A stretch of 64,000 nt of DNA. Source: Thioalkalivibrio sulfidiphilus HL-EbGr7 (lineage in GTDB: Bacteria; Pseudomonadota; Gammaproteobacteria; Ectothiorhodospirales; Ectothiorhodospiraceae). Positions 1 to 64,000 of the stretch are shown here, in pieces. The position numbers and the translations under genes are program-made. The stretch covers positions 3,296,501-3,360,500 of the forward strand of contig NC_011901.1 in assembly GCF_000021985.1 (NCBI RefSeq), given 5' to 3'. Under the pieces are notes generated by a model. It made no database searches. It worked only from the letters and a program-made list of their open reading frames with translations, and was not told where the DNA came from. How positions within the stretch are numbered: the first letter of the stretch is position 1; each line of letters begins with the position of its first letter.

Positions 1-1005
1 GACATCATCGCCTTCACCGGCATGGATGAACTGTACATCTCCGACACCCTGTGTGACCCGGCTGCGGTCGAGGCGCTCAAGGCGCTGACCGTGGACGAGC
101 CCACGGTGAGCATGACCTTCCAGGTCAACACCTCGCCCTTCGCCGGCAAGGAAGGCAAGTTCGTCACCTCCCGCAACATCCGCGACCGGCTGTTCGAGGA
201 GCTCAAGCACAACGTGGCCCTGCGCGTGGAGGAGACCGAAGATCCGGACAAGTTCCGCGTCTCCGGTCGCGGCGAGCTGCACCTGTCCATCCTGATCGAG
301 AACATGCGCCGCGAGGGCTTCGAGCTGGGCGTGTCGCGCCCCGAGGTGATCGTGCGCGAGCGTGACGGGGTCCGGGAAGAGCCCTACGAGATGGTGACCG
401 TGGACGTGGAGGAGCAGCACCAGGGCGCCATCATGGAGAAGCTGGGCGGGCGCCGCGGTGAACTGCTGGACATGATCCCCGACGGCAAGGGCCGGGTGCG
501 CCTGGACTACAAGGTGCCCTCCCGCGGCCTGATCGGCTTCCAGACCGAGTTCCTCACCGCCACCTCCGGCACCGGCATCCTGCACCACGTGTTCGACAGC
601 TACGGCCCCTACCGACCCGGCTCCGTGGGCGCTCGCAACAACGGCGTGCTGATCGCCAACGGCGCCGGCAAGGCCCTGGGCTACGCCCTGTTCAACCTGC
701 AGGAGCGCGGCCGCCTGTTCATCGGCCATGGCGATGAGGTCTACGAGGGCATGGTGATCGGCCTGCACAGCCGCGACAACGACCTGGTGGTCAACCCGCT
801 CAAGGCCAAGCAGCTGACCAACATCCGCGCCGCCGGCTCCGACGAGAACATCATCCTCACCCCGCCCATCCGCATGACCCTGGAGCAGGCCCTGGAGTTC
901 ATCGAGGACGACGAACTGGTGGAAGTCACGCCCAAGTCCATCCGGGTGCGCAAGAAGCTGCTGCTGGAACACGAGCGCAAGCGGGCCTCGCGCGCGGCGA
1001 GCTGA
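1..1005 (+). CDS. typA: Translational GTPase TypA/BipA, C-terminal part
   Basis: The reading frame is open from base 1, so the gene begins upstream of the window and only about the last 334 residues are here. TypA/BipA is a ribosome-associated GTPase of the elongation factor family that supports ribosome assembly and stress adaptation. The visible part covers the EF-G-like domain III, domain V and the TypA-specific C-terminal domain. Family landmarks are the [17 protein letters not shown] segment, the [18 protein letters not shown] segment and [20 protein letters not shown]. The GTP-binding domain is outside the window. The basic tail ending RASRAAS is usual for the family. The stop is at 1003-1005 and a repeat-filled gap follows. 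Confidence 0.95.
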
Positions 1006-1073
1006 GACTGCGCCTTGCCCCGACCCGCGCGTCCCCAACAAGGCTTGCGGGGTCTGACGCTGGACCAAACCCC

Positions 1074-1140
1074 GTAGGAGGCCCGACCACGGGCCGAACG
1101 ACCCAAGCATGGGTATTCGGCCCGGGGTCGGGCCTCCTAC
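1074..1140. repeat. Palindromic intergenic repeat (GTAGGAGGCCCGAC type)
   Basis: A 25-base left arm (1074-1098) and right arm (1116-1140) are complementary with one mismatch around a 17-base loop. The right arm recurs exactly at 37676-37700. There is no T tract, so a stable hairpin is likely but a classical terminator is not. Confidence 0.8.
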
Positions 1141-1170
1141 GTCTACACCGGGGCCTCGGGCGATTCCGCC

Positions 1171-1354
1171 CTAGCCCGCATATTTCACCACCCTTCTACT
1201 GCGGCCGCCGATCTGCTCGCTGTGACGGGGCGTGCTCACTCCAGCCGGCTTGACGTAGTGTCGGCTACGCCGGCGCCGTCTTCCGCTGTGCGCGCCCCGT
1301 CACAGCGGCATCTCGTCGCCCTCGCTACGAACGGTGGTGAAATATGCGGGCTAG
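1171..1354 (+). mobile_element. MITE-like element, copy 1 (184 bp)
   Basis: The element starts CTAGCCCGCATATTTCACCA and ends with its exact reverse complement, giving a 22-bp perfect terminal inverted repeat. An inner inverted repeat (CTGTGACGGGGCG against CGCCCCGTCACAG) lies inside. Two further copies of exactly 184 bp occur at 24486-24669 (opposite orientation) and 44547-44730. No transposase is encoded, so this is a non-autonomous element whose mobilising transposase is not in the window. The palindromic CTAG ends could be either target duplication or part of the terminal repeat. The 1006-1466 gap holds only this element and the palindrome at 1074-1140. Confidence 0.85.
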
Positions 1355-1466
1355 CTTCCTACAGACAAATCCGCCATTCATCCCGGCGGGGACACCGTTT
1401 GTGTCCCAGGCCTCATTACTTCTTGCAAATTGGGTGCTAACCTCCTGAAAAACATCGGGAGGAGCC

Positions 1467-2669
1467 ATGCACGCGACCATCGCAGACAGCACGGAAAGCG
1501 CGGAAAGCGCCGACAGCTACACCATCGCCAAGCCCCGCATCCTGGTGGTCGAGGACTCCACCACCATGCGCAAGGCGATCCGCCGCCTGCTCAGCAACGA
1601 CTTCGAGGTGGTGGAGGCCGACGACGGCGACACCGGCTGGGAGCTGGTGCGCGATGATCCCAGCATCCAGGTGGTGTTCTCCGACCTGATGATGCCGCGC
1701 ATGAACGGCTTCATGCTGCTGCGCCAGATCCGTGAGTCCATCCACAGCCGCATCAGCGAGTTGCCGGTGATCATCATCACCGGCCACGAGGACGACGAGA
1801 AGATGCGCCGTCAGGCCATGGCCCTGGGCGCCACCGACTTCATCACCAAGCCCTTCGACTCCCTGCAGCTGCGCGCCCGCGCCAAGGCCCACGCCAAGTT
1901 CGAGCACACCCAGCGCCGCCTGCAGCAGGCCACCCAGGCCCTGGAGCAGCGCAGCACCATCGACCCGCTGACCGGCCTGGCCAACGCCAACTACTTCCGC
2001 GAGCACGGCCCGGTGCTGCTGTCCTTTGCCATCCGCCACGGCAACGAGCTGTCGGTGCTGCGCATCGACGTGGACCAGTACGACGAGCTGTTCCGCAAGC
2101 GCGGCCGCCAGGTGGCGGACAAGGTGCTGGTGAACATCTCCAAGATCATCAGCGGCAGCGTGCGCCGGGAGGACACGGTCGCCCGGGTGGGCCTGTCCAA
2201 GTTCGCCGTGCTCATGCCCGGTGCCAATGAACAGGTGGCCCGCGAGGTCGCCAGCAAGATCCACGATCTCAACCAGAAGGCGGGCTACCGCCTGGGCAAC
2301 ACCCGCTTCGCCATGACCGTGAGCGCGGGCCTGGTGACGCCGGCCCTGTACGAGAACCTGCAGTTCGACGAGGTGATCAAGCTGGCCGAGGCGCGGGTGG
2401 CCAAGGCCATGGCCTCCGGCGGCAACACGGTGGTGTTCGAGGAAGGCCCGCCGGCGGAGAGCCGCGCCGCCCCCGAGGGGCGCCGCGTGGCACTCTCCGT
2501 GGAAGAGGCCCTGATCCTGCTGCGCACCGGCGACACCGCCAAGGTCAACGAGCAGCTCGGCCCCCTGCTGCGGCGCATGTTCCCGTTGCTGGTCCACGCC
2601 AACCGCCAGCTTCGCCTGGGCATGGACGGCGCGCTGCTGCAACTGAAGAACCGCGCCAAGGAGCTTTGA
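1467..2669 (+). CDS. Response regulator with degenerate GGDEF domain
   Basis: The 400-residue protein has an N-terminal receiver domain (about residues 24-145) with acidic pocket D30, phospho-acceptor D73 (FSDLMMPRM), T105 and K128. A helical linker (about 140-165) and a GGDEF-fold domain (about 170-325) follow. The GGDEF signature itself is replaced by GLSKF in ARVGLSKFAVLMPG, so diguanylate cyclase activity is unlikely although the fold seems kept. A roughly 75-residue C-terminal tail has no recognised domain. The ATG is preceded by a strong GGGAGGAG ribosome binding site. It appears monocistronic and is closed by a strong terminator. No cognate histidine kinase is adjacent. It may act as a phosphorylation-controlled binding or signalling protein rather than an enzyme. 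Confidence 0.88.
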   Translation: MHATIADSTESAESADSYTIAKPRILVVEDSTTMRKAIRRLLSNDFEVVEADDGDTGWELVRDDPSIQVVFSDLMMPRMNGFMLLRQIRESIHSRISELPVIIITGHEDDEKMRRQAMALGATDFITKPFDSLQLRARAKAHAKFEHTQRRLQQATQALEQRSTIDPLTGLANANYFREHGPVLLSFAIRHGNELSVLRIDVDQYDELFRKRGRQVADKVLVNISKIISGSVRREDTVARVGLSKFAVLMPGANEQVAREVASKIHDLNQKAGYRLGNTRFAMTVSAGLVTPALYENLQFDEVIKLAEARVAKAMASGGNTVVFEEGPPAESRAAPEGRRVALSVEEALILLRTGDTAKVNEQLGPLLRRMFPLLVHANRQLRLGMDGALLQLKNRAKEL

Positions 2670-2682
2670 GATCATCAATAAT

Positions 2683-2778
2683 GGACAGGATTAACAGGAT
2701 GTACATGATTTCAAAAAGGAAGCGGCCAAGAGGCCGCTTCCTTTTTTTCTAATCCCGTTAATCATGTCAATCCTGTCC
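2683..2778. repeat. Palindromic repeat of the GGACAGGATTAACAGGAT family
   Basis: The left arm GGACAGGATTAACAGGAT and a right arm ending ATGTCAATCCTGTCC are imperfect reverse complements. They enclose a Rho-independent terminator. The same arm words recur at 10040-10123, 32477-32538, 39841-39998 and 40419-40575. Confidence 0.8.
2714..2748. terminator. Bidirectional Rho-independent terminator
   Basis: A perfect hairpin GGAAGCGGCC-AAGA-GGCCGCTTCC is flanked by an A run on the left and a T run on the right. It can stop transcription of the response regulator (+) and of the convergent gene at 2788-3123 (-). Confidence 0.9.
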
Positions 2779-2787
2779 AGTCCCTGG

Positions 2788-3123
2788 CTATTCATCCACC
2801 CTGGACAGCATGCGCAACCCGCCCAGCATGCCGGTCAGGCGTCGGCGGATCTCCGCTTCGGTGTCCTCGGGGGGAAGTTCGGGCAGGTCCCAGACCTTGA
2901 GCCGTGCCGTGGGTGGCAGCGCCGGACAGCGCTGCCGGGTGTGGACATCGAGGGGAATCACCAGGTCGGCCCAGGCAAGCTGGTCGGCATCGAGCCGGTC
3001 CAGATCCGCCCCGAGCCCTTCCATCCATCCCGCCCCGATCTCCCCGGTCAGCCGGGCCGCCAGGTCCGTGCGCGAATCCCCGTTTGCCCCGATGAACAGG
3101 ACACGCGCCGGACGCTTATACAT
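2788..3123 (-). CDS. Low-molecular-weight phosphatase-like protein lacking the catalytic Cys
   Basis: A 111-residue protein whose N-terminus (ARVLFIGANGDSRTDLAARL) aligns by eye with the P-loop start of LMW protein tyrosine phosphatases and arsenate reductases, normally C-x5-R-S. Here the cysteine position is glycine while the arginine is kept, so phosphatase chemistry is not expected. The segment ADLVIPLDVHTRQRC resembles the family's mid-domain strand, and VWDLPELPPED resembles the C-terminal Asp loop region. It is shorter than the usual 140-155 residues. It lies downstream of the LexA-like gene on the same strand, across a 54-bp gap of TGTCTCTAG-type repeat. The fold assignment is tentative and the function unknown. 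Confidence 0.6.
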   Translation of the reverse strand: MYKRPARVLFIGANGDSRTDLAARLTGEIGAGWMEGLGADLDRLDADQLAWADLVIPLDVHTRQRCPALPPTARLKVWDLPELPPEDTEAEIRRRLTGMLGGLRMLSRVDE

Positions 3124-3177
3124 GGGATCTTTGCTTGCCTCTTGTCTCTAGCGACTTGTCTCTACCGCATTTCTTCT

Positions 3178-3642
3178 CTAGCGCATGTCCCTGATCACAC
3201 CCGTGACGATGCCCAGGATCTCGATCTCCTCGTTCCTGAGGATGATGGGCTCCATGTCCGGGTTGGCGGGCTGCAGGCGGATGCCTTCGCGCTCCACGTA
3301 GAACTTCTTCAGGGTCACCTGCTCGCCGTTGATCATGGCCACCACGGTCTGGCCGTTCTCGGCACTCTGGCGGCGCTCCACCACGATGATGTCGCCGTCC
3401 TGGATGTTGTCGTCGATCATGGAGTGGCCGCGCACCCGCAGGGCATAGGTGTTGCGCCGGACCATGTGGGCGGGCACCGAGACCCGCTCCTCGTTGCTGC
3501 ACAGGTCCACCGGCAGGCCGGCGGCCACCCAGCCGAGCAGGGGGATCTCGCAGGTATCGACCGGCGCCGCCTCGAAATCCTCCATGCCGGCGGGCCAGAC
3601 GGGACGGTTCCGCTTGGGGATCAGCAGGTGCAGTTCAGACAT
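3178..3642 (-). CDS. LexA/UmuD-like S24 family protein without an HTH domain
   Basis: The ATG at 3642 is chosen because GAGGTGA lies just upstream, giving 154 residues. The C-terminal two thirds match the S24 self-cleaving serine protease domain: cleavage-type Ala-Gly in WVAAGLPVD, catalytic Ser in RGHSMIDDNIQDGD and catalytic Lys in VTLKKFY. The N-terminal segment is only about 45 residues and has no visible winged-helix DNA-binding domain. The overall size is therefore nearer UmuD than LexA, although the catalytic domain is LexA-like. No umuC or dinB gene is adjacent. It could be an SOS-responsive accessory protein or a DNA-binding-deficient LexA paralogue. Confidence 0.8.
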   Translation of the reverse strand: MSELHLLIPKRNRPVWPAGMEDFEAAPVDTCEIPLLGWVAAGLPVDLCSNEERVSVPAHMVRRNTYALRVRGHSMIDDNIQDGDIIVVERRQSAENGQTVVAMINGEQVTLKKFYVEREGIRLQPANPDMEPIILRNEEIEILGIVTGVIRDMR

Positions 3643-3675
3643 GGGTTTCACCTCGGGGCTGGGACGCATGATCCG

Positions 3676-3706
3676 AGCATAACACAAGACCTTTCATTTA
3701 CAGCAA
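3676..3706 (-). promoter_or_regulatory. Possible sigma70 promoter of the LexA-like gene
   Basis: Reading leftwards, TTGCTG and TATGCT hexamers are separated by 19 bases. The -10 is preceded by TGT, giving an extended -10 look that may offset the long spacer. No clear palindromic LexA box is visible. Weak call. Confidence 0.3.
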
Positions 3707-3799
3707 GTTAACAGAAACTCCTAAAGTTGATTGGGCCTTTTGTGGGGCGCTGTTCCCGGGTCCATAATGGCAGGCACCCATGCTTCAGGAGCCAGCCCC

Positions 3800-4000
3800 A
3801 TGCGCACCCTCAAGGAATACCCGGTCAACGAGCTGAAGCTCATCTACCAAGCCCTGCACGCCAGCCTGCCCAATGAGCCCGAACTCATGGACAGCCTGCT
3901 GCTGGAGGACCTGCAGCGTTTCCTGCAGGAGCGGGCCAGTCAGGACGGGGTGGACGTCTCCACCCACAGTCAGTGGGCCGGGTGGCTCAACGACCGCTGA
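3800..4000 (+). CDS. Small conserved-type hypothetical protein
   Basis: A 66-residue acidic helical protein starts MRTLKEYPVNELKLIYQALH and ends QWAGWLNDR. The ATG at 3800 has a TCAGGAG ribosome binding site, while the upstream in-frame ATG at 3731 has none. There is no signal peptide or membrane segment. I recognise no domain. It stands alone, diverging from the LexA-like gene and converging on the sensor at 4013-6583. Reality as a gene is likely from the ribosome binding site and sensible composition, but the function is unknown. Confidence 0.6.
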   Translation: MRTLKEYPVNELKLIYQALHASLPNEPELMDSLLLEDLQRFLQERASQDGVDVSTHSQWAGWLNDR

Positions 4001-4012
4001 AACTTCCCAGGA

Positions 4013-6583
4013 TCAGGCCTCCCGGGCGACGCATCGGGACAACGCGCCCGCCGGCCCCGGGCGACCATAGAGGTAGCCCTGGAAATAGCGGCAGCCCAGG
4101 GCCAGCAGCTTGTCCCGCTGGGCCTCGCGCTCCACGCCCTCGGCGATCACCCGAAGATCCAGGCTCTCGCCCAGGGCCACCACGGTGCGCACGATGGCCT
4201 CGTCGTTGCTGTCCACCAGCAGGTCGCGCACGAAGGACTGGTCGATCTTGAGCTGATTCAGGGGCAGGCGCTTGAGATAGGACAGGGACGAATAGCCGGT
4301 GCCGAAGTCGTCCAGGGAGAAACGCACGCCCCGGGCGCGCAGTCGCATCATGATGCCAATCATCTCTTCCACGTTGTCCACCAGCTGGCTCTCGGTGAGC
4401 TCCATCTCCAGCCGGCGCGGATCCGCGCCGCTGTCTTCCAGCACGTCCAGCACCCGGGAGACGAAATCCGGGTGCCGGAACTGGCGCACGCTGACATTGA
4501 TGGACAACACCAGCCCAACCATGGCGGGATCGCGTGACCAGGCCGCCAGCTGGGCACAGGCCTGCCGCAGTACCCAGTCGCCCAGGGGCAGGATCATCCC
4601 GGTGGCCTCGGCCACCGGGATGAACTCGCCCGGCGAGACCAGACCCCGCTCGGGATGACGCCAGCGCAGCAGCGCCTCGGCGCCCACGGCCGTCCCGGCC
4701 GCATCCACCTGGGGCTGTAGTTCGAGGAAGAACTGCTCCGTCTGCAAGGCCTCGCGCAGATCCGCTTCCAGCGCCGCCCGAGCACTGACCGCCGCCTGCA
4801 TGGAAGGATTGAAGAACCGCAGGCCGTTGCGCCCGGCGGACTTGGCCTCGTACATGGCCAGGTCCGCGCGCTTGAGCAGCTCTTCCACCGTGTCATCGCT
4901 GTCGCTGAACATGGCCACGCCGATGCTGGCGGTGATGCGGTAGACCACCCGGTCCAGGCTGAAGGGTTCGCTCAGCACCCCCAGCAGTTTCTCACCCACG
5001 TGGCGCACCTGGTGCACCGCCTCGCCGCCCTCGGGCTGCAGCCCTTCCAGCATCACCACGAATTCGTCGCCACCCAGGCGTGCCAGGGAGTCATTCTCCC
5101 GCACATGCTCGCGCAGCCGCTCGGCGATCTGCTGCAGCAGCAGGTCGCCCATGTCGTGACCCAGGGTGTCGTTGAGATTCTTGAAGTTGTCCAGATCGAT
5201 GAACAGCAACGCACCCTCGTGACCGGTGCGGTCGCAATTGGCCAGGGCGTGGCGCAACTGGTCGATGAGCAGGCGGCGGTTGGGCAGGCCGGTGAGCGGA
5301 TCGAAGAAGGCCAGCTGGTGCACCTCTTCCAGGATCTTCTTCTGTTCGCTGATGTCGGTGGAAATGCCGCACAGTGCGTAGATGTGGCCATCCGCACGAC
5401 GCAGGGGGAGCTTCACCGTCAGGAAGGTGTTCACGTGCCGGCCATCGCGGGTGCGATTGTGCTCTTCCTCCGCGAAGCGCTCGCCGCGCTCCAGCACCAG
5501 GCGATCGTTCTGTTCCAGCCTGGCGGCGGTCTCGGCATCGAAGAAGTCCGCGTCCCGGCGGCCGATGATGCGTTCCGGCGAGGCACCGAACAGCTCGCAG
5601 ACCTTGCGGTTGGCGTACTGGTAACGCAGCTCCGTGTCCTTGATGTAGATGCACGCCTCGACGCTGTTGAGGATGGTGGACAGGCGCTCCTCGCTGGCGC
5701 GCAACTGGCGGGTGCGCTCGTTGACCTGCAGGCGCAGGAACAGGCTGAACAGCAAGGCCAGCCCCAGGGCCGCCAGCAGGCCCGCCAGACCCCACCACAG
5801 ATGCTCCGGGATGCGTGTCTCGGTGTGCTCGAAGCCCCAGCTGCGCAGGATGTCGAAATAGGTCGAACCCGGGGTGTCCTTCCAGTGAGTCAGGTGGGCA
5901 TCGATGCGCGCCAGCAGATCGGCGTTACGCCCCCTGGGGACGGTATAAAACAACTGTACCGGCTGGAACATGATGGGCGTGACCCGCAAGCCCATCTCCA
6001 GGGCGCGCTGGTCACCGAAGCGATGGTTGGCCACCACGGCGTCGGCCTCACCGCTGATCACCCTGTCGAAACCCTCTTGCAGGGTCTGCACCGGCAGCCA
6101 GGAGACGCGCACGCCAAAATTGTCCAGCAGGTCCATCAGGTAACCTTGCTGAATGGAGCCCTCCAGCACCGCCAGGGAACGCCCCTCCAGATCCAGCATG
6201 GAATCGATACGCTGCCCCGGCCTCTGGTAGACCTGGGACCAGCTGTACAGGGCGGGCACCCGGTGAAAATCCATGCGCGCGGCCCGCGCGTCGCTGTAGG
6301 CCACATCGGGCAGCAGGTCGAGCTCGCCCCGGCTGAGCAGGTCCAGGCACCGGGACCACTCGCAGGGCACCGGGACCAGCCGCCAGTCTTCTTCCTGCGC
6401 GATCTCCCGGAGCAGATCCCCCAGGATGCCGGTGATCGTGCCGTCGGCCTCCAGCATCAGCTTGGGCGCGTTGTCATAGACGCCCACCCGCACCTCCCGG
6501 GCATCGGCCGCGAACGACGCAACCACCAGGCCCAGCCACATCAGGCCGATCCTTAGCCATCCCGCTGAAGCGACGAACCGCAT
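4013..6583 (-). CDS. Periplasmic-sensor PAS-GGDEF-EAL c-di-GMP protein
   Basis: A roughly 856-residue membrane-anchored signalling protein. The order is signal peptide (1-29), periplasmic solute-binding domain of the bacterial SBP-3 type (about 30-255, starting VRVGVYDNAPKLM), a transmembrane helix (about 262-286), a PAS domain with PAC-like end (about 296-418), GGDEF (about 423-590) and EAL (about 600-850). [11 protein letters not shown] is an intact diguanylate cyclase signature. AEALLRWRHPERG and DDFGTGYSSLSYLKRLP are intact EAL phosphodiesterase signatures. The solute-binding domain probably senses a small periplasmic ligand such as an amino acid. The ATG at 6583 is chosen because GGAG lies 5 bases upstream; the earlier ATG at 6604 has no site. 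Net synthesis or breakdown of c-di-GMP cannot be told from sequence. Confidence 0.93.
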   Translation of the reverse strand: MRFVASAGWLRIGLMWLGLVVASFAADAREVRVGVYDNAPKLMLEADGTITGILGDLLREIAQEEDWRLVPVPCEWSRCLDLLSRGELDLLPDVAYSDARAARMDFHRVPALYSWSQVYQRPGQRIDSMLDLEGRSLAVLEGSIQQGYLMDLLDNFGVRVSWLPVQTLQEGFDRVISGEADAVVANHRFGDQRALEMGLRVTPIMFQPVQLFYTVPRGRNADLLARIDAHLTHWKDTPGSTYFDILRSWGFEHTETRIPEHLWWGLAGLLAALGLALLFSLFLRLQVNERTRQLRASEERLSTILNSVEACIYIKDTELRYQYANRKVCELFGASPERIIGRRDADFFDAETAARLEQNDRLVLERGERFAEEEHNRTRDGRHVNTFLTVKLPLRRADGHIYALCGISTDISEQKKILEEVHQLAFFDPLTGLPNRRLLIDQLRHALANCDRTGHEGALLFIDLDNFKNLNDTLGHDMGDLLLQQIAERLREHVRENDSLARLGGDEFVVMLEGLQPEGGEAVHQVRHVGEKLLGVLSEPFSLDRVVYRITASIGVAMFSDSDDTVEELLKRADLAMYEAKSAGRNGLRFFNPSMQAAVSARAALEADLREALQTEQFFLELQPQVDAAGTAVGAEALLRWRHPERGLVSPGEFIPVAEATGMILPLGDWVLRQACAQLAAWSRDPAMVGLVLSINVSVRQFRHPDFVSRVLDVLEDSGADPRRLEMELTESQLVDNVEEMIGIMMRLRARGVRFSLDDFGTGYSSLSYLKRLPLNQLKIDQSFVRDLLVDSNDEAIVRTVVALGESLDLRVIAEGVEREAQRDKLLALGCRYFQGYLYGRPGPAGALSRCVAREA

Positions 6584-6672
6584 GGGGTCTCCGGAAATGA
6601 GCATCCGGGATTACTTTACAATCAGACTGGGATTTATGCCGCCCTTTCTTGCCACCGTGCAGCGCGCCTGGC

Positions 6673-8100
6673 TCAGCGGTAAAACAACACCAGCGTGGAC
6701 ACCGCCACGGCATTGCCGAGGCCATGCACCACCATGGCCGGCAGCAGGCTGCGGAAGCGCTCGAAGCTCCAGGCCAGCAGCACGCCGCTCCAGAACACCG
6801 CCAGCATGGCGGTGAAGCTGTACAGGTGCAGCAGGCTGAACAGGGCGGCGGAGAGCAGGATCGCCACCCAGGGACGCATGACGCTTCTGAGCGTCACGTA
6901 GACCAGGCCCCGGAAGGCGATCTCCTCGATGATCGCCGCCCACAGGATAGCGTTGATGGCGGCCAGCAGGGTGTTGCGCCAGGAGCCGAACATGGCCAGC
7001 TCATGGATGCCCTGGGACCAGTGGCTCTCCAGTCCCAGGCCCCAGCCGAGCGCCGAGATGAGCATGTTGCCGGCCCAGTGCACCGCCAGCAGCATCACGG
7101 TCACCGCCGCGAAGGCCTTCAGACCCACGCCTCGCAGGGTGAGGCCGAAGCCCTGCACGAAGCCCATGCCCCGGGGCTTGAGCAGGTGCCGGCGCATGAG
7201 CCAGAGCATGGGCAGACCCGCCACCAGGGTGATCCACAGGGACAGGATGCCGGGGCGGAAGTAGTGCTGCTGGAACAGCCCGATGCCCACCACCACCAGG
7301 ATGGCGTACAGGGCGGCGCGCACCATCACCGCGAAGCCTTGGGCGGCGGGCCAGGGATCGTCCAGCACCGCCGCGCGCCAGGCAGGAGGGTGGGTGAAGA
7401 CCCGCGCCCGGGCCAACAGGATCAGGCCGAGCGCCAGGGTCACCGTGACCGTGATGCCCAGCCAGCGCAGCCGCTCGCGCATCTCGGCGCCGCGCAGGTT
7501 CAGGGCCAGTCGGAAGGCCTCGGCGGTCTCCAGGTCGCCGGCCCGCTCCGCCAGGCGCATGCGCAGGTGGTCCCTGCCCCAGCCACCCGGCACCATGCGC
7601 GCACCATAGCGCAACTCCGAGGCGGTCAGCTGCTCGCCCTCGACCCCGTAGGCATGGGCCAGGGTGGCCACCAGCACGTCCTCTTCCGGCCCCGTGCCCA
7701 GGGTCTGCAGCCCCTCGATGAAGGCCTCCCGCTGACCGGTCTCGGCCAGGGCGATGAGCCAGCGGGCACGGGTGTTCTGCTCGTTCCAGGGCTTGACCCG
7801 GTGCGGGTTGCGCTCGAACCACTCCAGGGTCTCAGCGTAGATGGCGATGGACTTCTGCTCCACCGCGCCCCGTTCGCCGAACAGCAGGCGGTGGTAGGCC
7901 CGCTCCCAGGCGGGCACGGTCTCGTAGCCGCCGTAAAAGTAGAGATGCCGGTCCGCCTTGCGTCCCGCGGACTCACCCACGAAACGCAGCCCCGAGGGGC
8001 CGTCGGTGGTGAAGGCGGGGTACAGGCTGATGGCCATCACGGCCGCCACCAGCAGGGCCAGCAGGCCGGTAAACCAGGGATTGGGGCGGGATCGGGCCAT
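6673..8100 (-). CDS. CPBP family intramembrane metalloprotease
   Basis: About 475 residues from the ATG at 8100. The C-terminal third carries the CPBP (CAAX/ABI) protease signature: the Glu-Glu motif in AAIIEEIAFRGLVYV followed by R, a second motif with His in LFSLLHLYSF, and a third in MVVHGLGNAV. An N-terminal membrane segment (GLLALLVAAVMAISLYP) is followed by a soluble, probably periplasmic region of about 190 residues, then several hydrophobic helices. The soluble region rich in ALAETGQREAFIEGL-like helices resembles TPR-style packing, but that is inference. Substrates are unknown. Related proteases act in membrane-protein processing or bacteriocin immunity; nothing nearby suggests bacteriocins. 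Confidence 0.85.
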   Translation of the reverse strand: MARSRPNPWFTGLLALLVAAVMAISLYPAFTTDGPSGLRFVGESAGRKADRHLYFYGGYETVPAWERAYHRLLFGERGAVEQKSIAIYAETLEWFERNPHRVKPWNEQNTRARWLIALAETGQREAFIEGLQTLGTGPEEDVLVATLAHAYGVEGEQLTASELRYGARMVPGGWGRDHLRMRLAERAGDLETAEAFRLALNLRGAEMRERLRWLGITVTVTLALGLILLARARVFTHPPAWRAAVLDDPWPAAQGFAVMVRAALYAILVVVGIGLFQQHYFRPGILSLWITLVAGLPMLWLMRRHLLKPRGMGFVQGFGLTLRGVGLKAFAAVTVMLLAVHWAGNMLISALGWGLGLESHWSQGIHELAMFGSWRNTLLAAINAILWAAIIEEIAFRGLVYVTLRSVMRPWVAILLSAALFSLLHLYSFTAMLAVFWSGVLLAWSFERFRSLLPAMVVHGLGNAVAVSTLVLFYR

Positions 8101-8252
8101 ACAGCTCCGATCATGGCACGGCGCGCTTGGTTCCCGATACGGGGACAGGGGCCACCATCCAGGGGACGCGCGGTGCCCCACATCCCGGCCGGGATGGTTT
8201 ATGGTTAGTGCAGGCGATCTTGCCCGTTGCGCTGCCCGATAAAGAGACTCGC

Positions 8253-8771
8253 ATGTCCCAAGCCCAGTATCGCGTCATCCTCACCGGCACCCTGGCCAGC
8301 GGCGCCGATCCCGCCCAGGCCCAGGCCAACCTGGCGCAGCTCTTCAAGCTGCCGCCGGATCGGGCCGAGGCCCTGGTCAACGAGGCGCCGGTGGTGATCA
8401 AGAAGGGGCTCGACGAGGCCACCGCCCGGAAGTACCAGGCAGCCCTGCACAAGGCCGGCTGGCTCTCGGAGGTGCGCCTCTGGGAGGCGGCGGAGAGTAC
8501 CGACACCCCACCCGCCGCGCCGCCGGCCCCGGAATCTCCCCGCGCCGCCGGCCCCGCGCCCCTGGAGGCCAGCATCGCGCCGCCCGGCTCGCTGCTGGCC
8601 GACCCCCGGGAGGTGCCGCCGCTGCAGGTGGATCTCTCCGGCATAACCCTGGCCGAGCCCGGCGCGACCATCGGCGATCCCCGGGAAATCCCCCCGCTGC
8701 GAGTCGATCTCTCCGAACTGAGCCTGGCGGCACCGGGCGCGCGCCTGGACGAGGACCCGACCGGGCGCTGA
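8253..8771 (+). CDS. Hypothetical protein with internal tandem C-terminal motif
   Basis: A 172-residue protein starts MSQAQYRVILTGTLASGADP. The first 70 residues look like a small alpha-beta domain with the conserved-looking stretch VVIKKGLDEATARKYQAALH. A Pro/Ala-rich linker (about 85-115) leads to a tail in which a unit recurs: DPREVPPLQVDLSGITLAEPG then DPREIPPLRVDLSELSLAAPG. There is no signal peptide. The start is fixed by the abrupt change to coding-like composition at 8253; upstream in-frame codons look non-coding. It diverges from the CPBP protease gene. I do not recognise a function. Confidence 0.7.
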   Translation: MSQAQYRVILTGTLASGADPAQAQANLAQLFKLPPDRAEALVNEAPVVIKKGLDEATARKYQAALHKAGWLSEVRLWEAAESTDTPPAAPPAPESPRAAGPAPLEASIAPPGSLLADPREVPPLQVDLSGITLAEPGATIGDPREIPPLRVDLSELSLAAPGARLDEDPTGR

Positions 8772-8858
8772 GTACCCCGGCGCCCGGCCGGCACGGGGAA
8801 CTTGAGGGCGCCCCGGCAAACAAAAACCCTACCATTCAAGGTAATGAGAGGATTCGTC

Positions 8859-9989
8859 ATGACCCGATTCATCACCTGGCGCAGCCTGCTGGCCCTACTG
8901 CTCATCCTGCCCCTGGGCGTGGCCTGCGCTAACCCCAACCTGGACACGCGGGAACACGTGGTCAAGGTGGTGCCCCTGACCGACGGCCTGGAAAACCCCT
9001 GGTCCCTGGCCTTCCTGCCCAACGGCGACATGCTCATCACCGAGCGCCCCGGGCGTCTGCGCATCTTCCGCGACGGCCAGCTGCTGCCCGATCCCGTGGC
9101 CGGCCTGCCCGAGATCCGCGCCTTCCGCCAGGGTGGCCTGCTGGACATCGCCCTGCACCCGGACTTCGAGAACAACCGCCTGCTGTATCTCTCCTACGCC
9201 GCCAATCACCAGGGCGGCATCACCACCCGGGTGGCCCGGGGCCGCTTCGAGAACGACACCCTGCATGACGTGGAGGTGCTGTTCACCGCCGAGCCCGCCT
9301 CCGACAACGGCCGCCACTTCGGCTCCCGGCTGCTGTTCGACCGGGCCGGCTACCTGTACATCACCGTGGGCGACCGGGGCGACATGCCCCGGGCACAGGA
9401 CCTGAACGACCACGCCGGCAGCACCATCCGCCTGCACGACGACGGCCGCATCCCCGAGGACAACCCCTTCGTGGGCCGCAGTGACGCCCGCCCGGAGATC
9501 TACACCTACGGCAACCGCAACGCCCAGGGCATGGCCCTGCACCCGGACACCGGCGCCGTATGGCAGAACGAGCACGGCCCCCGGGGCGGCGACGAGCTCA
9601 ACCTGATCCGCGCCGGCGTGAACTACGGCTGGCCGGTGATCACCCACGGCGTCGAGTACTCCGGCGCCACCATCGGCGAGGGCCTCACCGAGAAGGAGGG
9701 CATGGAACAGCCGGTGCACCACTGGACCCCGTCCATCGCCCCGTCCGGCATGGCCTTCTACACCGGCGACGTGTTTCCCAACTGGCGCGGCAACGTCTTC
9801 GTCGGCGCCCTGGCCCACACCCACGTGACGCGCCTGGTCATGGACGGCGACCGGGTGGTGGAAGAGGAGCCCATGTTCAGGGAGATGGGCCAGCGCATCC
9901 GCGACGTGCGCCAGGGCCCGGACGGCTACCTGTACCTGCTCACCGACCACACCAACGGCCGGCTGCTGCGGGTGGAACCGGCGGAGTAA
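8859..9989 (+). CDS. PQQ-dependent aldose/sorbosone dehydrogenase-like protein
   Basis: About 376 residues with an N-terminal signal peptide ending in LPLGVACA. It is a soluble periplasmic six-bladed beta-propeller of the glucose/sorbosone dehydrogenase family (YliI/Asd type). Landmarks are GLENPWSLAFLPNGDMLITERPGRLR, the GGLLDIALHP blade, YTYGNRNAQGMALHP, WQNEHGPRGGDELN, NYGWPVITHG and PSGMAFYTGD. Family members oxidise aldose sugars with PQQ and pass electrons to the respiratory chain. No pqq biosynthesis gene is in the window. The ATG at 8859 puts the signal peptide at the N-terminus; an alternative start at 8844 adds five residues. It is monocistronic and ends just before a nested palindrome. 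Confidence 0.92.
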   Translation: MTRFITWRSLLALLLILPLGVACANPNLDTREHVVKVVPLTDGLENPWSLAFLPNGDMLITERPGRLRIFRDGQLLPDPVAGLPEIRAFRQGGLLDIALHPDFENNRLLYLSYAANHQGGITTRVARGRFENDTLHDVEVLFTAEPASDNGRHFGSRLLFDRAGYLYITVGDRGDMPRAQDLNDHAGSTIRLHDDGRIPEDNPFVGRSDARPEIYTYGNRNAQGMALHPDTGAVWQNEHGPRGGDELNLIRAGVNYGWPVITHGVEYSGATIGEGLTEKEGMEQPVHHWTPSIAPSGMAFYTGDVFPNWRGNVFVGALAHTHVTRLVMDGDRVVEEEPMFREMGQRIRDVRQGPDGYLYLLTDHTNGRLLRVEPAE

Positions 9990-10000
9990 GATCAGAAATT

Positions 10001-10153
10001 GCCGCAGAGGCGCGCAGGCGCAGAGAAATCAAGGGATCTGACAGGATTTACATGATTCACATGATGAAAAACCAATACCCGTGATGCAGTTTTTTCAATC
10101 CTGTTAATCATGTAAATCCTGTCAAACAGATTTTTCTTTGCGCCTCTGCGGCA
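10001..10153. repeat. Nested composite palindrome
   Basis: The outer arms GCCGCAGAGGCGC (10001 onwards) and GCGCCTCTGCGGC (ending 10153) enclose inner arms GACAGGATTTACATGATT (10040 onwards) and AATCATGTAAATCCTGTC (ending 10123). Two of the repeat families in this window are thus combined in one structure between the dehydrogenase gene and msrA. Confidence 0.8.
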
Positions 10154-10191
10154 GCTTGTCATGCCCTTGAACCCAACCGAGGACCAACGCC

Positions 10192-10837
<646 letters not shown>

Positions 10838-10851
<14 letters not shown>

Positions 10852-11407
10852 GTCCACCCTGCCGCCGGATGCGGCGGCGATCCTCGAGTTCTGGTTCTCC
10901 AGCCGGGTCAAGCCCCGCTGGTTTCATTCCACCCCGGAACTGGATGCCGAGATCCGCGAGCGCTTCGAGGCCCTCTGGCAACGGGGCCGTGCGGGGGAGC
11001 TGGACCACTGGGGCGAGACCGCGGAAGGCGCCCTGGCCCTGGCGATCCTGCTGGACCAGCTGCCGCTGAACATGTTCCGGGGTCATCCCGATGCCTTCTC
11101 CACCGAGGCCGCCGCCCGCCGGGTGGCCGATGCCGCCATCGCCGGGGGCCTGGACCAGCAGTTGCCCCCGGAGCAGCGCGCCTTTCTCTACCTGCCCTTC
11201 ATGCACAGCGAGGACCTGGACGACCAGGACCGCTCCGTAACCCTGTTCTCCCAGCCGGGCCTGGAATACAACCTCAAATGGGCCACCCATCACCGGGACA
11301 TCGTCGCCCGCTTCGGCCACTTCCCGCACCGCAACGCCATCCTTGGCCGGGAAAGCAGCCCGGAGGAGCAGGCGTGGCTGGAGAGTGGGGAGGGCTACGA
11401 AGGTTAA
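10838..11407 (+). CDS. DUF924 family protein
   Basis: A 189-residue protein with the DUF924 signatures [34 protein letters not shown] and [15 protein letters not shown]. The family is all-helical and TPR-like, and its biochemical role is not established. The start overlaps the end of msrA by 14 bp. The last codons, [19 protein letters not shown] to the stop, also fit the family, whose C-terminus conserves HRN. The stop TAA overlaps the first bases of the palindrome at 11406-11478. Membership is clear, function unknown. Confidence 0.9.
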
Positions 11408-11478
11408 GTGCGAAGTGTGAATTGGGAAGTTGGAAGGATAAACAACACTTCGTACTTCCCAATTCACACTTCGCACTT
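11406..11478. repeat. Perfect 25-bp inverted repeat at convergent gene ends
   Basis: Arm 11406-11430 is the exact reverse complement of arm 11454-11478, with a 23-base loop. The right arm encodes the last four residues and stop of the amidotransferase gene on the minus strand, while the left arm overlaps the stop of the DUF924 gene. It may act as a bidirectional transcription end although no T tract is present. Confidence 0.9.
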
Positions 11479-12249
11479 CTGATGCGCCGCATCCACCAGC
11501 GCCCGGAACAGGGCCTGCTGACTGCGCTTCTGCGGCAGGTACTCCGGGTGCCACTGCACGCCGATGGCGTAGCGCCGCTCGGTGTGCTCCACCGCCTGGA
11601 TCACCCCGTTGGCCTCCCGGGCCACCACCCGCAGGCCTTCGCCCAGCCGATCCACGCCCTGGTCGTGCAGGGCGTTCACGGGGCAGCGTTCGCAGCCCAG
11701 TATCTGCCGCAGCACGGAATCCGGCGCCAGGGCCACGGTCTTCCTCGGCAGCACGCTGCGGATCTGCGGGTGTTCCTCGTGGAAGCCCTCCAGCCCCTGG
11801 TGCAGGGAGCCGCCACAGACCACGTTCATGAGCTGCATGCCCCGGCAGATGCCCAGCAGGGGCAGATCCCGGTCCAGGGCGTCGCGGATCAGGGCCTGTT
11901 CCAGATGATCCCGGTCCGCATCCCCTTCCGGCGCATGGGTGAGCAGGGTGCGGCGCAGGGCCCACAGCAGCGGATAGACCAGCAGGCCCAGCAGGCGCTG
12001 ACCCAGGCGCGGTTCGGCGGCCTCGTAGTCCTCCAGCAGGGTGTGGCGGTGGGCCCCGTAGAGCACCGGGTCCACGTCGGCCCCGCCGCCGATGATCAGG
12101 CCGTCGAGCTTGAGTTCCGCCCGTGGCCGGCGCGGGGTGATACGCACCGCCCGACCGCCGGCGCGACGCACCGCGAACCAGCTGGCCATCCAGGCGGCCA
12201 GGCCGCCCCGGTCCGGGCCGGTGACGCCGATCAGGGGACGAGAGGACAT
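11464..12249 (-). CDS. Class I glutamine amidotransferase-like hydrolase (PuuD type)
   Basis: A 261-residue protein from the ATG at 12249. It has the class I glutamine amidotransferase (peptidase C26) layout: an oxyanion strand in DGLIIGGGADVDPVLYG, nucleophile Cys in LLGICRGMQLMNVV, and catalytic His with Glu in IGVQWHPEYLPQ. This matches gamma-glutamyl-GABA hydrolase (PuuD) relatives that cleave gamma-glutamyl amides. It starts one base after the stop of the amidoligase gene, so the two form a tight operon. The pair suggests one enzyme makes and the other trims or transfers a gamma-glutamyl-type amide. The last four residues (KCEV) and the stop come from a repeat arm. Confidence 0.85.
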   Translation of the reverse strand: MSSRPLIGVTGPDRGGLAAWMASWFAVRRAGGRAVRITPRRPRAELKLDGLIIGGGADVDPVLYGAHRHTLLEDYEAAEPRLGQRLLGLLVYPLLWALRRTLLTHAPEGDADRDHLEQALIRDALDRDLPLLGICRGMQLMNVVCGGSLHQGLEGFHEEHPQIRSVLPRKTVALAPDSVLRQILGCERCPVNALHDQGVDRLGEGLRVVAREANGVIQAVEHTERRYAIGVQWHPEYLPQKRSQQALFRALVDAAHQKCEV

Positions 12250-12250
12250 G

Positions 12251-13240
12251 TCAGTCCTGGAACAGCTCGACGAGGGCCGAGCGCCAGCGGTCGCCGATGC
12301 GCCCCAGGGCATGGCCCGGCGAGGCCAGGACCTCCTCGGACAGGGCCGCGAGACGCTCACGATCGTCGGCCAGGCGCTCCACCGCCACCCAGTCGTTCCA
12401 GGGCAGGGCCAGGCTCCAGTCCGGCTCGTCGATCTGGCAGTTGGGCAGGCGGTAGTGGAAGGCCGGGCGGGGCTTGACCAGGTGACGTTCCACCGGCGCG
12501 GCCATCACCCGCGCCCTGTCCACGTGGGTGAACAGCGGCAGCATGTCCAGGGGCCTGTTGCGGGTGGGATTGTCGCGCAGGTAGTCATCGATCAGGCCCG
12601 CCATGTCCGGGGCGTAATCGGCCGCCAGGATGCGCCGGGCATAGCGGCCGGGGAAGGGATTCACGTAGGGGGTGAAGCGCCGGGACAGGTCCACCTCGCC
12701 CCGCTCCATGAGCCATTCGTGTAGCAGCAGGAAGGCGCGCAGGATATCACGCAGATAGCCGGCCTCCAGGCAGGCCGCCTCCACGTTGAGCTGCAGGCCG
12801 AAGGCGTAGAGCAGGGAGGCATGGGTGCCCAGGGCACCCTTGTTGCGCAGGGCCTCGCGCAGTTCGTCCAGTTCTGGCAGCGCCGTCCAGGGCACCGGCG
12901 GGGCCACCAGTTCGTGGGGCACCACCAGGCCGGCCAGGTCCGAGAGCACCTCGTCGAGCCCCGCCTCCGGGTCCACCTCAACCCCCAGGCGGCGCAGGAA
13001 TTTCAGGTACTCCCGCTCCTTGAGCAGGTTGCTGTCCAACTCCAGCTGGAAGTCACCGTGACGGGTCCCGCGCACGTGGACCACGAAGGGGTTGTCGGAC
13101 TCGATGCGCCCGCCAAAGGCCCGCTGCACGGCCCGGGCCATGTCGGGCAGGGAGATCTGCGCCATCTCCATCTCCACGCCCACCCGGCGTATCTCGTCCC
13201 CGGCGGTGCGGGTCTCGGGGAGCTGCATGAAGCACGTCAT
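12251..13240 (-). CDS. Amidoligase family protein (glutamine-synthetase-like fold)
   Basis: A 329-residue protein with the signatures of the putative amidoligase family (Amidoligase_2). The N-terminal VGVEMEM (residues 20-26) is the metal-binding Glu strand of the glutamine synthetase/GCS fold. GDFQLELDSN is a second acidic strand. Later stretches LQLNVEAACLE and FTPYVNPFPGRYARRILAADYAPDM also look family-like. Such enzymes are proposed to use ATP to join an amine to a carboxylate, forming peptide or amide bonds. Its immediate downstream partner is a PuuD-like amidotransferase, a pairing known from comparative genomics of this family. Substrate and product are unknown. A start downstream of the first ATG is possible. 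Confidence 0.8.
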   Translation of the reverse strand: MTCFMQLPETRTAGDEIRRVGVEMEMAQISLPDMARAVQRAFGGRIESDNPFVVHVRGTRHGDFQLELDSNLLKEREYLKFLRRLGVEVDPEAGLDEVLSDLAGLVVPHELVAPPVPWTALPELDELREALRNKGALGTHASLLYAFGLQLNVEAACLEAGYLRDILRAFLLLHEWLMERGEVDLSRRFTPYVNPFPGRYARRILAADYAPDMAGLIDDYLRDNPTRNRPLDMLPLFTHVDRARVMAAPVERHLVKPRPAFHYRLPNCQIDEPDWSLALPWNDWVAVERLADDRERLAALSEEVLASPGHALGRIGDRWRSALVELFQD

Positions 13241-13819
13241 GGTGCGCCTCGGGTCATCGGGTACGAAGCGATGTGTGCGTACATGAAACCCAGTCTAACA
13301 AGATGCCCTCGCCGCCCTGATGACAATACGCCCCATGCTGGCAGTTCGGGTTGTGCCGGCATGCTGATAATCCAAATATCGTTAAATAATAATTAACATG
13401 GATACAAATATTTAATTGGTCTGGCAACTTTCTGTTTTTCCGTAATTAATCATGGACAAATCTATTTTTTAGATGTGAATGAGCGAATTTTTGTATGAAT
13501 ACAATCACGCTTCCGTCACATAAAGCGCCCGTCGGCAGATTGACGGCAGTCGTCAGATTGTCAGATTCTCGAAAGTGCTCAAACACGGTTTCAGGGATCC
13601 TGGAGCCCGGTCGCGCATCCTCCAGATCCCCGGAGATGCCACCCAGGAGCTGCGGCGGCGGTCGCTTACGGACAGCCACCAGCGCCGCCCACTCGCCAGG
13701 ATGGCCGGCCATACCCCATGGCCAGGGTCCGGGAAGACCCCATAAAACACAAAAATAAAGATGCGCTACTGCCTTCGCCGGCAGATTCGCGCCGAAATTA
13801 TATTTTGGAGGAGTCCAAC
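13241..13819. other. Long intergenic region upstream of the multicopper oxidase operon
   Basis: This 579-bp stretch separates divergent genes. Bases about 13360-13510 are strikingly AT-rich compared with the flanks and probably hold the regulatory DNA for the amidoligase and copper oxidase operons. I see no confident -35/-10 pair, no T-tract terminator and no convincing coding sequence; the open frames here have poor composition and no ribosome binding site. Confidence 0.5.
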
Positions 13820-14860
13820 ATGCAGAGAAGACAATTCCTCAGGGCCGGCGCGGCCCTGACGGCGGGTTGCGCCGTGGCCGGCCCCCTGGGCCTGCTCTCC
13901 TGGTCCCCAAGGGCCGAGGCTGCCAACCTGAGCGTCACCCTCACTGCCCGCCGGGGCAACGTCACCATGATCGACGGCACCCAGGCGACCCTGTTCACCT
14001 TCAGCCACAACGGCCAGATGTCCTTCCCCGGCGCCACCCTGGTGTGCCAGGAAGGCGACACCCTCACGGTGAACCTCGTCAACCAGCTCTACACCCGGGT
14101 GGCCTTCAAGGTGGGCGGCACCGCGATCCGCACCACCGTGAACAGCCGCAGCTCCAGGGCCTTCAGCTTCAACGCCCCGGCCGCCGGCACCTATCTCTAC
14201 TACGACGACCAGAACAACGGCGTGAACCGCATCATGGGCCTGCACGGCGCACTGATCGTCATGCCCTCGGGCATCAAGAACCGCTCCTTCAGCGGCGGCC
14301 CCACCTTCGTGCGCCAGTACAAGTGGCTGCTGGGCAACGTGGACCCGGTCTGGGGCCAGCAGGTGCAGAGCCAGGGCGACAACCGGGTCACCCAGATCAA
14401 CCCGGACAGCTTCATGCCCAGGTACTTCACCATCAACGGCCTGGCCTACGAGGACACCCACGAGTACAACACCGAGATCTCCGGCCATTACGGCGAGGCG
14501 GCCCTGGTGCGCCTGCTCAACGCCGGCGGCATGGTGCACTCGCCCCACTTCCACGGCAACCACGTGGACATCGTCAGCGTCAATCACCAGAACTTCGCCA
14601 GCAACCGCAAGAAAAAGGACGTCGTCTCCATGTTCCCCCTGGACGTGCGCGACGTGATCTTCCCCTTCAACCCGCCCCCCGATGCCTGGCCGCCGGTCAC
14701 GCCCAACCGCATGCAGCATTTCCCCATGCACTGCCATGCGGAGATGTCGCAGACCGCCGGCGGCGGACTCTACCCCCACGGCATGCACGCACCCATCGTG
14801 ATGGGTATGGCACCTGCCCAGGAGTCCGACCTGAACCAGACCGTGAACAACCTGCCCTGA
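13820..14860 (+). CDS. Multicopper oxidase-like protein, Tat-exported (half 1)
   Basis: 346 residues with a twin-arginine signal (RRQFLRAGAALTAG, residues 3-16), so it is probably exported folded. Two cupredoxin-like domains follow. The second carries the C-terminal-type copper motifs of multicopper oxidases: HSPHFHGNH (240-248) and MHCHAEMS (303-310). In the first domain the expected Y-H-x-H motif reads YYDD (127-130), so its copper ligands are missing. The start has the ribosome binding site GGAGGAG. The next gene carries the complementary motifs (HHHG and YHCH), suggesting the pair forms one enzyme. Probable roles are copper handling, metal oxidation or oxygen-dependent oxidation; the substrate is unknown. 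Confidence 0.85.
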   Translation: MQRRQFLRAGAALTAGCAVAGPLGLLSWSPRAEAANLSVTLTARRGNVTMIDGTQATLFTFSHNGQMSFPGATLVCQEGDTLTVNLVNQLYTRVAFKVGGTAIRTTVNSRSSRAFSFNAPAAGTYLYYDDQNNGVNRIMGLHGALIVMPSGIKNRSFSGGPTFVRQYKWLLGNVDPVWGQQVQSQGDNRVTQINPDSFMPRYFTINGLAYEDTHEYNTEISGHYGEAALVRLLNAGGMVHSPHFHGNHVDIVSVNHQNFASNRKKKDVVSMFPLDVRDVIFPFNPPPDAWPPVTPNRMQHFPMHCHAEMSQTAGGGLYPHGMHAPIVMGMAPAQESDLNQTVNNLP

Positions 14861-14903
14861 GGCAGGCCCTCACACCAGGCATTCGATTCGAGGAGACAAG
14901 ATC

Positions 14904-16019
14904 ATGAGCAGAATGAGCACAACCAGCAGCGGCGGTCATAGCGGCGGCGGCGGTGGCATGGGTGGCGGCGGCATGGGCGGCGGCTGCAACGCCGGCATCG
15001 CCGGCAACTGCGGCCTGCACATCGACGCCCCGGCCACCCCCAACCGGGTCACCCCGGACGTGGAGTTCTTCCTGACCACCTTCATGCAGGGCAGCCAGGT
15101 CATCAACGGTGTCGAGGTCCCCATCTGGGGCTTCAACATGGACGGCGGTATGGGCGGTATGGGCGGCATGGGCGGCGGTGATGACGGCGGCATGGGTGGT
15201 GGCGGCGGCGGCATGATGGGCGGCACCATGCCCAACCCGCCCATGCGCGTGCGTCAGGGCCAGATCGTGCACACCCACCTGAACGCCATGGCCATGATGG
15301 CCCCGCACACCGTGCATCACCACGGCATCGAGCCCGACACCTTCAACGACGGCGTGGGCCACTACTCCTTCGACGTGCTGGGCCAGTACACCTACCAGTG
15401 GCGCGCCTCCCAGGCGGGGACCTACTTCTACCACTGCCACGTGAACACCGTGCTGCACGCGGAGATGGGCATGTACGGCGCCCTGATCATCGACCCGCCG
15501 GAAGGCCCTGGCCGTGCCTACCAGAACGGCCCCACCTATGACGTGGAGGCCATCTGGGCGGTGGACGACATCGACATGGCCTGGCACTGCAAGCCCTGGG
15601 ATGCGGCCCTGTGCGGCGGGGACGCGGGTCTCAATAACTTCAACCCGGAGATCTTTTGCATCAACGGCATCGGCGAGGACCTGAGCGAGACCCACGCCTC
15701 CGTGGTGGTCAACGCCAGTCGCGGCCAGCGGGTGCTTCTGCGCTACATCATGGCCGGCTACGTGCCGCAGAAGGTGAAGTTCCCCGCTGCCCTGGGTGCC
15801 TTCCAGGTGGTGGCCGAGGACGGGCGCCCCCTGCCGGTCATCGAGACCAAAGCCGCGGGCAGCGAGATCCTGATGACACCAGCGGAGCGTTACGACCTGA
15901 TCTTTACGCCCCAGACGGCCGGTTCCTTCCCGGTGGAGATCGATTTCTTCGACTACCGGGCGGCCTCCGGGAACCTGCGCAAGATCGGTTCCATCCGCAC
16001 CCGCTTCAACATCTCGTGA
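14904..16019 (+). CDS. Multicopper oxidase-like protein with Gly-Met-rich loops (half 2)
   Basis: 371 residues. The N-terminus (about 9-28) and a second stretch (about 80-108) are made of Gly, Met and Asp, in GMGGG-type repeats that could bind copper through methionines. The first cupredoxin domain holds the trinuclear and type 1 motifs HHHGIE (138-143) and YHCHVNTVLHAEMGM (176-190). The second domain (about 205-371) lacks obvious copper ligands. There is no signal peptide, unlike its Tat-exported partner 43 bp upstream, so it may be co-exported as a folded complex. A ribosome binding site (GAGGAGA) precedes the ATG. It is shorter than single-chain three-domain enzymes, which supports a split arrangement. 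Confidence 0.83.
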   Translation: MSRMSTTSSGGHSGGGGGMGGGGMGGGCNAGIAGNCGLHIDAPATPNRVTPDVEFFLTTFMQGSQVINGVEVPIWGFNMDGGMGGMGGMGGGDDGGMGGGGGGMMGGTMPNPPMRVRQGQIVHTHLNAMAMMAPHTVHHHGIEPDTFNDGVGHYSFDVLGQYTYQWRASQAGTYFYHCHVNTVLHAEMGMYGALIIDPPEGPGRAYQNGPTYDVEAIWAVDDIDMAWHCKPWDAALCGGDAGLNNFNPEIFCINGIGEDLSETHASVVVNASRGQRVLLRYIMAGYVPQKVKFPAALGAFQVVAEDGRPLPVIETKAAGSEILMTPAERYDLIFTPQTAGSFPVEIDFFDYRAASGNLRKIGSIRTRFNIS

Positions 16020-16079
16020 CCGGCGCCGGGTGGCGGAGACGACTCCGCCACCCGGTCTCAGACACGAAGGAGAAGTGAC

Positions 16080-16865
16080 ATGCCAAAACAACTGCCTTGC
16101 CTGTTCGCCGTTCTGCTCTTGCTGCTGGCCGGCCATGCACAGGCATCCCATGCCAACGAGGCCGACTGGCGGCTCTTCGAAGCCGCCTACCGGGGAGACG
16201 TGGCCGAGGCCACCCGCCTGATCAAGGAGGGTGCCGACGTCAACCGGGCCCACCGGCCCTGGGGGCTGACGCCCCTGCTGGTGGCCGTGGGGGTGAGCGA
16301 GCCCATGACTGACCTGCTCATCCGCGCCGGCGCCGACCTGAACGCCCGGGAACGTGAAGGCGTGACCGTGCTCATGAAGGCGGTACACGGCGGCAGGCCC
16401 GAGGTGGTGCATCGCCTGCTGCAGGAACCGGAACTGGTGATCGACACCCCCGGCCCCCGGGGCAACACCGCGCTGACCTACGCCATCCTGTACGGTCACG
16501 CGGAGATGGTGGAGGCCCTGATCGAGAAGGGTGCCGACGTGAACGTCGCCCGGGCCAACGGCACCACGCCCAAGGCCATCGCCGACCACATGCACGCCCT
16601 GGCCCTGGCCATGCCCGAGGCCGGCGCGCATCACGGCCACCATGGCCATCACGCCAGCCATCATGGCGACATGCATCACGGCCATGCCGGTCATGACCAC
16701 CCCATGCGCACCCGGGCCGAGGCCGTGGCCTCCTACAGCCGCGTCCTGGCCGCCCTGGAAAACGCCGGCGCCGCGAAGGCCCCTCAGCAATGCCACCACA
16801 ACCGTGGCGAACCCCATAACCACAACAATAAACAACAACATCACCACCACCACGGACACCACTGA
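16080..16865 (+). CDS. Exported ankyrin-repeat protein with His-rich tail
   Basis: A 261-residue protein with a signal peptide (residues 1-23, ending HAQA). Four ankyrin repeats (about 27-165) have clear family marks: DWRLFEAAYRGDVAEATRLI, GADVNRAHRPWGLTPLLVAV, GVTVLMKAVHGGRPEVVHRLL and GNTALTYAILYGHAEMVEALI. The tail has two histidine clusters: about 184-210 (HHGHHGHHASHHGDMHHGHAG) and the extreme C-terminus with runs of His and Asn. Such clusters commonly bind Cu, Zn or Ni. It is the third gene of the copper oxidase operon and is followed by a terminator. A periplasmic copper buffer or metal-delivery role for the two oxidases is a reasonable inference. Confidence 0.88.
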   Translation: MPKQLPCLFAVLLLLLAGHAQASHANEADWRLFEAAYRGDVAEATRLIKEGADVNRAHRPWGLTPLLVAVGVSEPMTDLLIRAGADLNAREREGVTVLMKAVHGGRPEVVHRLLQEPELVIDTPGPRGNTALTYAILYGHAEMVEALIEKGADVNVARANGTTPKAIADHMHALALAMPEAGAHHGHHGHHASHHGDMHHGHAGHDHPMRTRAEAVASYSRVLAALENAGAAKAPQQCHHNRGEPHNHNNKQQHHHHHGHH

Positions 16866-16891
16866 GGAGTCCCTGACGGTGCACAACCCTG

Positions 16892-16917
16892 ACGCCCCCT
16901 CGTGGGGCGTTTTCTTT
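16892..16917 (+). terminator. Rho-independent terminator of the copper oxidase operon
   Basis: The hairpin ACGCCCC-CTCGT-GGGGCGT is followed by TTTCTTT, 27 bp past the ankyrin gene stop. Confidence 0.9.
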
Positions 16918-16943
16918 GCCTGACTGGCGAATCCCCAAAAGCC

Positions 16944-17034
16944 CAACGCAAAGGCGCGAAGACGCAAAGATCGCAAGGGGTTTTTTATCCAGAAGATTTA
17001 TAGCGTTCCTTTGCGTCTTAGCGCCTTTGCGTTG
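16944..17034. repeat. Palindromic repeat (CAACGCAAAGGCGCGAAGACG type)
   Basis: The left arm begins CAACGCAAAGGCGCGAAGAC and the right arm ends GTCTTAGCGCCTTTGCGTTG. They pair with few mismatches around a roughly 40-base loop. It lies between the copper operon terminator and lutA. Confidence 0.85.
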
Positions 17035-17086
17035 AATGCCTTTTAACCAGGTTTATTCGGTATGCCCCAAGGCCTAATATGGGCCC

Positions 17087-17857
17087 ATGACACCATCCCC
17101 CAAACCGCGCGTCGCGCTGTTCGTCACCTGCCTGGTGGACCTGTACCGGCCCGCGGTGGGGTTTGCCGCCGTGAAGCTGCTGGAGGATGCCGGCTGCCAG
17201 GTGTCGGTGCCCGGGACCCAGACCTGCTGCGGCCAGCCCGCCTACAACAGCGGCGACAACGCCAGCGCCGCCGCCCTCGCCCGACAGGTCATCGAGGCCT
17301 TCGAGGGCTACGACTACACCGTGCTGCCCTCCGGCTCCTGTGCCGGCATGATCCAGTACTTCCCGCGCCTGTTCGACACCGAGCCGGACTGGAAGACCCG
17401 CGCCCAGGCATTCGCGGACAGGACCCATGAGCTCATGAGTTTCCTCACCGATGTATGCGGTGTCCAAACCATTTCCGCCAGCTATCCCGAGACAGTGACC
17501 TACCACGACAGCTGCTCCGGCCTGCGCCAGCTGGGCATCAAGCAGCAGCCGCGCACGCTCCTTGCCAGCGTCGACGGTCTGACGCTGGAAGAGATGCCCG
17601 ACGCGGAGGTCTGCTGCGGTTTCGGCGGCACCTTCTGCGTGAAGTACCCGGAGATCTCCGGGCGCATGGTGGATGACAAGGCGAGCAACATCACCGCCAC
17701 CGGCGCCAGCACCGTGCTGGGCGGCGATCTCGGCTGCCTGCTCAACATCGCCGGCCGCCTCAAGGCCACCGGCAGCCCCGTGAAGGTACGCCATGCCGCC
17801 GAGGTGCTGGCCGGGATGACGGACCAGCCGGGGCTGGGAGATCCGGAGAAAGAATGA
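17087..17857 (+). CDS. lutA: L-lactate utilisation Fe-S protein LutA (LldE)
   Basis: A 256-residue member of the cysteine-rich (CCG) domain family. It forms, with LutB and LutC, the flavin-independent L-lactate oxidising complex that feeds electrons to the respiratory chain. Two CCG blocks are present: PGTQTCCGQPAYNSGD with PSGSCAGM, and YHDSCSGLRQLG with EVCCGFGGTFCVKYPEIS. These are predicted iron-sulfur ligands. It is followed by lutB and lutC in the usual order, but with a 141-bp repeat-filled gap before lutB. The ATG at 17087 gives the normal family length. Confidence 0.94.
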   Translation: MTPSPKPRVALFVTCLVDLYRPAVGFAAVKLLEDAGCQVSVPGTQTCCGQPAYNSGDNASAAALARQVIEAFEGYDYTVLPSGSCAGMIQYFPRLFDTEPDWKTRAQAFADRTHELMSFLTDVCGVQTISASYPETVTYHDSCSGLRQLGIKQQPRTLLASVDGLTLEEMPDAEVCCGFGGTFCVKYPEISGRMVDDKASNITATGASTVLGGDLGCLLNIAGRLKATGSPVKVRHAAEVLAGMTDQPGLGDPEKE

Positions 17858-17868
17858 AAAGGCGATTT

Positions 17869-17984
17869 GCCACAGAGGGCACAGAGGACACAGAGGTGAA
17901 GGCCAAGTCAGAACGCGGGAACTGACGACATCGAGTTCTGATCGCATGTCGTTCTTTCTGGCTTATCTCTGTGACCTCTGTGGC
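17869..17984. repeat. Palindromic repeat (GCCACAGAGGGCACAGAG type) inside the lut operon
   Basis: The left arm GCCACAGAGGGCACAGAGGA and the right arm ending GTGACCTCTGTGGC are imperfect reverse complements. Further pairing in the loop region (GACGACAT against ATGTCGTTC) is possible. The structure fills the gap between lutA and lutB and could influence relative expression. Confidence 0.8.
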
Positions 17985-17998
17985 TAAAAAGGTATTTC

Positions 17999-19426
17999 AT
18001 GCACACCACCCGAAGTCACGAATTCCAGACCCGCGCCGTGGAGGCCCTCCACGACGAGACCCTGCGCACGGCGCTCGGCCGTGCCAAGGACGGCTTCGTG
18101 CTCAAGCGCCGGCTGGCCTTCGACGCCCTGCCCGAATACGAGCAGTTGCGCGACCGGGCCGTGGCGATCAAGAACCACACCCTGGAACACCTGGACCACT
18201 ACCTGGAACGTTACGAGCAGGCGGTCATCCGCCAGGGCGGGCAGGTGCACTGGGCGGAGAACGCCGAGGACGCCCAGCGCATCGTGGTGGAGATCTGCAG
18301 CAAGGCGGGCGCGACAAGCGTCACCAAGGGCAAGTCCATGGTGGGCGAGGAAATGGGCGTGAACGCCGCCCTGGAAGCGGCGGGCATGGAGGTGGTGGAG
18401 ACGGATCTGGGCGAATACATCATCCAGCTGGCCGGCGAACCGCCCAGCCACATCATCGCGCCGGCCGTGCACAAGACCAAGGGCCAGATCTCGGACCTGT
18501 TCCATGAACACCACGCCAAGTACGGACTGACGAAGCGGCTCACCGAGATCCCCGACATCGTCAACGAGGCCCGCCAGGTACTGCGCCAGAAGTACCTGGA
18601 CGCGGACGTGGGCATCACCGGCGCCAACTTCCTCATCGCCGAGACTGGCTCCAACATCATCGTCACCAACGAGGGCAACGGCGATCTCACCAACACCCTG
18701 CCCCGGGTGCACATCGTCACCGCCGGCATCGAGAAGGTGGTGCCCACCCTCGACGACGCCACCACCCTGCTGAGGCTGCTGGCACGCAGCGCCACCGGTC
18801 AACAGATCACCAGCTACACCACCCTCTCCACCGGCCCGCGCCGGGCGGGCGATCCCGACGGCCCCGCGGAATACCACGTGGTGCTGGTGGACAACGGTCG
18901 CAGCGCCATGCTCAGGGACGAGTTCCGCGAGATGCTGCGCTGCATCCGCTGCGGCGCCTGCATGAACCACTGCCCCGTGTACGGCGCCATCGGCGGCCAC
19001 GCCTACGGCTGGGTCTACCCCGGCCCCATGGGCTCGGTGCTCACCCCCCTGACCCTCGGCCTGCGCGAGGCCAAAGACCTGCCCAACGCCTGCACCCTTA
19101 ACGGCCGCTGCGCCGAGGTCTGTCCGGTACGCATCCCCCTGCCCGACCTGCTGCGCACCCTGCGCCACCGGCAGTTCCAGCACCAGATCGGCACCCGCCG
19201 CGCCCGCTGGGCCCTGGGCCTCTGGTCCTGGCTCGCCCGGCGCCCGGGGCTTTATCACGGCATCACCCGATGGCAGGCGCGCGCGCTCAAGTGGCTTTCC
19301 GGCAAAACCGGACGGCTCAAGGCCATGCCCTTGGCTGGTCACTGGTTCAAGGGTGGCCGCGTGCTGCCCGTCCCCCAGGGCGAGACCTTCATGGACGCCT
19401 GGCGACGCCGGGAGAAAAAACCATGA
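17999..19426 (+). CDS. lutB: L-lactate utilisation Fe-S protein LutB (LldF)
   Basis: A 475-residue ferredoxin-type partner of LutA and LutC. The N-terminal domain of the LUD type includes VTKGKSMVGEEMGVNAALE and ITGANFLIAETGS. The C-terminal part has two 4Fe-4S motifs: CIRCGACMNHCPVYGAIGG (about 317-335) and CTLNGRCAEVCPVRIP (about 367-382). It matches LutB/YkgF in length and order. A basic tail rich in Trp and Arg follows. Its stop overlaps the start of lutC as ATGA, so they are coupled. Confidence 0.95.
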   Translation: MHTTRSHEFQTRAVEALHDETLRTALGRAKDGFVLKRRLAFDALPEYEQLRDRAVAIKNHTLEHLDHYLERYEQAVIRQGGQVHWAENAEDAQRIVVEICSKAGATSVTKGKSMVGEEMGVNAALEAAGMEVVETDLGEYIIQLAGEPPSHIIAPAVHKTKGQISDLFHEHHAKYGLTKRLTEIPDIVNEARQVLRQKYLDADVGITGANFLIAETGSNIIVTNEGNGDLTNTLPRVHIVTAGIEKVVPTLDDATTLLRLLARSATGQQITSYTTLSTGPRRAGDPDGPAEYHVVLVDNGRSAMLRDEFREMLRCIRCGACMNHCPVYGAIGGHAYGWVYPGPMGSVLTPLTLGLREAKDLPNACTLNGRCAEVCPVRIPLPDLLRTLRHRQFQHQIGTRRARWALGLWSWLARRPGLYHGITRWQARALKWLSGKTGRLKAMPLAGHWFKGGRVLPVPQGETFMDAWRRREKKP

Positions 19427-20097
19427 GCGCCGCCCGAGACAAGATCCTCGCCAGGATTCGCACAGGCCTCGGTCGAGGCACCTTGCCCCGCGAATCCAGA
19501 GAGGCCCTGGACGCCCGCCTGGACGGCACGCTCAATCCGGACAAGCCACTGCGCCCACGCCTGCCCGACACGCCACTCGCCGCGCTATTCCGTGAACGCC
19601 TGGAGGCCATCGCCGGCACACTGCAGACCCTGCACGATGAGGCCTACATCCCCGGCGCCGTAGCGACCTACCACGCCAGCCGACAGGTCACGGGCCCCAT
19701 CGCCGTCGCCCCGTCACTGCAGGAGCTCGACTGGTCCGCCACCGGCCTGGAACCCCGCTTCGGCCGCAGCCACGGCGAGGAACTGCTGTGCGTCAGCCGC
19801 GCCTTCTGCGCCATCGCCGAGACCGGCACCCTGGTCCTGCTCTCCGGCCCCGAAAACCCCACGACGCTCAACTTCCTGCCGGATCATCACCTGGTGGTCC
19901 TCGATGCCGCGGACGTGCTGAGTCACATCGAGGATGCCTGGGCCCGCATCCGCACCCGGGATGCCGACTGGCCGCGCACGGTGAACCTGATCACCGGCCC
20001 CTCCCGCACCGCTGATGTGGAGCAGACCATCCAGTTGGGGGCCCATGGGCCGAGGAGCCTGCATGTGCTGCTCATCAATTCACCACGGGTTGCCTAG
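19423..20097 (+). CDS. lutC: L-lactate utilisation protein LutC (LldG)
   Basis: 224 residues in the LUD (DUF162) family, starting with the ATG of the ATGA overlap with lutB. Family signature regions are AFCAIAETGTLVLLSGPENP and LNFLPDHHLVVLDAADV, and the C-terminal GPSRTADVEQTIQLGAHGP is characteristic of LutC. It has no Fe-S motifs. It completes the lactate oxidation complex. The N-terminal 60 residues are Arg-rich and helical as in homologues. The lactate permease expected beside this operon lies 4.6 kb downstream. Confidence 0.94.
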   Translation: MSAARDKILARIRTGLGRGTLPRESREALDARLDGTLNPDKPLRPRLPDTPLAALFRERLEAIAGTLQTLHDEAYIPGAVATYHASRQVTGPIAVAPSLQELDWSATGLEPRFGRSHGEELLCVSRAFCAIAETGTLVLLSGPENPTTLNFLPDHHLVVLDAADVLSHIEDAWARIRTRDADWPRTVNLITGPSRTADVEQTIQLGAHGPRSLHVLLINSPRVA

Positions 20098-20102
20098 ATC
20101 CT

Positions 20103-20342
20103 TTGAGCGTGAAAACCAAATACACCGATGAACCCATTGGCCCGGTCAAGGTTATCCCGGATGTACTACCGTCACCCGAGGAACTGGTCTTCAAAGAAGA
20201 CACTGTGGAGGTAACTATCGCCCTGACCCGCGAAACCGTGGAATTCTTCAAGCGCGAGGCAAGCAAACACGATACTCAATATCAGATAATGATTCGCCGA
20301 CTTCTGGATGCCTACGCAGTGGCCAATAGCAAGGCGACATAA
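20103..20342 (+). CDS. Orphan BrnA/CopG-like antitoxin
   Basis: A 79-residue protein beginning at TTG (or GTG at 20109). The C-terminal half, VEVTIALTRETVEFFKREAS followed by IMIRRLLDAYAVAN, is a ribbon-helix-helix pattern close to BrnA antitoxins: a beta strand with alternating hydrophobics, then two helices. BrnA normally follows its toxin BrnT, but the upstream gene here is lutC and no BrnT-like frame is present. It therefore looks like an orphan or degenerate toxin-antitoxin remnant, or a stand-alone regulator. It lies at the left edge of a more AT-rich accessory block. Confidence 0.6.
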   Translation: MSVKTKYTDEPIGPVKVIPDVLPSPEELVFKEDTVEVTIALTRETVEFFKREASKHDTQYQIMIRRLLDAYAVANSKAT

Positions 20343-20410
20343 GACGAGAAGATCGCCAATAGCCCGGCTCTAAGACGATGATTCGGTCATTCTCGCTCGA
20401 CATATGACAA

Positions 20411-20455
20411 CGGTTTTGGGCATCCATAATTCTGGATTGTGGATGCCCCAAACCG
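20411..20455. repeat. Inverted repeat upstream of the GIY-YIG gene
   Basis: CGGTTTTGGGCATCCAT pairs with GTGGATGCCCCAAACCG with two mismatches around a short loop. It lies before the GTG chosen as start of the next gene, so it is outside the coding part. It may be a transcription stop for the antitoxin-like gene or a boundary mark of the inserted block. Confidence 0.6.
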
Positions 20456-20475
20456 TCCACTACCAGGAAGAATGC

Positions 20476-21327
20476 GTGCCAACAGCAACTCTTAAAATAT
20501 TTCTTGCATACGGCGACCCCAAAAGGTTGCGCACTGCCGAACTCTCAAATTGGACCGGGAAAGCTGTTTCTGGACCTCGGAGTGAATTCGATAAGGTATT
20601 GGAGCGCGAGGAGTCACAAGGGTCAGGTGTTTACTTCCTGTCTGGCACTGACCCAGAGACCAATAAGAGCGCGATTTATATTGGCGAAGCGGAATGCATC
20701 AAGGATCGCGTGAAATCTCATCTATCCAGAGACTTCTGGAATAACATCACGTTCTTTGTCACCAAGGATGAGAACCTGACCAAGGCGCACATTAAGTACC
20801 TGGAAGGTCGATTGATTGATATTGCGCGCTCTACAGAACGATCTATTGTGATGAACAGCCAAAGCAGTGGCGCAAGGCTACCAGAGTCAGACCGTGAAGA
20901 TATGGAAATATTTCTTGAAAAAATGCAACAGGTGCTTCCGGTTCTTGGGGTAGAGGCATTTCTGGACAAATCCTCATCCACAGTACATGGAAAACAAACA
21001 ACGGATTTCCTTAACTGCAACATCAAGGGGCTAACTGCAACCGGCTATTTGACGCCTAATGGGATTGTTGTGCTCAAAGGTTCCCAGGCTGTTCTGGAGG
21101 AGCGCGCCTCCGCCCAGAAATGGCCAAGCGTTTTAGCGCAACGTAAGAAGCTTATTGAGGACGGCGCGCTTATTGAGAAAGACGGTGCTTACGTCTTTGT
21201 TAAAGACATCGAATTCACAAGCCCGAGTTCTGCTGCCGCAACCATTCATGGCGGCAGCGCAAACGGCTTAACTGCATGGGTTAATCAGGATGGGATTCCT
21301 CTCAAGCAGTTACAAGAGAAGAGCTAA
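20476..21327 (+). CDS. GIY-YIG nuclease fold protein with DUF4357
   Basis: About 283 residues from GTG at 20476, which has AGGAAG upstream and gives the usual family start TATLKIFLAYGDPKRLRTAE. The central part contains a GIY-YIG-type pattern (GVYFLSG followed by SAIYIGEAECIKDRVKSHL), with KAHIKYLEGRLI supplying the expected Glu. The C-terminal third is a DUF4357 domain (KGLTATGYLTPNGIVVLKGS onwards). Proteins of this architecture are common in accessory regions and may act in DNA processing or defence, but no activity is established. Codon use and base composition are clearly more AT-rich than the flanking lut genes, pointing to horizontal acquisition. Confidence 0.8.
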   Translation: MPTATLKIFLAYGDPKRLRTAELSNWTGKAVSGPRSEFDKVLEREESQGSGVYFLSGTDPETNKSAIYIGEAECIKDRVKSHLSRDFWNNITFFVTKDENLTKAHIKYLEGRLIDIARSTERSIVMNSQSSGARLPESDREDMEIFLEKMQQVLPVLGVEAFLDKSSSTVHGKQTTDFLNCNIKGLTATGYLTPNGIVVLKGSQAVLEERASAQKWPSVLAQRKKLIEDGALIEKDGAYVFVKDIEFTSPSSAAATIHGGSANGLTAWVNQDGIPLKQLQEKS

Positions 21328-21748
21328 AGGGGTCAGCGCCCTTCATGTTTCCGCGCGAAATGCACTTAGAGTTGCCTTATTGGCGGCATCGTTATTGATG
21401 CTTGGTTGCGGCCTGTTTACCGATGCAGCAACTCGCCTTGCTTACGACATAGAGGCCGCCGCCAAGAGGCTGAATAACACTGGTGACAGATTTACTCTGT
21501 ACCATGAGACACCTTCCAGGCGAGGCGAATGCGAAGGCCCTTACACCGTACAGTTTGACAAAGTCGGGGCCTTGATCATCTGGTGCAAGGATGCTGCCGG
21601 CGAGGTGTTATCCAGTCCAGGCACAAGCTACCATCGGCGCTTTGTTAAGACGCCCGAAACGTACTACCTCGATAAGGCGCCAGGCGAAACACTTGTCGTT
21701 GAGTTAGAGAAACGCGGAAATAATGTGATGATCGTTGGCGTTCATTAA
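21290..21748 (+). CDS. Putative small lipoprotein
   Basis: A 152-residue protein. The hydrophobic segment ALRVALLAASLLMLGC ends in a lipobox (LMLGC, Cys40), so the mature part would be a lipid-anchored periplasmic protein of about 113 residues. The mature part has two more cysteines and no recognised domain. The only reasonable start, ATG at 21290, overlaps the end of the GIY-YIG gene by 38 bp and gives an unusually long, basic n-region. Alternative starts would remove the signal. AT content is raised like its upstream neighbour, consistent with shared acquisition. Function unknown. Confidence 0.55.
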   Translation: MGFLSSSYKRRAKGVSALHVSARNALRVALLAASLLMLGCGLFTDAATRLAYDIEAAAKRLNNTGDRFTLYHETPSRRGECEGPYTVQFDKVGALIIWCKDAAGEVLSSPGTSYHRRFVKTPETYYLDKAPGETLVVELEKRGNNVMIVGVH

Positions 21749-21897
21749 CAGATACAAAGGGGATCAGCACTCTTTTGGGTTCTCAAACAGACGCTCCTCT
21801 ATCTCTACAATGCGAAGGAGCCTGGTCAGCCCGAAATCCAGACACCTCCACGACCAGCGCGATCGTCAAGATCCGATTCAGGAGAACAGTCACACCC

Positions 21898-22539
21898 ATG
21901 ACCGGTCCAAGCCCAGACAACACGCACCCCATGGAAGGCTTCCCCCAGGTGTGCTTCGTCAAGAACACCGTCAGCAACCCGAACATCATCATCGGGGACT
22001 ACACCTACTACGATGACCCAGAGGACTCGGAGAATTTCGAACGCAACGTCCTCTACCACTTCCCCTTCGTCGGCGACAAGCTGATCATTGGCCGGTTCTG
22101 CGCCATCGCGCGGGGCGTGAAGTTCATCATGAACGGCGCCAATCACAAGCTCTCCGGGATCTCCACCTATCCGTTCCAGATCTTCGCCAACGGCTGGGAA
22201 TCATTCGCGCCCGCCGAGGAGGAGTTTCCCTACAAGGGTGACACGGTGATCGGCAACGACGTCTGGATCGGCTACGAGGCGCTGATCATGCCCGGCGTAC
22301 AGATCGGCAACGGCGCGGTGATCTCGGCCCGCTCCGTGGTGACGAAGGACGTGCCCGCCTACAGCATCGTCGGCGGCAACCCGGCAAAGGTGATCCGCCA
22401 GCGTTTCACCGACGAAGAGATCGAAACCCTGGAGGCCATCGCCTGGTGGGACTGGCCGGTGGAGAAGATCACCCGGCATCTGGCGCAGATCATGGCGGGC
22501 GATGTGGATGCGCTGCTCGACTGTGCGCAGATTCCCTGA
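21898..22539 (+). CDS. Vat/CatB-like hexapeptide-repeat O-acetyltransferase
   Basis: 213 residues from an ATG preceded by AGGAGAA. It is a left-handed beta-helix acyltransferase of the xenobiotic acetyltransferase (XAT) type: GDYTYYDDPEDSENFERNV, LIIGRFCAIARGVKFIMNGANHKLSG with the catalytic-type His, the GDTVIGNDVWIGYEALIMPGV hexapeptide run and VGGNPAKVIRQRF. Close families include streptogramin A acetyltransferases and CatB chloramphenicol acetyltransferases, as well as many housekeeping sugar acetyltransferases. The fold and acetyl-CoA use are clear, but the substrate is not. Resistance should not be assumed from sequence alone. Confidence 0.88.
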   Translation: MTGPSPDNTHPMEGFPQVCFVKNTVSNPNIIIGDYTYYDDPEDSENFERNVLYHFPFVGDKLIIGRFCAIARGVKFIMNGANHKLSGISTYPFQIFANGWESFAPAEEEFPYKGDTVIGNDVWIGYEALIMPGVQIGNGAVISARSVVTKDVPAYSIVGGNPAKVIRQRFTDEEIETLEAIAWWDWPVEKITRHLAQIMAGDVDALLDCAQIP

Positions 22540-22550
22540 AAACCCTGTTC

Positions 22551-22683
22551 TCTCGCAGAGGCGCGGAGACGCTGGGAAAGGCATCAAGTTAAAACCTTGA
22601 AATCTCGCCAAGACGCAAAGTCGCCAAGAAGACCGCTTTTTATACTACAAGCATTTCCCAGCGCCTCTGCGCCTCCGCGAGAG
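22551..22683. repeat. Palindromic repeat (TCTCGCAGAGGCGC type)
   Basis: The left arm starting TCTCGCAGAGGCGCGGAGAC and the right arm ending GCGCCTCCGCGAGA pair imperfectly over about 27 bases. The interior contains CGCCAAGACGCAAAGTCGCC, related to the repeat at 16944-17034. Confidence 0.85.
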
Positions 22684-22724
22684 AATGGGTTTTTCGTTCT
22701 TCATCCAGATAAGGGCCGACATCG

Positions 22725-23516
22725 ATGCCAGCAAACATCCTCTATCTCCCCCACGGCGGTGGACCGCTGCCACTCATGGATGATCCCGGCCATGCGCAAC
22801 TGACCGCGTTCCTGCGCCACATCCCGGAACGGCTCGGCAGGCCGGACGCCATTCTGGTGATCAGCGCCCATTGGGAAACGGACATTCCGACCGTGACCTC
22901 CGGTCCCAGTCCTGCGCTCATCTACGACTACTACGGTTTCCCGGAGGAGACCTACCAGATCCAGTACCCGGCTCCGGGCGATCCCCTCCTGGCGGATCGC
23001 GTATGCGCGTCGCTTTCTGGCCACGGCATCGAATGCCGGCAGGACGATGAGCGGGGTTTCGATCACGGCCTGTTCATCCCCCTCATGCTCATGTATCGGG
23101 GGGCGTATATCCCCTGCATCCAGCTCTCCCTGGTCAAGGGTCTGGACCCCGCCGCCCACATCGCACTAGGCAGGGCGCTCTCGTCCCTGCTGCATGTAAA
23201 CCTGCTGGTGGTCGGCTCGGGCTTGTCCTTCCACAACATGCGTGCACTGATGGATCCAGGCTTCGGTGACAAACACGATGAGCAGGCCTTTCACGACTGG
23301 CTCGTGGAGACCTGCACCGCGCCGGGCCTGTCGGGTGACGAACGTTCACAGCGCCTGGTCAAATGGTCACAGGCGCCGGGGGCACGGTTCTGTCATCCCC
23401 GGGAGGAACACCTGCTGCCGCTTCACGTGTGCCACGGCATGGCGGCGGACCGCCCGGCGGAGGTGGTGTTCGACGGGGAGGTCATGGGGCGACGCGCGGT
23501 GGGTTTGCTTTGGTGA
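22725..23516 (+). CDS. Class III extradiol dioxygenase, DODA type
   Basis: A 263-residue protein of the 4,5-DOPA dioxygenase (YgiD/LigB-like) family. Candidate metal ligands are His10 in LPHGGGPLPL, His in VISAHWETD and His in the DERGFDHGLFIPLMLM block. The later GLSFHNMRAL stretch supplies the usual conserved His. Members cleave catechol-type rings or similar diols using non-haem iron or zinc. No aromatic degradation genes are adjacent, so the physiological substrate is unknown. Composition is like the host chromosome. It stands alone between a palindromic repeat and a toxin-antitoxin pair. Confidence 0.9.
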   Translation: MPANILYLPHGGGPLPLMDDPGHAQLTAFLRHIPERLGRPDAILVISAHWETDIPTVTSGPSPALIYDYYGFPEETYQIQYPAPGDPLLADRVCASLSGHGIECRQDDERGFDHGLFIPLMLMYRGAYIPCIQLSLVKGLDPAAHIALGRALSSLLHVNLLVVGSGLSFHNMRALMDPGFGDKHDEQAFHDWLVETCTAPGLSGDERSQRLVKWSQAPGARFCHPREEHLLPLHVCHGMAADRPAEVVFDGEVMGRRAVGLLW

Positions 23517-23561
23517 CCCGCCCGGCTTGAATCGCTGAAAGTATCACTTTAGTATCACAAC

Positions 23562-23819
23562 ATGCGCACCGAACTCGTCACCACCCTCAAACGCAGGGCT
23601 ACCGAACTGCTCAATGAACTTGAGCAGAGCAAGGAGCCGATCCTCATCACGCAACATGGGGTGCCCAGCGCATACCTGGTGGATGTTCAAAGCTACGAGG
23701 CCTTACAGCGCAGGATGCACCTGCTGGAAGGCATCGCACGGGGCGAGATGGCGGTCGAAGATGGGCGCACCGTGACCCAGGCACAGGCAAGGAAGCGCAT
23801 GGCCCGATGGCTGAAGTGA
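23562..23819 (+). CDS. Phd/YefM-family antitoxin
   Basis: 85 residues with the Phd/YefM pattern: an N-terminal DNA-binding half (TTLKRRATELLNELEQSKEP, ILITQHGVPSAYLVDVQSYE) and a C-terminal acidic to basic helical tail that would wrap the toxin. It overlaps the ParE-like toxin start by 13 bp, the typical antitoxin-first coupled arrangement. Such antitoxins neutralise the partner and repress their own promoter. The promoter should lie in the 45 bp upstream of 23562. Confidence 0.88.
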   Translation: MRTELVTTLKRRATELLNELEQSKEPILITQHGVPSAYLVDVQSYEALQRRMHLLEGIARGEMAVEDGRTVTQAQARKRMARWLK

Positions 23820-24115
23820 TCTGGACTGAACCCGCCCTCAGTGACCTGGATGCGATCGCGGACTACATCGCCCTCGACAACCCCGAGGCGGCCAGGACTC
23901 TCGTACGCAAGGTCTTCGATCATGTCGCCTTGCTGGCTGATCACCCGAGACTGGGCACAAAGCCGCCGGAACTGAAGGGATGGCGTTACCGCCAGATCAT
24001 CGAGCCTCCTTGCCGGATCTTTTATCGACAGGACGGCGATCGCATCTTCATACTCCACGTGATGCGCGCCGAGCGTCTGCTCGATCTATCCGCGCTCACA
24101 GATCCCAACAACTGA
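23807..24115 (+). CDS. RelE/ParE-superfamily toxin
   Basis: 102 residues with the ParE-type layout: EVIWTEPALSDLDAIADYIA, PEAARTLVRKVFDHVALLADHPRLG, YRQIIEPPCRIFYRQDG and IFILHVMRAERLLD. ParE toxins poison gyrase and RelE toxins cut mRNA; the sequence is closer to the ParE look (DLDAIADYI followed by HPRLG). It overlaps and is coupled to the Phd/YefM antitoxin. No frameshift is seen, so the module looks intact. Confidence 0.9.
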   Translation: MAEVIWTEPALSDLDAIADYIALDNPEAARTLVRKVFDHVALLADHPRLGTKPPELKGWRYRQIIEPPCRIFYRQDGDRIFILHVMRAERLLDLSALTDPNN

Positions 24116-24129
24116 CCGCCGCCGACTCC

Positions 24130-24489
24130 ATGTCCTTCATCCGCATCTTCCCCCTGCAGGAAATCGAGCACGCCGCCGACGAGCACTTCGGAAAGAGTCA
24201 GCCTGCCCGCTGCCATGCCACGGATCGCTTCGATGCCCGGGAGTTCTATCTCAACGTCGACGAGATCGCCGCCTTCGAGGAATGCCCGCTGTACCTGATC
24301 TCCGAGCAGGAGACCGATGCACTAGTCAACGGCATTCGCATCCGGCTGCGCTCTGGCGCGCGCTTCGTGATCCCCGACGACCCGGAGGACGAGGAGGCCT
24401 CGTTCCTCGCCCTGCTCGGGCGCGCGCTGAAGGGCGAGATCGTGGAGATGGAGTTCTCCCGCTATCTCGGCAGCCTCGCCAAGCCCTAG
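24130..24489 (+). CDS. Hypothetical protein whose stop lies in a MITE
   Basis: A 119-residue acidic protein starting MSFIRIFPLQEIEHAADEHF. It follows the toxin gene by 14 bp. No signal, membrane segment or recognised domain is seen. The DPEDEEASFLALLGRAL stretch suggests an acidic helix. The TAG stop (24487-24489) is part of the CTAG that begins the 184-bp element, so insertion may have set or changed the C-terminus. Function unknown. Confidence 0.6.
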   Translation: MSFIRIFPLQEIEHAADEHFGKSQPARCHATDRFDAREFYLNVDEIAAFEECPLYLISEQETDALVNGIRIRLRSGARFVIPDDPEDEEASFLALLGRALKGEIVEMEFSRYLGSLAKP

Positions 24490-24669
24490 CCCGCATATCT
24501 CATCACCGTTCGTAGCGAGGGCGTCGAGATGCCGCTGTGACGGGGCGCGCGGACCGCAAGACGGCGCTGGCGTAGCCGACACTACGTCAAGCCGGCTGGA
24601 GGGAGCACGCCCCGTCACAGCGAGCAGATCGGCGGCCGCAGTAGAAGGGTGGTGAGATATGCGGGCTAG
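24486..24669 (-). mobile_element. MITE-like element, copy 2 (184 bp, inverted)
   Basis: Reverse-complement copy of the element at 1171-1354, the same length, with the same terminal repeats and the same internal CTGTGACGGGGCG stem. It separates the accessory block from the lactate permease gene and supplies the stop codon of the upstream gene. Confidence 0.85.
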
Positions 24670-24751
24670 ACCCTTCGCTGAGTTCTATCGCGGTTTTACC
24701 TGTCATGCTCTCTTCGGCATCCTGAAGGGACATCGTGACCCCGGATCTGCC

Positions 24752-26512
24752 ATGACCCTGCCCGTGCTGTTCACACTCGCCCTCACCCCGGTCATCACCG
24801 TGTTCCTGTTCCTGGTGATCCTGCGCTGGCCCGCGTCCCGGGCCATGCCCCTGGCCTACGGGGTCACGGCGCTGATCGCACTGCTTGCCTGGGGCACGGA
24901 CTGGATCGTGGTGGCGGCGGCCACGGTGCACGGGGTGGTGACGGCGCTCAACATCCTGTTCATCGTGTTCGGCGCCATCCTGCTGCTCTACACCTTGCGC
25001 GAGTCCGGGGCGATCATCGCCATCCGCCGGGGCTTCATGGACATCTCCCCGGACCGGCGCGTGCAGGCCATCATCGTGGCCTGGCTGTTCGGTTCCCTGA
25101 TCGAGGGGGCCTCGGGCTTCGGCACCCCGGCGGCCATCGCCGCGCCCCTGCTGGTGGCCATCGGCTTTCCCGCCATGGCGGCGGTGCTCTCGGCCCTGAT
25201 CATCCAGTCCACGCCGGTCTCCTTCGGCGCCGTGGGCACGCCCATCCTGGTGGGGGTGAACACGGGGCTGTCCGGGCAGGCCATGGTGGAGAGCCACATC
25301 GACGTGCCCTTCTTCCCGGACTACCTCTACGAGATCGCCTTCAACGTGGCGCTCCTGCACACCCTCATCGGCTTCCTGATCCCGCTGATCATGATCGGCA
25401 TGCTGACCCGCTTCTTCGGCGCTGCGCGCTCCTTCCGCGAGGGGCTGGCCGCCTGGCCCTTCGCCCTCTTTGCCGCCGCCGCCTTCACCCTGCCGTATCT
25501 TGCCGTGGCCGCCTGGCTGGGGCCGGAGTTTCCCTCCCTGGTGGGCGGCCTGATCGGACTCATGATCGTGGTGCCGGCGGCGAGGCGCGGCTTCCTGGTG
25601 CCGAAGCAGGTGTTCGATTTCGAGCCCCGCGCCCGCTGGCAACCGGAGTGGGTGAGCGCGCTGCAGGACCTGCCCGACCCGGTGCGCAACGGCGCACCCG
25701 TGACCCTGATCCAGGCCTGGATCCCCTACCTGCTGGTGGCGGTGCTGCTGGTGATCACCCGGGCCGTGGATCCGGTGAGCGAACTGCTGCGCTCATCCGC
25801 GCTCACCCTGTCCTGGCCCAACATCTTCGGCACCAGCGTGACCACCTCGTCGCAGCCCCTGTACCTGCCGGGCTTCGTGCTGCTGGTGGTCTCGCTGCTC
25901 ACCTACGCCTTGCACCGCATGGACCGGGAGCCGGGCGCCTATGCCCGCGCCTGGCGCCAGTCGGGGCGCACGATCCTTTCGGCCAGCGCGGCGCTGCTGT
26001 TCGCCGTGCCCATGGTGCAGGTGTTCATCCAGTCCGGGCAGGCCTCGCCCTACGCCAGCATGCCCCTGGTGCTGGCGGAAGGGGTATCCCTGGCCTCGGG
26101 GGAATTCTGGCCGTTGTTCTCGCCGCTGATCGGGGCGCTCGGCGCCTTCGTGGCCGGCTCCAACACCATCAGCAACATGATGTTCGCCCTGTTCCAGTTC
26201 GCCACCGCCGAGAGCATCGGGCTGGACGCACGGGGCGCGGCGGTGGTGGTGGCCCTGCAGGCCGTCGGCGGCGCGGCGGGCAACATGATCTGCGTGCACA
26301 ACGTGGTGGCGGCCTCGGCCACCGTGGGCCTGATCGGACGCGAGGGGGACCTGATCCGCAAGGCGCTGATCCCCATGGGCTACTACGTGCTGGCGGCGGG
26401 ACCCCTGGGCATGGCGCTGATCAGCGGCGGACTCAATGGCTGGTACGCGGTGTGGCTGGCGGTGATGGTGCTCATGCTGATACTGATGCGCTTCAACCGG
26501 GCGCATCGCTGA
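24752..26512 (+). CDS. lldP: L-lactate permease
   Basis: A 586-residue inner-membrane transporter of the LctP family with about 12-14 hydrophobic helices. Signatures are [36 protein letters not shown] and, near the end, [19 protein letters not shown] with [19 protein letters not shown]. It imports L-lactate with protons, supplying the LutABC complex encoded at 17087-20097. The ATG at 24752 gives the standard N-terminus [21 protein letters not shown] lies directly upstream, so promoter elements may have been altered by it. The gene converges with and overlaps the next gene by 20 bp. Confidence 0.95.
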
Positions 26513-28376
26513 CCGGCACCAGGCGCAGACGGTGCCCGCCGGCCAGCCAGTCCAGGAAGTCATCGGCGGACATGGGCCTGGCCAGGTAATAACCCTGCAG
26601 CAGCCGGCAGCCCATGCCCAGCAGGGTGGCGCGCTGCTCGGCGGTCTCCACCCCCTCCGCCACGCATTCCACGAACAGGGTGGATGCGATCTGGATCAGG
26701 GAACCCACCAGGGCGCGTTCGCCGGGATCCTCCATGGCGGCGACGAAACCCCGGTCGATCTTGATGGCCTGGATGTGCAGGCGGCGCAGGTAGGCGATGG
26801 AGGCGTAGCCGGTGCCGAAGTCGTCCAGCACGAAGCGCACGCCCAGCTCCGCCAGTTCCTCGATGAGCCGGCCCACCTTGTCGAAGTCGTTGATGACCGT
26901 GCTCTCCACGATCTCGATCTTCAGCCGCGACGGGTCGCAGTCGGGATGCTCGCGCAGCATCTCCCGCAGGCGCGAGGCGAAGCCGTGTCCTTCCAGCTCA
27001 TGGCCGTCCACGTTTACGCTCAGCCACAGTCCCAGGCCGCGCCGCTCCCAGTCCGCCAGCGTCGCCACCGCATGGCGCAGCACCCAGGCGCCCAGGCGGG
27101 CGCTGACGGCGGTGCCATCGATCTGGGGCAGGAACTGTCCCGGCCCCAGCAGGCCCTGCTCGGGATGCGCCCAGCGCACCAGGGCCTCGGCACCCACCGC
27201 CCGGCCGGTCTGGGCATCCACCACCGGCTGGAACACCAGCCTGAACTCGCCCTCCTCCAGACCCCTGCGTACCTCCAGCTCAATGTGCTGGCGGTCGTGG
27301 ATGCGCCGGTGCAACTGGGCGTCGAAGTAGCCATAGCGCTGGCCGCCGGTCTTCTTGACCTCGTACATGGCAGCGTCGGCGTGGCTCAGCAGGGCCTCGG
27401 GCGCGGCATCGTCGAAGGGATAGACCGTGATGCCCACGCTGGCGGTGATGCGCAGCGCCAGGTTGCCGCCCATGCCGACGCCGAAATTGAGCGCCGTGAC
27501 CAGGCGCCCGGCCACGTGCTCGATCTCCGCCACGCTGGCACAGTTCTCCACCAGCACCACGAACTCGTCACCGCCCAGGCGCGCCACCATGTCGGAACGG
27601 CGCACCACGTCCCGCAGGCGCCCGGCCACGTCCTGCAGCAACCGGTCGCCCACCTGGTGACCGAGACGGTCGTTGACCTGCTTGAAGCCGTCCAGGTCCA
27701 TGACCATCACCGCCGTGAGACGCTCCGCCTGGCGTGACTGGTACAGGGCATGCTCCAGGCGTGCGAACAGCTTGCTGCGGTTGGGCAGACCGGTGAGGGC
27801 GTCATAGAGGGCGCGGGTCTCCAGCTCCTGCTCCAGGCGCAGGCGATGAAATGCCGTGCCGATGAGCCCGGCCAGGACCTCCACCATCGCCACGCGCCGG
27901 CGTTCCAGGGACTCGGGCGCGCGATGGCTGAACCAGGAGATGGCCAGCACACCCACCGGCATGTCGCCGGCGAACACCGGCACCACCAGATTGGACTTCA
28001 GGCCCGCGGCCACGTACTCGGGCATGGCCTGGTCACTGGCGGCGTAGTCCTGGCAGAACACCGGCCGGCCGCTGCGCAGCGCCTGGCCCGAGGTGCCCAT
28101 ATGCGCGGGAAAGCGGTGATTGCGGTAGCGGGCCTCGTACTGGGGCGGCAGGCCGATGAAGAAGCGGTACTGCAGGTGGCAGCTGCCGTCCAGCACGATC
28201 AGGGCGGCGCCGTCGGCACCCAGCAGGTCCGCCGCCGCCCGGGCGGCGCGCTCGAAGAACACGGAGAAGTCCAGCTGGCGCGACAGCTCGCCCAGGGTGC
28301 CGACGAGCTGGTCGAACAGGCGGTCCGGGGACTCGCCCGCACCGTCATCGGACGCGCTGGGGTGTGAATGCACCAT
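26493..28376 (-). CDS. GAF-GGDEF-EAL c-di-GMP signalling protein
   Basis: About 627 residues, cytoplasmic. An N-terminal GAF sensor domain (about 30-185) contains [21 protein letters not shown] and [24 protein letters not shown] domain (about 190-360) has an intact [13 protein letters not shown]. The EAL domain (about 370-620) has [14 protein letters not shown] and [17 protein letters not shown]. Both catalytic signatures look intact, so the protein may be bifunctional. The ATG at 28376 is preferred since the upstream in-frame extension has poor composition. It is convergent with lldP. Confidence 0.92.
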
Positions 28377-28425
28377 GATGGGGCCTCTCGGCGAAGATAC
28401 AGACGCCACAGAGAAGGTCAGCAAG

Positions 28426-29238
28426 TTATATGCCCGCATTTCCCTGACAGTTCGGGCACCAGTAGGTGCCGCGCTGATCCCGGCCCAGCCGGGCATAGCG
28501 GATGGCGGATGCGCATTTCAGGCAGTGCACATCCCGGCGACCGTAGACCCAGAGGCGGCCGTGTCCGTCCGCCTCGAAGCGGGTGGTACGCGGTCCGTAG
28601 CCGAGATTGCGGGAGAGCAGATCCCGGGCCAGGGCATAGGCCGCGACCAGGGTCTCGTCGCTCACGGCCTCGAGCGGCGTCAGGGGCGCGAGCCCGAGCA
28701 GGAACAACAGCTCGGACTTGTAGACGTTGCCGATCCCGGACGCGACGCGCTGGTCCAGCAGCACGTCCACCAGGGGCGCCTCACCGGGCAGGATCTCCCG
28801 GGCCCGGGCGGGCAGGGCCGCCAGGTCCACATCGGCGCCGAGCAGGTCGGGACCCAGTCGGGCCGTCAGCCCCCGGCGCCGCACGCCCCCGGCGGACATC
28901 ACCTCCACCTCCCGGGCGTTGAAGCACACGAACACCGCGTCGTCGGCCTGAAGCACGACCCAGGCCTGGCGGGCGGGCTTGCGCCAGGGCTCGCCCGGCG
29001 CGTACTGGTGCCAGCCCCCCCACAGGCCCAGGTGGGTACGCAGCACCTGTGCGCCGCCCTCCTCGCCGGTGAAGCGGATCAGCAGGTGCTTGCCCTCGGC
29101 GGTCACGGACTCGACCCGTCCCTCGGGCAGGGGGGTGCGCGGCGGCACGCCCCGCAGGCGGGTCAGCCGAATGGCCTGCCCCTGCAATCGGGGTTGCAGG
29201 GCCTTGGCCAGCTTGTGGAGGGTATCGCCTTCGGGCAT
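28426..29238 (-). CDS. Fpg/Nei-family DNA glycosylase (endonuclease VIII-like)
   Basis: A 270-residue base-excision repair enzyme. It begins MPEGDTLHKLAKAL with the catalytic Pro2 and Glu3 of the family; the PEGD start is the Nei-type form. Later family marks are ASGIGNVYKSELLFLLGLAPLTP (helix-two-turn-helix) and a C-terminal zinc finger with cysteine pairs CLKC and CPNC. These enzymes remove oxidised bases and nick abasic DNA. Whether it prefers oxidised pyrimidines (Nei) or purines (Fpg) cannot be settled by eye, though the N-terminus favours Nei. It is 50 bp from the GAF-GGDEF-EAL gene on the same strand. Confidence 0.93.
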   Translation of the reverse strand: MPEGDTLHKLAKALQPRLQGQAIRLTRLRGVPPRTPLPEGRVESVTAEGKHLLIRFTGEEGGAQVLRTHLGLWGGWHQYAPGEPWRKPARQAWVVLQADDAVFVCFNAREVEVMSAGGVRRRGLTARLGPDLLGADVDLAALPARAREILPGEAPLVDVLLDQRVASGIGNVYKSELLFLLGLAPLTPLEAVSDETLVAAYALARDLLSRNLGYGPRTTRFEADGHGRLWVYGRRDVHCLKCASAIRYARLGRDQRGTYWCPNCQGNAGI

Positions 29239-29284
29239 GGCATCAGTGTGCCCGGCGGCGGGAGAACTGCAAGCTCATGGGCAG

Positions 29285-29365
29285 GTAGACCGGATAAGGC
29301 GCGGCCGCATCCGGCATGTGAACTTCAGGCGTGGCGGGTGCGCTGCGCTTATCCGCCCTGCGTGT
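29285..29365. repeat. REP-like palindromic element
   Basis: ACCGGATAAGGCGCGGCCGC followed by ATCCGG resembles enterobacterial REP units (GCCGGATGCGGC/ GCCTTATCCGGC). A second part, TGCGCTGCGCTTATCCGCCC, lies in the same gap. Resemblance by eye only. Confidence 0.5.
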
Positions 29366-29368
29366 CGC

Positions 29369-30463
29369 TCAGTCGCCGGGATAGGTCTCCGGGTTCGGAG
29401 GGGCATCCGCATCTGCCTCGGCATCGCTCTCGGGCTCCGGCGCCACCAGGCGGCGGAGCTGCTCCGCCGCCACCTGCAGATGCTGCAGGAACCGGGTGAG
29501 ATCCCCCTCGCCCATGCGCCCCAGCAGCCGGTTGATCAGGTCCTGCTCCCGCTCCTGCAGGTCACGGGCCAGGCTCACCAGGCCCGGGCGCTCGTCACTG
29601 CGCCGGGCGGCCTCCACCTGGGGGTCGTCGTGGGGCAGGCGCAGGCTCAGGTCGATCAGCCGCTTCATGCGCGCGGCGCCGGCCTCCTCGGCCGCCTGGG
29701 ACAGCTCCGCGCCCAGCACCTGGGTGTCGTGGATCTCGCCCATGATGTCCTGCAGGGCCTTCAGTTCCCTGACCAGGTCCTGGCCGTTGTCCAGCTCCGG
29801 GGCCAGGGGCTCCAGCAGGTAGCGCAGGCGCTTGGCAGTGATGCGCGCCTGGTGGATCTCGTCCTCGTCCGCCTGGCCGTGCACCAGCTCCAGGTGGGCG
29901 CGAAATTCCTCGCCGGTCTCCAGCAGCAGGTCCGCCGCCACCTCGCCCAGAGACGGTGAGCTGTCGTCGTAGTCCAGGGCCAGGCGGGTGGCGATGCGCT
30001 CGTGCAGGCGCTCGAAGCGCCCGGGCAGGTTCTCGCGGATGTCCTGGTACTCCTCGTCCAGGCGCGCCTCCAGGCGGCGGATGATCCACATGTAGCCGGG
30101 GCGCTCGTGGGAACGGGCCTGGCCGCGCTGGTCGTTGAGCCAGGCCAGCTGCACCTCCGTGTCCCGGGCGATGCCCGTGCCCGCGGCCAGGTCCTTCACC
30201 CGGCGGCGCAGCTTCTTGGGCAGACAGTCGCGAATGTAGGGCTTGTAGGCGCGGGTCAGGCTGCGCAGGCGGCGCAGGGCGACCCGGAAGTCGTGCAGGG
30301 CCTCGGTGTCGGCCGGATCCTTGAGGCGCCGGCAGGCGGCCGCGGCGGCCTCGAGATGGCCGGCGGCCAGTTGCCGGACCGCGAGGGTCACCGGCTGGGT
30401 TGCCAGGGGGGAAGTCATGGTGCTTTCCGGGATCGGGTCATCATCGCGTGACATTACCGTCAT
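29369..30463 (-). CDS. CHAD domain protein
   Basis: Up to 364 residues, largely helical. The CHAD domain (conserved histidine alpha-helical domain) spans about 25-300, with ALHDFRVALRRLRSLTRAYKPY and RITAKRLRYLLEPLAPEL as typical His/Arg/Lys helices. CHAD domains bind inorganic polyphosphate and target proteins to polyphosphate granules. No CYTH triphosphatase domain is fused. The C-terminal tail is acidic (ESDAEADADAPP). The start is uncertain: ATGs at 30463, 30454 and 30418 are all possible. It diverges from a pyruvate kinase-like gene, with a short shared promoter region. Confidence 0.85.
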   Translation of the reverse strand: MTVMSRDDDPIPESTMTSPLATQPVTLAVRQLAAGHLEAAAAACRRLKDPADTEALHDFRVALRRLRSLTRAYKPYIRDCLPKKLRRRVKDLAAGTGIARDTEVQLAWLNDQRGQARSHERPGYMWIIRRLEARLDEEYQDIRENLPGRFERLHERIATRLALDYDDSSPSLGEVAADLLLETGEEFRAHLELVHGQADEDEIHQARITAKRLRYLLEPLAPELDNGQDLVRELKALQDIMGEIHDTQVLGAELSQAAEEAGAARMKRLIDLSLRLPHDDPQVEAARRSDERPGLVSLARDLQEREQDLINRLLGRMGEGDLTRFLQHLQVAAEQLRRLVAPEPESDAEADADAPPNPETYPGD

Positions 30464-30550
30464 GGCCAGGACCTGGCAACCAACAAAATGATGACAACGT
30501 GCCGCGATTTGTCACAAAAGCGTCATCATCCCATGGTATCCACTCAGGCC

Positions 30551-32431
30551 ATGAGCACCCCGCTTCAGACCGAGGAGGCCGGCCGTCTTCTCGACGCCCT
30601 GTTGGCGCTGCGTACCCGGATCACCCGGCACGCCGCTGCCCGCCTGTCCCGTTTCGCGCGGGATTTTCCCGAGGGCCCGCCGCCCAGCGCCGTGAACCTG
30701 GCCCACTACCTGGCCCTGCGCACCGTGGACCTGCGCCCCTTGCAGAGCGGCCTGACCCGGCTCGGCCTGTCTTCCCTGGGGCGCAGCGAGTCCCACGTGA
30801 TGACCGCCCTGGACCAGGTGATCCGGGTGCTGGAAGTGCTCACGGCCCGCGGCGGCGATGACGCCGATCGCCCGACGTCCGACTTCGAGTCCGGGCCGAA
30901 GTGCCTGGCCGAACATGCGCGAAGCCTGTTCGGCCCGCCGCCGACCGGTCGGGATGTGCGCATCATGGTGACCCTGCCCACAGAGGCCGCCCGTGAACCC
31001 GGCCTGGTGCAGCGGCTGGTGGCCACGGGCATGGATGTCGCACGGATCAACTGCGCACATGACGACCCCGAGGCCTGGAGCCGCATGATCCGTCATGTGC
31101 GCGAGGCGTCCGAGGCCAGCGGTCGGCCCTGTCGCATCCAGATGGACCTGGCCGGCCACAAGCTGCGCACCGGGACGCTGGCACCGGCACCGCCGGTGCT
31201 GCACCTGCGTCCGGTCCGGGACGCTCTGGGCCGGGTCCTTGCCCCGGCCACCCTGGCACTGGTGGCCGATACCAGTGCCCCGGGGAGTGACGCCGCCCTG
31301 CCCCGACTCGCCCTGCCTGCCGCGGTGCTCGCCCGGCTGCAACCCGGGGACCGCCTGCGTTTCCGGGACACCCGGGGCAAACGACGCAGCCTGCAGGTGA
31401 CGCAGAACACGGCCGATGGCCTGCTGGCCCAGTGCGAGGCGACCTGCTATCTGAACCCCGACACCCGCCTGAGCGCAGAGCGCATGGCGGAGGACGGCCT
31501 CTGGCATGCGCTGGCCCGGGACATCCCGCCCGGTGGTTTCCTGCTTTGCCCGGTGGAGATCCGCCTGCATCGCGGTGATCGCCTGAGCCTGACCCGCGAG
31601 GCCATCCCCGGCGAACCGGCACGCCTGGACGCCCAGGGCCATGTGATCGCGCCGGCCCACGTGAGCTGCACCACGCCCCAGGCCCTGGAGCGTCTCACCG
31701 CGGGCCAGGCCGTGTGGATCGACGATGGCAAGCTGGGCGGCGTGGTGGAGGCGGTCGATGCCGAAGGGGTGCACCTCAGCATCACCCACTGCCGGCCCCA
31801 GGGTGTGCGCCTGCAGGCGGACAAGGGGCTCAATTTCCCCGGCGCGGACCTCGGCCTGCCACCGCTCACCGCCAGGGACCTGGAAGACCTGGACTTCGTC
31901 GCCGCCCATGCCGACCTGGTGGGCTACTCCTTCGTCGAGACCCGCGAGGACATGCAGGCGCTGATCCAGGCCCTCTCGGAGCGGGGCGCCTCCCGGCTCG
32001 GCATTGTGGCCAAGATCGAGACCCAACGCGCCCTGGCTCACCTGCCCGACATCATCCTGAGCACCATCGGCCGCCACCCCCTGGGCATCATGATCGCCCG
32101 GGGCGACCTGGCCGTGGAGATCGGCGGCGAGCGCATGGCGGAGATCCAGGAGGAACTCCTGTGGCTGTGCGAGGCGGCCCACGTGCCGGTGATCTGGGCC
32201 ACCCAGGTGCTGGAGACCCTGGCCAAGAAGGGCGTGGTCACGCGCCCGGAGATGACCGATGCCGCCATGTCCGGGCGCGCCGAGTGCGTCATGCTCAACA
32301 AGGGGCCCTACATCGTGGATGCCGTGCACACCCTGGACGGCATCCTGCGCCGCATGCAGGAACACCAGCGCAAGAAGACCTCGCGGCTGCGGGCGTTGCG
32401 CCTGGCGGGGATCGATCAGGACCAGGAATGA
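30551..32431 (+). CDS. Pyruvate kinase-like protein with N-terminal extension
   Basis: About 626 residues. The pyruvate kinase barrel is recognisable from DVRIMVTLPTEAAREPGLVQRLVATGMDVARINCAHD (around 140) to the end. IQMDLAGHKLRTG, AVWIDDGKLGG, GIVAKIETQRAL, GIMIARGDLAVEIGGERMAEIQ (substrate/metal loop) and VIWATQVLETLAKKG with RPEMTDAAMSGRAECVMLNKG all match catalytic regions. Differences are notable: a roughly 135-residue N-terminal helical region, an enlarged B domain, and absence of the C-terminal allosteric domain. It may be a true but unregulated pyruvate kinase or an enzyme with a shifted substrate. No ribosome binding site decides between starts at 30488, 30533 and 30551. Confidence 0.85.
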   Translation: MSTPLQTEEAGRLLDALLALRTRITRHAAARLSRFARDFPEGPPPSAVNLAHYLALRTVDLRPLQSGLTRLGLSSLGRSESHVMTALDQVIRVLEVLTARGGDDADRPTSDFESGPKCLAEHARSLFGPPPTGRDVRIMVTLPTEAAREPGLVQRLVATGMDVARINCAHDDPEAWSRMIRHVREASEASGRPCRIQMDLAGHKLRTGTLAPAPPVLHLRPVRDALGRVLAPATLALVADTSAPGSDAALPRLALPAAVLARLQPGDRLRFRDTRGKRRSLQVTQNTADGLLAQCEATCYLNPDTRLSAERMAEDGLWHALARDIPPGGFLLCPVEIRLHRGDRLSLTREAIPGEPARLDAQGHVIAPAHVSCTTPQALERLTAGQAVWIDDGKLGGVVEAVDAEGVHLSITHCRPQGVRLQADKGLNFPGADLGLPPLTARDLEDLDFVAAHADLVGYSFVETREDMQALIQALSERGASRLGIVAKIETQRALAHLPDIILSTIGRHPLGIMIARGDLAVEIGGERMAEIQEELLWLCEAAHVPVIWATQVLETLAKKGVVTRPEMTDAAMSGRAECVMLNKGPYIVDAVHTLDGILRRMQEHQRKKTSRLRALRLAGIDQDQE

Positions 32432-32476
32432 TTCCATCTACGCGAAGACGCCGGGGCAAGGCGATCTCAAAGGACT

Positions 32477-32538
32477 GGACAGGATTCGAACAGATTGAAC
32501 GCCTTTGATCTCTCCTGTTAATCCTGTAAATCCTGTCC
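32477..32538. repeat. Palindromic repeat overlapping the end of the endonuclease V gene
   Basis: The left arm GGACAGGATTCGAACAGATT pairs imperfectly with the right arm ending TAATCCTGTAAATCCTGTCC. A GCGTCTCTGCGGC arm of the other family follows to 32572. The right part is translated as the C-terminus of the endonuclease V gene. Confidence 0.75.
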
Positions 32539-33240
32539 AATGTTTTTTCTGCGCCCCTGCGTCTCTGCGGCAAAAGCCTTTCGCCGAGAGGCCAACTGGT
32601 CAGCACGCCGGATCGGCTCCGGCAGCCGGTAGCGGGGCGCCGCCTGCAGCACCAGCTCGACGGTGGTCTCCAGCGACACCCGGTGGCCGATGGAGACGTA
32701 CACCGGCTTCACGCCCGCGCGGGTGCGCAGCACCGCGCCGATCACCTCATCCCCATCCCGCAGCGCACTCCAGGCGCCCCGCGCCGAAGGCACCTCGTCG
32801 TGCGCGCCGATCAGGCGGGTCTTGCCCACACCGATGGCGGGCAGGTCCGTGAGCACGCCCAGGTGGGCGGCGATGCCGAGCCGGCGGGGATGGGCGATGC
32901 CCTGGCCGTCGCACAGCAGCAGGTCGGGAAGCGCGGATAATCGTTCCAACGCCTCCAGCACCGCCGGCAGTTCGCGAAACGAGAGCAGCCCCGGCACGTA
33001 GGGAAAGCTCGTGGGCCGGCGTGCCACCGCATCCTCCACGGGCACGAGGTCCGGCCAGGAGAGTACCGACACCACCGCCCGGGTGATCTGGCCGCTGTCC
33101 TCGAAACCCACGTCCACGCCGGCCACCCGTTTGAGCGGGCCCAGCCTGTCCTCCCGCACGACCAGCGGCGCGAGACGTGCCTGTACCGCCCGCGCCTCGG
33201 CCGGCGTCAGCTTCCAGGCATGGGCGTGGCGGAGCCTCAC
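32518..33240 (-). CDS. nfi: Endonuclease V
   Basis: 240 residues, GTG start directly after the stop of the upstream reductase gene. It cleaves DNA one base 3' of deaminated bases, chiefly hypoxanthine. Family marks are [12 protein letters not shown] (first catalytic Asp), [45 protein letters not shown] (catalytic Asp), [11 protein letters not shown] and [21 protein letters not shown]. The true domain ends near [12 protein letters not shown]. The following 17 residues ([17 protein letters not shown]) and the stop are encoded by intergenic palindromic repeats, so the natural C-terminus has probably been replaced. Confidence 0.93.
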
Positions 33241-33762
33241 TCAGGCGATCCGGTAACGGCTCTGCACCAGCCCGTCCGGGTAGGACCGGGTCTCAAGGTG
33301 CTCGAGATACACATCACCCGCCAGGGGGCCGAACAGCGGAATGCCGCGGCCGAGCAGCACCGGCACCCGGGTGAGGGTCAGTTCATCGATGAGCCCTTCA
33401 GACAGAAAGCCCTGAATGGTCTTGCCGCCGTCGATGTACGCATGCCGCAGCCCCCGTGCCGCGAGCCTCTCCAGCACCTCGCCGGGCGGCGCGGCCAGGC
33501 ACTCCACCGTGGCCGCGAGATCCGGCGGGATCTCAACGCCACGATGGCTCAGCACCACCACCGGCGTGTCCCCGTAGGGCCAGGCGCCGAAGCCGCGCGC
33601 CAGTTCATAGGTGTTGCGCCCCATGACCAGCACATCCACCGAATCAAAGAACGCCTGGTAACCGTAGTCCTCCTTCCCGAAGGCGGGGAGCCAGTCGATG
33701 CCGCCATCCTCGCGGGCGATGAAGCCGTCCAGGCTGGTGGCGATGAATACGCTTGCTCTCAT
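33241..33762 (-). CDS. Dihydrofolate reductase/RibD-C family protein
   Basis: A 173-residue protein of the bifunctional deaminase-reductase C-terminal (RibD-C) fold: ASVFIATSLDGFIAREDGGIDWL at the N-terminus, VDVLVMGRNTYELA, YIDGGKTIQGFLSEGLIDELTLTRVPVLLG with the NADPH-binding glycines, and GIPLFG. These stand-alone YyaP/YwjB-type proteins bind NADPH, but their substrates are unknown; they are not the folate-cycle enzyme. Its stop is directly followed by the GTG of endonuclease V, so the two are co-transcribed. Confidence 0.9.
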   Translation of the reverse strand: MRASVFIATSLDGFIAREDGGIDWLPAFGKEDYGYQAFFDSVDVLVMGRNTYELARGFGAWPYGDTPVVVLSHRGVEIPPDLAATVECLAAPPGEVLERLAARGLRHAYIDGGKTIQGFLSEGLIDELTLTRVPVLLGRGIPLFGPLAGDVYLEHLETRSYPDGLVQSRYRIA

Positions 33763-33904
33763 GATATGAAGTCACCCAAGGACGCCCAACCAGACAGCTT
33801 ACGCAGGTCGGGCTGAAGTCCGATCTATCTTGGCGCCTGCCTTTGTAGGAGACGACGCTCGCACAGGCCGCCTGGACTCCTGTTCCGGCGGTATAGTGTC
33901 CATC

Positions 33905-36900
33905 ATGAGCCAGCCCGAACACCCCGACAACGAGCAGATCGATCTGTTCTCCCCGTCAGCGGAAGGGCCCGCCGATGCCTGGCCGGAACATGCGCGCTTC
34001 CCCTGCAACCGCCCCGGCCATACGGTCGGCGAGGTGGTACTGGAGGATCTGCGCACATCCCAAAACCCGCTAATCGTCAGCGGTTATGCATCGCTGGAGC
34101 GCATCCTGCGCCTGCTGGCGGATCTGAAACCCGAGCAAGGGCCCGTGCGCTTGCTGTTCGGTGTCGAACCCCACGTGACGGGCCGGGAACGCTTCACCCT
34201 GCAATACACCGACTTTCCCGGTGAGGTCCGGGACTACTGGCTGTCACGGGGTGTCTCGGTGGAAGCCAGCGCATCGCTGATCCACGCCATCGGACTCATC
34301 GAGGCAGGCCGGGTCGAGGCCCGATACCTGGGCGGCAGCCGCAAGCGGCTGCACGCCAAGATCTACTGCGGCGATGCGGGTGTTACGCTCGGCTCCAGCA
34401 ACTTCACGGACTCGGGTCTGCGCCATCAGCTGGAGGCCAACGTGCGTTACACGGCGGCGGAACCCCGTCGCTTTTACGAGGCCCGTCGCATCGCAGAGAA
34501 TTTCTGGGACGAGGGCCTGCCATACGGAGATGAACTGCTCGCCCTACTGCACCGCCTGCTGGCGGTGGTCGGCTGGCAGGAGGCGCTCGCCCGGGCCTGC
34601 GCGGAACTGCTAGACGGCGAGTGGGCACGCAACTACCTGGGCTCCCTACGACTTGAGGACGCGGGTCTCTGGCCCTCCCAGATCCAGGGCATCGCCGAGG
34701 CCCTGTGGCTCATGGAGAACGTGGGCAGCGTGCTGGTTGCCGACGCCACGGGTTCCGGTAAGACCCGCATGGGCGCGCACCTGATCCGCGCCGCCATGGA
34801 CCGCATCTGGGGCAGCGGGCGCATGCGCAAGGGACGCCCGCTGATGGTCTGCCCGCCGGCGGTGCGGCATGCCTGGGAACGGGAGGCGCGGCTCTGTGAT
34901 CTTCCCCTGGAGACACTCTCCCACGGCGTGTTGTCCCGGGCCGCAGGCAACGCCGGTGAACAGGTGGAGGACGCCCTGCGGCGCGCACAGGTACTGGCGG
35001 TGGATGAGGCCCACAACTTTCTCAACCTGGGGTCGCGGCGCACCCGCATGGTGCTCTCCAACATGGCGGACCACACACTGCTTTTCACCGCCACCCCCAT
35101 CAACCGCAGCGTGATCGACCTGCTGCGTATCGCCGACACTCTGGGCGCCGACAATCTGGCCCCGGAGACGCTCACCATGTTCGAGGGCTTGCTGCGCAGC
35201 CGTCGCCTGGACCGCAGCCTGACGCCCGGTGAACTCTCGGCCCTGCGCCAGGAACTGGAGCGTTTCACGGTTCGGCGCACGAAGCGGGAACTCAACGCCC
35301 TGGTGGACCGGGATCCCGAGGCCTACCGGGACGCTCGCGGCAAACCCTGCCGCTACCCCCGGCACCATTCACACATCTACCCCTTGAACGAGCCTGCCGC
35401 CGACCAGGCCCTGGCCGGTGAGATACGCGCCCTGGCGGGAAAACTTCGGGGCCTGCTCTATCTGCGCGGCGCCATCGAGATGCCGGCGGTACTCAAGCGG
35501 GAACACTGGGATACGGCCCGTTATCTGGACAGCCGCCTGAAATCCGCCCACATGCTCCCCGCCTACGTGGTGAGTGCGGCGCTGCGTTCCTCCCGCGCTG
35601 CCCTGGCGGAACATCTCAAGGGCACAGCCTTTGCCCTGGAATACTTCGGGCTCACAGGGCAGTTCAACAAACCGCCTACCGGAGACGTACTGGGCAAGCT
35701 CCGGGAGATCCGCGGGCAGATCCCCGAAAACCGTCTGGGCATCCCCCTGCCGGACTGGCTCTGCGACCCTGAAGCCCATGCCCAGGCCTGCGACGAGGAA
35801 GCCGCACTCTACGAGGCCATGTGGTCGGCACTCACCCGTCTCACCGATGGACGCGAACGGGCCAAGGCGGCGTTGCTGACCCGGCTGTTATCCGACCACC
35901 ACCTGGTGCTCGCCTTCGACAGCCGCCCCATCACCCTGGCGGTCATCCGCAGCCTGCTGACTCAGGAGAGCGACGCCCGCGTGCTGCTGGCCACCGGCGA
36001 CAGCGGCTCCGACCGGAGCGAGATCGCCGAGGTGCTGCGCCCCGGCTCCGCCCATCAGCGGGTGGTAGCCCTGTGCTCCGACAGCCTTTCCGAAGGCGTG
36101 AACCTGCAACAGGCCAGCACCATCGTGCACCTGGACATGCCCAGCGTGGTGCGCATCGCCGAGCAACGGGTAGGTCGCGTGGATCGCATGGACAGCCCTC
36201 ACGAGGCCATCGACGCCTGGTGGCCCGACGATGCCTCCAGCTTCGCCCTGAGTTCCGACGAGCGCTTCATCGAGCGATTCGAAACGGTGGAGAACCTGCT
36301 GGGCTCCAACCTGCCCCTGCCCGAGGAGATGCTGGGCAAGGGCCACGGCGCGGTGCGTACCGAGGAATTGATCCGGGAGTTCGAGGAACAGGTCGACGCG
36401 GATCCCTGGGACGGCATTCGCGACGCCTTCCAGCCGGTGCGCGACCTGTTGGAAGGCCCCAAGGCCCTGGTCTCCGAGACCGTGCGCGACGAATTCCGTG
36501 GGCGGAAGGCCACGGCACAGACCCGCATCGCAGCCGTGCACGCGGCGGAGCCCTTTGCCTTTTTCTGCCTCGCCGGCGACGGAGACCGTGCGCCCAAGTG
36601 GATCCTGCTACGTCGGCGCGCAGGCCGGACCAAACCCGCACTGGACACGGATCTGCACCGGGTCGCCGGCCACCTGCGACGCCTGCTGGGACCCGCAACC
36701 GAGACCCTGCCCCTGGACGATGCCGTGCAGACCCAGCTGAGCGATTTCTTCCAGGACCTGCAACACGCCGAACGGGAGACCCTGCCGAGGCGCAAGCGTT
36801 GTGCACTGGACGAGATGCAAAGAGTGCTGGAGGCACATGCCCGGCAAAGCCATGACCCGCGGATGCGCCGGGTGGTGAACGCCCTGCTGGTGACCCTGCG

Positions 36901-37171
36901 CGCCCCGGACCCCGAGCAGATGCCCGATTGGGACGCCCTGGCGGAGCGCTGGCTGGACCTGATCCGGCCTGTGTGGTACCGGCGACTGGCCGAGCGCAAA
37001 CGGGCCCGGCCCCTGCTGCTCAAGGATATCCGCCAGGACCTGCAAGCCGAGGATGCCCTGGATGCAGCCACCCTGGAGGCCGCGTTCAAAGACCTCCCCC
37101 TGGCAGGTCGGCTCGAAGCACGTCTGGCCGCCTGCGTCATCGGCGTCACTCAAGACGCTAAACCCGGCTGA
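33905..37171 (+). CDS. PLD-nuclease and SF2 helicase fusion
   Basis: About 1088 residues. The N-terminal phospholipase D-like domain (about 45-200) has a full HKD motif, H150-K152-D157 (HAKIYCGD), followed by GSSN (163-166). An SF2/SNF2-type helicase follows: Walker A TGSGKT (282-287), VDEAH (366-370), TATP (395-398) and, near residue 750, AEQRVGRVDRMDS as motif VI. A long middle insertion and a helical C-terminal region of about 300 residues have no recognised domain. The arrangement suggests an ATP-driven DNA translocase with nuclease activity, as in several restriction or phage-defence systems. No methylase or other partner is adjacent. A 28-bp perfect inverted repeat follows at its stop. 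Codon use is similar to the chromosome. Confidence 0.85.
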   Translation: MSQPEHPDNEQIDLFSPSAEGPADAWPEHARFPCNRPGHTVGEVVLEDLRTSQNPLIVSGYASLERILRLLADLKPEQGPVRLLFGVEPHVTGRERFTLQYTDFPGEVRDYWLSRGVSVEASASLIHAIGLIEAGRVEARYLGGSRKRLHAKIYCGDAGVTLGSSNFTDSGLRHQLEANVRYTAAEPRRFYEARRIAENFWDEGLPYGDELLALLHRLLAVVGWQEALARACAELLDGEWARNYLGSLRLEDAGLWPSQIQGIAEALWLMENVGSVLVADATGSGKTRMGAHLIRAAMDRIWGSGRMRKGRPLMVCPPAVRHAWEREARLCDLPLETLSHGVLSRAAGNAGEQVEDALRRAQVLAVDEAHNFLNLGSRRTRMVLSNMADHTLLFTATPINRSVIDLLRIADTLGADNLAPETLTMFEGLLRSRRLDRSLTPGELSALRQELERFTVRRTKRELNALVDRDPEAYRDARGKPCRYPRHHSHIYPLNEPAADQALAGEIRALAGKLRGLLYLRGAIEMPAVLKREHWDTARYLDSRLKSAHMLPAYVVSAALRSSRAALAEHLKGTAFALEYFGLTGQFNKPPTGDVLGKLREIRGQIPENRLGIPLPDWLCDPEAHAQACDEEAALYEAMWSALTRLTDGRERAKAALLTRLLSDHHLVLAFDSRPITLAVIRSLLTQESDARVLLATGDSGSDRSEIAEVLRPGSAHQRVVALCSDSLSEGVNLQQASTIVHLDMPSVVRIAEQRVGRVDRMDSPHEAIDAWWPDDASSFALSSDERFIERFETVENLLGSNLPLPEEMLGKGHGAVRTEELIREFEEQVDADPWDGIRDAFQPVRDLLEGPKALVSETVRDEFRGRKATAQTRIAAVHAAEPFAFFCLAGDGDRAPKWILLRRRAGRTKPALDTDLHRVAGHLRRLLGPATETLPLDDAVQTQLSDFFQDLQHAERETLPRRKRCALDEMQRVLEAHARQSHDPRMRRVVNALLVTLRAPDPEQMPDWDALAERWLDLIRPVWYRRLAERKRARPLLLKDIRQDLQAEDALDAATLEAAFKDLPLAGRLEARLAACVIGVTQDAKPG

Positions 37172-37250
37172 TCCCGTAGGTCGGCCTTCAGGCCGACAAG
37201 CGGAGTCTGATTGGCTGCGGCTGTCGGCCTTCAGGCCGACCTACGGGATC
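37170..37250. repeat. Perfect 28-bp inverted repeat after the helicase gene
   Basis: Arm 37170-37197 (core GTAGGTCGGCCTTCAGGCCG) is the exact reverse complement of arm 37223-37250, with a 25-base loop. Each arm is itself palindromic (GTCGGCCTTCAGGCCGAC). It overlaps the helicase stop codon. No T tract. Confidence 0.9.
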
Positions 37251-37317
37251 GTTATCCTGGAAGGAGACAATCCAAGCGTGGGAACACCATGACCTTGTGT
37301 CATGGTTCTTTTCCCGG

Positions 37318-37617
37318 TTACACCCCCAACACGGCCATGATCCACCCGGGCCTGACCAACAGGAGGATTCCCAGGCCGATCTGCGCCATCAACAAAAACA
37401 ACGCCGGCCCCACCGGCAACTGCCCTGACACCTCGCAGCTGGAGGCACTGCCGGCATAGCGCCTCAAGCGCTGGATCACGGCAAACAGGATCAGCAGCCC
37501 ACCCGCCGTGCGCACCCCCGGCTCAAGCCCCGCGAGGCCCGTGACCAGCACCACGGTGATGATGGCGGCCAGGCGCAGCAGCGGCCACGGCACGCGTGTC
37601 ATCCAGGATTGCGCCAT
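37318..37617 (-). CDS. Small hydrophobic hypothetical protein
   Basis: A 99-residue protein from the ATG at 37617, with two or three hydrophobic segments: PLLRLAAIITVVLVTGLAGL, AGGLLILFAVIQRL and PALFLLMAQIGLGILLLV. It is probably an inner-membrane protein. A short polar loop holds SASSCEVSGQ. No family recognised. A half copy of the GTAGGAGGCCCGAC palindrome lies upstream at 37676-37700. It is supported only by coherent membrane topology and codon use. Confidence 0.5.
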   Translation of the reverse strand: MAQSWMTRVPWPLLRLAAIITVVLVTGLAGLEPGVRTAGGLLILFAVIQRLRRYAGSASSCEVSGQLPVGPALFLLMAQIGLGILLLVRPGWIMAVLGV

Positions 37618-37675
37618 CACCAGCACCCCGGGTCAGGCCTGCACGCACCGGCGTGGGTCACTGGCATTGCCCACA

Positions 37676-37700
37676 TTCGGCCCGGGGTCGGGCCTCCTAC
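37676..37700. repeat. Half copy of the 1074-1140 palindrome
   Basis: These 25 bases are identical to the right arm at 1116-1140. The matching left arm is absent here. Confidence 0.75.
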
Positions 37701-37749
37701 TGCAAACATCGCATTCTCCTCGCCACTTGAGACTTGCCACTAGCCACTT

Positions 37750-39810
37750 CTAACCTACCCTCCCATACTCCTCCGCGCCGCTCAACCAGCGGGCGATGAG
37801 CGGCTCCACGTTCTCCGGACAGGCCTGCATCAACCGGCCGGCAGCGTCTTTCACCGCATCCAGCAGGTCCTGGTCGCGCAGCAGATCGGCAATGCGAAAC
37901 TGCATGTCGCCGGTCTGGCGGGTGCCGAGCACCTCGCCGGGGCCGCGCAGTTCCAGGTCGATGCGTGCGATCTCGAAACCGTCGGTGGTGGCACGCAGGG
38001 CATCCAGTCGCTTGCGGGCGGTGTCGGAGAGCGGCGGACGGTAGAGCAACACGCAGGAGCTCTCCGCCGTGCCCCGCCCTACCCGGCCGCGCAGCTGGTG
38101 CAGCTGGGCCAGGCCCAGGCGCTCGGCATTCTCGATGATCATCAGCGAGGCGTTGGGCACGTCCACGCCCACCTCGATCACCGTGGTGGCCACCAGCAGC
38201 TGGATCTCGCCGGCCTTGAAACGGGCCATCACCGACTCCTTGTCCCTGGGTTTCATGCGCCCGTGCACCAGACCCACGTTCACATGGGGCAGGGCCTCGG
38301 TCAGTTGCGCGAAGGTGTCCTCCGCCGCCTGGGCCTGCAGGGCCTCGGACTCCTCGATCAGCGTGCACACCCAGTAGGCCTGGCGGCCCTCGGCCACCGC
38401 GCCGCTGATGCGCTCGACCACTTCGTGGCGGCGCTTGTCGCTCACCGCCACGGTCCTGATGGGCGTGCGTCCCGGCGGCAACTCGTCGATCACCGAGTAG
38501 TCCAGGTCCGCGTAGGCGGTCATGGCGAGGGTGCGGGGGATGGGCGTGGCGGTCATGATCAGCTGGTGAGGCAGACGGCCGTCCCGGTTGCCCTTTTCCC
38601 TGAGCGCCATGCGCTGGTGCACGCCGAAGCGGTGCTGTTCGTCGATCACCACCAGGGCCAGGTCGTCGAACGCCACGTCCTCCTGGAACAGGGCATGGGT
38701 GCCCACGGCCACCCGGGCACGCCCCTCGGCCACTTCGGCAAGCGCCTCGCGGCGCGCCCTGACGGTGAGCTTGCCGGACAGCCACGCCACGTTCACGCCC
38801 AGAGGCGCCAGCAGGTCGCCGAAGTTGTGAAAGTGCTGCTCCGCCAGGATCTCCGTGGGCGCCATCACCGCCGCCTGGTAGCCTGCCTCCACCGCGTGCA
38901 GGCAGGCGGCCACGGCCACCAGGGTCTTGCCGGCGCCCACGTCGCCCTGCACCAGGCGCAGCATGGGATGGGGACGCGCCATGTCGGTGCTCAGTTCCGC
39001 GATCACCCGCTGCTGGGCGCCGGTGAGGGCGAAAGGCAGCCGTGCCTGCAGTTGCGCGAACAGTTCGCCTTTGACCTTGATAGGGGATGCCGGCTCGTCC
39101 GTGGTGCGCGCGCGCAGTCGCGCCAGGCTCAGGTGATGGGCCACCAGTTCCTCGAAGGCAAGACGGCGCTGGGCGGGATGCCGTCCGTCGAGGAGCGCGG
39201 CGACCGGTACATCCGGCGGCGGACGATGCACCGTGCGAAGCGCGGTCTCCAGATCCGGCAGACCTGCCCCGTTCAGCACCCCCGGCGGCAGCCAGTCCGG
39301 TAGCCTGTCCAGACGCGCCAGGGCCTCGTCGGTGAGGCGGCGCAGACTCAGCTGATGCAGGCCCTCGGTGGTGGGATAGATGGGGGTGAGGGTGTCGTCC
39401 ACGCTGGCGGATTCATCCAGCACCGCCCGGTACTCCGGGTGAACGATCTCGAGACCCGCCTGCCCGCGCCGGGCCTCGCCGAAACAGCGCAGGCGCAGGC
39501 CACGCACCAGCCCCTGCTGCTGCGCGGCGGAAAAATGAAAGAAGCGCAGGGTGATGGACCCGGTGCCGTCACTCAGGCGCACCAGCAGCATGCGCCGGCC
39601 GCGGAACACCACCTCCGCGTGATCCACGACCCCTTCCACCACGCCCTCGTCACCCGGGCGCAGGCTGCCCATGGGCATGACCCGGGTGCGGTCCTGGTAA
39701 CGCAGGGGCAGGTGAAACAGCAGGTCCGTTACCGTGCGGATGCCGATCTTGGCGAGCTTTTCGGCCAGCTTCGGGCCGACGCCCTTGAGGACGGTGACGG
39801 GTTCGGTCAT
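37750..39810 (-). CDS. recG: ATP-dependent DNA helicase RecG
   Basis: 686 residues, the normal RecG size. It reverses stalled replication forks and branch-migrates Holliday junctions. The N-terminal wedge/OB domain (about 60-160) includes RYQDRTRVMPMGSLRPGDEG. Helicase motifs include LVQGDVGAGKTLVA (Walker A), VIDEQHRFGVHQR (DEQH), MTATPIPRTLAMTAYADLD, TTVIEVGVDVPNASLMIIENAERLGLAQLHQLRGRVGRG. It sits in the gmk-rpoZ-spoT-ridA-recG order seen in many gammaproteobacteria, separated from ridA by a 158-bp composite repeat. Confidence 0.97.
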   Translation of the reverse strand: MTEPVTVLKGVGPKLAEKLAKIGIRTVTDLLFHLPLRYQDRTRVMPMGSLRPGDEGVVEGVVDHAEVVFRGRRMLLVRLSDGTGSITLRFFHFSAAQQQGLVRGLRLRCFGEARRGQAGLEIVHPEYRAVLDESASVDDTLTPIYPTTEGLHQLSLRRLTDEALARLDRLPDWLPPGVLNGAGLPDLETALRTVHRPPPDVPVAALLDGRHPAQRRLAFEELVAHHLSLARLRARTTDEPASPIKVKGELFAQLQARLPFALTGAQQRVIAELSTDMARPHPMLRLVQGDVGAGKTLVAVAACLHAVEAGYQAAVMAPTEILAEQHFHNFGDLLAPLGVNVAWLSGKLTVRARREALAEVAEGRARVAVGTHALFQEDVAFDDLALVVIDEQHRFGVHQRMALREKGNRDGRLPHQLIMTATPIPRTLAMTAYADLDYSVIDELPPGRTPIRTVAVSDKRRHEVVERISGAVAEGRQAYWVCTLIEESEALQAQAAEDTFAQLTEALPHVNVGLVHGRMKPRDKESVMARFKAGEIQLLVATTVIEVGVDVPNASLMIIENAERLGLAQLHQLRGRVGRGTAESSCVLLYRPPLSDTARKRLDALRATTDGFEIARIDLELRGPGEVLGTRQTGDMQFRIADLLRDQDLLDAVKDAAGRLMQACPENVEPLIARWLSGAEEYGRVG

Positions 39811-39840
39811 TGGTTCGGTGTCCTTACCGGGAAAACCAAT

Positions 39841-39998
39841 GGACAGGATGAACAGGATAAGGGCAAAAGAAATTTTGACAGGATTGACATGATTTACAGG
39901 ATTTTTTCTTGAAGGCCTTTAATCCGGTCAATCATGTCAATCCTGTCCAGTCCTATATGCTGATCGTTCAATCCTGAAAAATCCTGTTCATCCTGTCC
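39841..39998. repeat. Nested composite palindrome, left of ridA
   Basis: The outer arms GGACAGGATGAACAGGAT and ATCCTGTTCATCCTGTCC are perfect reverse complements. The inner arms GACAGGATTGACATGATT and AATCATGTCAATCCTGTC are also perfect, around a TTTTTTCTTGAAGG centre. A near-identical copy lies on the other side of ridA at 40419-40575 in the same orientation. Confidence 0.9.
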
Positions 39999-40004
39999 CT
40001 GCCT

Positions 40005-40385
40005 TTAAAGTTCGAGGACGGCGTCCATCTCCACCTGCGCGCCCTTGGGCAGGCTGGCAACACCGATGGCGGCGCGGGCCGGGTAGGGTTCGCTGAAGTA
40101 CTCGGACATCACCTGGTTGACCAGGGCGAAGTGGGCGAGGTCGGTGAGGAAGATGTTGAGCTTAGCCACATCCGCGAGACTGCCGCCGGCCGCCTCGGCC
40201 ACCGCCTGGAGGTTGTCGAACACCCGGCGGATCTGCGCCTCCATGGGGCCGTCCACCAGGTCCATGGTGGCGGGATCCAACGGGATCTGCCCGGACAGGT
40301 AGACGGTGCTGCCCACCTTCACGGCCTGGGAGTAGGTGCCGATGGCCTGGGGGGCCTTGTCGGTGCGGATGATCTCGCGGGGCAT
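40005..40385 (-). CDS. ridA: RidA family reactive-intermediate deaminase
   Basis: A 126-residue protein of the RidA/YjgF family, which hydrolyses reactive enamine/imine intermediates from threonine and serine dehydratases. Family marks are [45 protein letters not shown] and [25 protein letters not shown]; the conserved Arg in PARAAIGV and the terminal Glu are present. It lies between spoT and recG, a common position in gammaproteobacteria. It is bracketed by two almost identical 158-bp repeats. Confidence 0.96.
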
Positions 40386-40418
40386 GCTGGGCTCCTTTGT
40401 TTTGCTCTAGAGGCGAAT

Positions 40419-40575
40419 GGACAGGATGAACAGGATTAGAGCGAAAGAACTTTTGACAGGATTGACATGATTTACAGGATTTTTTCTTGAAGGTCTTTAA
40501 TCCGGTTAATCATGTCAATCCTGTCCATTCCTTTATCTGTTTGTTAGGTCACGAACAAACCTGTTCATCCTGTCC
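40419..40575. repeat. Nested composite palindrome, right of ridA
   Basis: Same structure and orientation as 39841-39998: outer arms GGACAGGATGAACAGGAT and ATCCTGTTCATCCTGTCC, and the same inner arms except AATCCGGTTAATCATGTC in the right one. The two copies form a direct repeat around ridA. Confidence 0.9.
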
Positions 40576-40583
40576 ATTGAGAA

Positions 40584-42752
40584 TCAACCACGCGCGCGCT
40601 GGATCTTCATCACCTGGGGCAGGCGCCGGATGCGGCGCATCATGCCGGCCAGGTGACGGCGACCCTGGGTGGAGAGGGTGAAGGTGATGGTGGTGGAGGA
40701 GCCATCGCGCTCGTCGAAGGAGACGTTCTCGATGTTCGAGCCCATGTCGGCGATCACCGCGGCGAGGCTCGCCAGCACGCCGCGCTGGTTGGCGGTCTGC
40801 ACGCGGATGGCGGCGGGATATTCCAGCCCCGGCTCCGGGGACCATTCCACGGGGATCCACTTGTCCGGTTTGTCCCGGTACTCGGCCACGTTACGGCATC
40901 CCTCCCGGTGCACCACCAGGCCGCGGCCGGCGCTCATCACGCCGACGATGGGATCGCCGGGGATCGGATAGCAGCAGCGGGCAAACGACAACACCATGCC
41001 CTCGGTGCCCTTGACCGCCAGGGGACGGTCCGGGGCGGCCTGCTCCGCCGGCTCCTCCTCGGCACCGCCCAGGCGCCGCGCCACCAGGGCGGCCATGCGG
41101 TTGCCCAGGCCGATGTCTGCCAGCAGGGCATTGAGGTCCTTGAGCTGCAGGTCTGCCAGCAGGGTCTCCACTCGCTCGGGCGCCACCTGGTCAAGGGACA
41201 GGCTGTAACCGGCAAGCGCCTTGTCCAGCAGGCGACGGCCCAGGTTGGCGGCCTCGTCTTCCTGCAGGTTCTTGAGATAATGGCGAATACTGGTGCGTGC
41301 CTTGCCGGTGACCACGAAGGACAGCCAGGCAGGGTTGGGCCGGGCGCCGGGGGCGGTGATGATCTCCACGGTCTGACCGCTGAACAGCTGGGTGGACAGG
41401 GGCGCCAGGCGCCGGTCGATCTTCACCGCCACGCAGGTGTTACCCACGTCGGAGTGCACCGCGTAGGCGAAGTCCACGGCGGTCGCCCCCTTGGGCAGCT
41501 CCATGATCTCGCCCTTGGGGGTGAAGATGTAGACCTCTTCGGGGAAGAGATCCACCTTGACGTTTTCCAGGAACTCGATGGAGTTGCCGGCGCTCTGCTG
41601 GATCTCCAGCACCCCCTTGAGCCACTCCCGGGCGCGGGCCTGGGCGCTGGCGGAATGCCGGTCGCCTGCCTTGTACAGCCAGTGGGCCGCGATGCCGCTC
41701 TCGGCCACCTGGTCCATCTCCTCGGTGCGAATCTGGATCTCGATGGGGATGCCGTGGGGACCGAACAGCACCGTGTGCAGGGACTGGTAGCCGTTGGCCT
41801 TGGGGATGGCGATGTAGTCCTTGAAGCGCCCGGGCACCGGTTTGTAGAGGTTGTGCACCACGCCCAGGGCCCGGTAGCAGGTATCCACGTCGGCCACCGC
41901 GATGCGCACCGCGAACACGTCGAACACCTCGTTGAACGGCAGGCGCTTCTGCTTCATCTTGCGGTAGATGCTGTAGAGGTTCTTCTCCCGACCGATGATG
42001 CGCGCCTCGATGTGCGCGTCCTCCATGCGATTGCAGATGGCCGCCTCGATCTTCTGCATCACCTCCTTGCGATTGCCCCGGGCCCGGCTGACCGCGTCCT
42101 GCAGCACCTTGTACCGGTTCGGGTACATGGCCTCGAAGCCCAGCTGTTCCAGTTCACGGCGGATGGCGTTCATGCCCAGGCGCTGGGCGATGGGGGCGTA
42201 GATCTCCAGGGTCTCGCGGGCGATGCGCCGGCGCTTGTCCGGGCGCATGACGCCCAGGGTGCGCATGTTGTGCAGGCGGTCGGCCAGCTTCACCAGGATC
42301 ACGCGCAGATCCTTGGTGATGGCCAGCATCATCTTGCGGAAGTTCTCCGCCTGGGCCTCGGCCTTGGAGCGGAACTTCAGGTGGGTGAGCTTGGAGACCC
42401 CATCCACCAGCTCGGCCACGTCCTCGCCGAACTCGGTGACGATGCGCTCCTTGCTGATGTGGGTGTCCTCCATGACGTCATGGAGGATGGCGGCGATGAT
42501 GGACTTGTGGTCCATCCGCATCTCGGCCATGGTCTTGGCCACGGCCAGCGGATGGTAGATGTAGGGCTCGCCGGAGAGGCGGGTCTGGCCCTCGTGGGCC
42601 TCGGCGCCGAACAGGTAGGCCTTGTAGACCTCACTGACCTGCTGCGGCTCCAGGTAGCTGTCCAGGTACGCGCACAGGTCACTGGCCAGGAATCGCGTGT
42701 TGTCCTTGGATGCGATCCCTGTGGTGGGGACGGTTGTAACGGTTTCCACCAT
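40584..42752 (-). CDS. spoT: Bifunctional (p)ppGpp synthetase/hydrolase SpoT
   Basis: 722 residues. An N-terminal HD hydrolase domain (about 40-190) has YIYHPLAVAKTMAEMRMD and the HDVMEDT metal site. The synthetase domain (about 230-370) includes FDVFAVRIAVADVDTCYRALGVVH and GYQSLHTVLFGPHGIPIEIQIRTEEMD. TGS (about 395-460, YIFTPKGEIMELPKGATAVDFAY), a helical region and a C-terminal ACT domain (about 650-722) follow. The intact HDxxED site means hydrolase activity is retained, which separates it from RelA. It controls the stringent response. It is 22 bp from rpoZ and is probably cotranscribed with gmk and rpoZ. Confidence 0.97.
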   Translation of the reverse strand: MVETVTTVPTTGIASKDNTRFLASDLCAYLDSYLEPQQVSEVYKAYLFGAEAHEGQTRLSGEPYIYHPLAVAKTMAEMRMDHKSIIAAILHDVMEDTHISKERIVTEFGEDVAELVDGVSKLTHLKFRSKAEAQAENFRKMMLAITKDLRVILVKLADRLHNMRTLGVMRPDKRRRIARETLEIYAPIAQRLGMNAIRRELEQLGFEAMYPNRYKVLQDAVSRARGNRKEVMQKIEAAICNRMEDAHIEARIIGREKNLYSIYRKMKQKRLPFNEVFDVFAVRIAVADVDTCYRALGVVHNLYKPVPGRFKDYIAIPKANGYQSLHTVLFGPHGIPIEIQIRTEEMDQVAESGIAAHWLYKAGDRHSASAQARAREWLKGVLEIQQSAGNSIEFLENVKVDLFPEEVYIFTPKGEIMELPKGATAVDFAYAVHSDVGNTCVAVKIDRRLAPLSTQLFSGQTVEIITAPGARPNPAWLSFVVTGKARTSIRHYLKNLQEDEAANLGRRLLDKALAGYSLSLDQVAPERVETLLADLQLKDLNALLADIGLGNRMAALVARRLGGAEEEPAEQAAPDRPLAVKGTEGMVLSFARCCYPIPGDPIVGVMSAGRGLVVHREGCRNVAEYRDKPDKWIPVEWSPEPGLEYPAAIRVQTANQRGVLASLAAVIADMGSNIENVSFDERDGSSTTITFTLSTQGRRHLAGMMRRIRRLPQVMKIQRARG

Positions 42753-42774
42753 GGGTGACGGTGCGCGGCATGGA

Positions 42775-43038
42775 TCAGAGCTCCGCGCGCACCTCGTCCT
42801 CGCTGATCCGGGAGGACACCGCGGCGTGCTCCTCGGCCACCACCTCGTCCAGCACCTCGCGGCCCACGTGGCCGTCGGCGATCTCGCGCAGGGCGATCAC
42901 GGTGGGCTTGTCGTTCTCTTCAGCCACCCGGGGCTGGTGGCCCATGGACAACTGGCGGGCGCGCTTGGCGGCCACCAGCACCAGCTGGAAGCGGTTGTCC
43001 ATGTTGGTCAGGCAGTCTTCTACGGTAATGCGTGCCAT
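42775..43038 (-). CDS. rpoZ: RNA polymerase omega subunit
   Basis: 87 residues beginning [20 protein letters not shown], the standard start of omega, with RARQLSMG and [17 protein letters not shown]. It promotes RNA polymerase assembly and forms part of one ppGpp-binding site. Its place between gmk and spoT is the classical gene order, linking transcription to the stringent response. Confidence 0.97.
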
Positions 43039-43080
43039 GGAATTGCTTACTCCACAAAGAATTCGGTCGAACTGGTCATT

Positions 43081-43866
<786 letters not shown>

Positions 43867-44439
43867 TCAGGCAGGCATCTTGGAGGAATGGTGGTGCACG
43901 ATCAGCCACTTGCCGTTGCGGTTCTCGTAAACGAAGGTGTAGCGGGCGGGGACTTCCATCACCTGCTCGCCGTCCACCACGCGGAAGGTGTAGATGCCCG
44001 CGTCGGTGATCTTGTTGCAGCCGAACTTCACGTTGCGCTGGTTGATGGTGCCCTGGGGCTTCTTCGCCAGGAAGTGCACGAAGTAGTCGCGGATCTCGGC
44101 GTGGTTGGTGCGCGGTACGTTGGAGACCGTGGGCAGCAGCACCGCGTCCTCGGCGTAGCAGGCGGTGACCTTGTCCGGGTCGCCGGTCTTGAGGGCATCG
44201 TTCCAGCGCTCGAACAGTTCCTCGGCCAGGCGCATGGTGGCCGGGGCGCACACCACGCAGGTCTCACCCGGCGGGGTGTCGATGCCGGCGCCCAGGTCAC
44301 CGCGGGGGGCGCCGGTGACCGCGTGGGCATGGCCCCGGAATGAGGCACTCAGGCTCAGCCGACCCTCGCCACTGGCGGTGGGGTCGATGAAACGGGTCCC
44401 GCTGATCCGGGGACGGGATGGGGTCGAGGCCTTGTTCAC
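43867..44439 (-). CDS. NTF2-like (SgcJ/CaMKII-association fold) protein beside the cso operon
   Basis: About 190 residues from GTG at 44439 (GGAG 9 bases upstream); GTG at 44454 is the alternative. The C-terminal 125 residues form an NTF2/SnoaL-like domain: LAEELFERWNDALKTGDPDKVTACYAEDAVLL, HAEIRDYFVHFLAKKPQG, RYTFVYENRNGKWLIVHHHSS. The N-terminal 60 residues are low complexity and look disordered, but contain ISGTRF and HAVTGAPRGD, which resemble the (I/V)(T/S)G shell-binding motifs of CsoS2. The gene lies immediately downstream of cbbO on the same strand, separated by a MITE and about 100 bp. A carboxysome cargo role is speculative. The fold call is good. Confidence 0.75.
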   Translation of the reverse strand: MNKASTPSRPRISGTRFIDPTASGEGRLSLSASFRGHAHAVTGAPRGDLGAGIDTPPGETCVVCAPATMRLAEELFERWNDALKTGDPDKVTACYAEDAVLLPTVSNVPRTNHAEIRDYFVHFLAKKPQGTINQRNVKFGCNKITDAGIYTFRVVDGEQVMEVPARYTFVYENRNGKWLIVHHHSSKMPA

Positions 44440-44546
44440 CGCGCTACGCTCCACTGAAAGGTTCGTTCATTCAAGCCCCCGACCCGTCTCGCGGTCCAGG
44501 GGCACGTCATTCTATGCCCGCCGATGATCACTGTCATGGCCGGTCA

Positions 44547-44730
44547 CTAGCCCGCATATCTCACCACCCTTCTACTGCGGCCGCCGATCTGCTCGCTGTG
44601 ACGGGGCGTGCTCACTTCAGCCGGCTTGACGTAGTATCGGCTACGCTGGCGCCGTCTTCCGCTCCGCGCGCCCCGTCACAGCGGCATCTCGACGCCCTCG
44701 CTACGAACGGTGGTGAGATATGCGGGCTAG
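44547..44730 (+). mobile_element. MITE-like element, copy 3 (184 bp)
   Basis: Same orientation, length and ends as copy 1, with a few substitutions inside. It lies one base past the cbbO stop, at the downstream edge of the carboxysome operon. Confidence 0.85.
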
Positions 44731-44731
44731 C

Positions 44732-47053
44732 CTATCGAGTCAGCCCCGCGTAAAGCATGGGCAGACGGTCCGGCAGGCGCTCAACATTGTCGATCACCGC
44801 ATAATTGCGTGCGCCGAAGATGCGTTCCACGTACTCGTCCGCGTTGGGGTCCAGGCTGATGCAGAAACTGAACACCCCGTGCTTGGCCACCTCCTCCACG
44901 GCGCGCTTGGCGTCATAGCGCAGGTACTGGGGGTCGCGCACGTCGGTGTCCGCGGGCTCGCCGTCGGTGAGGATCAGCAGCAGCTTCTTGTGACTGGGCT
45001 GGCGCTTGAGGATCTCGCCCGCGTGCCGGATGGCCGTGCCCATGCGCGTGGACATCTGGCCCGACATGCCCGCCAGCCGCGCCTTGACCTTGTCGTCGTA
45101 GGGGGCGTCGAAATCCTTGAAGCGGAAATACTCCACGTCGTGGCGACCATCGGAATCAAAGCCGTGGATGGCGAACGGGTCGCCGATCTTGGAAAGCGCC
45201 CCGGCCAAGAGCGCGGTGGACTCCCGGGCCAGGTCCAGCACGCTGGTCTCGGTGCCGCGCACCAGCTCGTTGGTGGACTCGGACAGGTCTATGAGCAGCA
45301 GCACGGACAGGTCGCGCACCTTGCGGATGTTGCGGATGAACACCCGCGGGTCCGGCTGCTGGCCCATGCGCTGGTCCACCATGGCATGCACCAGGGCGTT
45401 CACGTCCAGCTCGTCGCCGTCGGGCTGCTTGCGCATGCGCTGCACGCCCTGGGGCTGCATGGCCTCGATCAGGTACTTGATGCGCGCGATCAGCGGACGG
45501 TGCTTCTCCGCCAGCCCCTCCAGCACGGACAGGTCACCGCTGGAGGGCCGGCGCTCCAGCAGGGTGCACCAGTGGGGACGCTCCAGCTGCATCTGGTAGT
45601 CCCACTCGTGGTAATGGAACGGCAGGGAGATGGGGGCCTTGCCCTCCTGCTCGTTGATGCTGGTCTCTTCCTCGTCGCGGAAGAATTCCGTGGCCAGCAC
45701 CCAGATCTCCTGGGCGTCATCCCCGGCACCGGGCACATCCACGGCATTGAGCATCTCCATGAGACTGACGTACTTGCGCACCTGACGGGCATCCCCCAGG
45801 CGCACGTGCTCCGGTTCCTCTTCCTCGCGGCCGAAGGCCCAGATGTAGCGATTGTCGTCCCGGTAGGTGATGTCCGGCTGGTCCTTGGATGCGTTGAACC
45901 CGCCCAGCAGGGGGAAGTGCTTGGCCAGCTCCTGACCCAGCTCCCAGGCCAGCTGCGGCTGCTCCAGGTTGTCCATGCGCTCGGCGAAGGCGGCCCGCAC
46001 CCGCGCCACGAAGGCATTGCTGTCCTGGTACTCCGGCTCGATCAGGGCACGCGCGGCACGCGCCAGCAGCACGGCGGGGGCATCGCCCGCCTCGGGCGTG
46101 ACCGTGTGCAGGGGCTGCCAGATCTGGCGCAGGCCGGGGAAGGCGGCCATCGCCAGGGCCTCAACACGGGCGTCCTCGATCAGGCCCACCAGGGCACCGG
46201 GCACGCCCTTGGGCTTGGCCTCGGGCAACATCTCCCGGGTGTAGACCATGTGCGCGGCGGCGTGTGCAGCGGCGGCCCGGTACAGGTCCAGACCGGTGAG
46301 TCCGGCCTCGTCGTCATAGGCGTCGGGCAGAAAGATCGTGTAGCCCTCGATGTAGGGCCGGTAGCCCTCGCGGGACTCGAAGTCGCCGGAGGTAGGACGC
46401 ATGAAGAAGTCCCGGGCCCAGAGGGCGCGCAGGTACATGTTGATGCGTCGCTGCACGTCGATGAACAGGGTGCCGCGCCGTTCCTTCTGGAACACCGATT
46501 TCGATTCCGGTGATTCCAGGGAGAAATAGGCCACCTGGGCCTCGAGATCGGTCTTGTGGGCCTGGGCACCCCACATGGCCCAGCGGCGCAGACCGCCCAG
46601 GGTCAGGTGGGTGAGCAGCTCGTCCAGGTGTTCCAGCATGGGCCGCACGCCCCGGGGGGCCTGTCCCACCAGGTGATCCAGCAGGCGCAGGTAGCCACTG
46701 AACAGGGACTGGTCACCCAGGCGACGGGCGGCGACGTTGACCGTGGAGACCATCAGGGTGATGACGGCACCACTGGTCTTGGAGAACAGCTTGGTGGTCG
46801 CGCTCAGCAGTTCCTGGACCGAGTCCTCGCCCAGTTCCTGGGCCAGCCCCGGCGCCTCCTGGATGAAGGCCACCACCAGCTCGGTGCCGCGGCCCAGGGA
46901 TTGCAGGGCGCGAGCGCCCTCCAGGTAATAGGCCTTGAGCCCATGACTGCTGAAGGCCCGCGTCGCCTCCTGCCAGGCAGACTCCATCACCTCGGCCGCG
47001 TGGGGGCCGAGATCATCGAGGATCTCCTGGTAGTCTTCCAGACGAATGCTCAT
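44732..47053 (-). CDS. cbbO: RuBisCO activase accessory protein CbbO (vWA domain)
   Basis: A 773-residue partner of the AAA+ protein CbbQ; the CbbQO complex removes inhibitory sugar phosphates from RuBisCO. The C-terminal von Willebrand A domain (about 555-773) has a full MIDAS: LLLIDLSESTN (DxSxS), Thr in STRMGTAIRHAG and Asp in LILTDGEPADTD. The long N-terminal part is helical, with the CbbO-like start MSIRLEDYQEILDDLGPHAAEV. It is the last gene of the cso operon, 37 bp after cbbQ, and a MITE follows its stop by one base. Confidence 0.95.
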   Translation of the reverse strand: MSIRLEDYQEILDDLGPHAAEVMESAWQEATRAFSSHGLKAYYLEGARALQSLGRGTELVVAFIQEAPGLAQELGEDSVQELLSATTKLFSKTSGAVITLMVSTVNVAARRLGDQSLFSGYLRLLDHLVGQAPRGVRPMLEHLDELLTHLTLGGLRRWAMWGAQAHKTDLEAQVAYFSLESPESKSVFQKERRGTLFIDVQRRINMYLRALWARDFFMRPTSGDFESREGYRPYIEGYTIFLPDAYDDEAGLTGLDLYRAAAAHAAAHMVYTREMLPEAKPKGVPGALVGLIEDARVEALAMAAFPGLRQIWQPLHTVTPEAGDAPAVLLARAARALIEPEYQDSNAFVARVRAAFAERMDNLEQPQLAWELGQELAKHFPLLGGFNASKDQPDITYRDDNRYIWAFGREEEEPEHVRLGDARQVRKYVSLMEMLNAVDVPGAGDDAQEIWVLATEFFRDEEETSINEQEGKAPISLPFHYHEWDYQMQLERPHWCTLLERRPSSGDLSVLEGLAEKHRPLIARIKYLIEAMQPQGVQRMRKQPDGDELDVNALVHAMVDQRMGQQPDPRVFIRNIRKVRDLSVLLLIDLSESTNELVRGTETSVLDLARESTALLAGALSKIGDPFAIHGFDSDGRHDVEYFRFKDFDAPYDDKVKARLAGMSGQMSTRMGTAIRHAGEILKRQPSHKKLLLILTDGEPADTDVRDPQYLRYDAKRAVEEVAKHGVFSFCISLDPNADEYVERIFGARNYAVIDNVERLPDRLPMLYAGLTR

Positions 47054-47090
47054 GGCGGGACACGGGCTGCCGCGGGACGCGGCAGCCGCC

Positions 47091-47894
47091 TCAGAAGAAG
47101 GTGGTGACGGCCGCGTCCAGGGCGTCGCGCATGTCCGGATCGTCGGTGATGGGACGCACCAGGGCCATGCGGCAGGCGGCCAGCGGGGCCACGCCCTTGT
47201 GGATCAGGGAACCGGCGTATACCAGCATGCGGGTGGAGATGCCTTCGTCCAGGCCGTGGCCCTTGAGGTTGCGGGCACGCTCGGCCACGCTCACCAGTTT
47301 GCTGGCCACGTCCAGGCTCACGCCGGTCTCGTGAGCGACGATCTCGGACTCCAGGTCGTGGGCCGGGTAGTTGAAGTCCAGGGCGCCGAAGCGCTGCTTG
47401 GTGGACTGCTTGAGATCCTTCATCAGGCTCTGGTAGCCCGGGTTGTAGGAGATCACCACCTGGAAATCGGGATGCGCCTGGATCAGTTCGCCCTTGCGCT
47501 CCAGGGGCAGCACCCGGCGGTTGTCGGTCAGCGGGTGGATCACCACGGTGGTGTCCTGGCGCGCCTCAACCACCTCGTCCAGGTAGCAGATGGCGCCGTG
47601 GCGGGCGGCCATGGCCAGGGGGCCGTCCTGCCAGCGGGTGCCGTTGGCGTCCAGCAGGAAGCGGCCCACCAGGTCGGAGGCGGTCATGTCCTCGTTACAG
47701 GCGACGGTGATCAGGGGCTTGTTGAGCTTCCAGGCCATGTACTCCACGAAGCGGGTCTTGCCGCAGCCGGTGGGGCCCTTGAGCATCATGGGCATGCGTA
47801 CTGAGTAGGCCGCCTCGTAGAGCTCGATCTCGTCCGCCACCGGACGGTAGTAGGGCTCGTCCTTGATCAGGTAGTCGCGCAGTTCGTCTTGCAT
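47091..47894 (-). CDS. cbbQ: RuBisCO activase AAA+ ATPase CbbQ
   Basis: 267 residues from ATG at 47894; a GTG lies directly before it. A MoxR-family AAA+ ATPase: Walker A MLKGPTGCGKTRFVEYMAW, Walker B AICYLDEVVEARQD, sensor-type VISYNPGYQSLMKDLKQSTKQRF. It forms a hexameric ring that, with CbbO, remodels inhibited form I RuBisCO. In alpha-carboxysomes CbbQ can be shell-associated. Gene order mcdA-mcdB-cbbQ-cbbO follows the chemoautotroph pattern. Confidence 0.96.
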   Translation of the reverse strand: MQDELRDYLIKDEPYYRPVADEIELYEAAYSVRMPMMLKGPTGCGKTRFVEYMAWKLNKPLITVACNEDMTASDLVGRFLLDANGTRWQDGPLAMAARHGAICYLDEVVEARQDTTVVIHPLTDNRRVLPLERKGELIQAHPDFQVVISYNPGYQSLMKDLKQSTKQRFGALDFNYPAHDLESEIVAHETGVSLDVASKLVSVAERARNLKGHGLDEGISTRMLVYAGSLIHKGVAPLAACRMALVRPITDDPDMRDALDAAVTTFF

Positions 47895-47961
47895 CACAAC
47901 AACGTCTCCCGGGGATCAGCTCCCCAAGCGCGCCTCGCGCCGTTGCGAGGCTCGGGTATGT

Positions 47962-48207
47962 TCAGTCGGGCCAGACCCGCTCCGGGTGCAGGTTGCCCCA
48001 GGGATCATCCCCGGTGGCCTTCTCGGTCTGGGCTGCGGCAGGCTTCGCGGCGGGCTTGCGCGCGGGGGCGGCCTTGGCCGGCGCCCTGGCGGCGGGGGAC
48101 TTGGCGGCCGCTGCTTTGGGGGTCTCGGCCTTGGCGGCCTGGGGCTCGTCCTGCTGCTTCTTGGCCTCGCGGATACCGGCGGCCAGCTTGCTCTGAATGT
48201 CGCTCAT
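47962..48207 (-). CDS. mcdB: Carboxysome positioning adaptor McdB (alpha type)
   Basis: An 81-residue protein directly after the ParA-type gene, with an ATGA overlap. Residues 1-20 form a charged helix (MSDIQSKLAAGIREAKKQQD), 21-62 are an Ala/Lys/Pro-rich disordered stretch, and the end is DDPWGNLHPERVWPD with Trp70 and Trp79. A small, disordered protein with a C-terminal Trp next to a carboxysomal ParA is the pattern described for McdB, which links carboxysomes to the nucleoid-bound McdA gradient. The call rests on context and these features because McdB sequences diverge quickly. Confidence 0.8.
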   Translation of the reverse strand: MSDIQSKLAAGIREAKKQQDEPQAAKAETPKAAAAKSPAARAPAKAAPARKPAAKPAAAQTEKATGDDPWGNLHPERVWPD

Positions 48208-48842
48208 GATTCGAACACCTCTTGGATGATGGCTTCCACTTCGGCGGCCGCCGGCTCGCCCGGCTTGCCCAGGTCATACACGGAGCAGCCTTCCAGCGCG
48301 GCGCGTCGGTAGATGGCTCGGCGTTTCAGGCTGCTGTCCAGCGCCGGGATATCGATCTCCATGAGCGCATGGCGCATGGCCCGGGAGAGCGCGTTGCGGA
48401 CCTCCACCTGGTTGACCACGATGAAGGCCTTGAGATCGGGATTGCGCATGCGCGCGTCTTCCAGGCCCTTGGCCATGCGCACGCTGCCCCACAGATCCAC
48501 CGGCGAAGGCAGCACCGGGATCAGCACCGTGTCGGCCACCGACATGGCGGCACCCGCGAAGGCCCCTTCCAGGGTAGGCGGGCAGTCCACGATGACGTAC
48601 TCGTAGTCCCGGCGGAAACGCTCGACCTCCCGGCTCAGGGGGCCGGCCACGGAGATCACGGAGGTGGGAAACGGGCGTTCATCACTGGACATGCGCACCC
48701 AGTGACCCGCGGAACCCTGAGGGTCCGCATCCACCACCAGGGCACGTCCGCGACGCGCAAGGCCCGCCGCGAGATTCATGGTCAGGGTGGTCTTGCCGGT
48801 TCCACCCTTCTGGTTGATCACCGCAATGACCTTTGACGACAC
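48204..48842 (-). CDS. mcdA: ParA-type ATPase McdA, carboxysome positioning
   Basis: 212 residues from GTG at 48842. Deviant Walker A KGGTGKTT (with VIAVINQKGG before it), ALVVDADPQGSAGHW as the A' motif and YVIVDCPPTLEGAFAGAAMSVAD as Walker B mark a ParA/MinD ATPase. Carboxysomal ParA (McdA) coats the nucleoid and spaces carboxysomes through McdB. It lies 15 bp after the acRAF-like gene and overlaps mcdB, inside the cso operon rather than at the chromosomal parAB locus. Confidence 0.92.
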   Translation of the reverse strand: MSSKVIAVINQKGGTGKTTLTMNLAAGLARRGRALVVDADPQGSAGHWVRMSSDERPFPTSVISVAGPLSREVERFRRDYEYVIVDCPPTLEGAFAGAAMSVADTVLIPVLPSPVDLWGSVRMAKGLEDARMRNPDLKAFIVVNQVEVRNALSRAMRHALMEIDIPALDSSLKRRAIYRRAALEGCSVYDLGKPGEPAAAEVEAIIQEVFES

Positions 48843-48857
48843 GCCGCGCTCCCGTTA

Positions 48858-49136
48858 TCAGCCCTTGTCCACGTAAAGGCGGTCGATCTCCAGCGCGAAG
48901 GCGACGTCCGCCTCGCCGAGGCGCTCGCCGTCGCGAGCATCGATGGTGATGTTCACGTACGTGGTGCCGAAACTGATGTTGGGATGGTAGCCATCCGACT
49001 CCGACAGTTCGGCGACCCGGTCGAGAAAGTCCCGGGTCTGCCCGTAGCGCTCAAAGTTGTAGCGCTTGTTCAGGGCGGCCGCCTTGCCCCTGCCCGGGTC
49101 CCAGCCTTCGGGCACCACCAGGTCGGAATCAGCCAC
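48858..49136 (-). CDS. Carboxysomal RuBisCO assembly factor acRAF (PCD-like)
   Basis: A 92-residue protein with the pterin-4a-carbinolamine dehydratase fold: LNKRYNFERYGQTRDFLDRVAEL, SESDGYHPNISFGTTYVNITI and ADVAFALEIDRLY. Enzyme members use an H-H-x(n)-H catalytic set, but here only YHPN is kept, so dehydratase activity is doubtful. Carboxysomal members act as a chaperone (acRAF) for form IA RuBisCO assembly. The start GTG overlaps the upstream ferritin-like gene by 8 bp. Confidence 0.9.
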   Translation of the reverse strand: MADSDLVVPEGWDPGRGKAAALNKRYNFERYGQTRDFLDRVAELSESDGYHPNISFGTTYVNITIDARDGERLGEADVAFALEIDRLYVDKG

Positions 49137-49575
49137 TGGCCTGACCCCGGCCCGTCAGCTCGGCCATCTTGGCGTCGATCTCCCGCACGTGGGCGATCTC
49201 GTCATTGAGGATGTGCTCGAACAACTGGGCATCCTCCATGGCGCGACGGCGCTGACAGTAGATCATGGCCTCTTCGTACAGCCTGATCGCATCCAGCTCC
49301 ATGGCCCGGTTCTGCATCAGCAGATCCGCCAGGGAACGGCCCACGCGTACCGGCGCCAGCTGGCTGCCGCCGGGCACGCTTCCATGGTGCAGCATGCGGG
49401 CAATCAGCAGATCCGCATGTCCCATTTCCTCGTGGGCGTCCTTGCGGAAGTCGGCGCTCTGCGCCTCCATCCCCCACAGGGCCACCAGCCTCGACTGGGC
49501 CAGATACTGCTGGGCAGCCGAGAACTCGTGGGTGATCGCCCGCCCGAGGTATCCGATGATACGCGGATCGGACAT
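49129..49575 (-). CDS. Bacterioferritin-like protein of the cso operon
   Basis: A 148-residue ferritin-like four-helix protein: RIIGYLGRAITHEFSAAQQYLAQ, FRKDAHEEMGHADLLIARMLHHG, QNRAMELDAIRLYEEAMIYCQRR and HILNDEIAHVREIDAKMAEL. Glu and His at helix positions (EF, EEMGH, E, EIAH) could form a di-iron site. Genes like it are regularly found between csoS1B and the acRAF gene in cso operons, but their role in the carboxysome is not settled. It starts 11 bp after csoS1B. Confidence 0.9.
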   Translation of the reverse strand: MSDPRIIGYLGRAITHEFSAAQQYLAQSRLVALWGMEAQSADFRKDAHEEMGHADLLIARMLHHGSVPGGSQLAPVRVGRSLADLLMQNRAMELDAIRLYEEAMIYCQRRRAMEDAQLFEHILNDEIAHVREIDAKMAELTGRGQASG

Positions 49576-49586
49576 CAGACCCTTCC

Positions 49587-49925
49587 TCAGCCCAGGGAGA
49601 CCGCTGCGTCGCGGCCGTCAGCACCGCTGTCGCTGGGGCTGGTGGGCAGGATGCTTTCCACTTCGGAATGCACGCGGGCGATGATGTGAGCAGCCACCAG
49701 GCCGTCACCCACGCGCTCGCAGGCATCGGCGCCGGCACGCACGGCGGCGTTCACAGCACCCGTCTCACCGCGCACCAGCACGGTCACATAACCGCCACCC
49801 ACGAACTGGCGGCCGATCAGGCGCACTTCGGAGGCCTTGGTCATGGCGTCAGCCGCTTCGATCGCGGGCACCAGACCACGGGTCTCGATCATGCCCAGGG
49901 CCACACCGGTCACTTCGTTAGCCAT
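49587..49925 (-). CDS. csoS1B: Carboxysome shell hexamer CsoS1B
   Basis: A 112-residue BMC-domain protein. Its core (VTGVALGMIETRG to VHSEVESILP) is the same as its two neighbours apart from the first few residues. It has a C-terminal extension (TSPSDSGADGRDAAVSLG) lacking in the other two, the hallmark of CsoS1B. It builds the facets of the shell as hexamers with a central pore (RQFVGGGYVTVL). Its DNA is almost identical to that of csoS1A and csoS1C. Confidence 0.96.
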   Translation of the reverse strand: MANEVTGVALGMIETRGLVPAIEAADAMTKASEVRLIGRQFVGGGYVTVLVRGETGAVNAAVRAGADACERVGDGLVAAHIIARVHSEVESILPTSPSDSGADGRDAAVSLG

Positions 49926-50004
49926 CTTCTATCTCCTTGCTTCAAACCCTGCCGCCGGGCCTATACCGCGGCGGCGCTTACGGGTTCTGCACCGGATCCG
50001 CCGC

Positions 50005-50298
50005 TCAGGGCTTCTCGGGCAGGATGCTTTCCACTTCGGAATGCACACGGGCGATGATGTGAGCAGCCACCAGGCCGTCACCCACGCGCTCGCAGGCATC
50101 GGCGCCGGCACGCACGGCGGCGTTCACAGCACCCGTCTCACCGCGCACCAGCACGGTCACATAACCACCACCCACGAACTGACGGCCGATCAGGCGCACT
50201 TCGGAGGCCTTGGTCATGGCATCAGCCGCTTCGATCGCGGGCACCAGACCACGGGTTTCGATCATGCCAAGGGCAACACCAAAACGTTCATTCGCCAT
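50005..50298 (-). CDS. csoS1A: Carboxysome shell hexamer CsoS1A
   Basis: A 97-residue BMC-domain shell protein starting MANERFGVALGMIETRGLVP and ending SILPEKP. It is a major facet hexamer; the pore loop is FVGGGYV. It is the middle of three tandem csoS1 genes, 79 bp from csoS1B and 31 bp from csoS1C. The A and C labels follow the H. neapolitanus order and are by position only, because the proteins differ just at the last residues. Confidence 0.95.
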   Translation of the reverse strand: MANERFGVALGMIETRGLVPAIEAADAMTKASEVRLIGRQFVGGGYVTVLVRGETGAVNAAVRAGADACERVGDGLVAAHIIARVHSEVESILPEKP

Positions 50299-50329
50299 TG
50301 TCTTAACTCCTAGTCAAGGTTTGGTTGAC

Positions 50330-50629
50330 TTACTTTTCCACGCGCTCGGGCAGGATGCTTTCCACTTCGGAATGCACACGGGCGATGATGTGAGCAGCCA
50401 CCAGGCCGTCACCCACGCGCTCGCAGGCATCGGCGCCGGCACGCACGGCGGCGTTCACAGCACCCGTCTCACCGCGCACCAGCACGGTCACATAACCACC
50501 ACCCACGAACTGACGGCCGATCAGGCGCACTTCGGAGGCCTTGGTCATGGCATCAGCCGCTTCGATCGCGGGAACCAGACCACGGGTCTCGATCATGCCG
50601 AGGGCCACACCAAAACGTTCATTAGCCAT
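50330..50629 (-). CDS. csoS1C: Carboxysome shell hexamer CsoS1C
   Basis: A 99-residue BMC-domain shell protein, identical to CsoS1A through ESILPE, then ending RVEK. It is the first csoS1 of the operon, 42 bp after csoS4B. It has the same fold and pore loop as the other copies and makes up shell facets. Near identity at the DNA level, including silent positions, suggests recent gene conversion among the three. Confidence 0.95.
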   Translation of the reverse strand: MANERFGVALGMIETRGLVPAIEAADAMTKASEVRLIGRQFVGGGYVTVLVRGETGAVNAAVRAGADACERVGDGLVAAHIIARVHSEVESILPERVEK

Positions 50630-50671
50630 TACTTTTCTCCTGAATTAACGAGTTCAAATCCCAAATCCCGC

Positions 50672-51004
50672 TCACGCCACCTTGTGTGGAGTGGCAGAGC
50701 CTTGTGCTTCAGCCTGGTTGCCGCTGGCCGGTTTGCCGGCGGCCGCCTTGTTACCCTCATCATCGTCCCAGTGGTCGATGATTCCGCCGATGGTCAGATC
50801 CGTCAGCGTCGCGCGGTTGTCCAGCGCATATCGCGCCGCGGAACCGCTGATGGTGAACACCCAGTTGCCCGGATGCGCGCCGACGGGGTCCACGGCGACG
50901 TTCAGATTCCCCTTGCTGTCCGCCAGCACCCGCAGGGATGCGGTGAACAGCCCCGGCACCCGCCGGGTCACCACCAGTTCGTCGACCACCCGCATGATAT
51001 CCAC
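50672..51004 (-). CDS. csoS4B: Carboxysome shell pentamer CsoS4B
   Basis: A 110-residue BMV/CcmL-type protein: MRVVDELVVTRRVPGLFTAS, VAVDPVGAHPGNWVFTISGSAARYA and TIGGIIDHWDDD. Pentamers cap the vertices of the icosahedral shell. An Ala/Gln/Gly-rich tail of about 28 residues (from NKAAAGKPASG) is longer than in typical CsoS4B and may be disordered. It starts 3 bp after csoS4A. Confidence 0.95.
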   Translation of the reverse strand: MDIMRVVDELVVTRRVPGLFTASLRVLADSKGNLNVAVDPVGAHPGNWVFTISGSAARYALDNRATLTDLTIGGIIDHWDDDEGNKAAAGKPASGNQAEAQGSATPHKVA

Positions 51005-51007
51005 GGG

Positions 51008-51265
51008 TCAGCCCTCTTCCTCGTCCCAGTAATCGATGATGCCCACGATGGTGGCATCACTGGGGTATTCCTTGCTGCCAGCGGCCTCGCGCGCCGCCGA
51101 GCTGCCCACCACGATGACCCAGTCACCAGGCACGCAACCCACGGAGTCCACGGCCACCATGCGCGGGCCACCGGCCTTCTCACGCACCACCAGCAGGGGA
51201 CGATGACCCAGGTCCTTGATTCGGTTGGTCGAAACCAGCGTCTTTTCAACCTTGCAGATCTTCAT
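51008..51265 (-). CDS. csoS4A: Carboxysome shell pentamer CsoS4A
   Basis: An 85-residue BMV-type vertex protein: MKICKVEKTLVSTNRI, PLLVVREKAGGPRMVAVDSVGCVPGDWVIVVGSSAARE and ATIVGIIDYWDEEE. It forms pentamers closing the shell together with CsoS4B. Located between csoS3 (23 bp upstream) and csoS4B, in canonical order. Confidence 0.96.
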   Translation of the reverse strand: MKICKVEKTLVSTNRIKDLGHRPLLVVREKAGGPRMVAVDSVGCVPGDWVIVVGSSAAREAAGSKEYPSDATIVGIIDYWDEEEG

Positions 51266-51288
51266 GTATTCGTCCCGTGCCTACCGCT

Positions 51289-52839
51289 TCAATCTTCCAG
51301 CAGTTCGAGCCTGCTGCCGCTCTTCTTGTCGCGTATCACCATGTGGCAGCCGATCAGGCTCTTTTCCGCCAGATCCCTGAAGCGCTCCATGATGGCCGCC
51401 TTCACACGCCGACAATGGGCCTCGACCCGCTCCCGCGATCCGGGCACATTCCGGTTGTAGCGATAGTGCACCACCACCGGGATGGGCAGGCCGCGCGAGA
51501 TGTTCAGTGGCCTGAAGATCTGGTTCACGGCCACGTCCATGTTCTTCGCGCCTTCCTCCATGGTGTCCAGATGCGTGAAGTACGCAAAGTTGCGCACCTG
51601 CATCTCGGAGAAATGATCACCCACAATGATCATCCGCTCCTGGTGTCCCACGTCCGCATACCGGCCACCGTGGTAACGGGCCACGTAGTCGAGCTGCGAG
51701 ATATTGTTCAGCAGCAGCCTCGACACCAGCCTCAACATGCCTTCGTGGGGCGGGCCGTTGCCCTTGCCCCAACCCTGGGTGTTGATCGCCTCCTGGATCG
51801 CCTCATAGACCCGAAGCGATGCCGACTGGGCGTCCATCTCCAGGGTCTCGCGGTAAAGCTCTCCACAATCCACGTAGCGGTACAGGCTCATGCGCGTATC
51901 CGCATCCGGCACGTGCACCTTGATGGCGTCCGTGTCCGTATCCACCCCGATCAGCAACGTGTCCACCGATGCGCCGCAGCTGTACGTGTTCTCGATCGCC
52001 TGCCTGAAGGACCGCAACTGCAGCAGCGCGGCCTCGGCCGCATCGCGCTCGTTACTGCCGTGGGCAGCACAGCCCTCCTGATTGGGCTTTGAGCTGCTGT
52101 AGTGATAGGCAGCGATCTTCAGGTAGCGACTCGGCACGTCCGCCGAGGTCGGCACCCCTTCCCGGTGGCGGATCAGCTCCCGCCTGGTCCAGTGCTGGAC
52201 ACCCTCTTCGATGTCAAACAGCGCACCGGCGTAACTTCTCACGCGAACCGCCAGAGCGGGCAGGCGCAGGATGAAACGCCGCAGGCCCAGCAACCGTCCG
52301 TCCGAGCAGGGCGTGATGTCCACTTCATGGAAATCACAATCCAGGAAGTAGGCGATGGCCCTTTCCGCGTCGGCGATCAGGTCATCACGGCCCTGCCAGT
52401 GTTCGTTGACCACCTGGTCAAACATCTCGAACATGCCGTGCAGGTATAGGGCACGGGTGTCCAGGTCCCTGATCCAGGCATCCGCCAGCATGCTCTCCGG
52501 CAGCTGGTAGCCCAGGGTGCGCTGCACCAGATCCTGGGCGCGCAACTCAAAATCCGGCTCGTGCTGCAGCGCGTGCACTTCCTTGAGCACCGGCACCAGC
52601 CGCGCGAAGCGTTCACGGAAGCCCCGTTCGTAGCCATACAAGGCCTCGTTGGCCTCCTGATCCGCCAGGGGATGCCCCGGCAGATAGCTTTGCAGCATGC
52701 TGGCATCACCACCGCAGGCGTGTTCGTGTTCGCCCTCGGCGACCTGATCCTGCTGTTCTGCTTCCGGCTCTCCTGCGCCCATCTCCCGGGTCGCCACATA
52801 GCGGCTGCCGAGGGGAGTCTTGTCACGGTTTCGCAGCAT
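51289..52839 (-). CDS. csoS3: Carboxysomal beta-carbonic anhydrase CsoSCA
   Basis: 516 residues from ATG at 52839; a GTG at 52857 would add six. The enzyme turns bicarbonate into CO2 inside the shell. Zinc site residues are visible as C178 with D180-x-R182 (ITPCSDGR), H246 (AAYHYSSS) and C257 (EGCAAHGSN). The catalytic domain (about 160-395) is followed by a degenerate second domain. The N-terminal stretch LRNRDKTPLGSRY resembles the basic peptide by which CsoSCA binds RuBisCO. Thirty-five bases separate it from csoS2. Confidence 0.96.
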   Translation of the reverse strand: MLRNRDKTPLGSRYVATREMGAGEPEAEQQDQVAEGEHEHACGGDASMLQSYLPGHPLADQEANEALYGYERGFRERFARLVPVLKEVHALQHEPDFELRAQDLVQRTLGYQLPESMLADAWIRDLDTRALYLHGMFEMFDQVVNEHWQGRDDLIADAERAIAYFLDCDFHEVDITPCSDGRLLGLRRFILRLPALAVRVRSYAGALFDIEEGVQHWTRRELIRHREGVPTSADVPSRYLKIAAYHYSSSKPNQEGCAAHGSNERDAAEAALLQLRSFRQAIENTYSCGASVDTLLIGVDTDTDAIKVHVPDADTRMSLYRYVDCGELYRETLEMDAQSASLRVYEAIQEAINTQGWGKGNGPPHEGMLRLVSRLLLNNISQLDYVARYHGGRYADVGHQERMIIVGDHFSEMQVRNFAYFTHLDTMEEGAKNMDVAVNQIFRPLNISRGLPIPVVVHYRYNRNVPGSRERVEAHCRRVKAAIMERFRDLAEKSLIGCHMVIRDKKSGSRLELLED

Positions 52840-52874
52840 GCATGCCCACGCTGTCACACCGAATCACACCGCCT

Positions 52875-55832
52875 TTAGCCACGGGCGCCACCGGACAGGG
52901 TCACCAGGGAGCCGGCGCCGGTATTCCCGGAGCTGCCGGTGATCTTGCTCTGGGGCACTTCCGGGCGCTCCATGCTGCGGTAGCTCACGGCACTGCGACC
53001 CTCGCCCCGGGGCTGACCCCGCAGACTGGTATTGCGGCGCACGGAGAAACCTTCCGTGCCGGTCACGCTGCTGCCACGGGCCCAGTGGTCGCCGGTGATG
53101 GTCACGCCGGTCTCGCTGCCATTGCCGGTGATACGGCTGGTGGCGGGCTGGGCGGACTCCTCAACCTGCATGGGCTGCACGGGCACCTGGGCGGCCACGC
53201 CCTCGGCGTAGCGGAATTCCGGGGTACCGGAGACCAGACCGGCGGCCTTGTTGATGGGGCCGGTGATGTGGCCGTTGTTGCCATAAGCTGTGCCGGTCAC
53301 GGAACGTTCGCGGCGCTCCCAGGCCTGGCGGGCCGGGGTCATGACACTGAAACGGCTGTTGGGTGCAGGCTCGAAGGCCTGGCTCACCACGGGCGCGGCC
53401 TGCGCGGCCATGCCGGCGGGACGCATGCGCGGATGCACGTTGGCGGCGCCGCCCATGTGACAGGCCTGTGCATAGTCATCGGCACCCACGTAGGGCGTAC
53501 CGGAGACCACTTCACAGGCACCCGCTTCGGTACCGGTGACCTGCCTGTCGTAGCCCGGCTGGCTGCCTGTGATGGGCATGCCCGGGGTGGCGTGACGCTG
53601 GGCGACGCGCTGCTGCGCGGCGCTGTTGTCGACGGTCTCGCAGAAGGCCTGGTACTGATCGGGGCCCACGTAGGCGGTCCCGGTCACAGGCTTGCAGGCA
53701 CCGTATTCGTCACCGGTGACCTTCACGCTGCGACCCACGGCGGTGCCGGAAACGGCCTGCATGTTCCAGGTGCGGCTCACGGTCACCTTCTCGGGCGAGG
53801 CCACGGGACGGGTGCCGCAGAAGGCGTCGTAGTGCTCGGAACCCACGTACTCGGTGCCGGTGATCGGCTTGCAGCCGCCGTACTCGTCACCGGTGACCTT
53901 GAAGGATCCGCCCACCACGGTGCCGGAGACCTCGCGACCCTTGAGGGTGTGCATCACGCCCACCTTGGGCACGCCACCGGCACCGGGGGTGTCGCAAGCC
54001 GCCGCATAGTCAGCCTGGTTGTAGTAAGGCGTACCGGTCAACCGGGCGCAGGAACCGGACTCGTTGCCGGTCATGCGCTCGCTGCGGCTCACGGCGGTGC
54101 CGGTGACGGCCTGGCCGTGTTCCGTGCTCATGCGCTGCACCTTTTCCGGGGCAGGCGCCGGGCGGGTCCCGCAGATGGACTCGAACTGCTCGGAGCCGAT
54201 GTACTCGGTGCCGGTCACGGGCTTGCAGCTGCCGTACTCGTCACCGGTCACCTTGACGGAGCGACCCACCTCGGTGCCGGTCAGCTCGCGACCGCGCAGG
54301 GTGTGCATCACGCCCACCTTGATCGGAGCGCCCTCAGGCTTTCCCACGCAAGGCACCTCGCTGGCGGCCTCGTTGATGTACTCGGTACCGGTGATGCTGC
54401 GGCAGGAGCCGGGCTCATCGCCGGTCACCTTGACGCTGCGACCCACGGTGGTGCCGGAGACGGTCTCACCCTTGCGAGTGGGCATGGCACCGATCTTGCG
54501 CGGGGCCGGGGCGGGGGAAGTCCCGCAGAAACCCTCGAACTGCTCGCTGCTGATGTATTCGGTGCCGGTGACGGGCTTGCAGCTGCCGTACTCATCGCCG
54601 GTCACCTTCACGGAACGGCCCACCTCGGTGCCGGTCACGCCCTGGCCACGCAGGGTGTGGCTGGCGCCCACCTTGGGGGCATTGGCGTTCGGCCGGGTCC
54701 GGCAGAAGGCGTCGTACTGCTCGGCGCCGGTGTACTCGGTGCCGGTGATGGTCCGACAGCTGCCGGACTCGATGCCCGTCACCCGGGAGCTGCGATCCAC
54801 CTGGGTGCCCGAGACACGCTGACCGGCGAGGGTGGTGCCCTCCTCGACCTTCACCGGACCTGCGGGGCGCACGCGACCGCAGGGACGACCCTTGTCATCG
54901 CTGCCACGACCGATGTTGCAGAGTTCTTCGCGACGCTGACGGGCGATCTCGCGCCCGGACAGGCCCTTGCGCTGGGCGCCCTTCCAGGAGCCCTGCTGGG
55001 GCAGGGTGCTCACGGACACGCTGCCATTGGGGCCGCGCTTGCGCAGCGCCTTCTTGCCGCTGCCGGCCAGGGCCTGGCGGCGGGCCATGCACAGGGCACG
55101 CACGGCGGAAACCATGGGCTGGGGCAGATCGCTGTCGGCGGTGGTATCCACCACCTCGCACACCGCGTCGAGACCCGCCTGCATGGCGGCCTCTTCCAGG
55201 GTGGGCTGTGTCTCTTCCCGCTTCTTGCCCTTGCAGCCGCAGCCGCAACCTTCTTTCTTGACACCCGCATCACGGGTCTCGGCCGGCGTCTCCGCCTGGG
55301 CCCGATAGTCGCTCTGGCGGGTCCGTTCGGTCTGCTGGCCCAGGGCCTTCTTGCCGGCCGAGGACAGGACCTGACGACGCAGGCGGCAGATCTCGCGACC
55401 GCTCATGTCGGAGCAGTCCACATTGGCGGAGGCGGCCAGGGCCTCCAGACTCTTGACCTTTCTGGCACCGGCACGGGCCATGCCCAGGGCGCCCTTGCCC
55501 AGGGCAGCCTTGCCGTTCTGCGCCATGGCCTGACGACGTGCCAGCGCAGCCTGACGTCCGTTGGACAGCCCGGTGTTCACCCCCGGCGCGGGCGCCGTGA
55601 TCGGTGCCGGTGCAGGCGCTGCAACCACGGGCTCACGGGGACGCTCCGCTGCGACGGGCGCCGGCGGGGCGCTCACGGCAGCACTCTGGCGTCGCGCGGC
55701 TGCGCTGCGGCTCGCACTGGCGCTGGTCTGGGTGTTGACGCTGGCCTTGCCATTGCGGGACATGGCCTTGCGCCGCTCGAGGGCGAGTTCGCGACCCCGA
55801 GAAGTGCCGGACGCGGCTGTCGAATTACTCAT
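52875..55832 (-). CDS. csoS2: Carboxysome scaffold protein CsoS2
   Basis: 985 residues, intrinsically disordered. It binds RuBisCO by its N-region and the shell by its M and C regions. About five N-type motifs (for example RELALERRKAMSRNGKASV and REICRLRRQVLSSAGKKAL) occupy the first 320 residues. About eight M repeats follow (about 330-800), each with a VSGT...RSxKVTGDExGxCxxVTGTEY...FC pattern including paired cysteines. The C-region (about 820-985) carries more VTG/ITG motifs and ends TGAGSLVTLSGGARG. The ATG at 55832 is chosen since GGA upstream and the N motif begin there. The gene is single-frame; no obvious slippery heptamer was seen for a short form. Confidence 0.97.
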   Translation of the reverse strand: MSNSTAASGTSRGRELALERRKAMSRNGKASVNTQTSASASRSAAARRQSAAVSAPPAPVAAERPREPVVAAPAPAPITAPAPGVNTGLSNGRQAALARRQAMAQNGKAALGKGALGMARAGARKVKSLEALAASANVDCSDMSGREICRLRRQVLSSAGKKALGQQTERTRQSDYRAQAETPAETRDAGVKKEGCGCGCKGKKREETQPTLEEAAMQAGLDAVCEVVDTTADSDLPQPMVSAVRALCMARRQALAGSGKKALRKRGPNGSVSVSTLPQQGSWKGAQRKGLSGREIARQRREELCNIGRGSDDKGRPCGRVRPAGPVKVEEGTTLAGQRVSGTQVDRSSRVTGIESGSCRTITGTEYTGAEQYDAFCRTRPNANAPKVGASHTLRGQGVTGTEVGRSVKVTGDEYGSCKPVTGTEYISSEQFEGFCGTSPAPAPRKIGAMPTRKGETVSGTTVGRSVKVTGDEPGSCRSITGTEYINEAASEVPCVGKPEGAPIKVGVMHTLRGRELTGTEVGRSVKVTGDEYGSCKPVTGTEYIGSEQFESICGTRPAPAPEKVQRMSTEHGQAVTGTAVSRSERMTGNESGSCARLTGTPYYNQADYAAACDTPGAGGVPKVGVMHTLKGREVSGTVVGGSFKVTGDEYGGCKPITGTEYVGSEHYDAFCGTRPVASPEKVTVSRTWNMQAVSGTAVGRSVKVTGDEYGACKPVTGTAYVGPDQYQAFCETVDNSAAQQRVAQRHATPGMPITGSQPGYDRQVTGTEAGACEVVSGTPYVGADDYAQACHMGGAANVHPRMRPAGMAAQAAPVVSQAFEPAPNSRFSVMTPARQAWERRERSVTGTAYGNNGHITGPINKAAGLVSGTPEFRYAEGVAAQVPVQPMQVEESAQPATSRITGNGSETGVTITGDHWARGSSVTGTEGFSVRRNTSLRGQPRGEGRSAVSYRSMERPEVPQSKITGSSGNTGAGSLVTLSGGARG

Positions 55833-55879
55833 GGCACATCCTTCCTGATAGGCGTCTGCTGTATATGGCTGCGTATGGG

Positions 55880-55900
55880 GCCGGGCCTTCACGGCCCGGC
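55880..55900 (-). promoter_or_regulatory. RNA hairpin between cbbS and csoS2
   Basis: The stem GCCGGGCC-TTCAC-GGCCCGGC is perfect with 8 pairs. It lies 12 bp past the cbbS stop and has no T tract, so it may partly attenuate transcription or protect the cbbLS mRNA, giving more RuBisCO than scaffold. Confidence 0.65.
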
Positions 55901-55912
55901 CTCACCCGGCAA

Positions 55913-56245
55913 TCAACGACCGCGGTACACCACGAAGGCCATGCCCTGGCTCTGGGCGTAGTTGTCGTAGGCCACGAAGCGAACCATCTGGTTCGGGTAT
56001 TCGCGATGGCAGGCCTCGATCTCGGCCAGCACGGCATCCACGGACTGCTCACCGAACAGGGGCAGCTTCCACATGTACCAGTAATGGCCGAAGGCGTTTT
56101 CCTTCTCGCTGTGCTCCACGGCGGGGTTCCAGCCCTGGGCGATGCAGTAGGCGATCTGACGACGCACCTGGTCGGCGTTCATCTCCGGCAGGTAGGAGAA
56201 GGTTTCGTACTTCGGAGTCTGCTTGTAGCTCTGAATATCGGACAT
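55913..56245 (-). CDS. cbbS: RuBisCO small subunit, form IA
   Basis: 110 residues: [47 protein letters not shown] and [24 protein letters not shown] are typical. Eight copies cap the CbbL octamer in L8S8 RuBisCO. It lies 67 bp after cbbL and is bracketed by two strong hairpins. The ATG is preceded by AAAGGGAT. Confidence 0.98.
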
Positions 56246-56276
56246 GTCGGTATCCCTTTAATCTGGTTCTCAAGAC

Positions 56277-56302
56277 GCGGGCGGCGGGGAAGCGCCGCCC
56301 GC
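56277..56302 (-). promoter_or_regulatory. RNA hairpin between cbbL and cbbS
   Basis: Perfect 10-bp stem (GCGGGCGGCG against CGCCGCCCGC) with a 6-base loop, 10 bp after the cbbL stop. No T run. It probably stabilises the cbbL 3' end or tunes cbbS output. Confidence 0.65.
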
Positions 56303-56312
56303 GAAGCGACGA

Positions 56313-57734
56313 TTACTTGTGCGCAACGTCCAGCTTGTCGACGGTGTCGAACTCGAACTTGATCTCTTTCCAGGTTTCCATGGCGATCTTCAGTTCGGGG
56401 CTGTGGGCGGCGGCAGCGGTGAGGATCTCCTTGCCTTCGCGTTCCACGTCACGGCCTTCGTTGCGGGCCTGCACGCAGGCCTCCAGGGCCACGCGGTTGG
56501 CATGGGCGCCGGCAGCATTGCCCCAGGGGTGACCCAGGGTACCGCCACCGAACTGCAGCACGGAGTCGTCGCCGAAGATGGTGACCAGGGCGGGCATGTG
56601 CCACACGTGGATACCACCGGAGGCCACGGCGAACACGCCGGGCATGGAGCCCCAATCCTGGTCGAACATGATGCCGCGGCTGCGGTCTTCCGGCACGAAC
56701 TGCTCACGCAGCAGGTCGATCCAGCCCAGGGTCGCGGCGCGGTCGCCTTCCAGCTTGCCCACCACGGTACCGGTGTGCAGGTGGTCGCCGCCGGACAGAC
56801 GCAGGATCTTGGCCAGCACGCGGAAGTGGATACCGTGCTTGGGATGACGGTCGAGCACGGCGTGCATGGCGCGGTGGATGTGCAGCAGCACACCGTTGTC
56901 ACGGCACCAGTTGGCCAGACCCGTGTTGGCGGTGAAGCCGCCGGTGATGTAGTCGTGCATGATGATCGGGGCGCCGATTTCCTTGGCGTACTCGGCACGC
57001 TTGTACATCTCTTCCGGGGTCGGGGCGGTCACGTTCAGGTAGTGGCCCTTGCGCTCGCCGGTCTCCGCCTCGGCCTTGTGGATGGCCTCCATGACGAAGT
57101 CGAAACGCTGACGCCAGCGCATGAACGGCTGGGAGTTGATGTTCTCGTCGTCCTTGGTGAAGTCCAGACCGCCACGCAGACACTCGTACACGGCGCGGCC
57201 GTAGTTCTTGCCGGACAGGCCCAGCTTGGGCTTGATGGTGCAGCCCAGCATCGGACGGCCGTACTTGTTCATCATGTCGCGCTCGACCTGGATACCGTGG
57301 GGCGGGCCACCGCAGGTCTTCACGTAGGCGATCGGGAAGCGCACGTCTTCCAGACGCAGGGCGCGCACGGCCTTGAAGCCGAACACGTTGCCCACCAGGG
57401 AGGTGAACACGTTCACCACGGAACCCTCTTCGAACAGGTCGATGGGGTAGGCGATGAAGGCGTAGAAGCACTCGTCGTCACCGGGCACGTCTTCGATGCG
57501 ATAGGCGCGACCCTTGTAGTAGTCCATGTCGGTCAGGAGGTCGGTCCACACCGTGGTCCAGGTACCGGTGGAGGACTCGGCGGCCACGGCTGCGGCAGCC
57601 TCCTCGCGGTCCACGCCGGGCTGGGGCGTGATCTTGAAGCAGGCCAGAAGGTCGGTATCGAGCGGGACATACTCCGGCGTCCAGTACGTCTGCCGGTACT
57701 CCTTCACGCCAGCGCTGTATTTCTTGGCGGCCAT
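56313..57734 (-). CDS. cbbL: RuBisCO large subunit, form IA
   Basis: 473 residues, the standard size. It fixes CO2 onto ribulose bisphosphate inside the carboxysome. Active-site regions are visible: [39 protein letters not shown] (with the carbamylated Lys and metal Asp/Glu), the HIHRAMHAV loop, loop 6-type GKLEGDRA, and [12 protein letters not shown]. The sequence is of the carboxysomal form IA type (start [18 protein letters not shown]), followed by cbbS and csoS2. The ATG has AAGGAG upstream. Confidence 0.98.
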
Positions 57735-58089
57735 GTGCGACTCCTTAAATGTATTGAGGATCGAAAACCACGCCTGTGGCCCGCGCAAGGCGAGACCGCA
57801 AGCCATTTTGATTTGGACTGCTGGAATCCTAGAGGAAAGGCCAGCATAATTAACAATCAATTATTGTGATTATTACGATAACTGATCACTTATATTTTGG
57901 CCAGGGAGATCGAGATCCTACGGCCACGCCGACGGTGCGATTGCCATCGGCCTGTCTGATGCGGCGAGCAGGCCCGGACGCATCGGCTTGGCACCCGGGC
58001 GGTACTGAAGCCCGGGCACCCGTCACCGAATGCCGTCTTTCTTTACAGGCGGGGCCTGCCGGAAAACCATCCAAACGGTGGGGATCGAC
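57735..58089. promoter_or_regulatory. cbbL-cbbR divergent control region
   Basis: This 355-bp region separates the cso operon from its divergent LysR-type regulator. It contains an AT-rich palindrome cluster (57848-57900) and, toward cbbL, a possible -10 (TAGGAT, minus strand) without a good -35, as expected for an activator-dependent promoter. Toward cbbR (57900-58089) I see no confident promoter. Confidence 0.65.
57861..57881. promoter_or_regulatory. Probable CbbR operator
   Basis: A 21-base dyad of the form TTATnGTnATnATnACnATAA, with 16 of 21 positions symmetric. It lies 127 bp upstream of the cbbL ATG. LysR-type CbbR sites follow a T-N11-A dyad rule, which this contains. A second weaker dyad (ACAAT, ATTGT) overlaps to the left. 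Confidence 0.6.
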
Positions 58090-59070
58090 ATGATGAACTT
58101 TACCTTCCGCCAACTCAAGGCCTTTGAGGCGGTAGCCAGACACCTCAGTTTCACCCGCGCCTCCCAGGAGCTGCACCTCACCCAGCCCGCCGTTTCCATG
58201 CAGATCAAGCAGTTGGAAGAACACGCCGGCCTGCCGCTGTTCGAGCAGGTAGGCAAGCGCATTTTTCTGACCGAGGCGGGCCGGGAGATGTATCACTACA
58301 GCCAGGCGATCTCCGCCCAGCTCTCGGAACTGGAAATGGTGCTCGACGAACTGAAGGGCTTCAGCCGCGGCCGGCTGACCATCGCCGTGGCCAGTACCGC
58401 CAACTATTTCGTGCCGCGCCTGATCGCCGCCTTCTGTCACCGGCACAGCAACGTGTCCGTGACCCTCGAGGTCACCAACCGGGAGAGCCTGCTGAGCCTG
58501 CTGTCCGCCAACGCCATGGATCTCGCCATCATGGGCCAGCCGCCGGACAAGGAGCTGGTGGCCCATCCCTTCATGGAAAACCCCCTGGTGATGATCGCGC
58601 CCCCGGACCACCCCCTGACCCGCGAGCACAGCATCCCGCTGGAGCGCCTGCGCAGCGAGCCCTTCATCCTGCGCGAACCGGGCTCCGGTACCCGGGGCGC
58701 CGCCGAGCGCTTCTTCGAGCAGCACGGCGAGCAGTTGCTGCCCACCCAGGTGATGCACAGCAGCGAGGCCATCAAGCAGGCCGTGGAAGCCGGGCTGGGG
58801 CTGGGCATACTGTCCCTGCACACCCTGGAGATGGAACTGGCCCTGGGACGCCTGGCGGTACTGGACGTGGCCGGCTTCCCCATCCGCCGCCACTGGTACC
58901 TGGTCCACCCCCAGGGCAAGCGCTTCTCCCGGGTGGGCCAGGCCTTCCTGGACTTCACCCTGCGGGAGGCCTCCGGGATCCTGCGCCTGCCCACCCTGGA
59001 GGCGGCCGGAGCGCCTTCTGCGCAGGTGCCCGGCACTAAGGCATCAGGTCGCAAGAAATCCAGGGCCTGA
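58090..59070 (+). CDS. cbbR: LysR-type regulator CbbR
   Basis: About 326 residues. The N-terminal winged helix is NFTFRQLKAFEAVARHLSFTRASQELHLTQPAVSMQIKQLE, a classic LysR HTH. The effector domain follows with RLTIAVASTANYFVPRLIAAF, LAIMGQPPDKELVAHPFMENPLVMIAPPDHPL and EAGLGLGILSLHTLEMEL. It is divergent from cbbL, the standard place for CbbR, and should activate the cso operon in response to Calvin cycle metabolites. Two adjacent ATGs (58090, 58093) are possible starts, with GGGGAT upstream. The last 30 residues (from AAGAPSAQVPG) are a basic low-complexity tail. Confidence 0.95.
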   Translation: MMNFTFRQLKAFEAVARHLSFTRASQELHLTQPAVSMQIKQLEEHAGLPLFEQVGKRIFLTEAGREMYHYSQAISAQLSELEMVLDELKGFSRGRLTIAVASTANYFVPRLIAAFCHRHSNVSVTLEVTNRESLLSLLSANAMDLAIMGQPPDKELVAHPFMENPLVMIAPPDHPLTREHSIPLERLRSEPFILREPGSGTRGAAERFFEQHGEQLLPTQVMHSSEAIKQAVEAGLGLGILSLHTLEMELALGRLAVLDVAGFPIRRHWYLVHPQGKRFSRVGQAFLDFTLREASGILRLPTLEAAGAPSAQVPGTKASGRKKSRA

Positions 59071-59087
59071 AGACGATCTGCGCGGGC

Positions 59088-59125
59088 AAAAGAAAAGGGC
59101 CTGACCGGTTGCCGGTCAGGCCCTT
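59088..59125 (-). terminator. Rho-independent terminator (tRNA-Pro side)
   Basis: The hairpin GGGCCTGACCGG-TTG-CCGGTCAGGCCC at 59097-59123 is followed, in the minus direction, by TTTTCTTTT. It terminates the tRNA transcript and may also limit read-through from cbbR. Confidence 0.85.
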
Positions 59126-59145
59126 CGACATTCGGTACGTATAGA

Positions 59146-59222
59146 TGGTCGGAGTGAAAGGATTCGAACCTTCGACCCCTGCCTCCCGAAGGCAGTGCTC
59201 TACCAGGCTGAGCTACACTCCG
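59146..59222 (-). tRNA. tRNA-Pro (anticodon CGG)
   Basis: A 77-nt cloverleaf on the minus strand. The acceptor stem CGGAGTG pairs with CACTCCG, the D arm includes TAGCTCAGCCTGGTAGAGC, the anticodon arm CTGCC-TTCGGGA-GGCAG puts CGG at positions 34-36, and the T arm has GGTTCGAATCC. The CCA end is encoded. It decodes CCG. Confidence 0.97.
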
Positions 59223-59283
59223 AAGAATTGCGCAAGATACAAGATCCAAGAGACAAGATACAAGAAAAAACAGCTGCCACCCT

Positions 59284-60252
59284 TCAAAAACCCCGCGTCA
59301 CCGAGAACCGGGCCAGGAATTCCAGGGCCTGGCGCTCCGGGGTGTCGGGCAGCACGGCGAGGCTCGCGGCTGCCCGATCGGCCTCGGCGGCGGCCACGGC
59401 ACGGGTGTAGTCCAGCGACCCGGTGGCCTGGATGATCCCGAGCACCCGGTCGGCATAGTCGCGCCCGCCCTGCTCGATGGCCTCGCGGATCAGCCCGGCC
59501 TGGTCGGCGTCACCCACCCGCATGGCGTGGATCAGGGGCAGGGTGGGCTTGCCCTCGGCCAGGTCGTCACCCATGTTCTTGCCCATCTCCTCGGCGGAGG
59601 CGCCGTAGTCCAGCACGTCGTCGATGAGCTGGAAGGCCGTGCCCAGGTGCATGCCATAGGCCGCCATGGCCTGCTCCACGGACTCAGGCTGCCCGCCCAG
59701 CACGGCGCCGATGCGGGCGGCGGCCTCGAACAGCTTGGCGGTCTTGGACTGGATCACCTCCATGTAGCGCTCCTCGGGGGTGTCCGCATCGTGGCAGTTG
59801 AGCAGCTGCAGCACCTCGCCCTCGGCGATGGTGTTGGTGGTGTGGGCGAGGATCTCCATGACCCGCATCGAGCCGATCTCCACCATCATCTCGAAGGAGC
59901 GGGAGTAGAGGAAATCCCCCACCAGCACGCTGGCCTCGTTGCCGAACAGGGCGTTGGCAGTCTCCCGGCCCCGGCGCAGTTCCGAGGCGTCCACCACGTC
60001 GTCGTGCAGCAACGTGGCGGTGTGAATGAACTCGATGATGGCCGCCAGGTCGATGTGGCGCCGGTCGCCGGCCCCGCAGGCCCGGGCGGAGAGCAGCACC
60101 AGCAGCGGGCGCAGGCGCTTGCCGCCGCTGTTGATGATGTAGTGGCCCAGCTGGTTGATGAGCACCACGGAGGACTGCAGCCGCTCGCGGATGCGGTCGT
60201 TCACCGCATTCATGTCATCGGCGACGAGCGCGCGTATCTGGTCGAGGTCCAT
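59284..60252 (-). CDS. ispB: Octaprenyl diphosphate synthase
   Basis: 322 residues from ATG at 60252. A trans-isoprenyl diphosphate synthase that builds the ubiquinone side chain. The first Asp-rich motif is LLHDDVVDASELRRG (DDxxD), the second is FQLIDDVLDYGAS. The N-terminal [16 protein letters not shown] is typical. It diverges from rplU-rpmA, the usual gammaproteobacterial arrangement. Chain length cannot be read from sequence by eye; octaprenyl is assigned from the ispB locus. Confidence 0.95.
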   Translation of the reverse strand: MDLDQIRALVADDMNAVNDRIRERLQSSVVLINQLGHYIINSGGKRLRPLLVLLSARACGAGDRRHIDLAAIIEFIHTATLLHDDVVDASELRRGRETANALFGNEASVLVGDFLYSRSFEMMVEIGSMRVMEILAHTTNTIAEGEVLQLLNCHDADTPEERYMEVIQSKTAKLFEAAARIGAVLGGQPESVEQAMAAYGMHLGTAFQLIDDVLDYGASAEEMGKNMGDDLAEGKPTLPLIHAMRVGDADQAGLIREAIEQGGRDYADRVLGIIQATGSLDYTRAVAAAEADRAAASLAVLPDTPERQALEFLARFSVTRGF

Positions 60253-60337
60253 GGGGAATCGGTATCGGAGAGGCCGGGAACTGCGCATGCTAGGTAGCCG
60301 GGACGGGGGGTGTCAAGATTGACACCGTCAAGAGGGT

Positions 60338-60366
60338 TTGACCTCGGCCCCGGCCCCCGGTATTAT
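60338..60366 (+). promoter_or_regulatory. Sigma70 promoter of rplU-rpmA
   Basis: TTGACC (60338-60343), a 17-base spacer and TATTAT (60361-60366), 45 bp upstream of the rplU ATG. The near-consensus match fits a ribosomal protein promoter. Confidence 0.75.
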
Positions 60367-60411
60367 TCCGCTCCTTTGGATTGCCAGACCCTTTTTGGGA
60401 GACACATCAAG

Positions 60412-60723
60412 ATGTACGCGGTCATTGCAACCGGTGGCAAACAGTATCGCGTCGCCCAGGGCGACGTATTGCGCGTTGAGAAGCTCGACGCCGAGGCAGG
60501 TGCCACCGTGGAATTCGATAACGTCCTGCTGGTCGGCAGCGGCGACGACGTGAAGGTGGGTACCCCCAACGTGGAAGGCGGCAAGGTCACCGCCACCGTC
60601 AAGGCCCACGGCCGTGGCGAGAAGGTGATGATCATCAAGTTCCGTCGCCGCAAGCACCATCGCAAGCAGATGGGCCACCGTCAGGACTTCACCGAGGTGG
60701 AGATCACCGGTATCTCCGGCTGA
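60412..60723 (+). CDS. rplU: Ribosomal protein bL21
   Basis: 103 residues beginning [20 protein letters not shown], with the family end [26 protein letters not shown]. It binds 23S rRNA in the large subunit. The ATG is preceded by TTTTTGGGAGAC. It is followed by rpmA after 18 bp. Confidence 0.98.
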
Positions 60724-60741
60724 ACTCAGAGGTAAACCGAA

Positions 60742-60999
60742 ATGGCACACAAGAAAGCAGGCGGCAGTACCCGTAACGGCCGCGACTCAGAAAGCAAACG
60801 CCTGGGCGTGAAGCGCTTCGGCGGTCAGACCGTACTGGCCGGCAACATCCTGGTCCGTCAGCGTGGCACCCAGTTCCACCCCGGCCTGAACGTCGGCTGC
60901 GGCAAGGACCACACCCTATTCGCCACCAGCGACGGCACCGTGGTGTTCGAGACCAAGGGTCCCAAGAACCGCAAGTATGTCAGCGTGGTGCAGGCCTGA
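60742..60999 (+). CDS. rpmA: Ribosomal protein bL27
   Basis: 85 residues: [20 protein letters not shown] and [22 protein letters not shown] are diagnostic. The N-terminal tail reaches the peptidyl transferase centre. In operon with rplU and closed by a terminator at 61029-61054. The start lacks the cleavable Firmicutes-type leader. Confidence 0.98.
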
Positions 61000-61028
61000 G
61001 ATCAGGCAGCGCTTGATGAGCTTACGCG

Positions 61029-61054
61029 AAGCCCCGACTCGTCGGGGCTTTTTC
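61029..61054 (+). terminator. Rho-independent terminator of rplU-rpmA
   Basis: Hairpin AAGCCCCGAC-TC-GTCGGGGCTT followed by TTT, 30 bp past the rpmA stop. Confidence 0.9.
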
Positions 61055-61065
61055 ATTGCACAGAA

Positions 61066-61123
61066 GACAAGAGGCAAGATACAAGAGACAAGTAAAATCC
61101 ACTCTTGTATCTTGCCTCTTGTC
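61066..61123. repeat. Palindromic repeat (GACAAGAGGCAAGATACAAGAG type)
   Basis: Perfect 22-bp arms (61066-61087 and 61102-61123) with a 14-base loop, between the rpmA terminator and obgE. Related words occur at 3130-3180, 59228-59275 and 63299-63406. Confidence 0.9.
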
Positions 61124-61135
61124 TCTTGCCTCTAG

Positions 61136-63287
<2,152 letters not shown>

Positions 63288-63298
63288 TGCAGGACCAG

Positions 63299-63406
63299 AG
63301 AGAGACAAGTTTCTAGAGGCAAGAGGCAAGTTAAGCCCAACAAAAAAGGCCCGGCTTTCGCCGGGCCTTTTTTTGACTTGTCTCTTGACTCTAGAAACTT
63401 GTCTCT
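63299..63406. repeat. Palindromic repeat framing a terminator
   Basis: AGAGACAAGTTTCTAGAG (63301-63318) and its exact reverse complement (63389-63406) enclose the bidirectional terminator at 63342-63374. Confidence 0.85.
63342..63374. terminator. Bidirectional Rho-independent terminator
   Basis: Hairpin AAGGCCCGGC-TTTC-GCCGGGCCTT with A and T runs on both sides, between convergent proB and rpsT. Confidence 0.93.
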
Positions 63407-63423
63407 GCGCGCCTTCGGCGCGC

Positions 63424-63684
63424 TTACATCGCCTTGACGCGAGCGTTCAAGCGGCTCTTGTGACGGGCGGCCTTGTTCTTATGGATCAGGCCCTTGTTCA
63501 CGGTGCCGTCGATCACGGGCACGGCGGCCTTCAGGGCGGCCTGGGCGGCCTCCTTGTCACCGGCCACGACGGCCTTCAGCACCTTCTTCACGGAGGTGCG
63601 GAAACGGGAACGAAGCGCCATGTTGTGCTGACGGTTCTTCTCGGCCTGGCGGGCACGCTTGCGGGCAGATGCGATGTTAGCCAA
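63424..63684 (-). CDS. rpsT: Ribosomal protein bS20
   Basis: 86 residues, starting at TTG with CAGGAG upstream; a UUG start is also used by E. coli rpsT, where it fits autoregulation. [20 protein letters not shown] and AHRHKSRL-type basic helices ([16 protein letters not shown]) are diagnostic. It binds 16S rRNA. Confidence 0.97.
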
Positions 63685-63730
63685 GGTAATGCTCCTGAAA
63701 ATTCGGTGCGAGGATCGCTAAAGGGCGTGA

Positions 63731-63759
63731 AATATGCCGGATTCGCCCGCCCGTGTCAA
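63731..63759 (-). promoter_or_regulatory. Sigma70 promoter of rpsT
   Basis: Consensus TTGACA, a 17-base spacer and CATATT on the minus strand, 47 bp upstream of the rpsT TTG. Confidence 0.75.
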
Positions 63760-63897
63760 CGGTGAGGCGCTCTTCCCGGCAACGATTGCTAAAATCAGAG
63801 GCATGGAACCCCTCGCCGTCCCCACAGTCACAATGGGTATCACCAAAGGCATGGGCCGGATCAAGGCCCCTCAGCCGTTATAACAAGGAGACCCGCC

Positions 63898-64000
63898 ATG
63901 AACACGCCCCGCACCCGCGCCCTCGCCGCCACCCGCCGTGCCCCCTGGCTGAGCCTGATGGCCCTGCTGATCCTGGCCCTGGCGACCGCCTTCACCCTGC
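63898..64000 (+). CDS. Start of an exported protein, truncated by window end
   Basis: An ATG with AAGGAG upstream opens a frame running off the window: 34 codons, with an Arg-rich n-region (MNTPRTRALAATRRAPW) and a hydrophobic core (LSLMALLILALATAFTL). It looks like a signal peptide or membrane anchor. Too short to identify. Confidence 0.7.
   Translation, partial: MNTPRTRALAATRRAPWLSLMALLILALATAFTL

Follow-up and report, generated by a model that had tools for sequence, protein, structure and literature searches.

Type C two-domain multicopper oxidases (2dMCOs), represented by BCO from Nitrosomonas europaea (3g5w) and the metagenomic mgLAC (2zwn), are homotrimers encoded by a single gene, which carries all four copper-binding motifs (PMC3192119, PMC13151041). 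In the bacterial six-domain MCOs the histidines of the trinuclear cluster lie between domains 2 and 3 and the mononuclear site lies in domain 2, and in ceruloplasmin the cluster is found between domains 1 and 6 (PMC3600357). The MCOs described in the open-access literature that we searched are single-gene monomers or homotrimers; neither a heteromeric or split MCO nor an MCO subunit exported as a hitchhiker was found in that literature.

The pair of genes analyzed here comes from a 64,000-nucleotide stretch of the genome of Thioalkalivibrio sulfidiphilus HL-EbGr7 (henceforth the window, meaning the whole stretch analyzed; all features discussed lie on its + strand). Protein A (13820..14860; 346 aa; start at 13820 with MQRRQFL, coding to 14857, stop at 14858-14860) is a putative Tat-exported cupredoxin subunit with the domain-2 half of a trinuclear cluster, and protein B (14904..16019; 371 aa; coding to 16016, stop ending at 16019), encoded 43 nt downstream, is a signal-less cupredoxin subunit that would complete the cluster and adds a predicted type 1 copper site. 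As in the type C enzymes, each chain comprises two cupredoxin domains, according to secondary structure, fold and Pfam matches, and A and B are paralogues (27-29% identity over about 125 residues). From sequence features, conservation, adjacency, co-divergence and predicted geometry we consider it likely that A and B are obligate subunits of one periplasmic MCO, which originated when a type C gene was duplicated and the copies lost complementary ligands, shares a cluster between domain 2 of A and domain 1 of B, and is co-exported by Tat; copper binding, catalysis and co-export are inferred. The enzyme apparently works only as a two-protein complex, the copper content, activity and stoichiometry of which are inferred or not shown.

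Division of the copper ligands

A and B were aligned together with intact type C enzymes that other genomes encode as single genes, and the four motif blocks fell in register. In domain 1, the type C motif HTIHWHG corresponds to HTVHHHG in B and to VAFKVGG in A, and YHCHVNVNEH corresponds to YHCHVNTVLHAEMGM in B and to YYDDQNNGVNRIMG in A. In domain 2, HAIHIHGH is matched by HSPHFHGNH in A and by QKVKFPAA in B, and HDHVDTH by HCHAEMS in A and by EIDFFDY in B. Therefore, each chain lacks exactly those motifs that its partner retains: compared with the intact type C enzymes, both domain 1 ligand motifs are gone from A and both domain 2 motifs from B, and the eight histidines of the trinuclear cluster are split, with four in domain 2 of A and four in domain 1 of B.

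Protein A matches Cu-oxidase_3 in Pfam (E-value 8.1e-9), and a profile of 26 of its homologues identified the type C 2dMCOs 2zwn and 3g5w as the best matches, over the full length. Its domain 1 (13952..14266) is degenerate, with VAFKVGG and YLYYDDQNNGVNRIMG standing where HxxHxHG and YHCH...H....M would be expected from the alignment to type C enzymes and B and from column counts. Domain 2 carries motif III, HSPHFHGNH (14537..14563), with the inferred cluster ligands His243 and His245, and motif IV, MHCHAEM (14726..14746), with the inferred ligands His304 and His306. His243, His245, His248, His304 and His306 are invariant in 26/26 homologues, whereas the first histidine of motif III (His240) is kept in 17 of the 26 and Cys305 in only eight, as a clade-specific feature (L, F, N, T, S or V elsewhere). 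The conserved ligand content of A is reduced to H-x-H plus H-x-H, and the variability of Cys305 and of the first motif III histidine suggests that A gives ligands to the trinuclear cluster only, like the second domain of type C enzymes. A second (half) type 1 site in A could be ruled out, because the cysteine of MHCH is so rarely kept and domain 2 of A has no conserved cysteine. The invariant His248 is not explained by the copper-site assignment.

Protein B matches Cu-oxidase_3 with an E-value of 1.1e-13, and 3g5w (2.5e-17) and 2zwn are its best sequence matches in the PDB. Like the type C enzymes, and unlike A, it carries the type 1 ligands in its first domain and shows the HCHVNxxxH spacing. 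Motif I (HTVHHHG, 15306..15326) is predicted to supply His135 to the type 1 site and His138 and His140 to the cluster, while motif II (HCHVNTVLHAEMGM, 15432..15473), which aligns with HCHVNVNEH of 3g5w, would supply His177 and His179 to the cluster and Cys178, His185 and Met188 or Met190 to the type 1 site. All of these residues (H135, H138, H140, H177, C178, H179, H185, M188 and M190) are invariant in 24/24 homologues. The ligand positions of domain 2 (15759..15960) are degenerate, with QKVKFP and VEIDFFDY in place of HxHGH and HDH and no conserved histidine in these columns. His228 (15585-15587; D..WH, between the domains) is likewise invariant in 24/24 homologues and unexplained by the copper-site assignment. 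A Gly-Met-rich loop ahead of motif I (15140..15230) is predicted to be disordered (pLDDT <50 at residues 444-464 of the tethered model discussed below).

At the lost positions no conserved ligand was found across the 26 A and 24 B homologues, which reach down to about 30% identity; with the eight cluster histidines and the ligands of the type 1 site invariant in 24-26 homologues, the pattern is far beyond chance. An earlier note on this DNA, made from the sequence alone, had proposed that each protein holds half of the usual ligand set, quoting HSPHFHGNH, MHCHAEMS and YYDD from A and HHHGIE and YHCHVNTVLH from B, and had described a ligand-free second domain and Gly-Met-rich loops in B. The motifs are all present (YYDD within YLYYDD and HHHGIE within HTVHHHGIE), no ligand motif was found in the second domain of B, and the 134 residues ahead of motif I do contain 30% Gly and 17 Met. 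The complementarity of the blocks stands, but the cysteine of MHCH cannot be counted as a conserved ligand of A. A complete copper site within either protein alone, which was to refute the proposal, is absent in the sense that neither chain holds all eight cluster histidines, and by the same count the pair fails the definition of a type C enzyme as one with all eight in one gene product. Thus, the four motifs of a type C 2dMCO are divided between two non-identical and individually incomplete subunits. By descent the pair belongs with the type C two-domain oxidases, and we regard it as a genuine and conserved case of a split 2dMCO, for which the sequence support is good and experimental proof is lacking.

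NirK is homologous to these proteins and appears among their sequence and fold matches, so that a heteromer reducing nitrite and not O2, in which a type 1 site in B would be combined with a mononuclear type 2 copper between B and A, has to be considered. However, the type 2 site of NirK needs three histidines, and here eight histidines of the trinuclear-cluster type are invariant. The scores for the NirK equivalog TIGR02376 (36.5 and 41.2 bits) remain far below its cut-off of 296.3 bits, and the best matches of the B sequence and the A profile are the type C structures rather than NirK. We find a nitrite reductase of this kind very unlikely.

Linkage and co-divergence of the two genes

In a survey of 369 genomes of the class, A (counted at an E-value of 1e-20 or better) was found in 23 genomes at 27 loci, and B lies directly downstream on the same strand in 27/27, although two loci sit at contig ends (G326 and G036) and show just the beginning of B, and a third (G101) has a damaged junction. 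The intact junctions that were measured range from an overlap of 4 to a gap of 108 nt, and the genes flanking the pair are otherwise unrelated between genomes. The split pattern occurs in over 15 families, and most of the reading frames are intact. Homologues that occur singly had been named in advance as evidence against the pairing, and no such A was encountered in the class survey. A search of the same 369 genomes with B gave five matches without A: three read as ordinary complete type C single-gene enzymes (G334, G191 and G022), a fourth (G170) resembles such an enzyme by score, its sequence being unread, and for the fifth (G317) the contig begins inside B.

In the phylogenetic trees A forms one clade and B forms another, and their subclades largely match. 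The distances between A proteins and those between B proteins are correlated (r 0.84; none of 5000 permutations gave a value as high), which in part reflects shared species history. A and B might still be independent degenerate cupredoxins, co-expressed and without a common site, with B as a type 1 electron carrier and A as a structural or copper-storage protein; each does contain a dead domain, and B by itself would hold a whole type 1 site. Yet a carrier has no need of the invariant His138, His140, His177 and His179, nor would A need exactly four complementary histidines, and their universal adjacency amid unrelated neighborhoods would be hard to reconcile with separate functions. We therefore hold such independence to be improbable and retain the shared enzyme as the preferred reading. 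To an annotator, A or B alone looks like a defective oxidase or hypothetical protein, which the recognition of a split cluster changes, and the pair illustrates how duplicated genes can degenerate in complementary ways.

Profile searches across phyla drew few relevant genomes, and the viral contigs searched contained no A-B pair. The pair occurs also on alphaproteobacterial plasmids. No intact A-B fusion gene was found, the only case being a frame-changed one on an Arthrobacter plasmid, where the A frame enters a stretch weakly matching the N-terminus of B and B goes on in another frame; this may be a fusion that arose naturally, with a single change of frame, or else a sequence error. Plasmid pTC1 carries an A homologue with a remnant of B only, a fragment about 7 kb away. 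At the G101 locus (L025) the C-terminus of A and the start of B seem to have been lost at the junction, by a deletion or frameshift, in a degenerate locus or through an assembly error. The A homologue at L049:702-4085 (G318) has a C-terminal fusion to a long series of repeated domains that is lipoprotein-like. Two relatives of A on actinobacterial plasmids (L093:3719-6066 and L095:2704-4945) adjoin NRAMP/mntH manganese transporter genes.

Modelled interface and related ring-shaped oxidases

A and B were modelled with AlphaFold2 as tethered single chains, a modelling device that implies no claim of read-through. For one homologous pair (L019), in which A and B share a frame, the stop codon of A was read as Gly; for the window pair the stop was likewise read as Gly and one four-base step was made in the intergenic stretch. 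Both models (L019: pTM 0.86, pLDDT 84; window: pTM 0.83, pLDDT 82) align in order on four consecutive domains of human ceruloplasmin (residues 1-697), the former over 507 residues (4.0 Å, Z 25.2) and the latter over 495 residues (3.9 Å, Z 25.0), and the Foldseek search with the L019 model gave MnxG (9bxa) as the second-best match, with factors V and VIII among the top ones. The ordered superposition places domain 2 of A against domain 1 of B in the models, in the position of the domain 2/domain 3 contact. This is the meeting of motifs that the earlier note had expected of a heterodimer prediction; since the models are tethered dimers, the linker may favor domain 2 of A beside domain 1 of B, and no distances at the copper sites stand behind the placement. 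In the window model, moreover, pLDDT is about 51-78 around motif IV of A and about 68-78 in parts of the motif region of B.

As the tether could bias the modelled interface, A and B might instead pair through the opposite face (domain 1 of A against domain 2 of B) or form homo-oligomers, the reciprocal losses then marking an enzyme that is turning into a pseudogene, as the damaged-looking loci G101 (at the junction) and G317 may suggest. Nevertheless, the opposite face has no conserved metal ligands, two models gave the same arrangement of consecutive domains, and the pattern has been conserved across so many families, with largely intact frames; we give this possibility hardly any weight.

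In the mechanism that we propose for the shared enzyme, a type C two-domain gene would have been duplicated and complementary ligand loss would have turned the copies into A and B. In the ancestor, as in the type C enzymes, which are the best structural and profile matches, each trinuclear cluster would have lain where domain 1 of a protomer meets domain 2 of the next. B would now contribute a working domain 1 and A a working domain 2, with domain 1 of A and domain 2 of B remaining as structural elements. Electrons from the substrate would first reach the type 1 copper in B (His135, Cys178, His185 and Met188 or Met190) and pass through the His-Cys-His element to the cluster at the interface, bound by His243, His245, His304 and His306 of A and His138, His140, His177 and His179 of B, where O2 would be reduced to water. 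The Met-rich loop of B lies near the type 1 site, which is reminiscent of the Cu(I) oxidase CueO and allows no more than a guess, of low confidence, that the substrate of the pair is a reduced metal ion; in the actinobacterial group the NRAMP/mntH neighbors are a hint of manganese.

Among the known ring-shaped oxidases, the six-domain MCOs (MnxG, GSU1252 of Geobacter and the MCOs of Leptothrix) resemble A and B together in that the latter superpose on four consecutive domains of the ring, and in the bacterial enzymes the cluster occupies the same place as the predicted interface. If ring packing of consecutive two-domain units is taken as the mark of this group, the pair conforms to it over about 500 residues, in the tethered models only. 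However, the six-domain enzymes are single long chains, while here two chains have two domains each, the predicted mononuclear site falls in domain 1 of B, the equivalent of domain 3 and not of domain 2, and the window pair lacks a third two-domain module. With ceruloplasmin and factors V and VIII the pair shares the pseudo-three-fold ring in which some or all copper sites have been lost (Z 25 to ceruloplasmin), but these are encoded by one gene. No third related subunit was found in the genome of the window, where, besides A and B, a single ordinary three-domain oxidase matched the family. A ring of three subunits cannot alternate A and B, and the third position could be occupied by a second A or a second B, or could be empty.

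Two genomes, G008 (L040) and G629 (L061), carry a three-gene version, B'-A'-C in a row, with Sec-like signals. B' keeps the domain 1 ligands only, A' the domain 2 ligands only, and in C no ligands were found in either domain where readable (in G629, C is cut by the end of the locus). Phylogenetically, A' and C fall with A (94/92), while the grouping of B' with B is weak (86/67). G036 has the order A-B-B2, if its contigs join as their overlap suggests (C15 and C80; L059, L083 and L091), and both B copies retain all domain 1 ligands. These loci suggest heteromeric rings with a single active site. It is conceivable, though we would not yet favor it, that the pair and the B'-A'-C version, as single-site heteromeric rings, represent an unfused step between homotrimeric two-domain enzymes with three sites and six-domain enzymes of the MnxG type with one, with Tat hitchhiking enabling the export of such a split enzyme; the pair might then stand midway on the path to the six-domain oxidases, MnxG and ceruloplasmin among them. 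The tandem of B', A' and the dead C at L040:146-9377 lies downstream of a gene for a secreted protein of very large size (at least 1733 aa). Dockerin-like NNDGFTNGLD repeats occur at the C-terminus of this protein and also at that of C.

Export and the adjacent ankyrin gene

Only Tat carries folded complexes, and in hydrogenases and similar hitchhiker complexes the Tat signal is borne by one subunit only. Protein A has such a signal peptide (13820..13921; RRQFLRAGAALTAGCAVAG...AEA, with an RRxFL-type motif; Pfam TAT_signal, E-value 1.7e-4), whereas the Gly/Met-rich N-terminus of B (14904..14990) shows in the window sequence neither a hydrophobic segment nor an in-frame start upstream. A partner with a Tat signal and a cargo without any, the arrangement that defines a hitchhiker, is found in the window and 18 other pairs, with the RRxFL-type motif in all 19. 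In four pairs A has a Sec or lipoprotein signal and B a Sec signal of its own, and in two (L024 and G036) a Tat-type A is followed by a B with its own RR-plus-lipobox (Tat-lipoprotein-like) start. A signal-less B beside a Sec-type A was never seen among the pairs compared (Fisher p 0.001 for the association of Tat-type A with signal-less B, uncorrected for kinship, the pairs being phylogenetically non-independent).

As only Tat moves folded complexes, the combination of Tat-type A with signal-less B is what hitchhiking predicts. The earlier note was right to assign a Tat signal to A alone, and its suggestion that B is exported as a folded hitchhiker gains support, signal-less B occurring only beside Tat-exported A. 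Separate signals in homologues, which it regarded as contrary evidence, do exist in some B proteins, but mostly beside an A with a Sec or lipoprotein signal, which rules hitchhiking out. Thus, B seems to leave the cell on the Tat signal of A, the actual co-export being inferred; judging by the predicted signals of B in L024 and G036, hitchhiking is not universal. In the proposed mechanism A and B would fold and assemble in the cytoplasm and exit together through Tat, which would make the pair a natural system where assembly must precede Tat export.

The gene downstream of B (16080..16865; Pfam Ank_2) encodes an exported protein with ankyrin repeats, the C-terminus of which is very rich in His; it is followed by a terminator-like hairpin (16891-16911) and probably belongs to the same operon. 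It adjoins the pair in the Thioalkalivibrio loci and in one other genome only, and apart from it no constant third gene was found at the A-B loci; the ankyrin protein is possibly an optional accessory with a metal-binding role. In Thioalkalivibrio ALJ16 (L036) the ankyrin gene is followed by a gene for an ArsR-type regulator.
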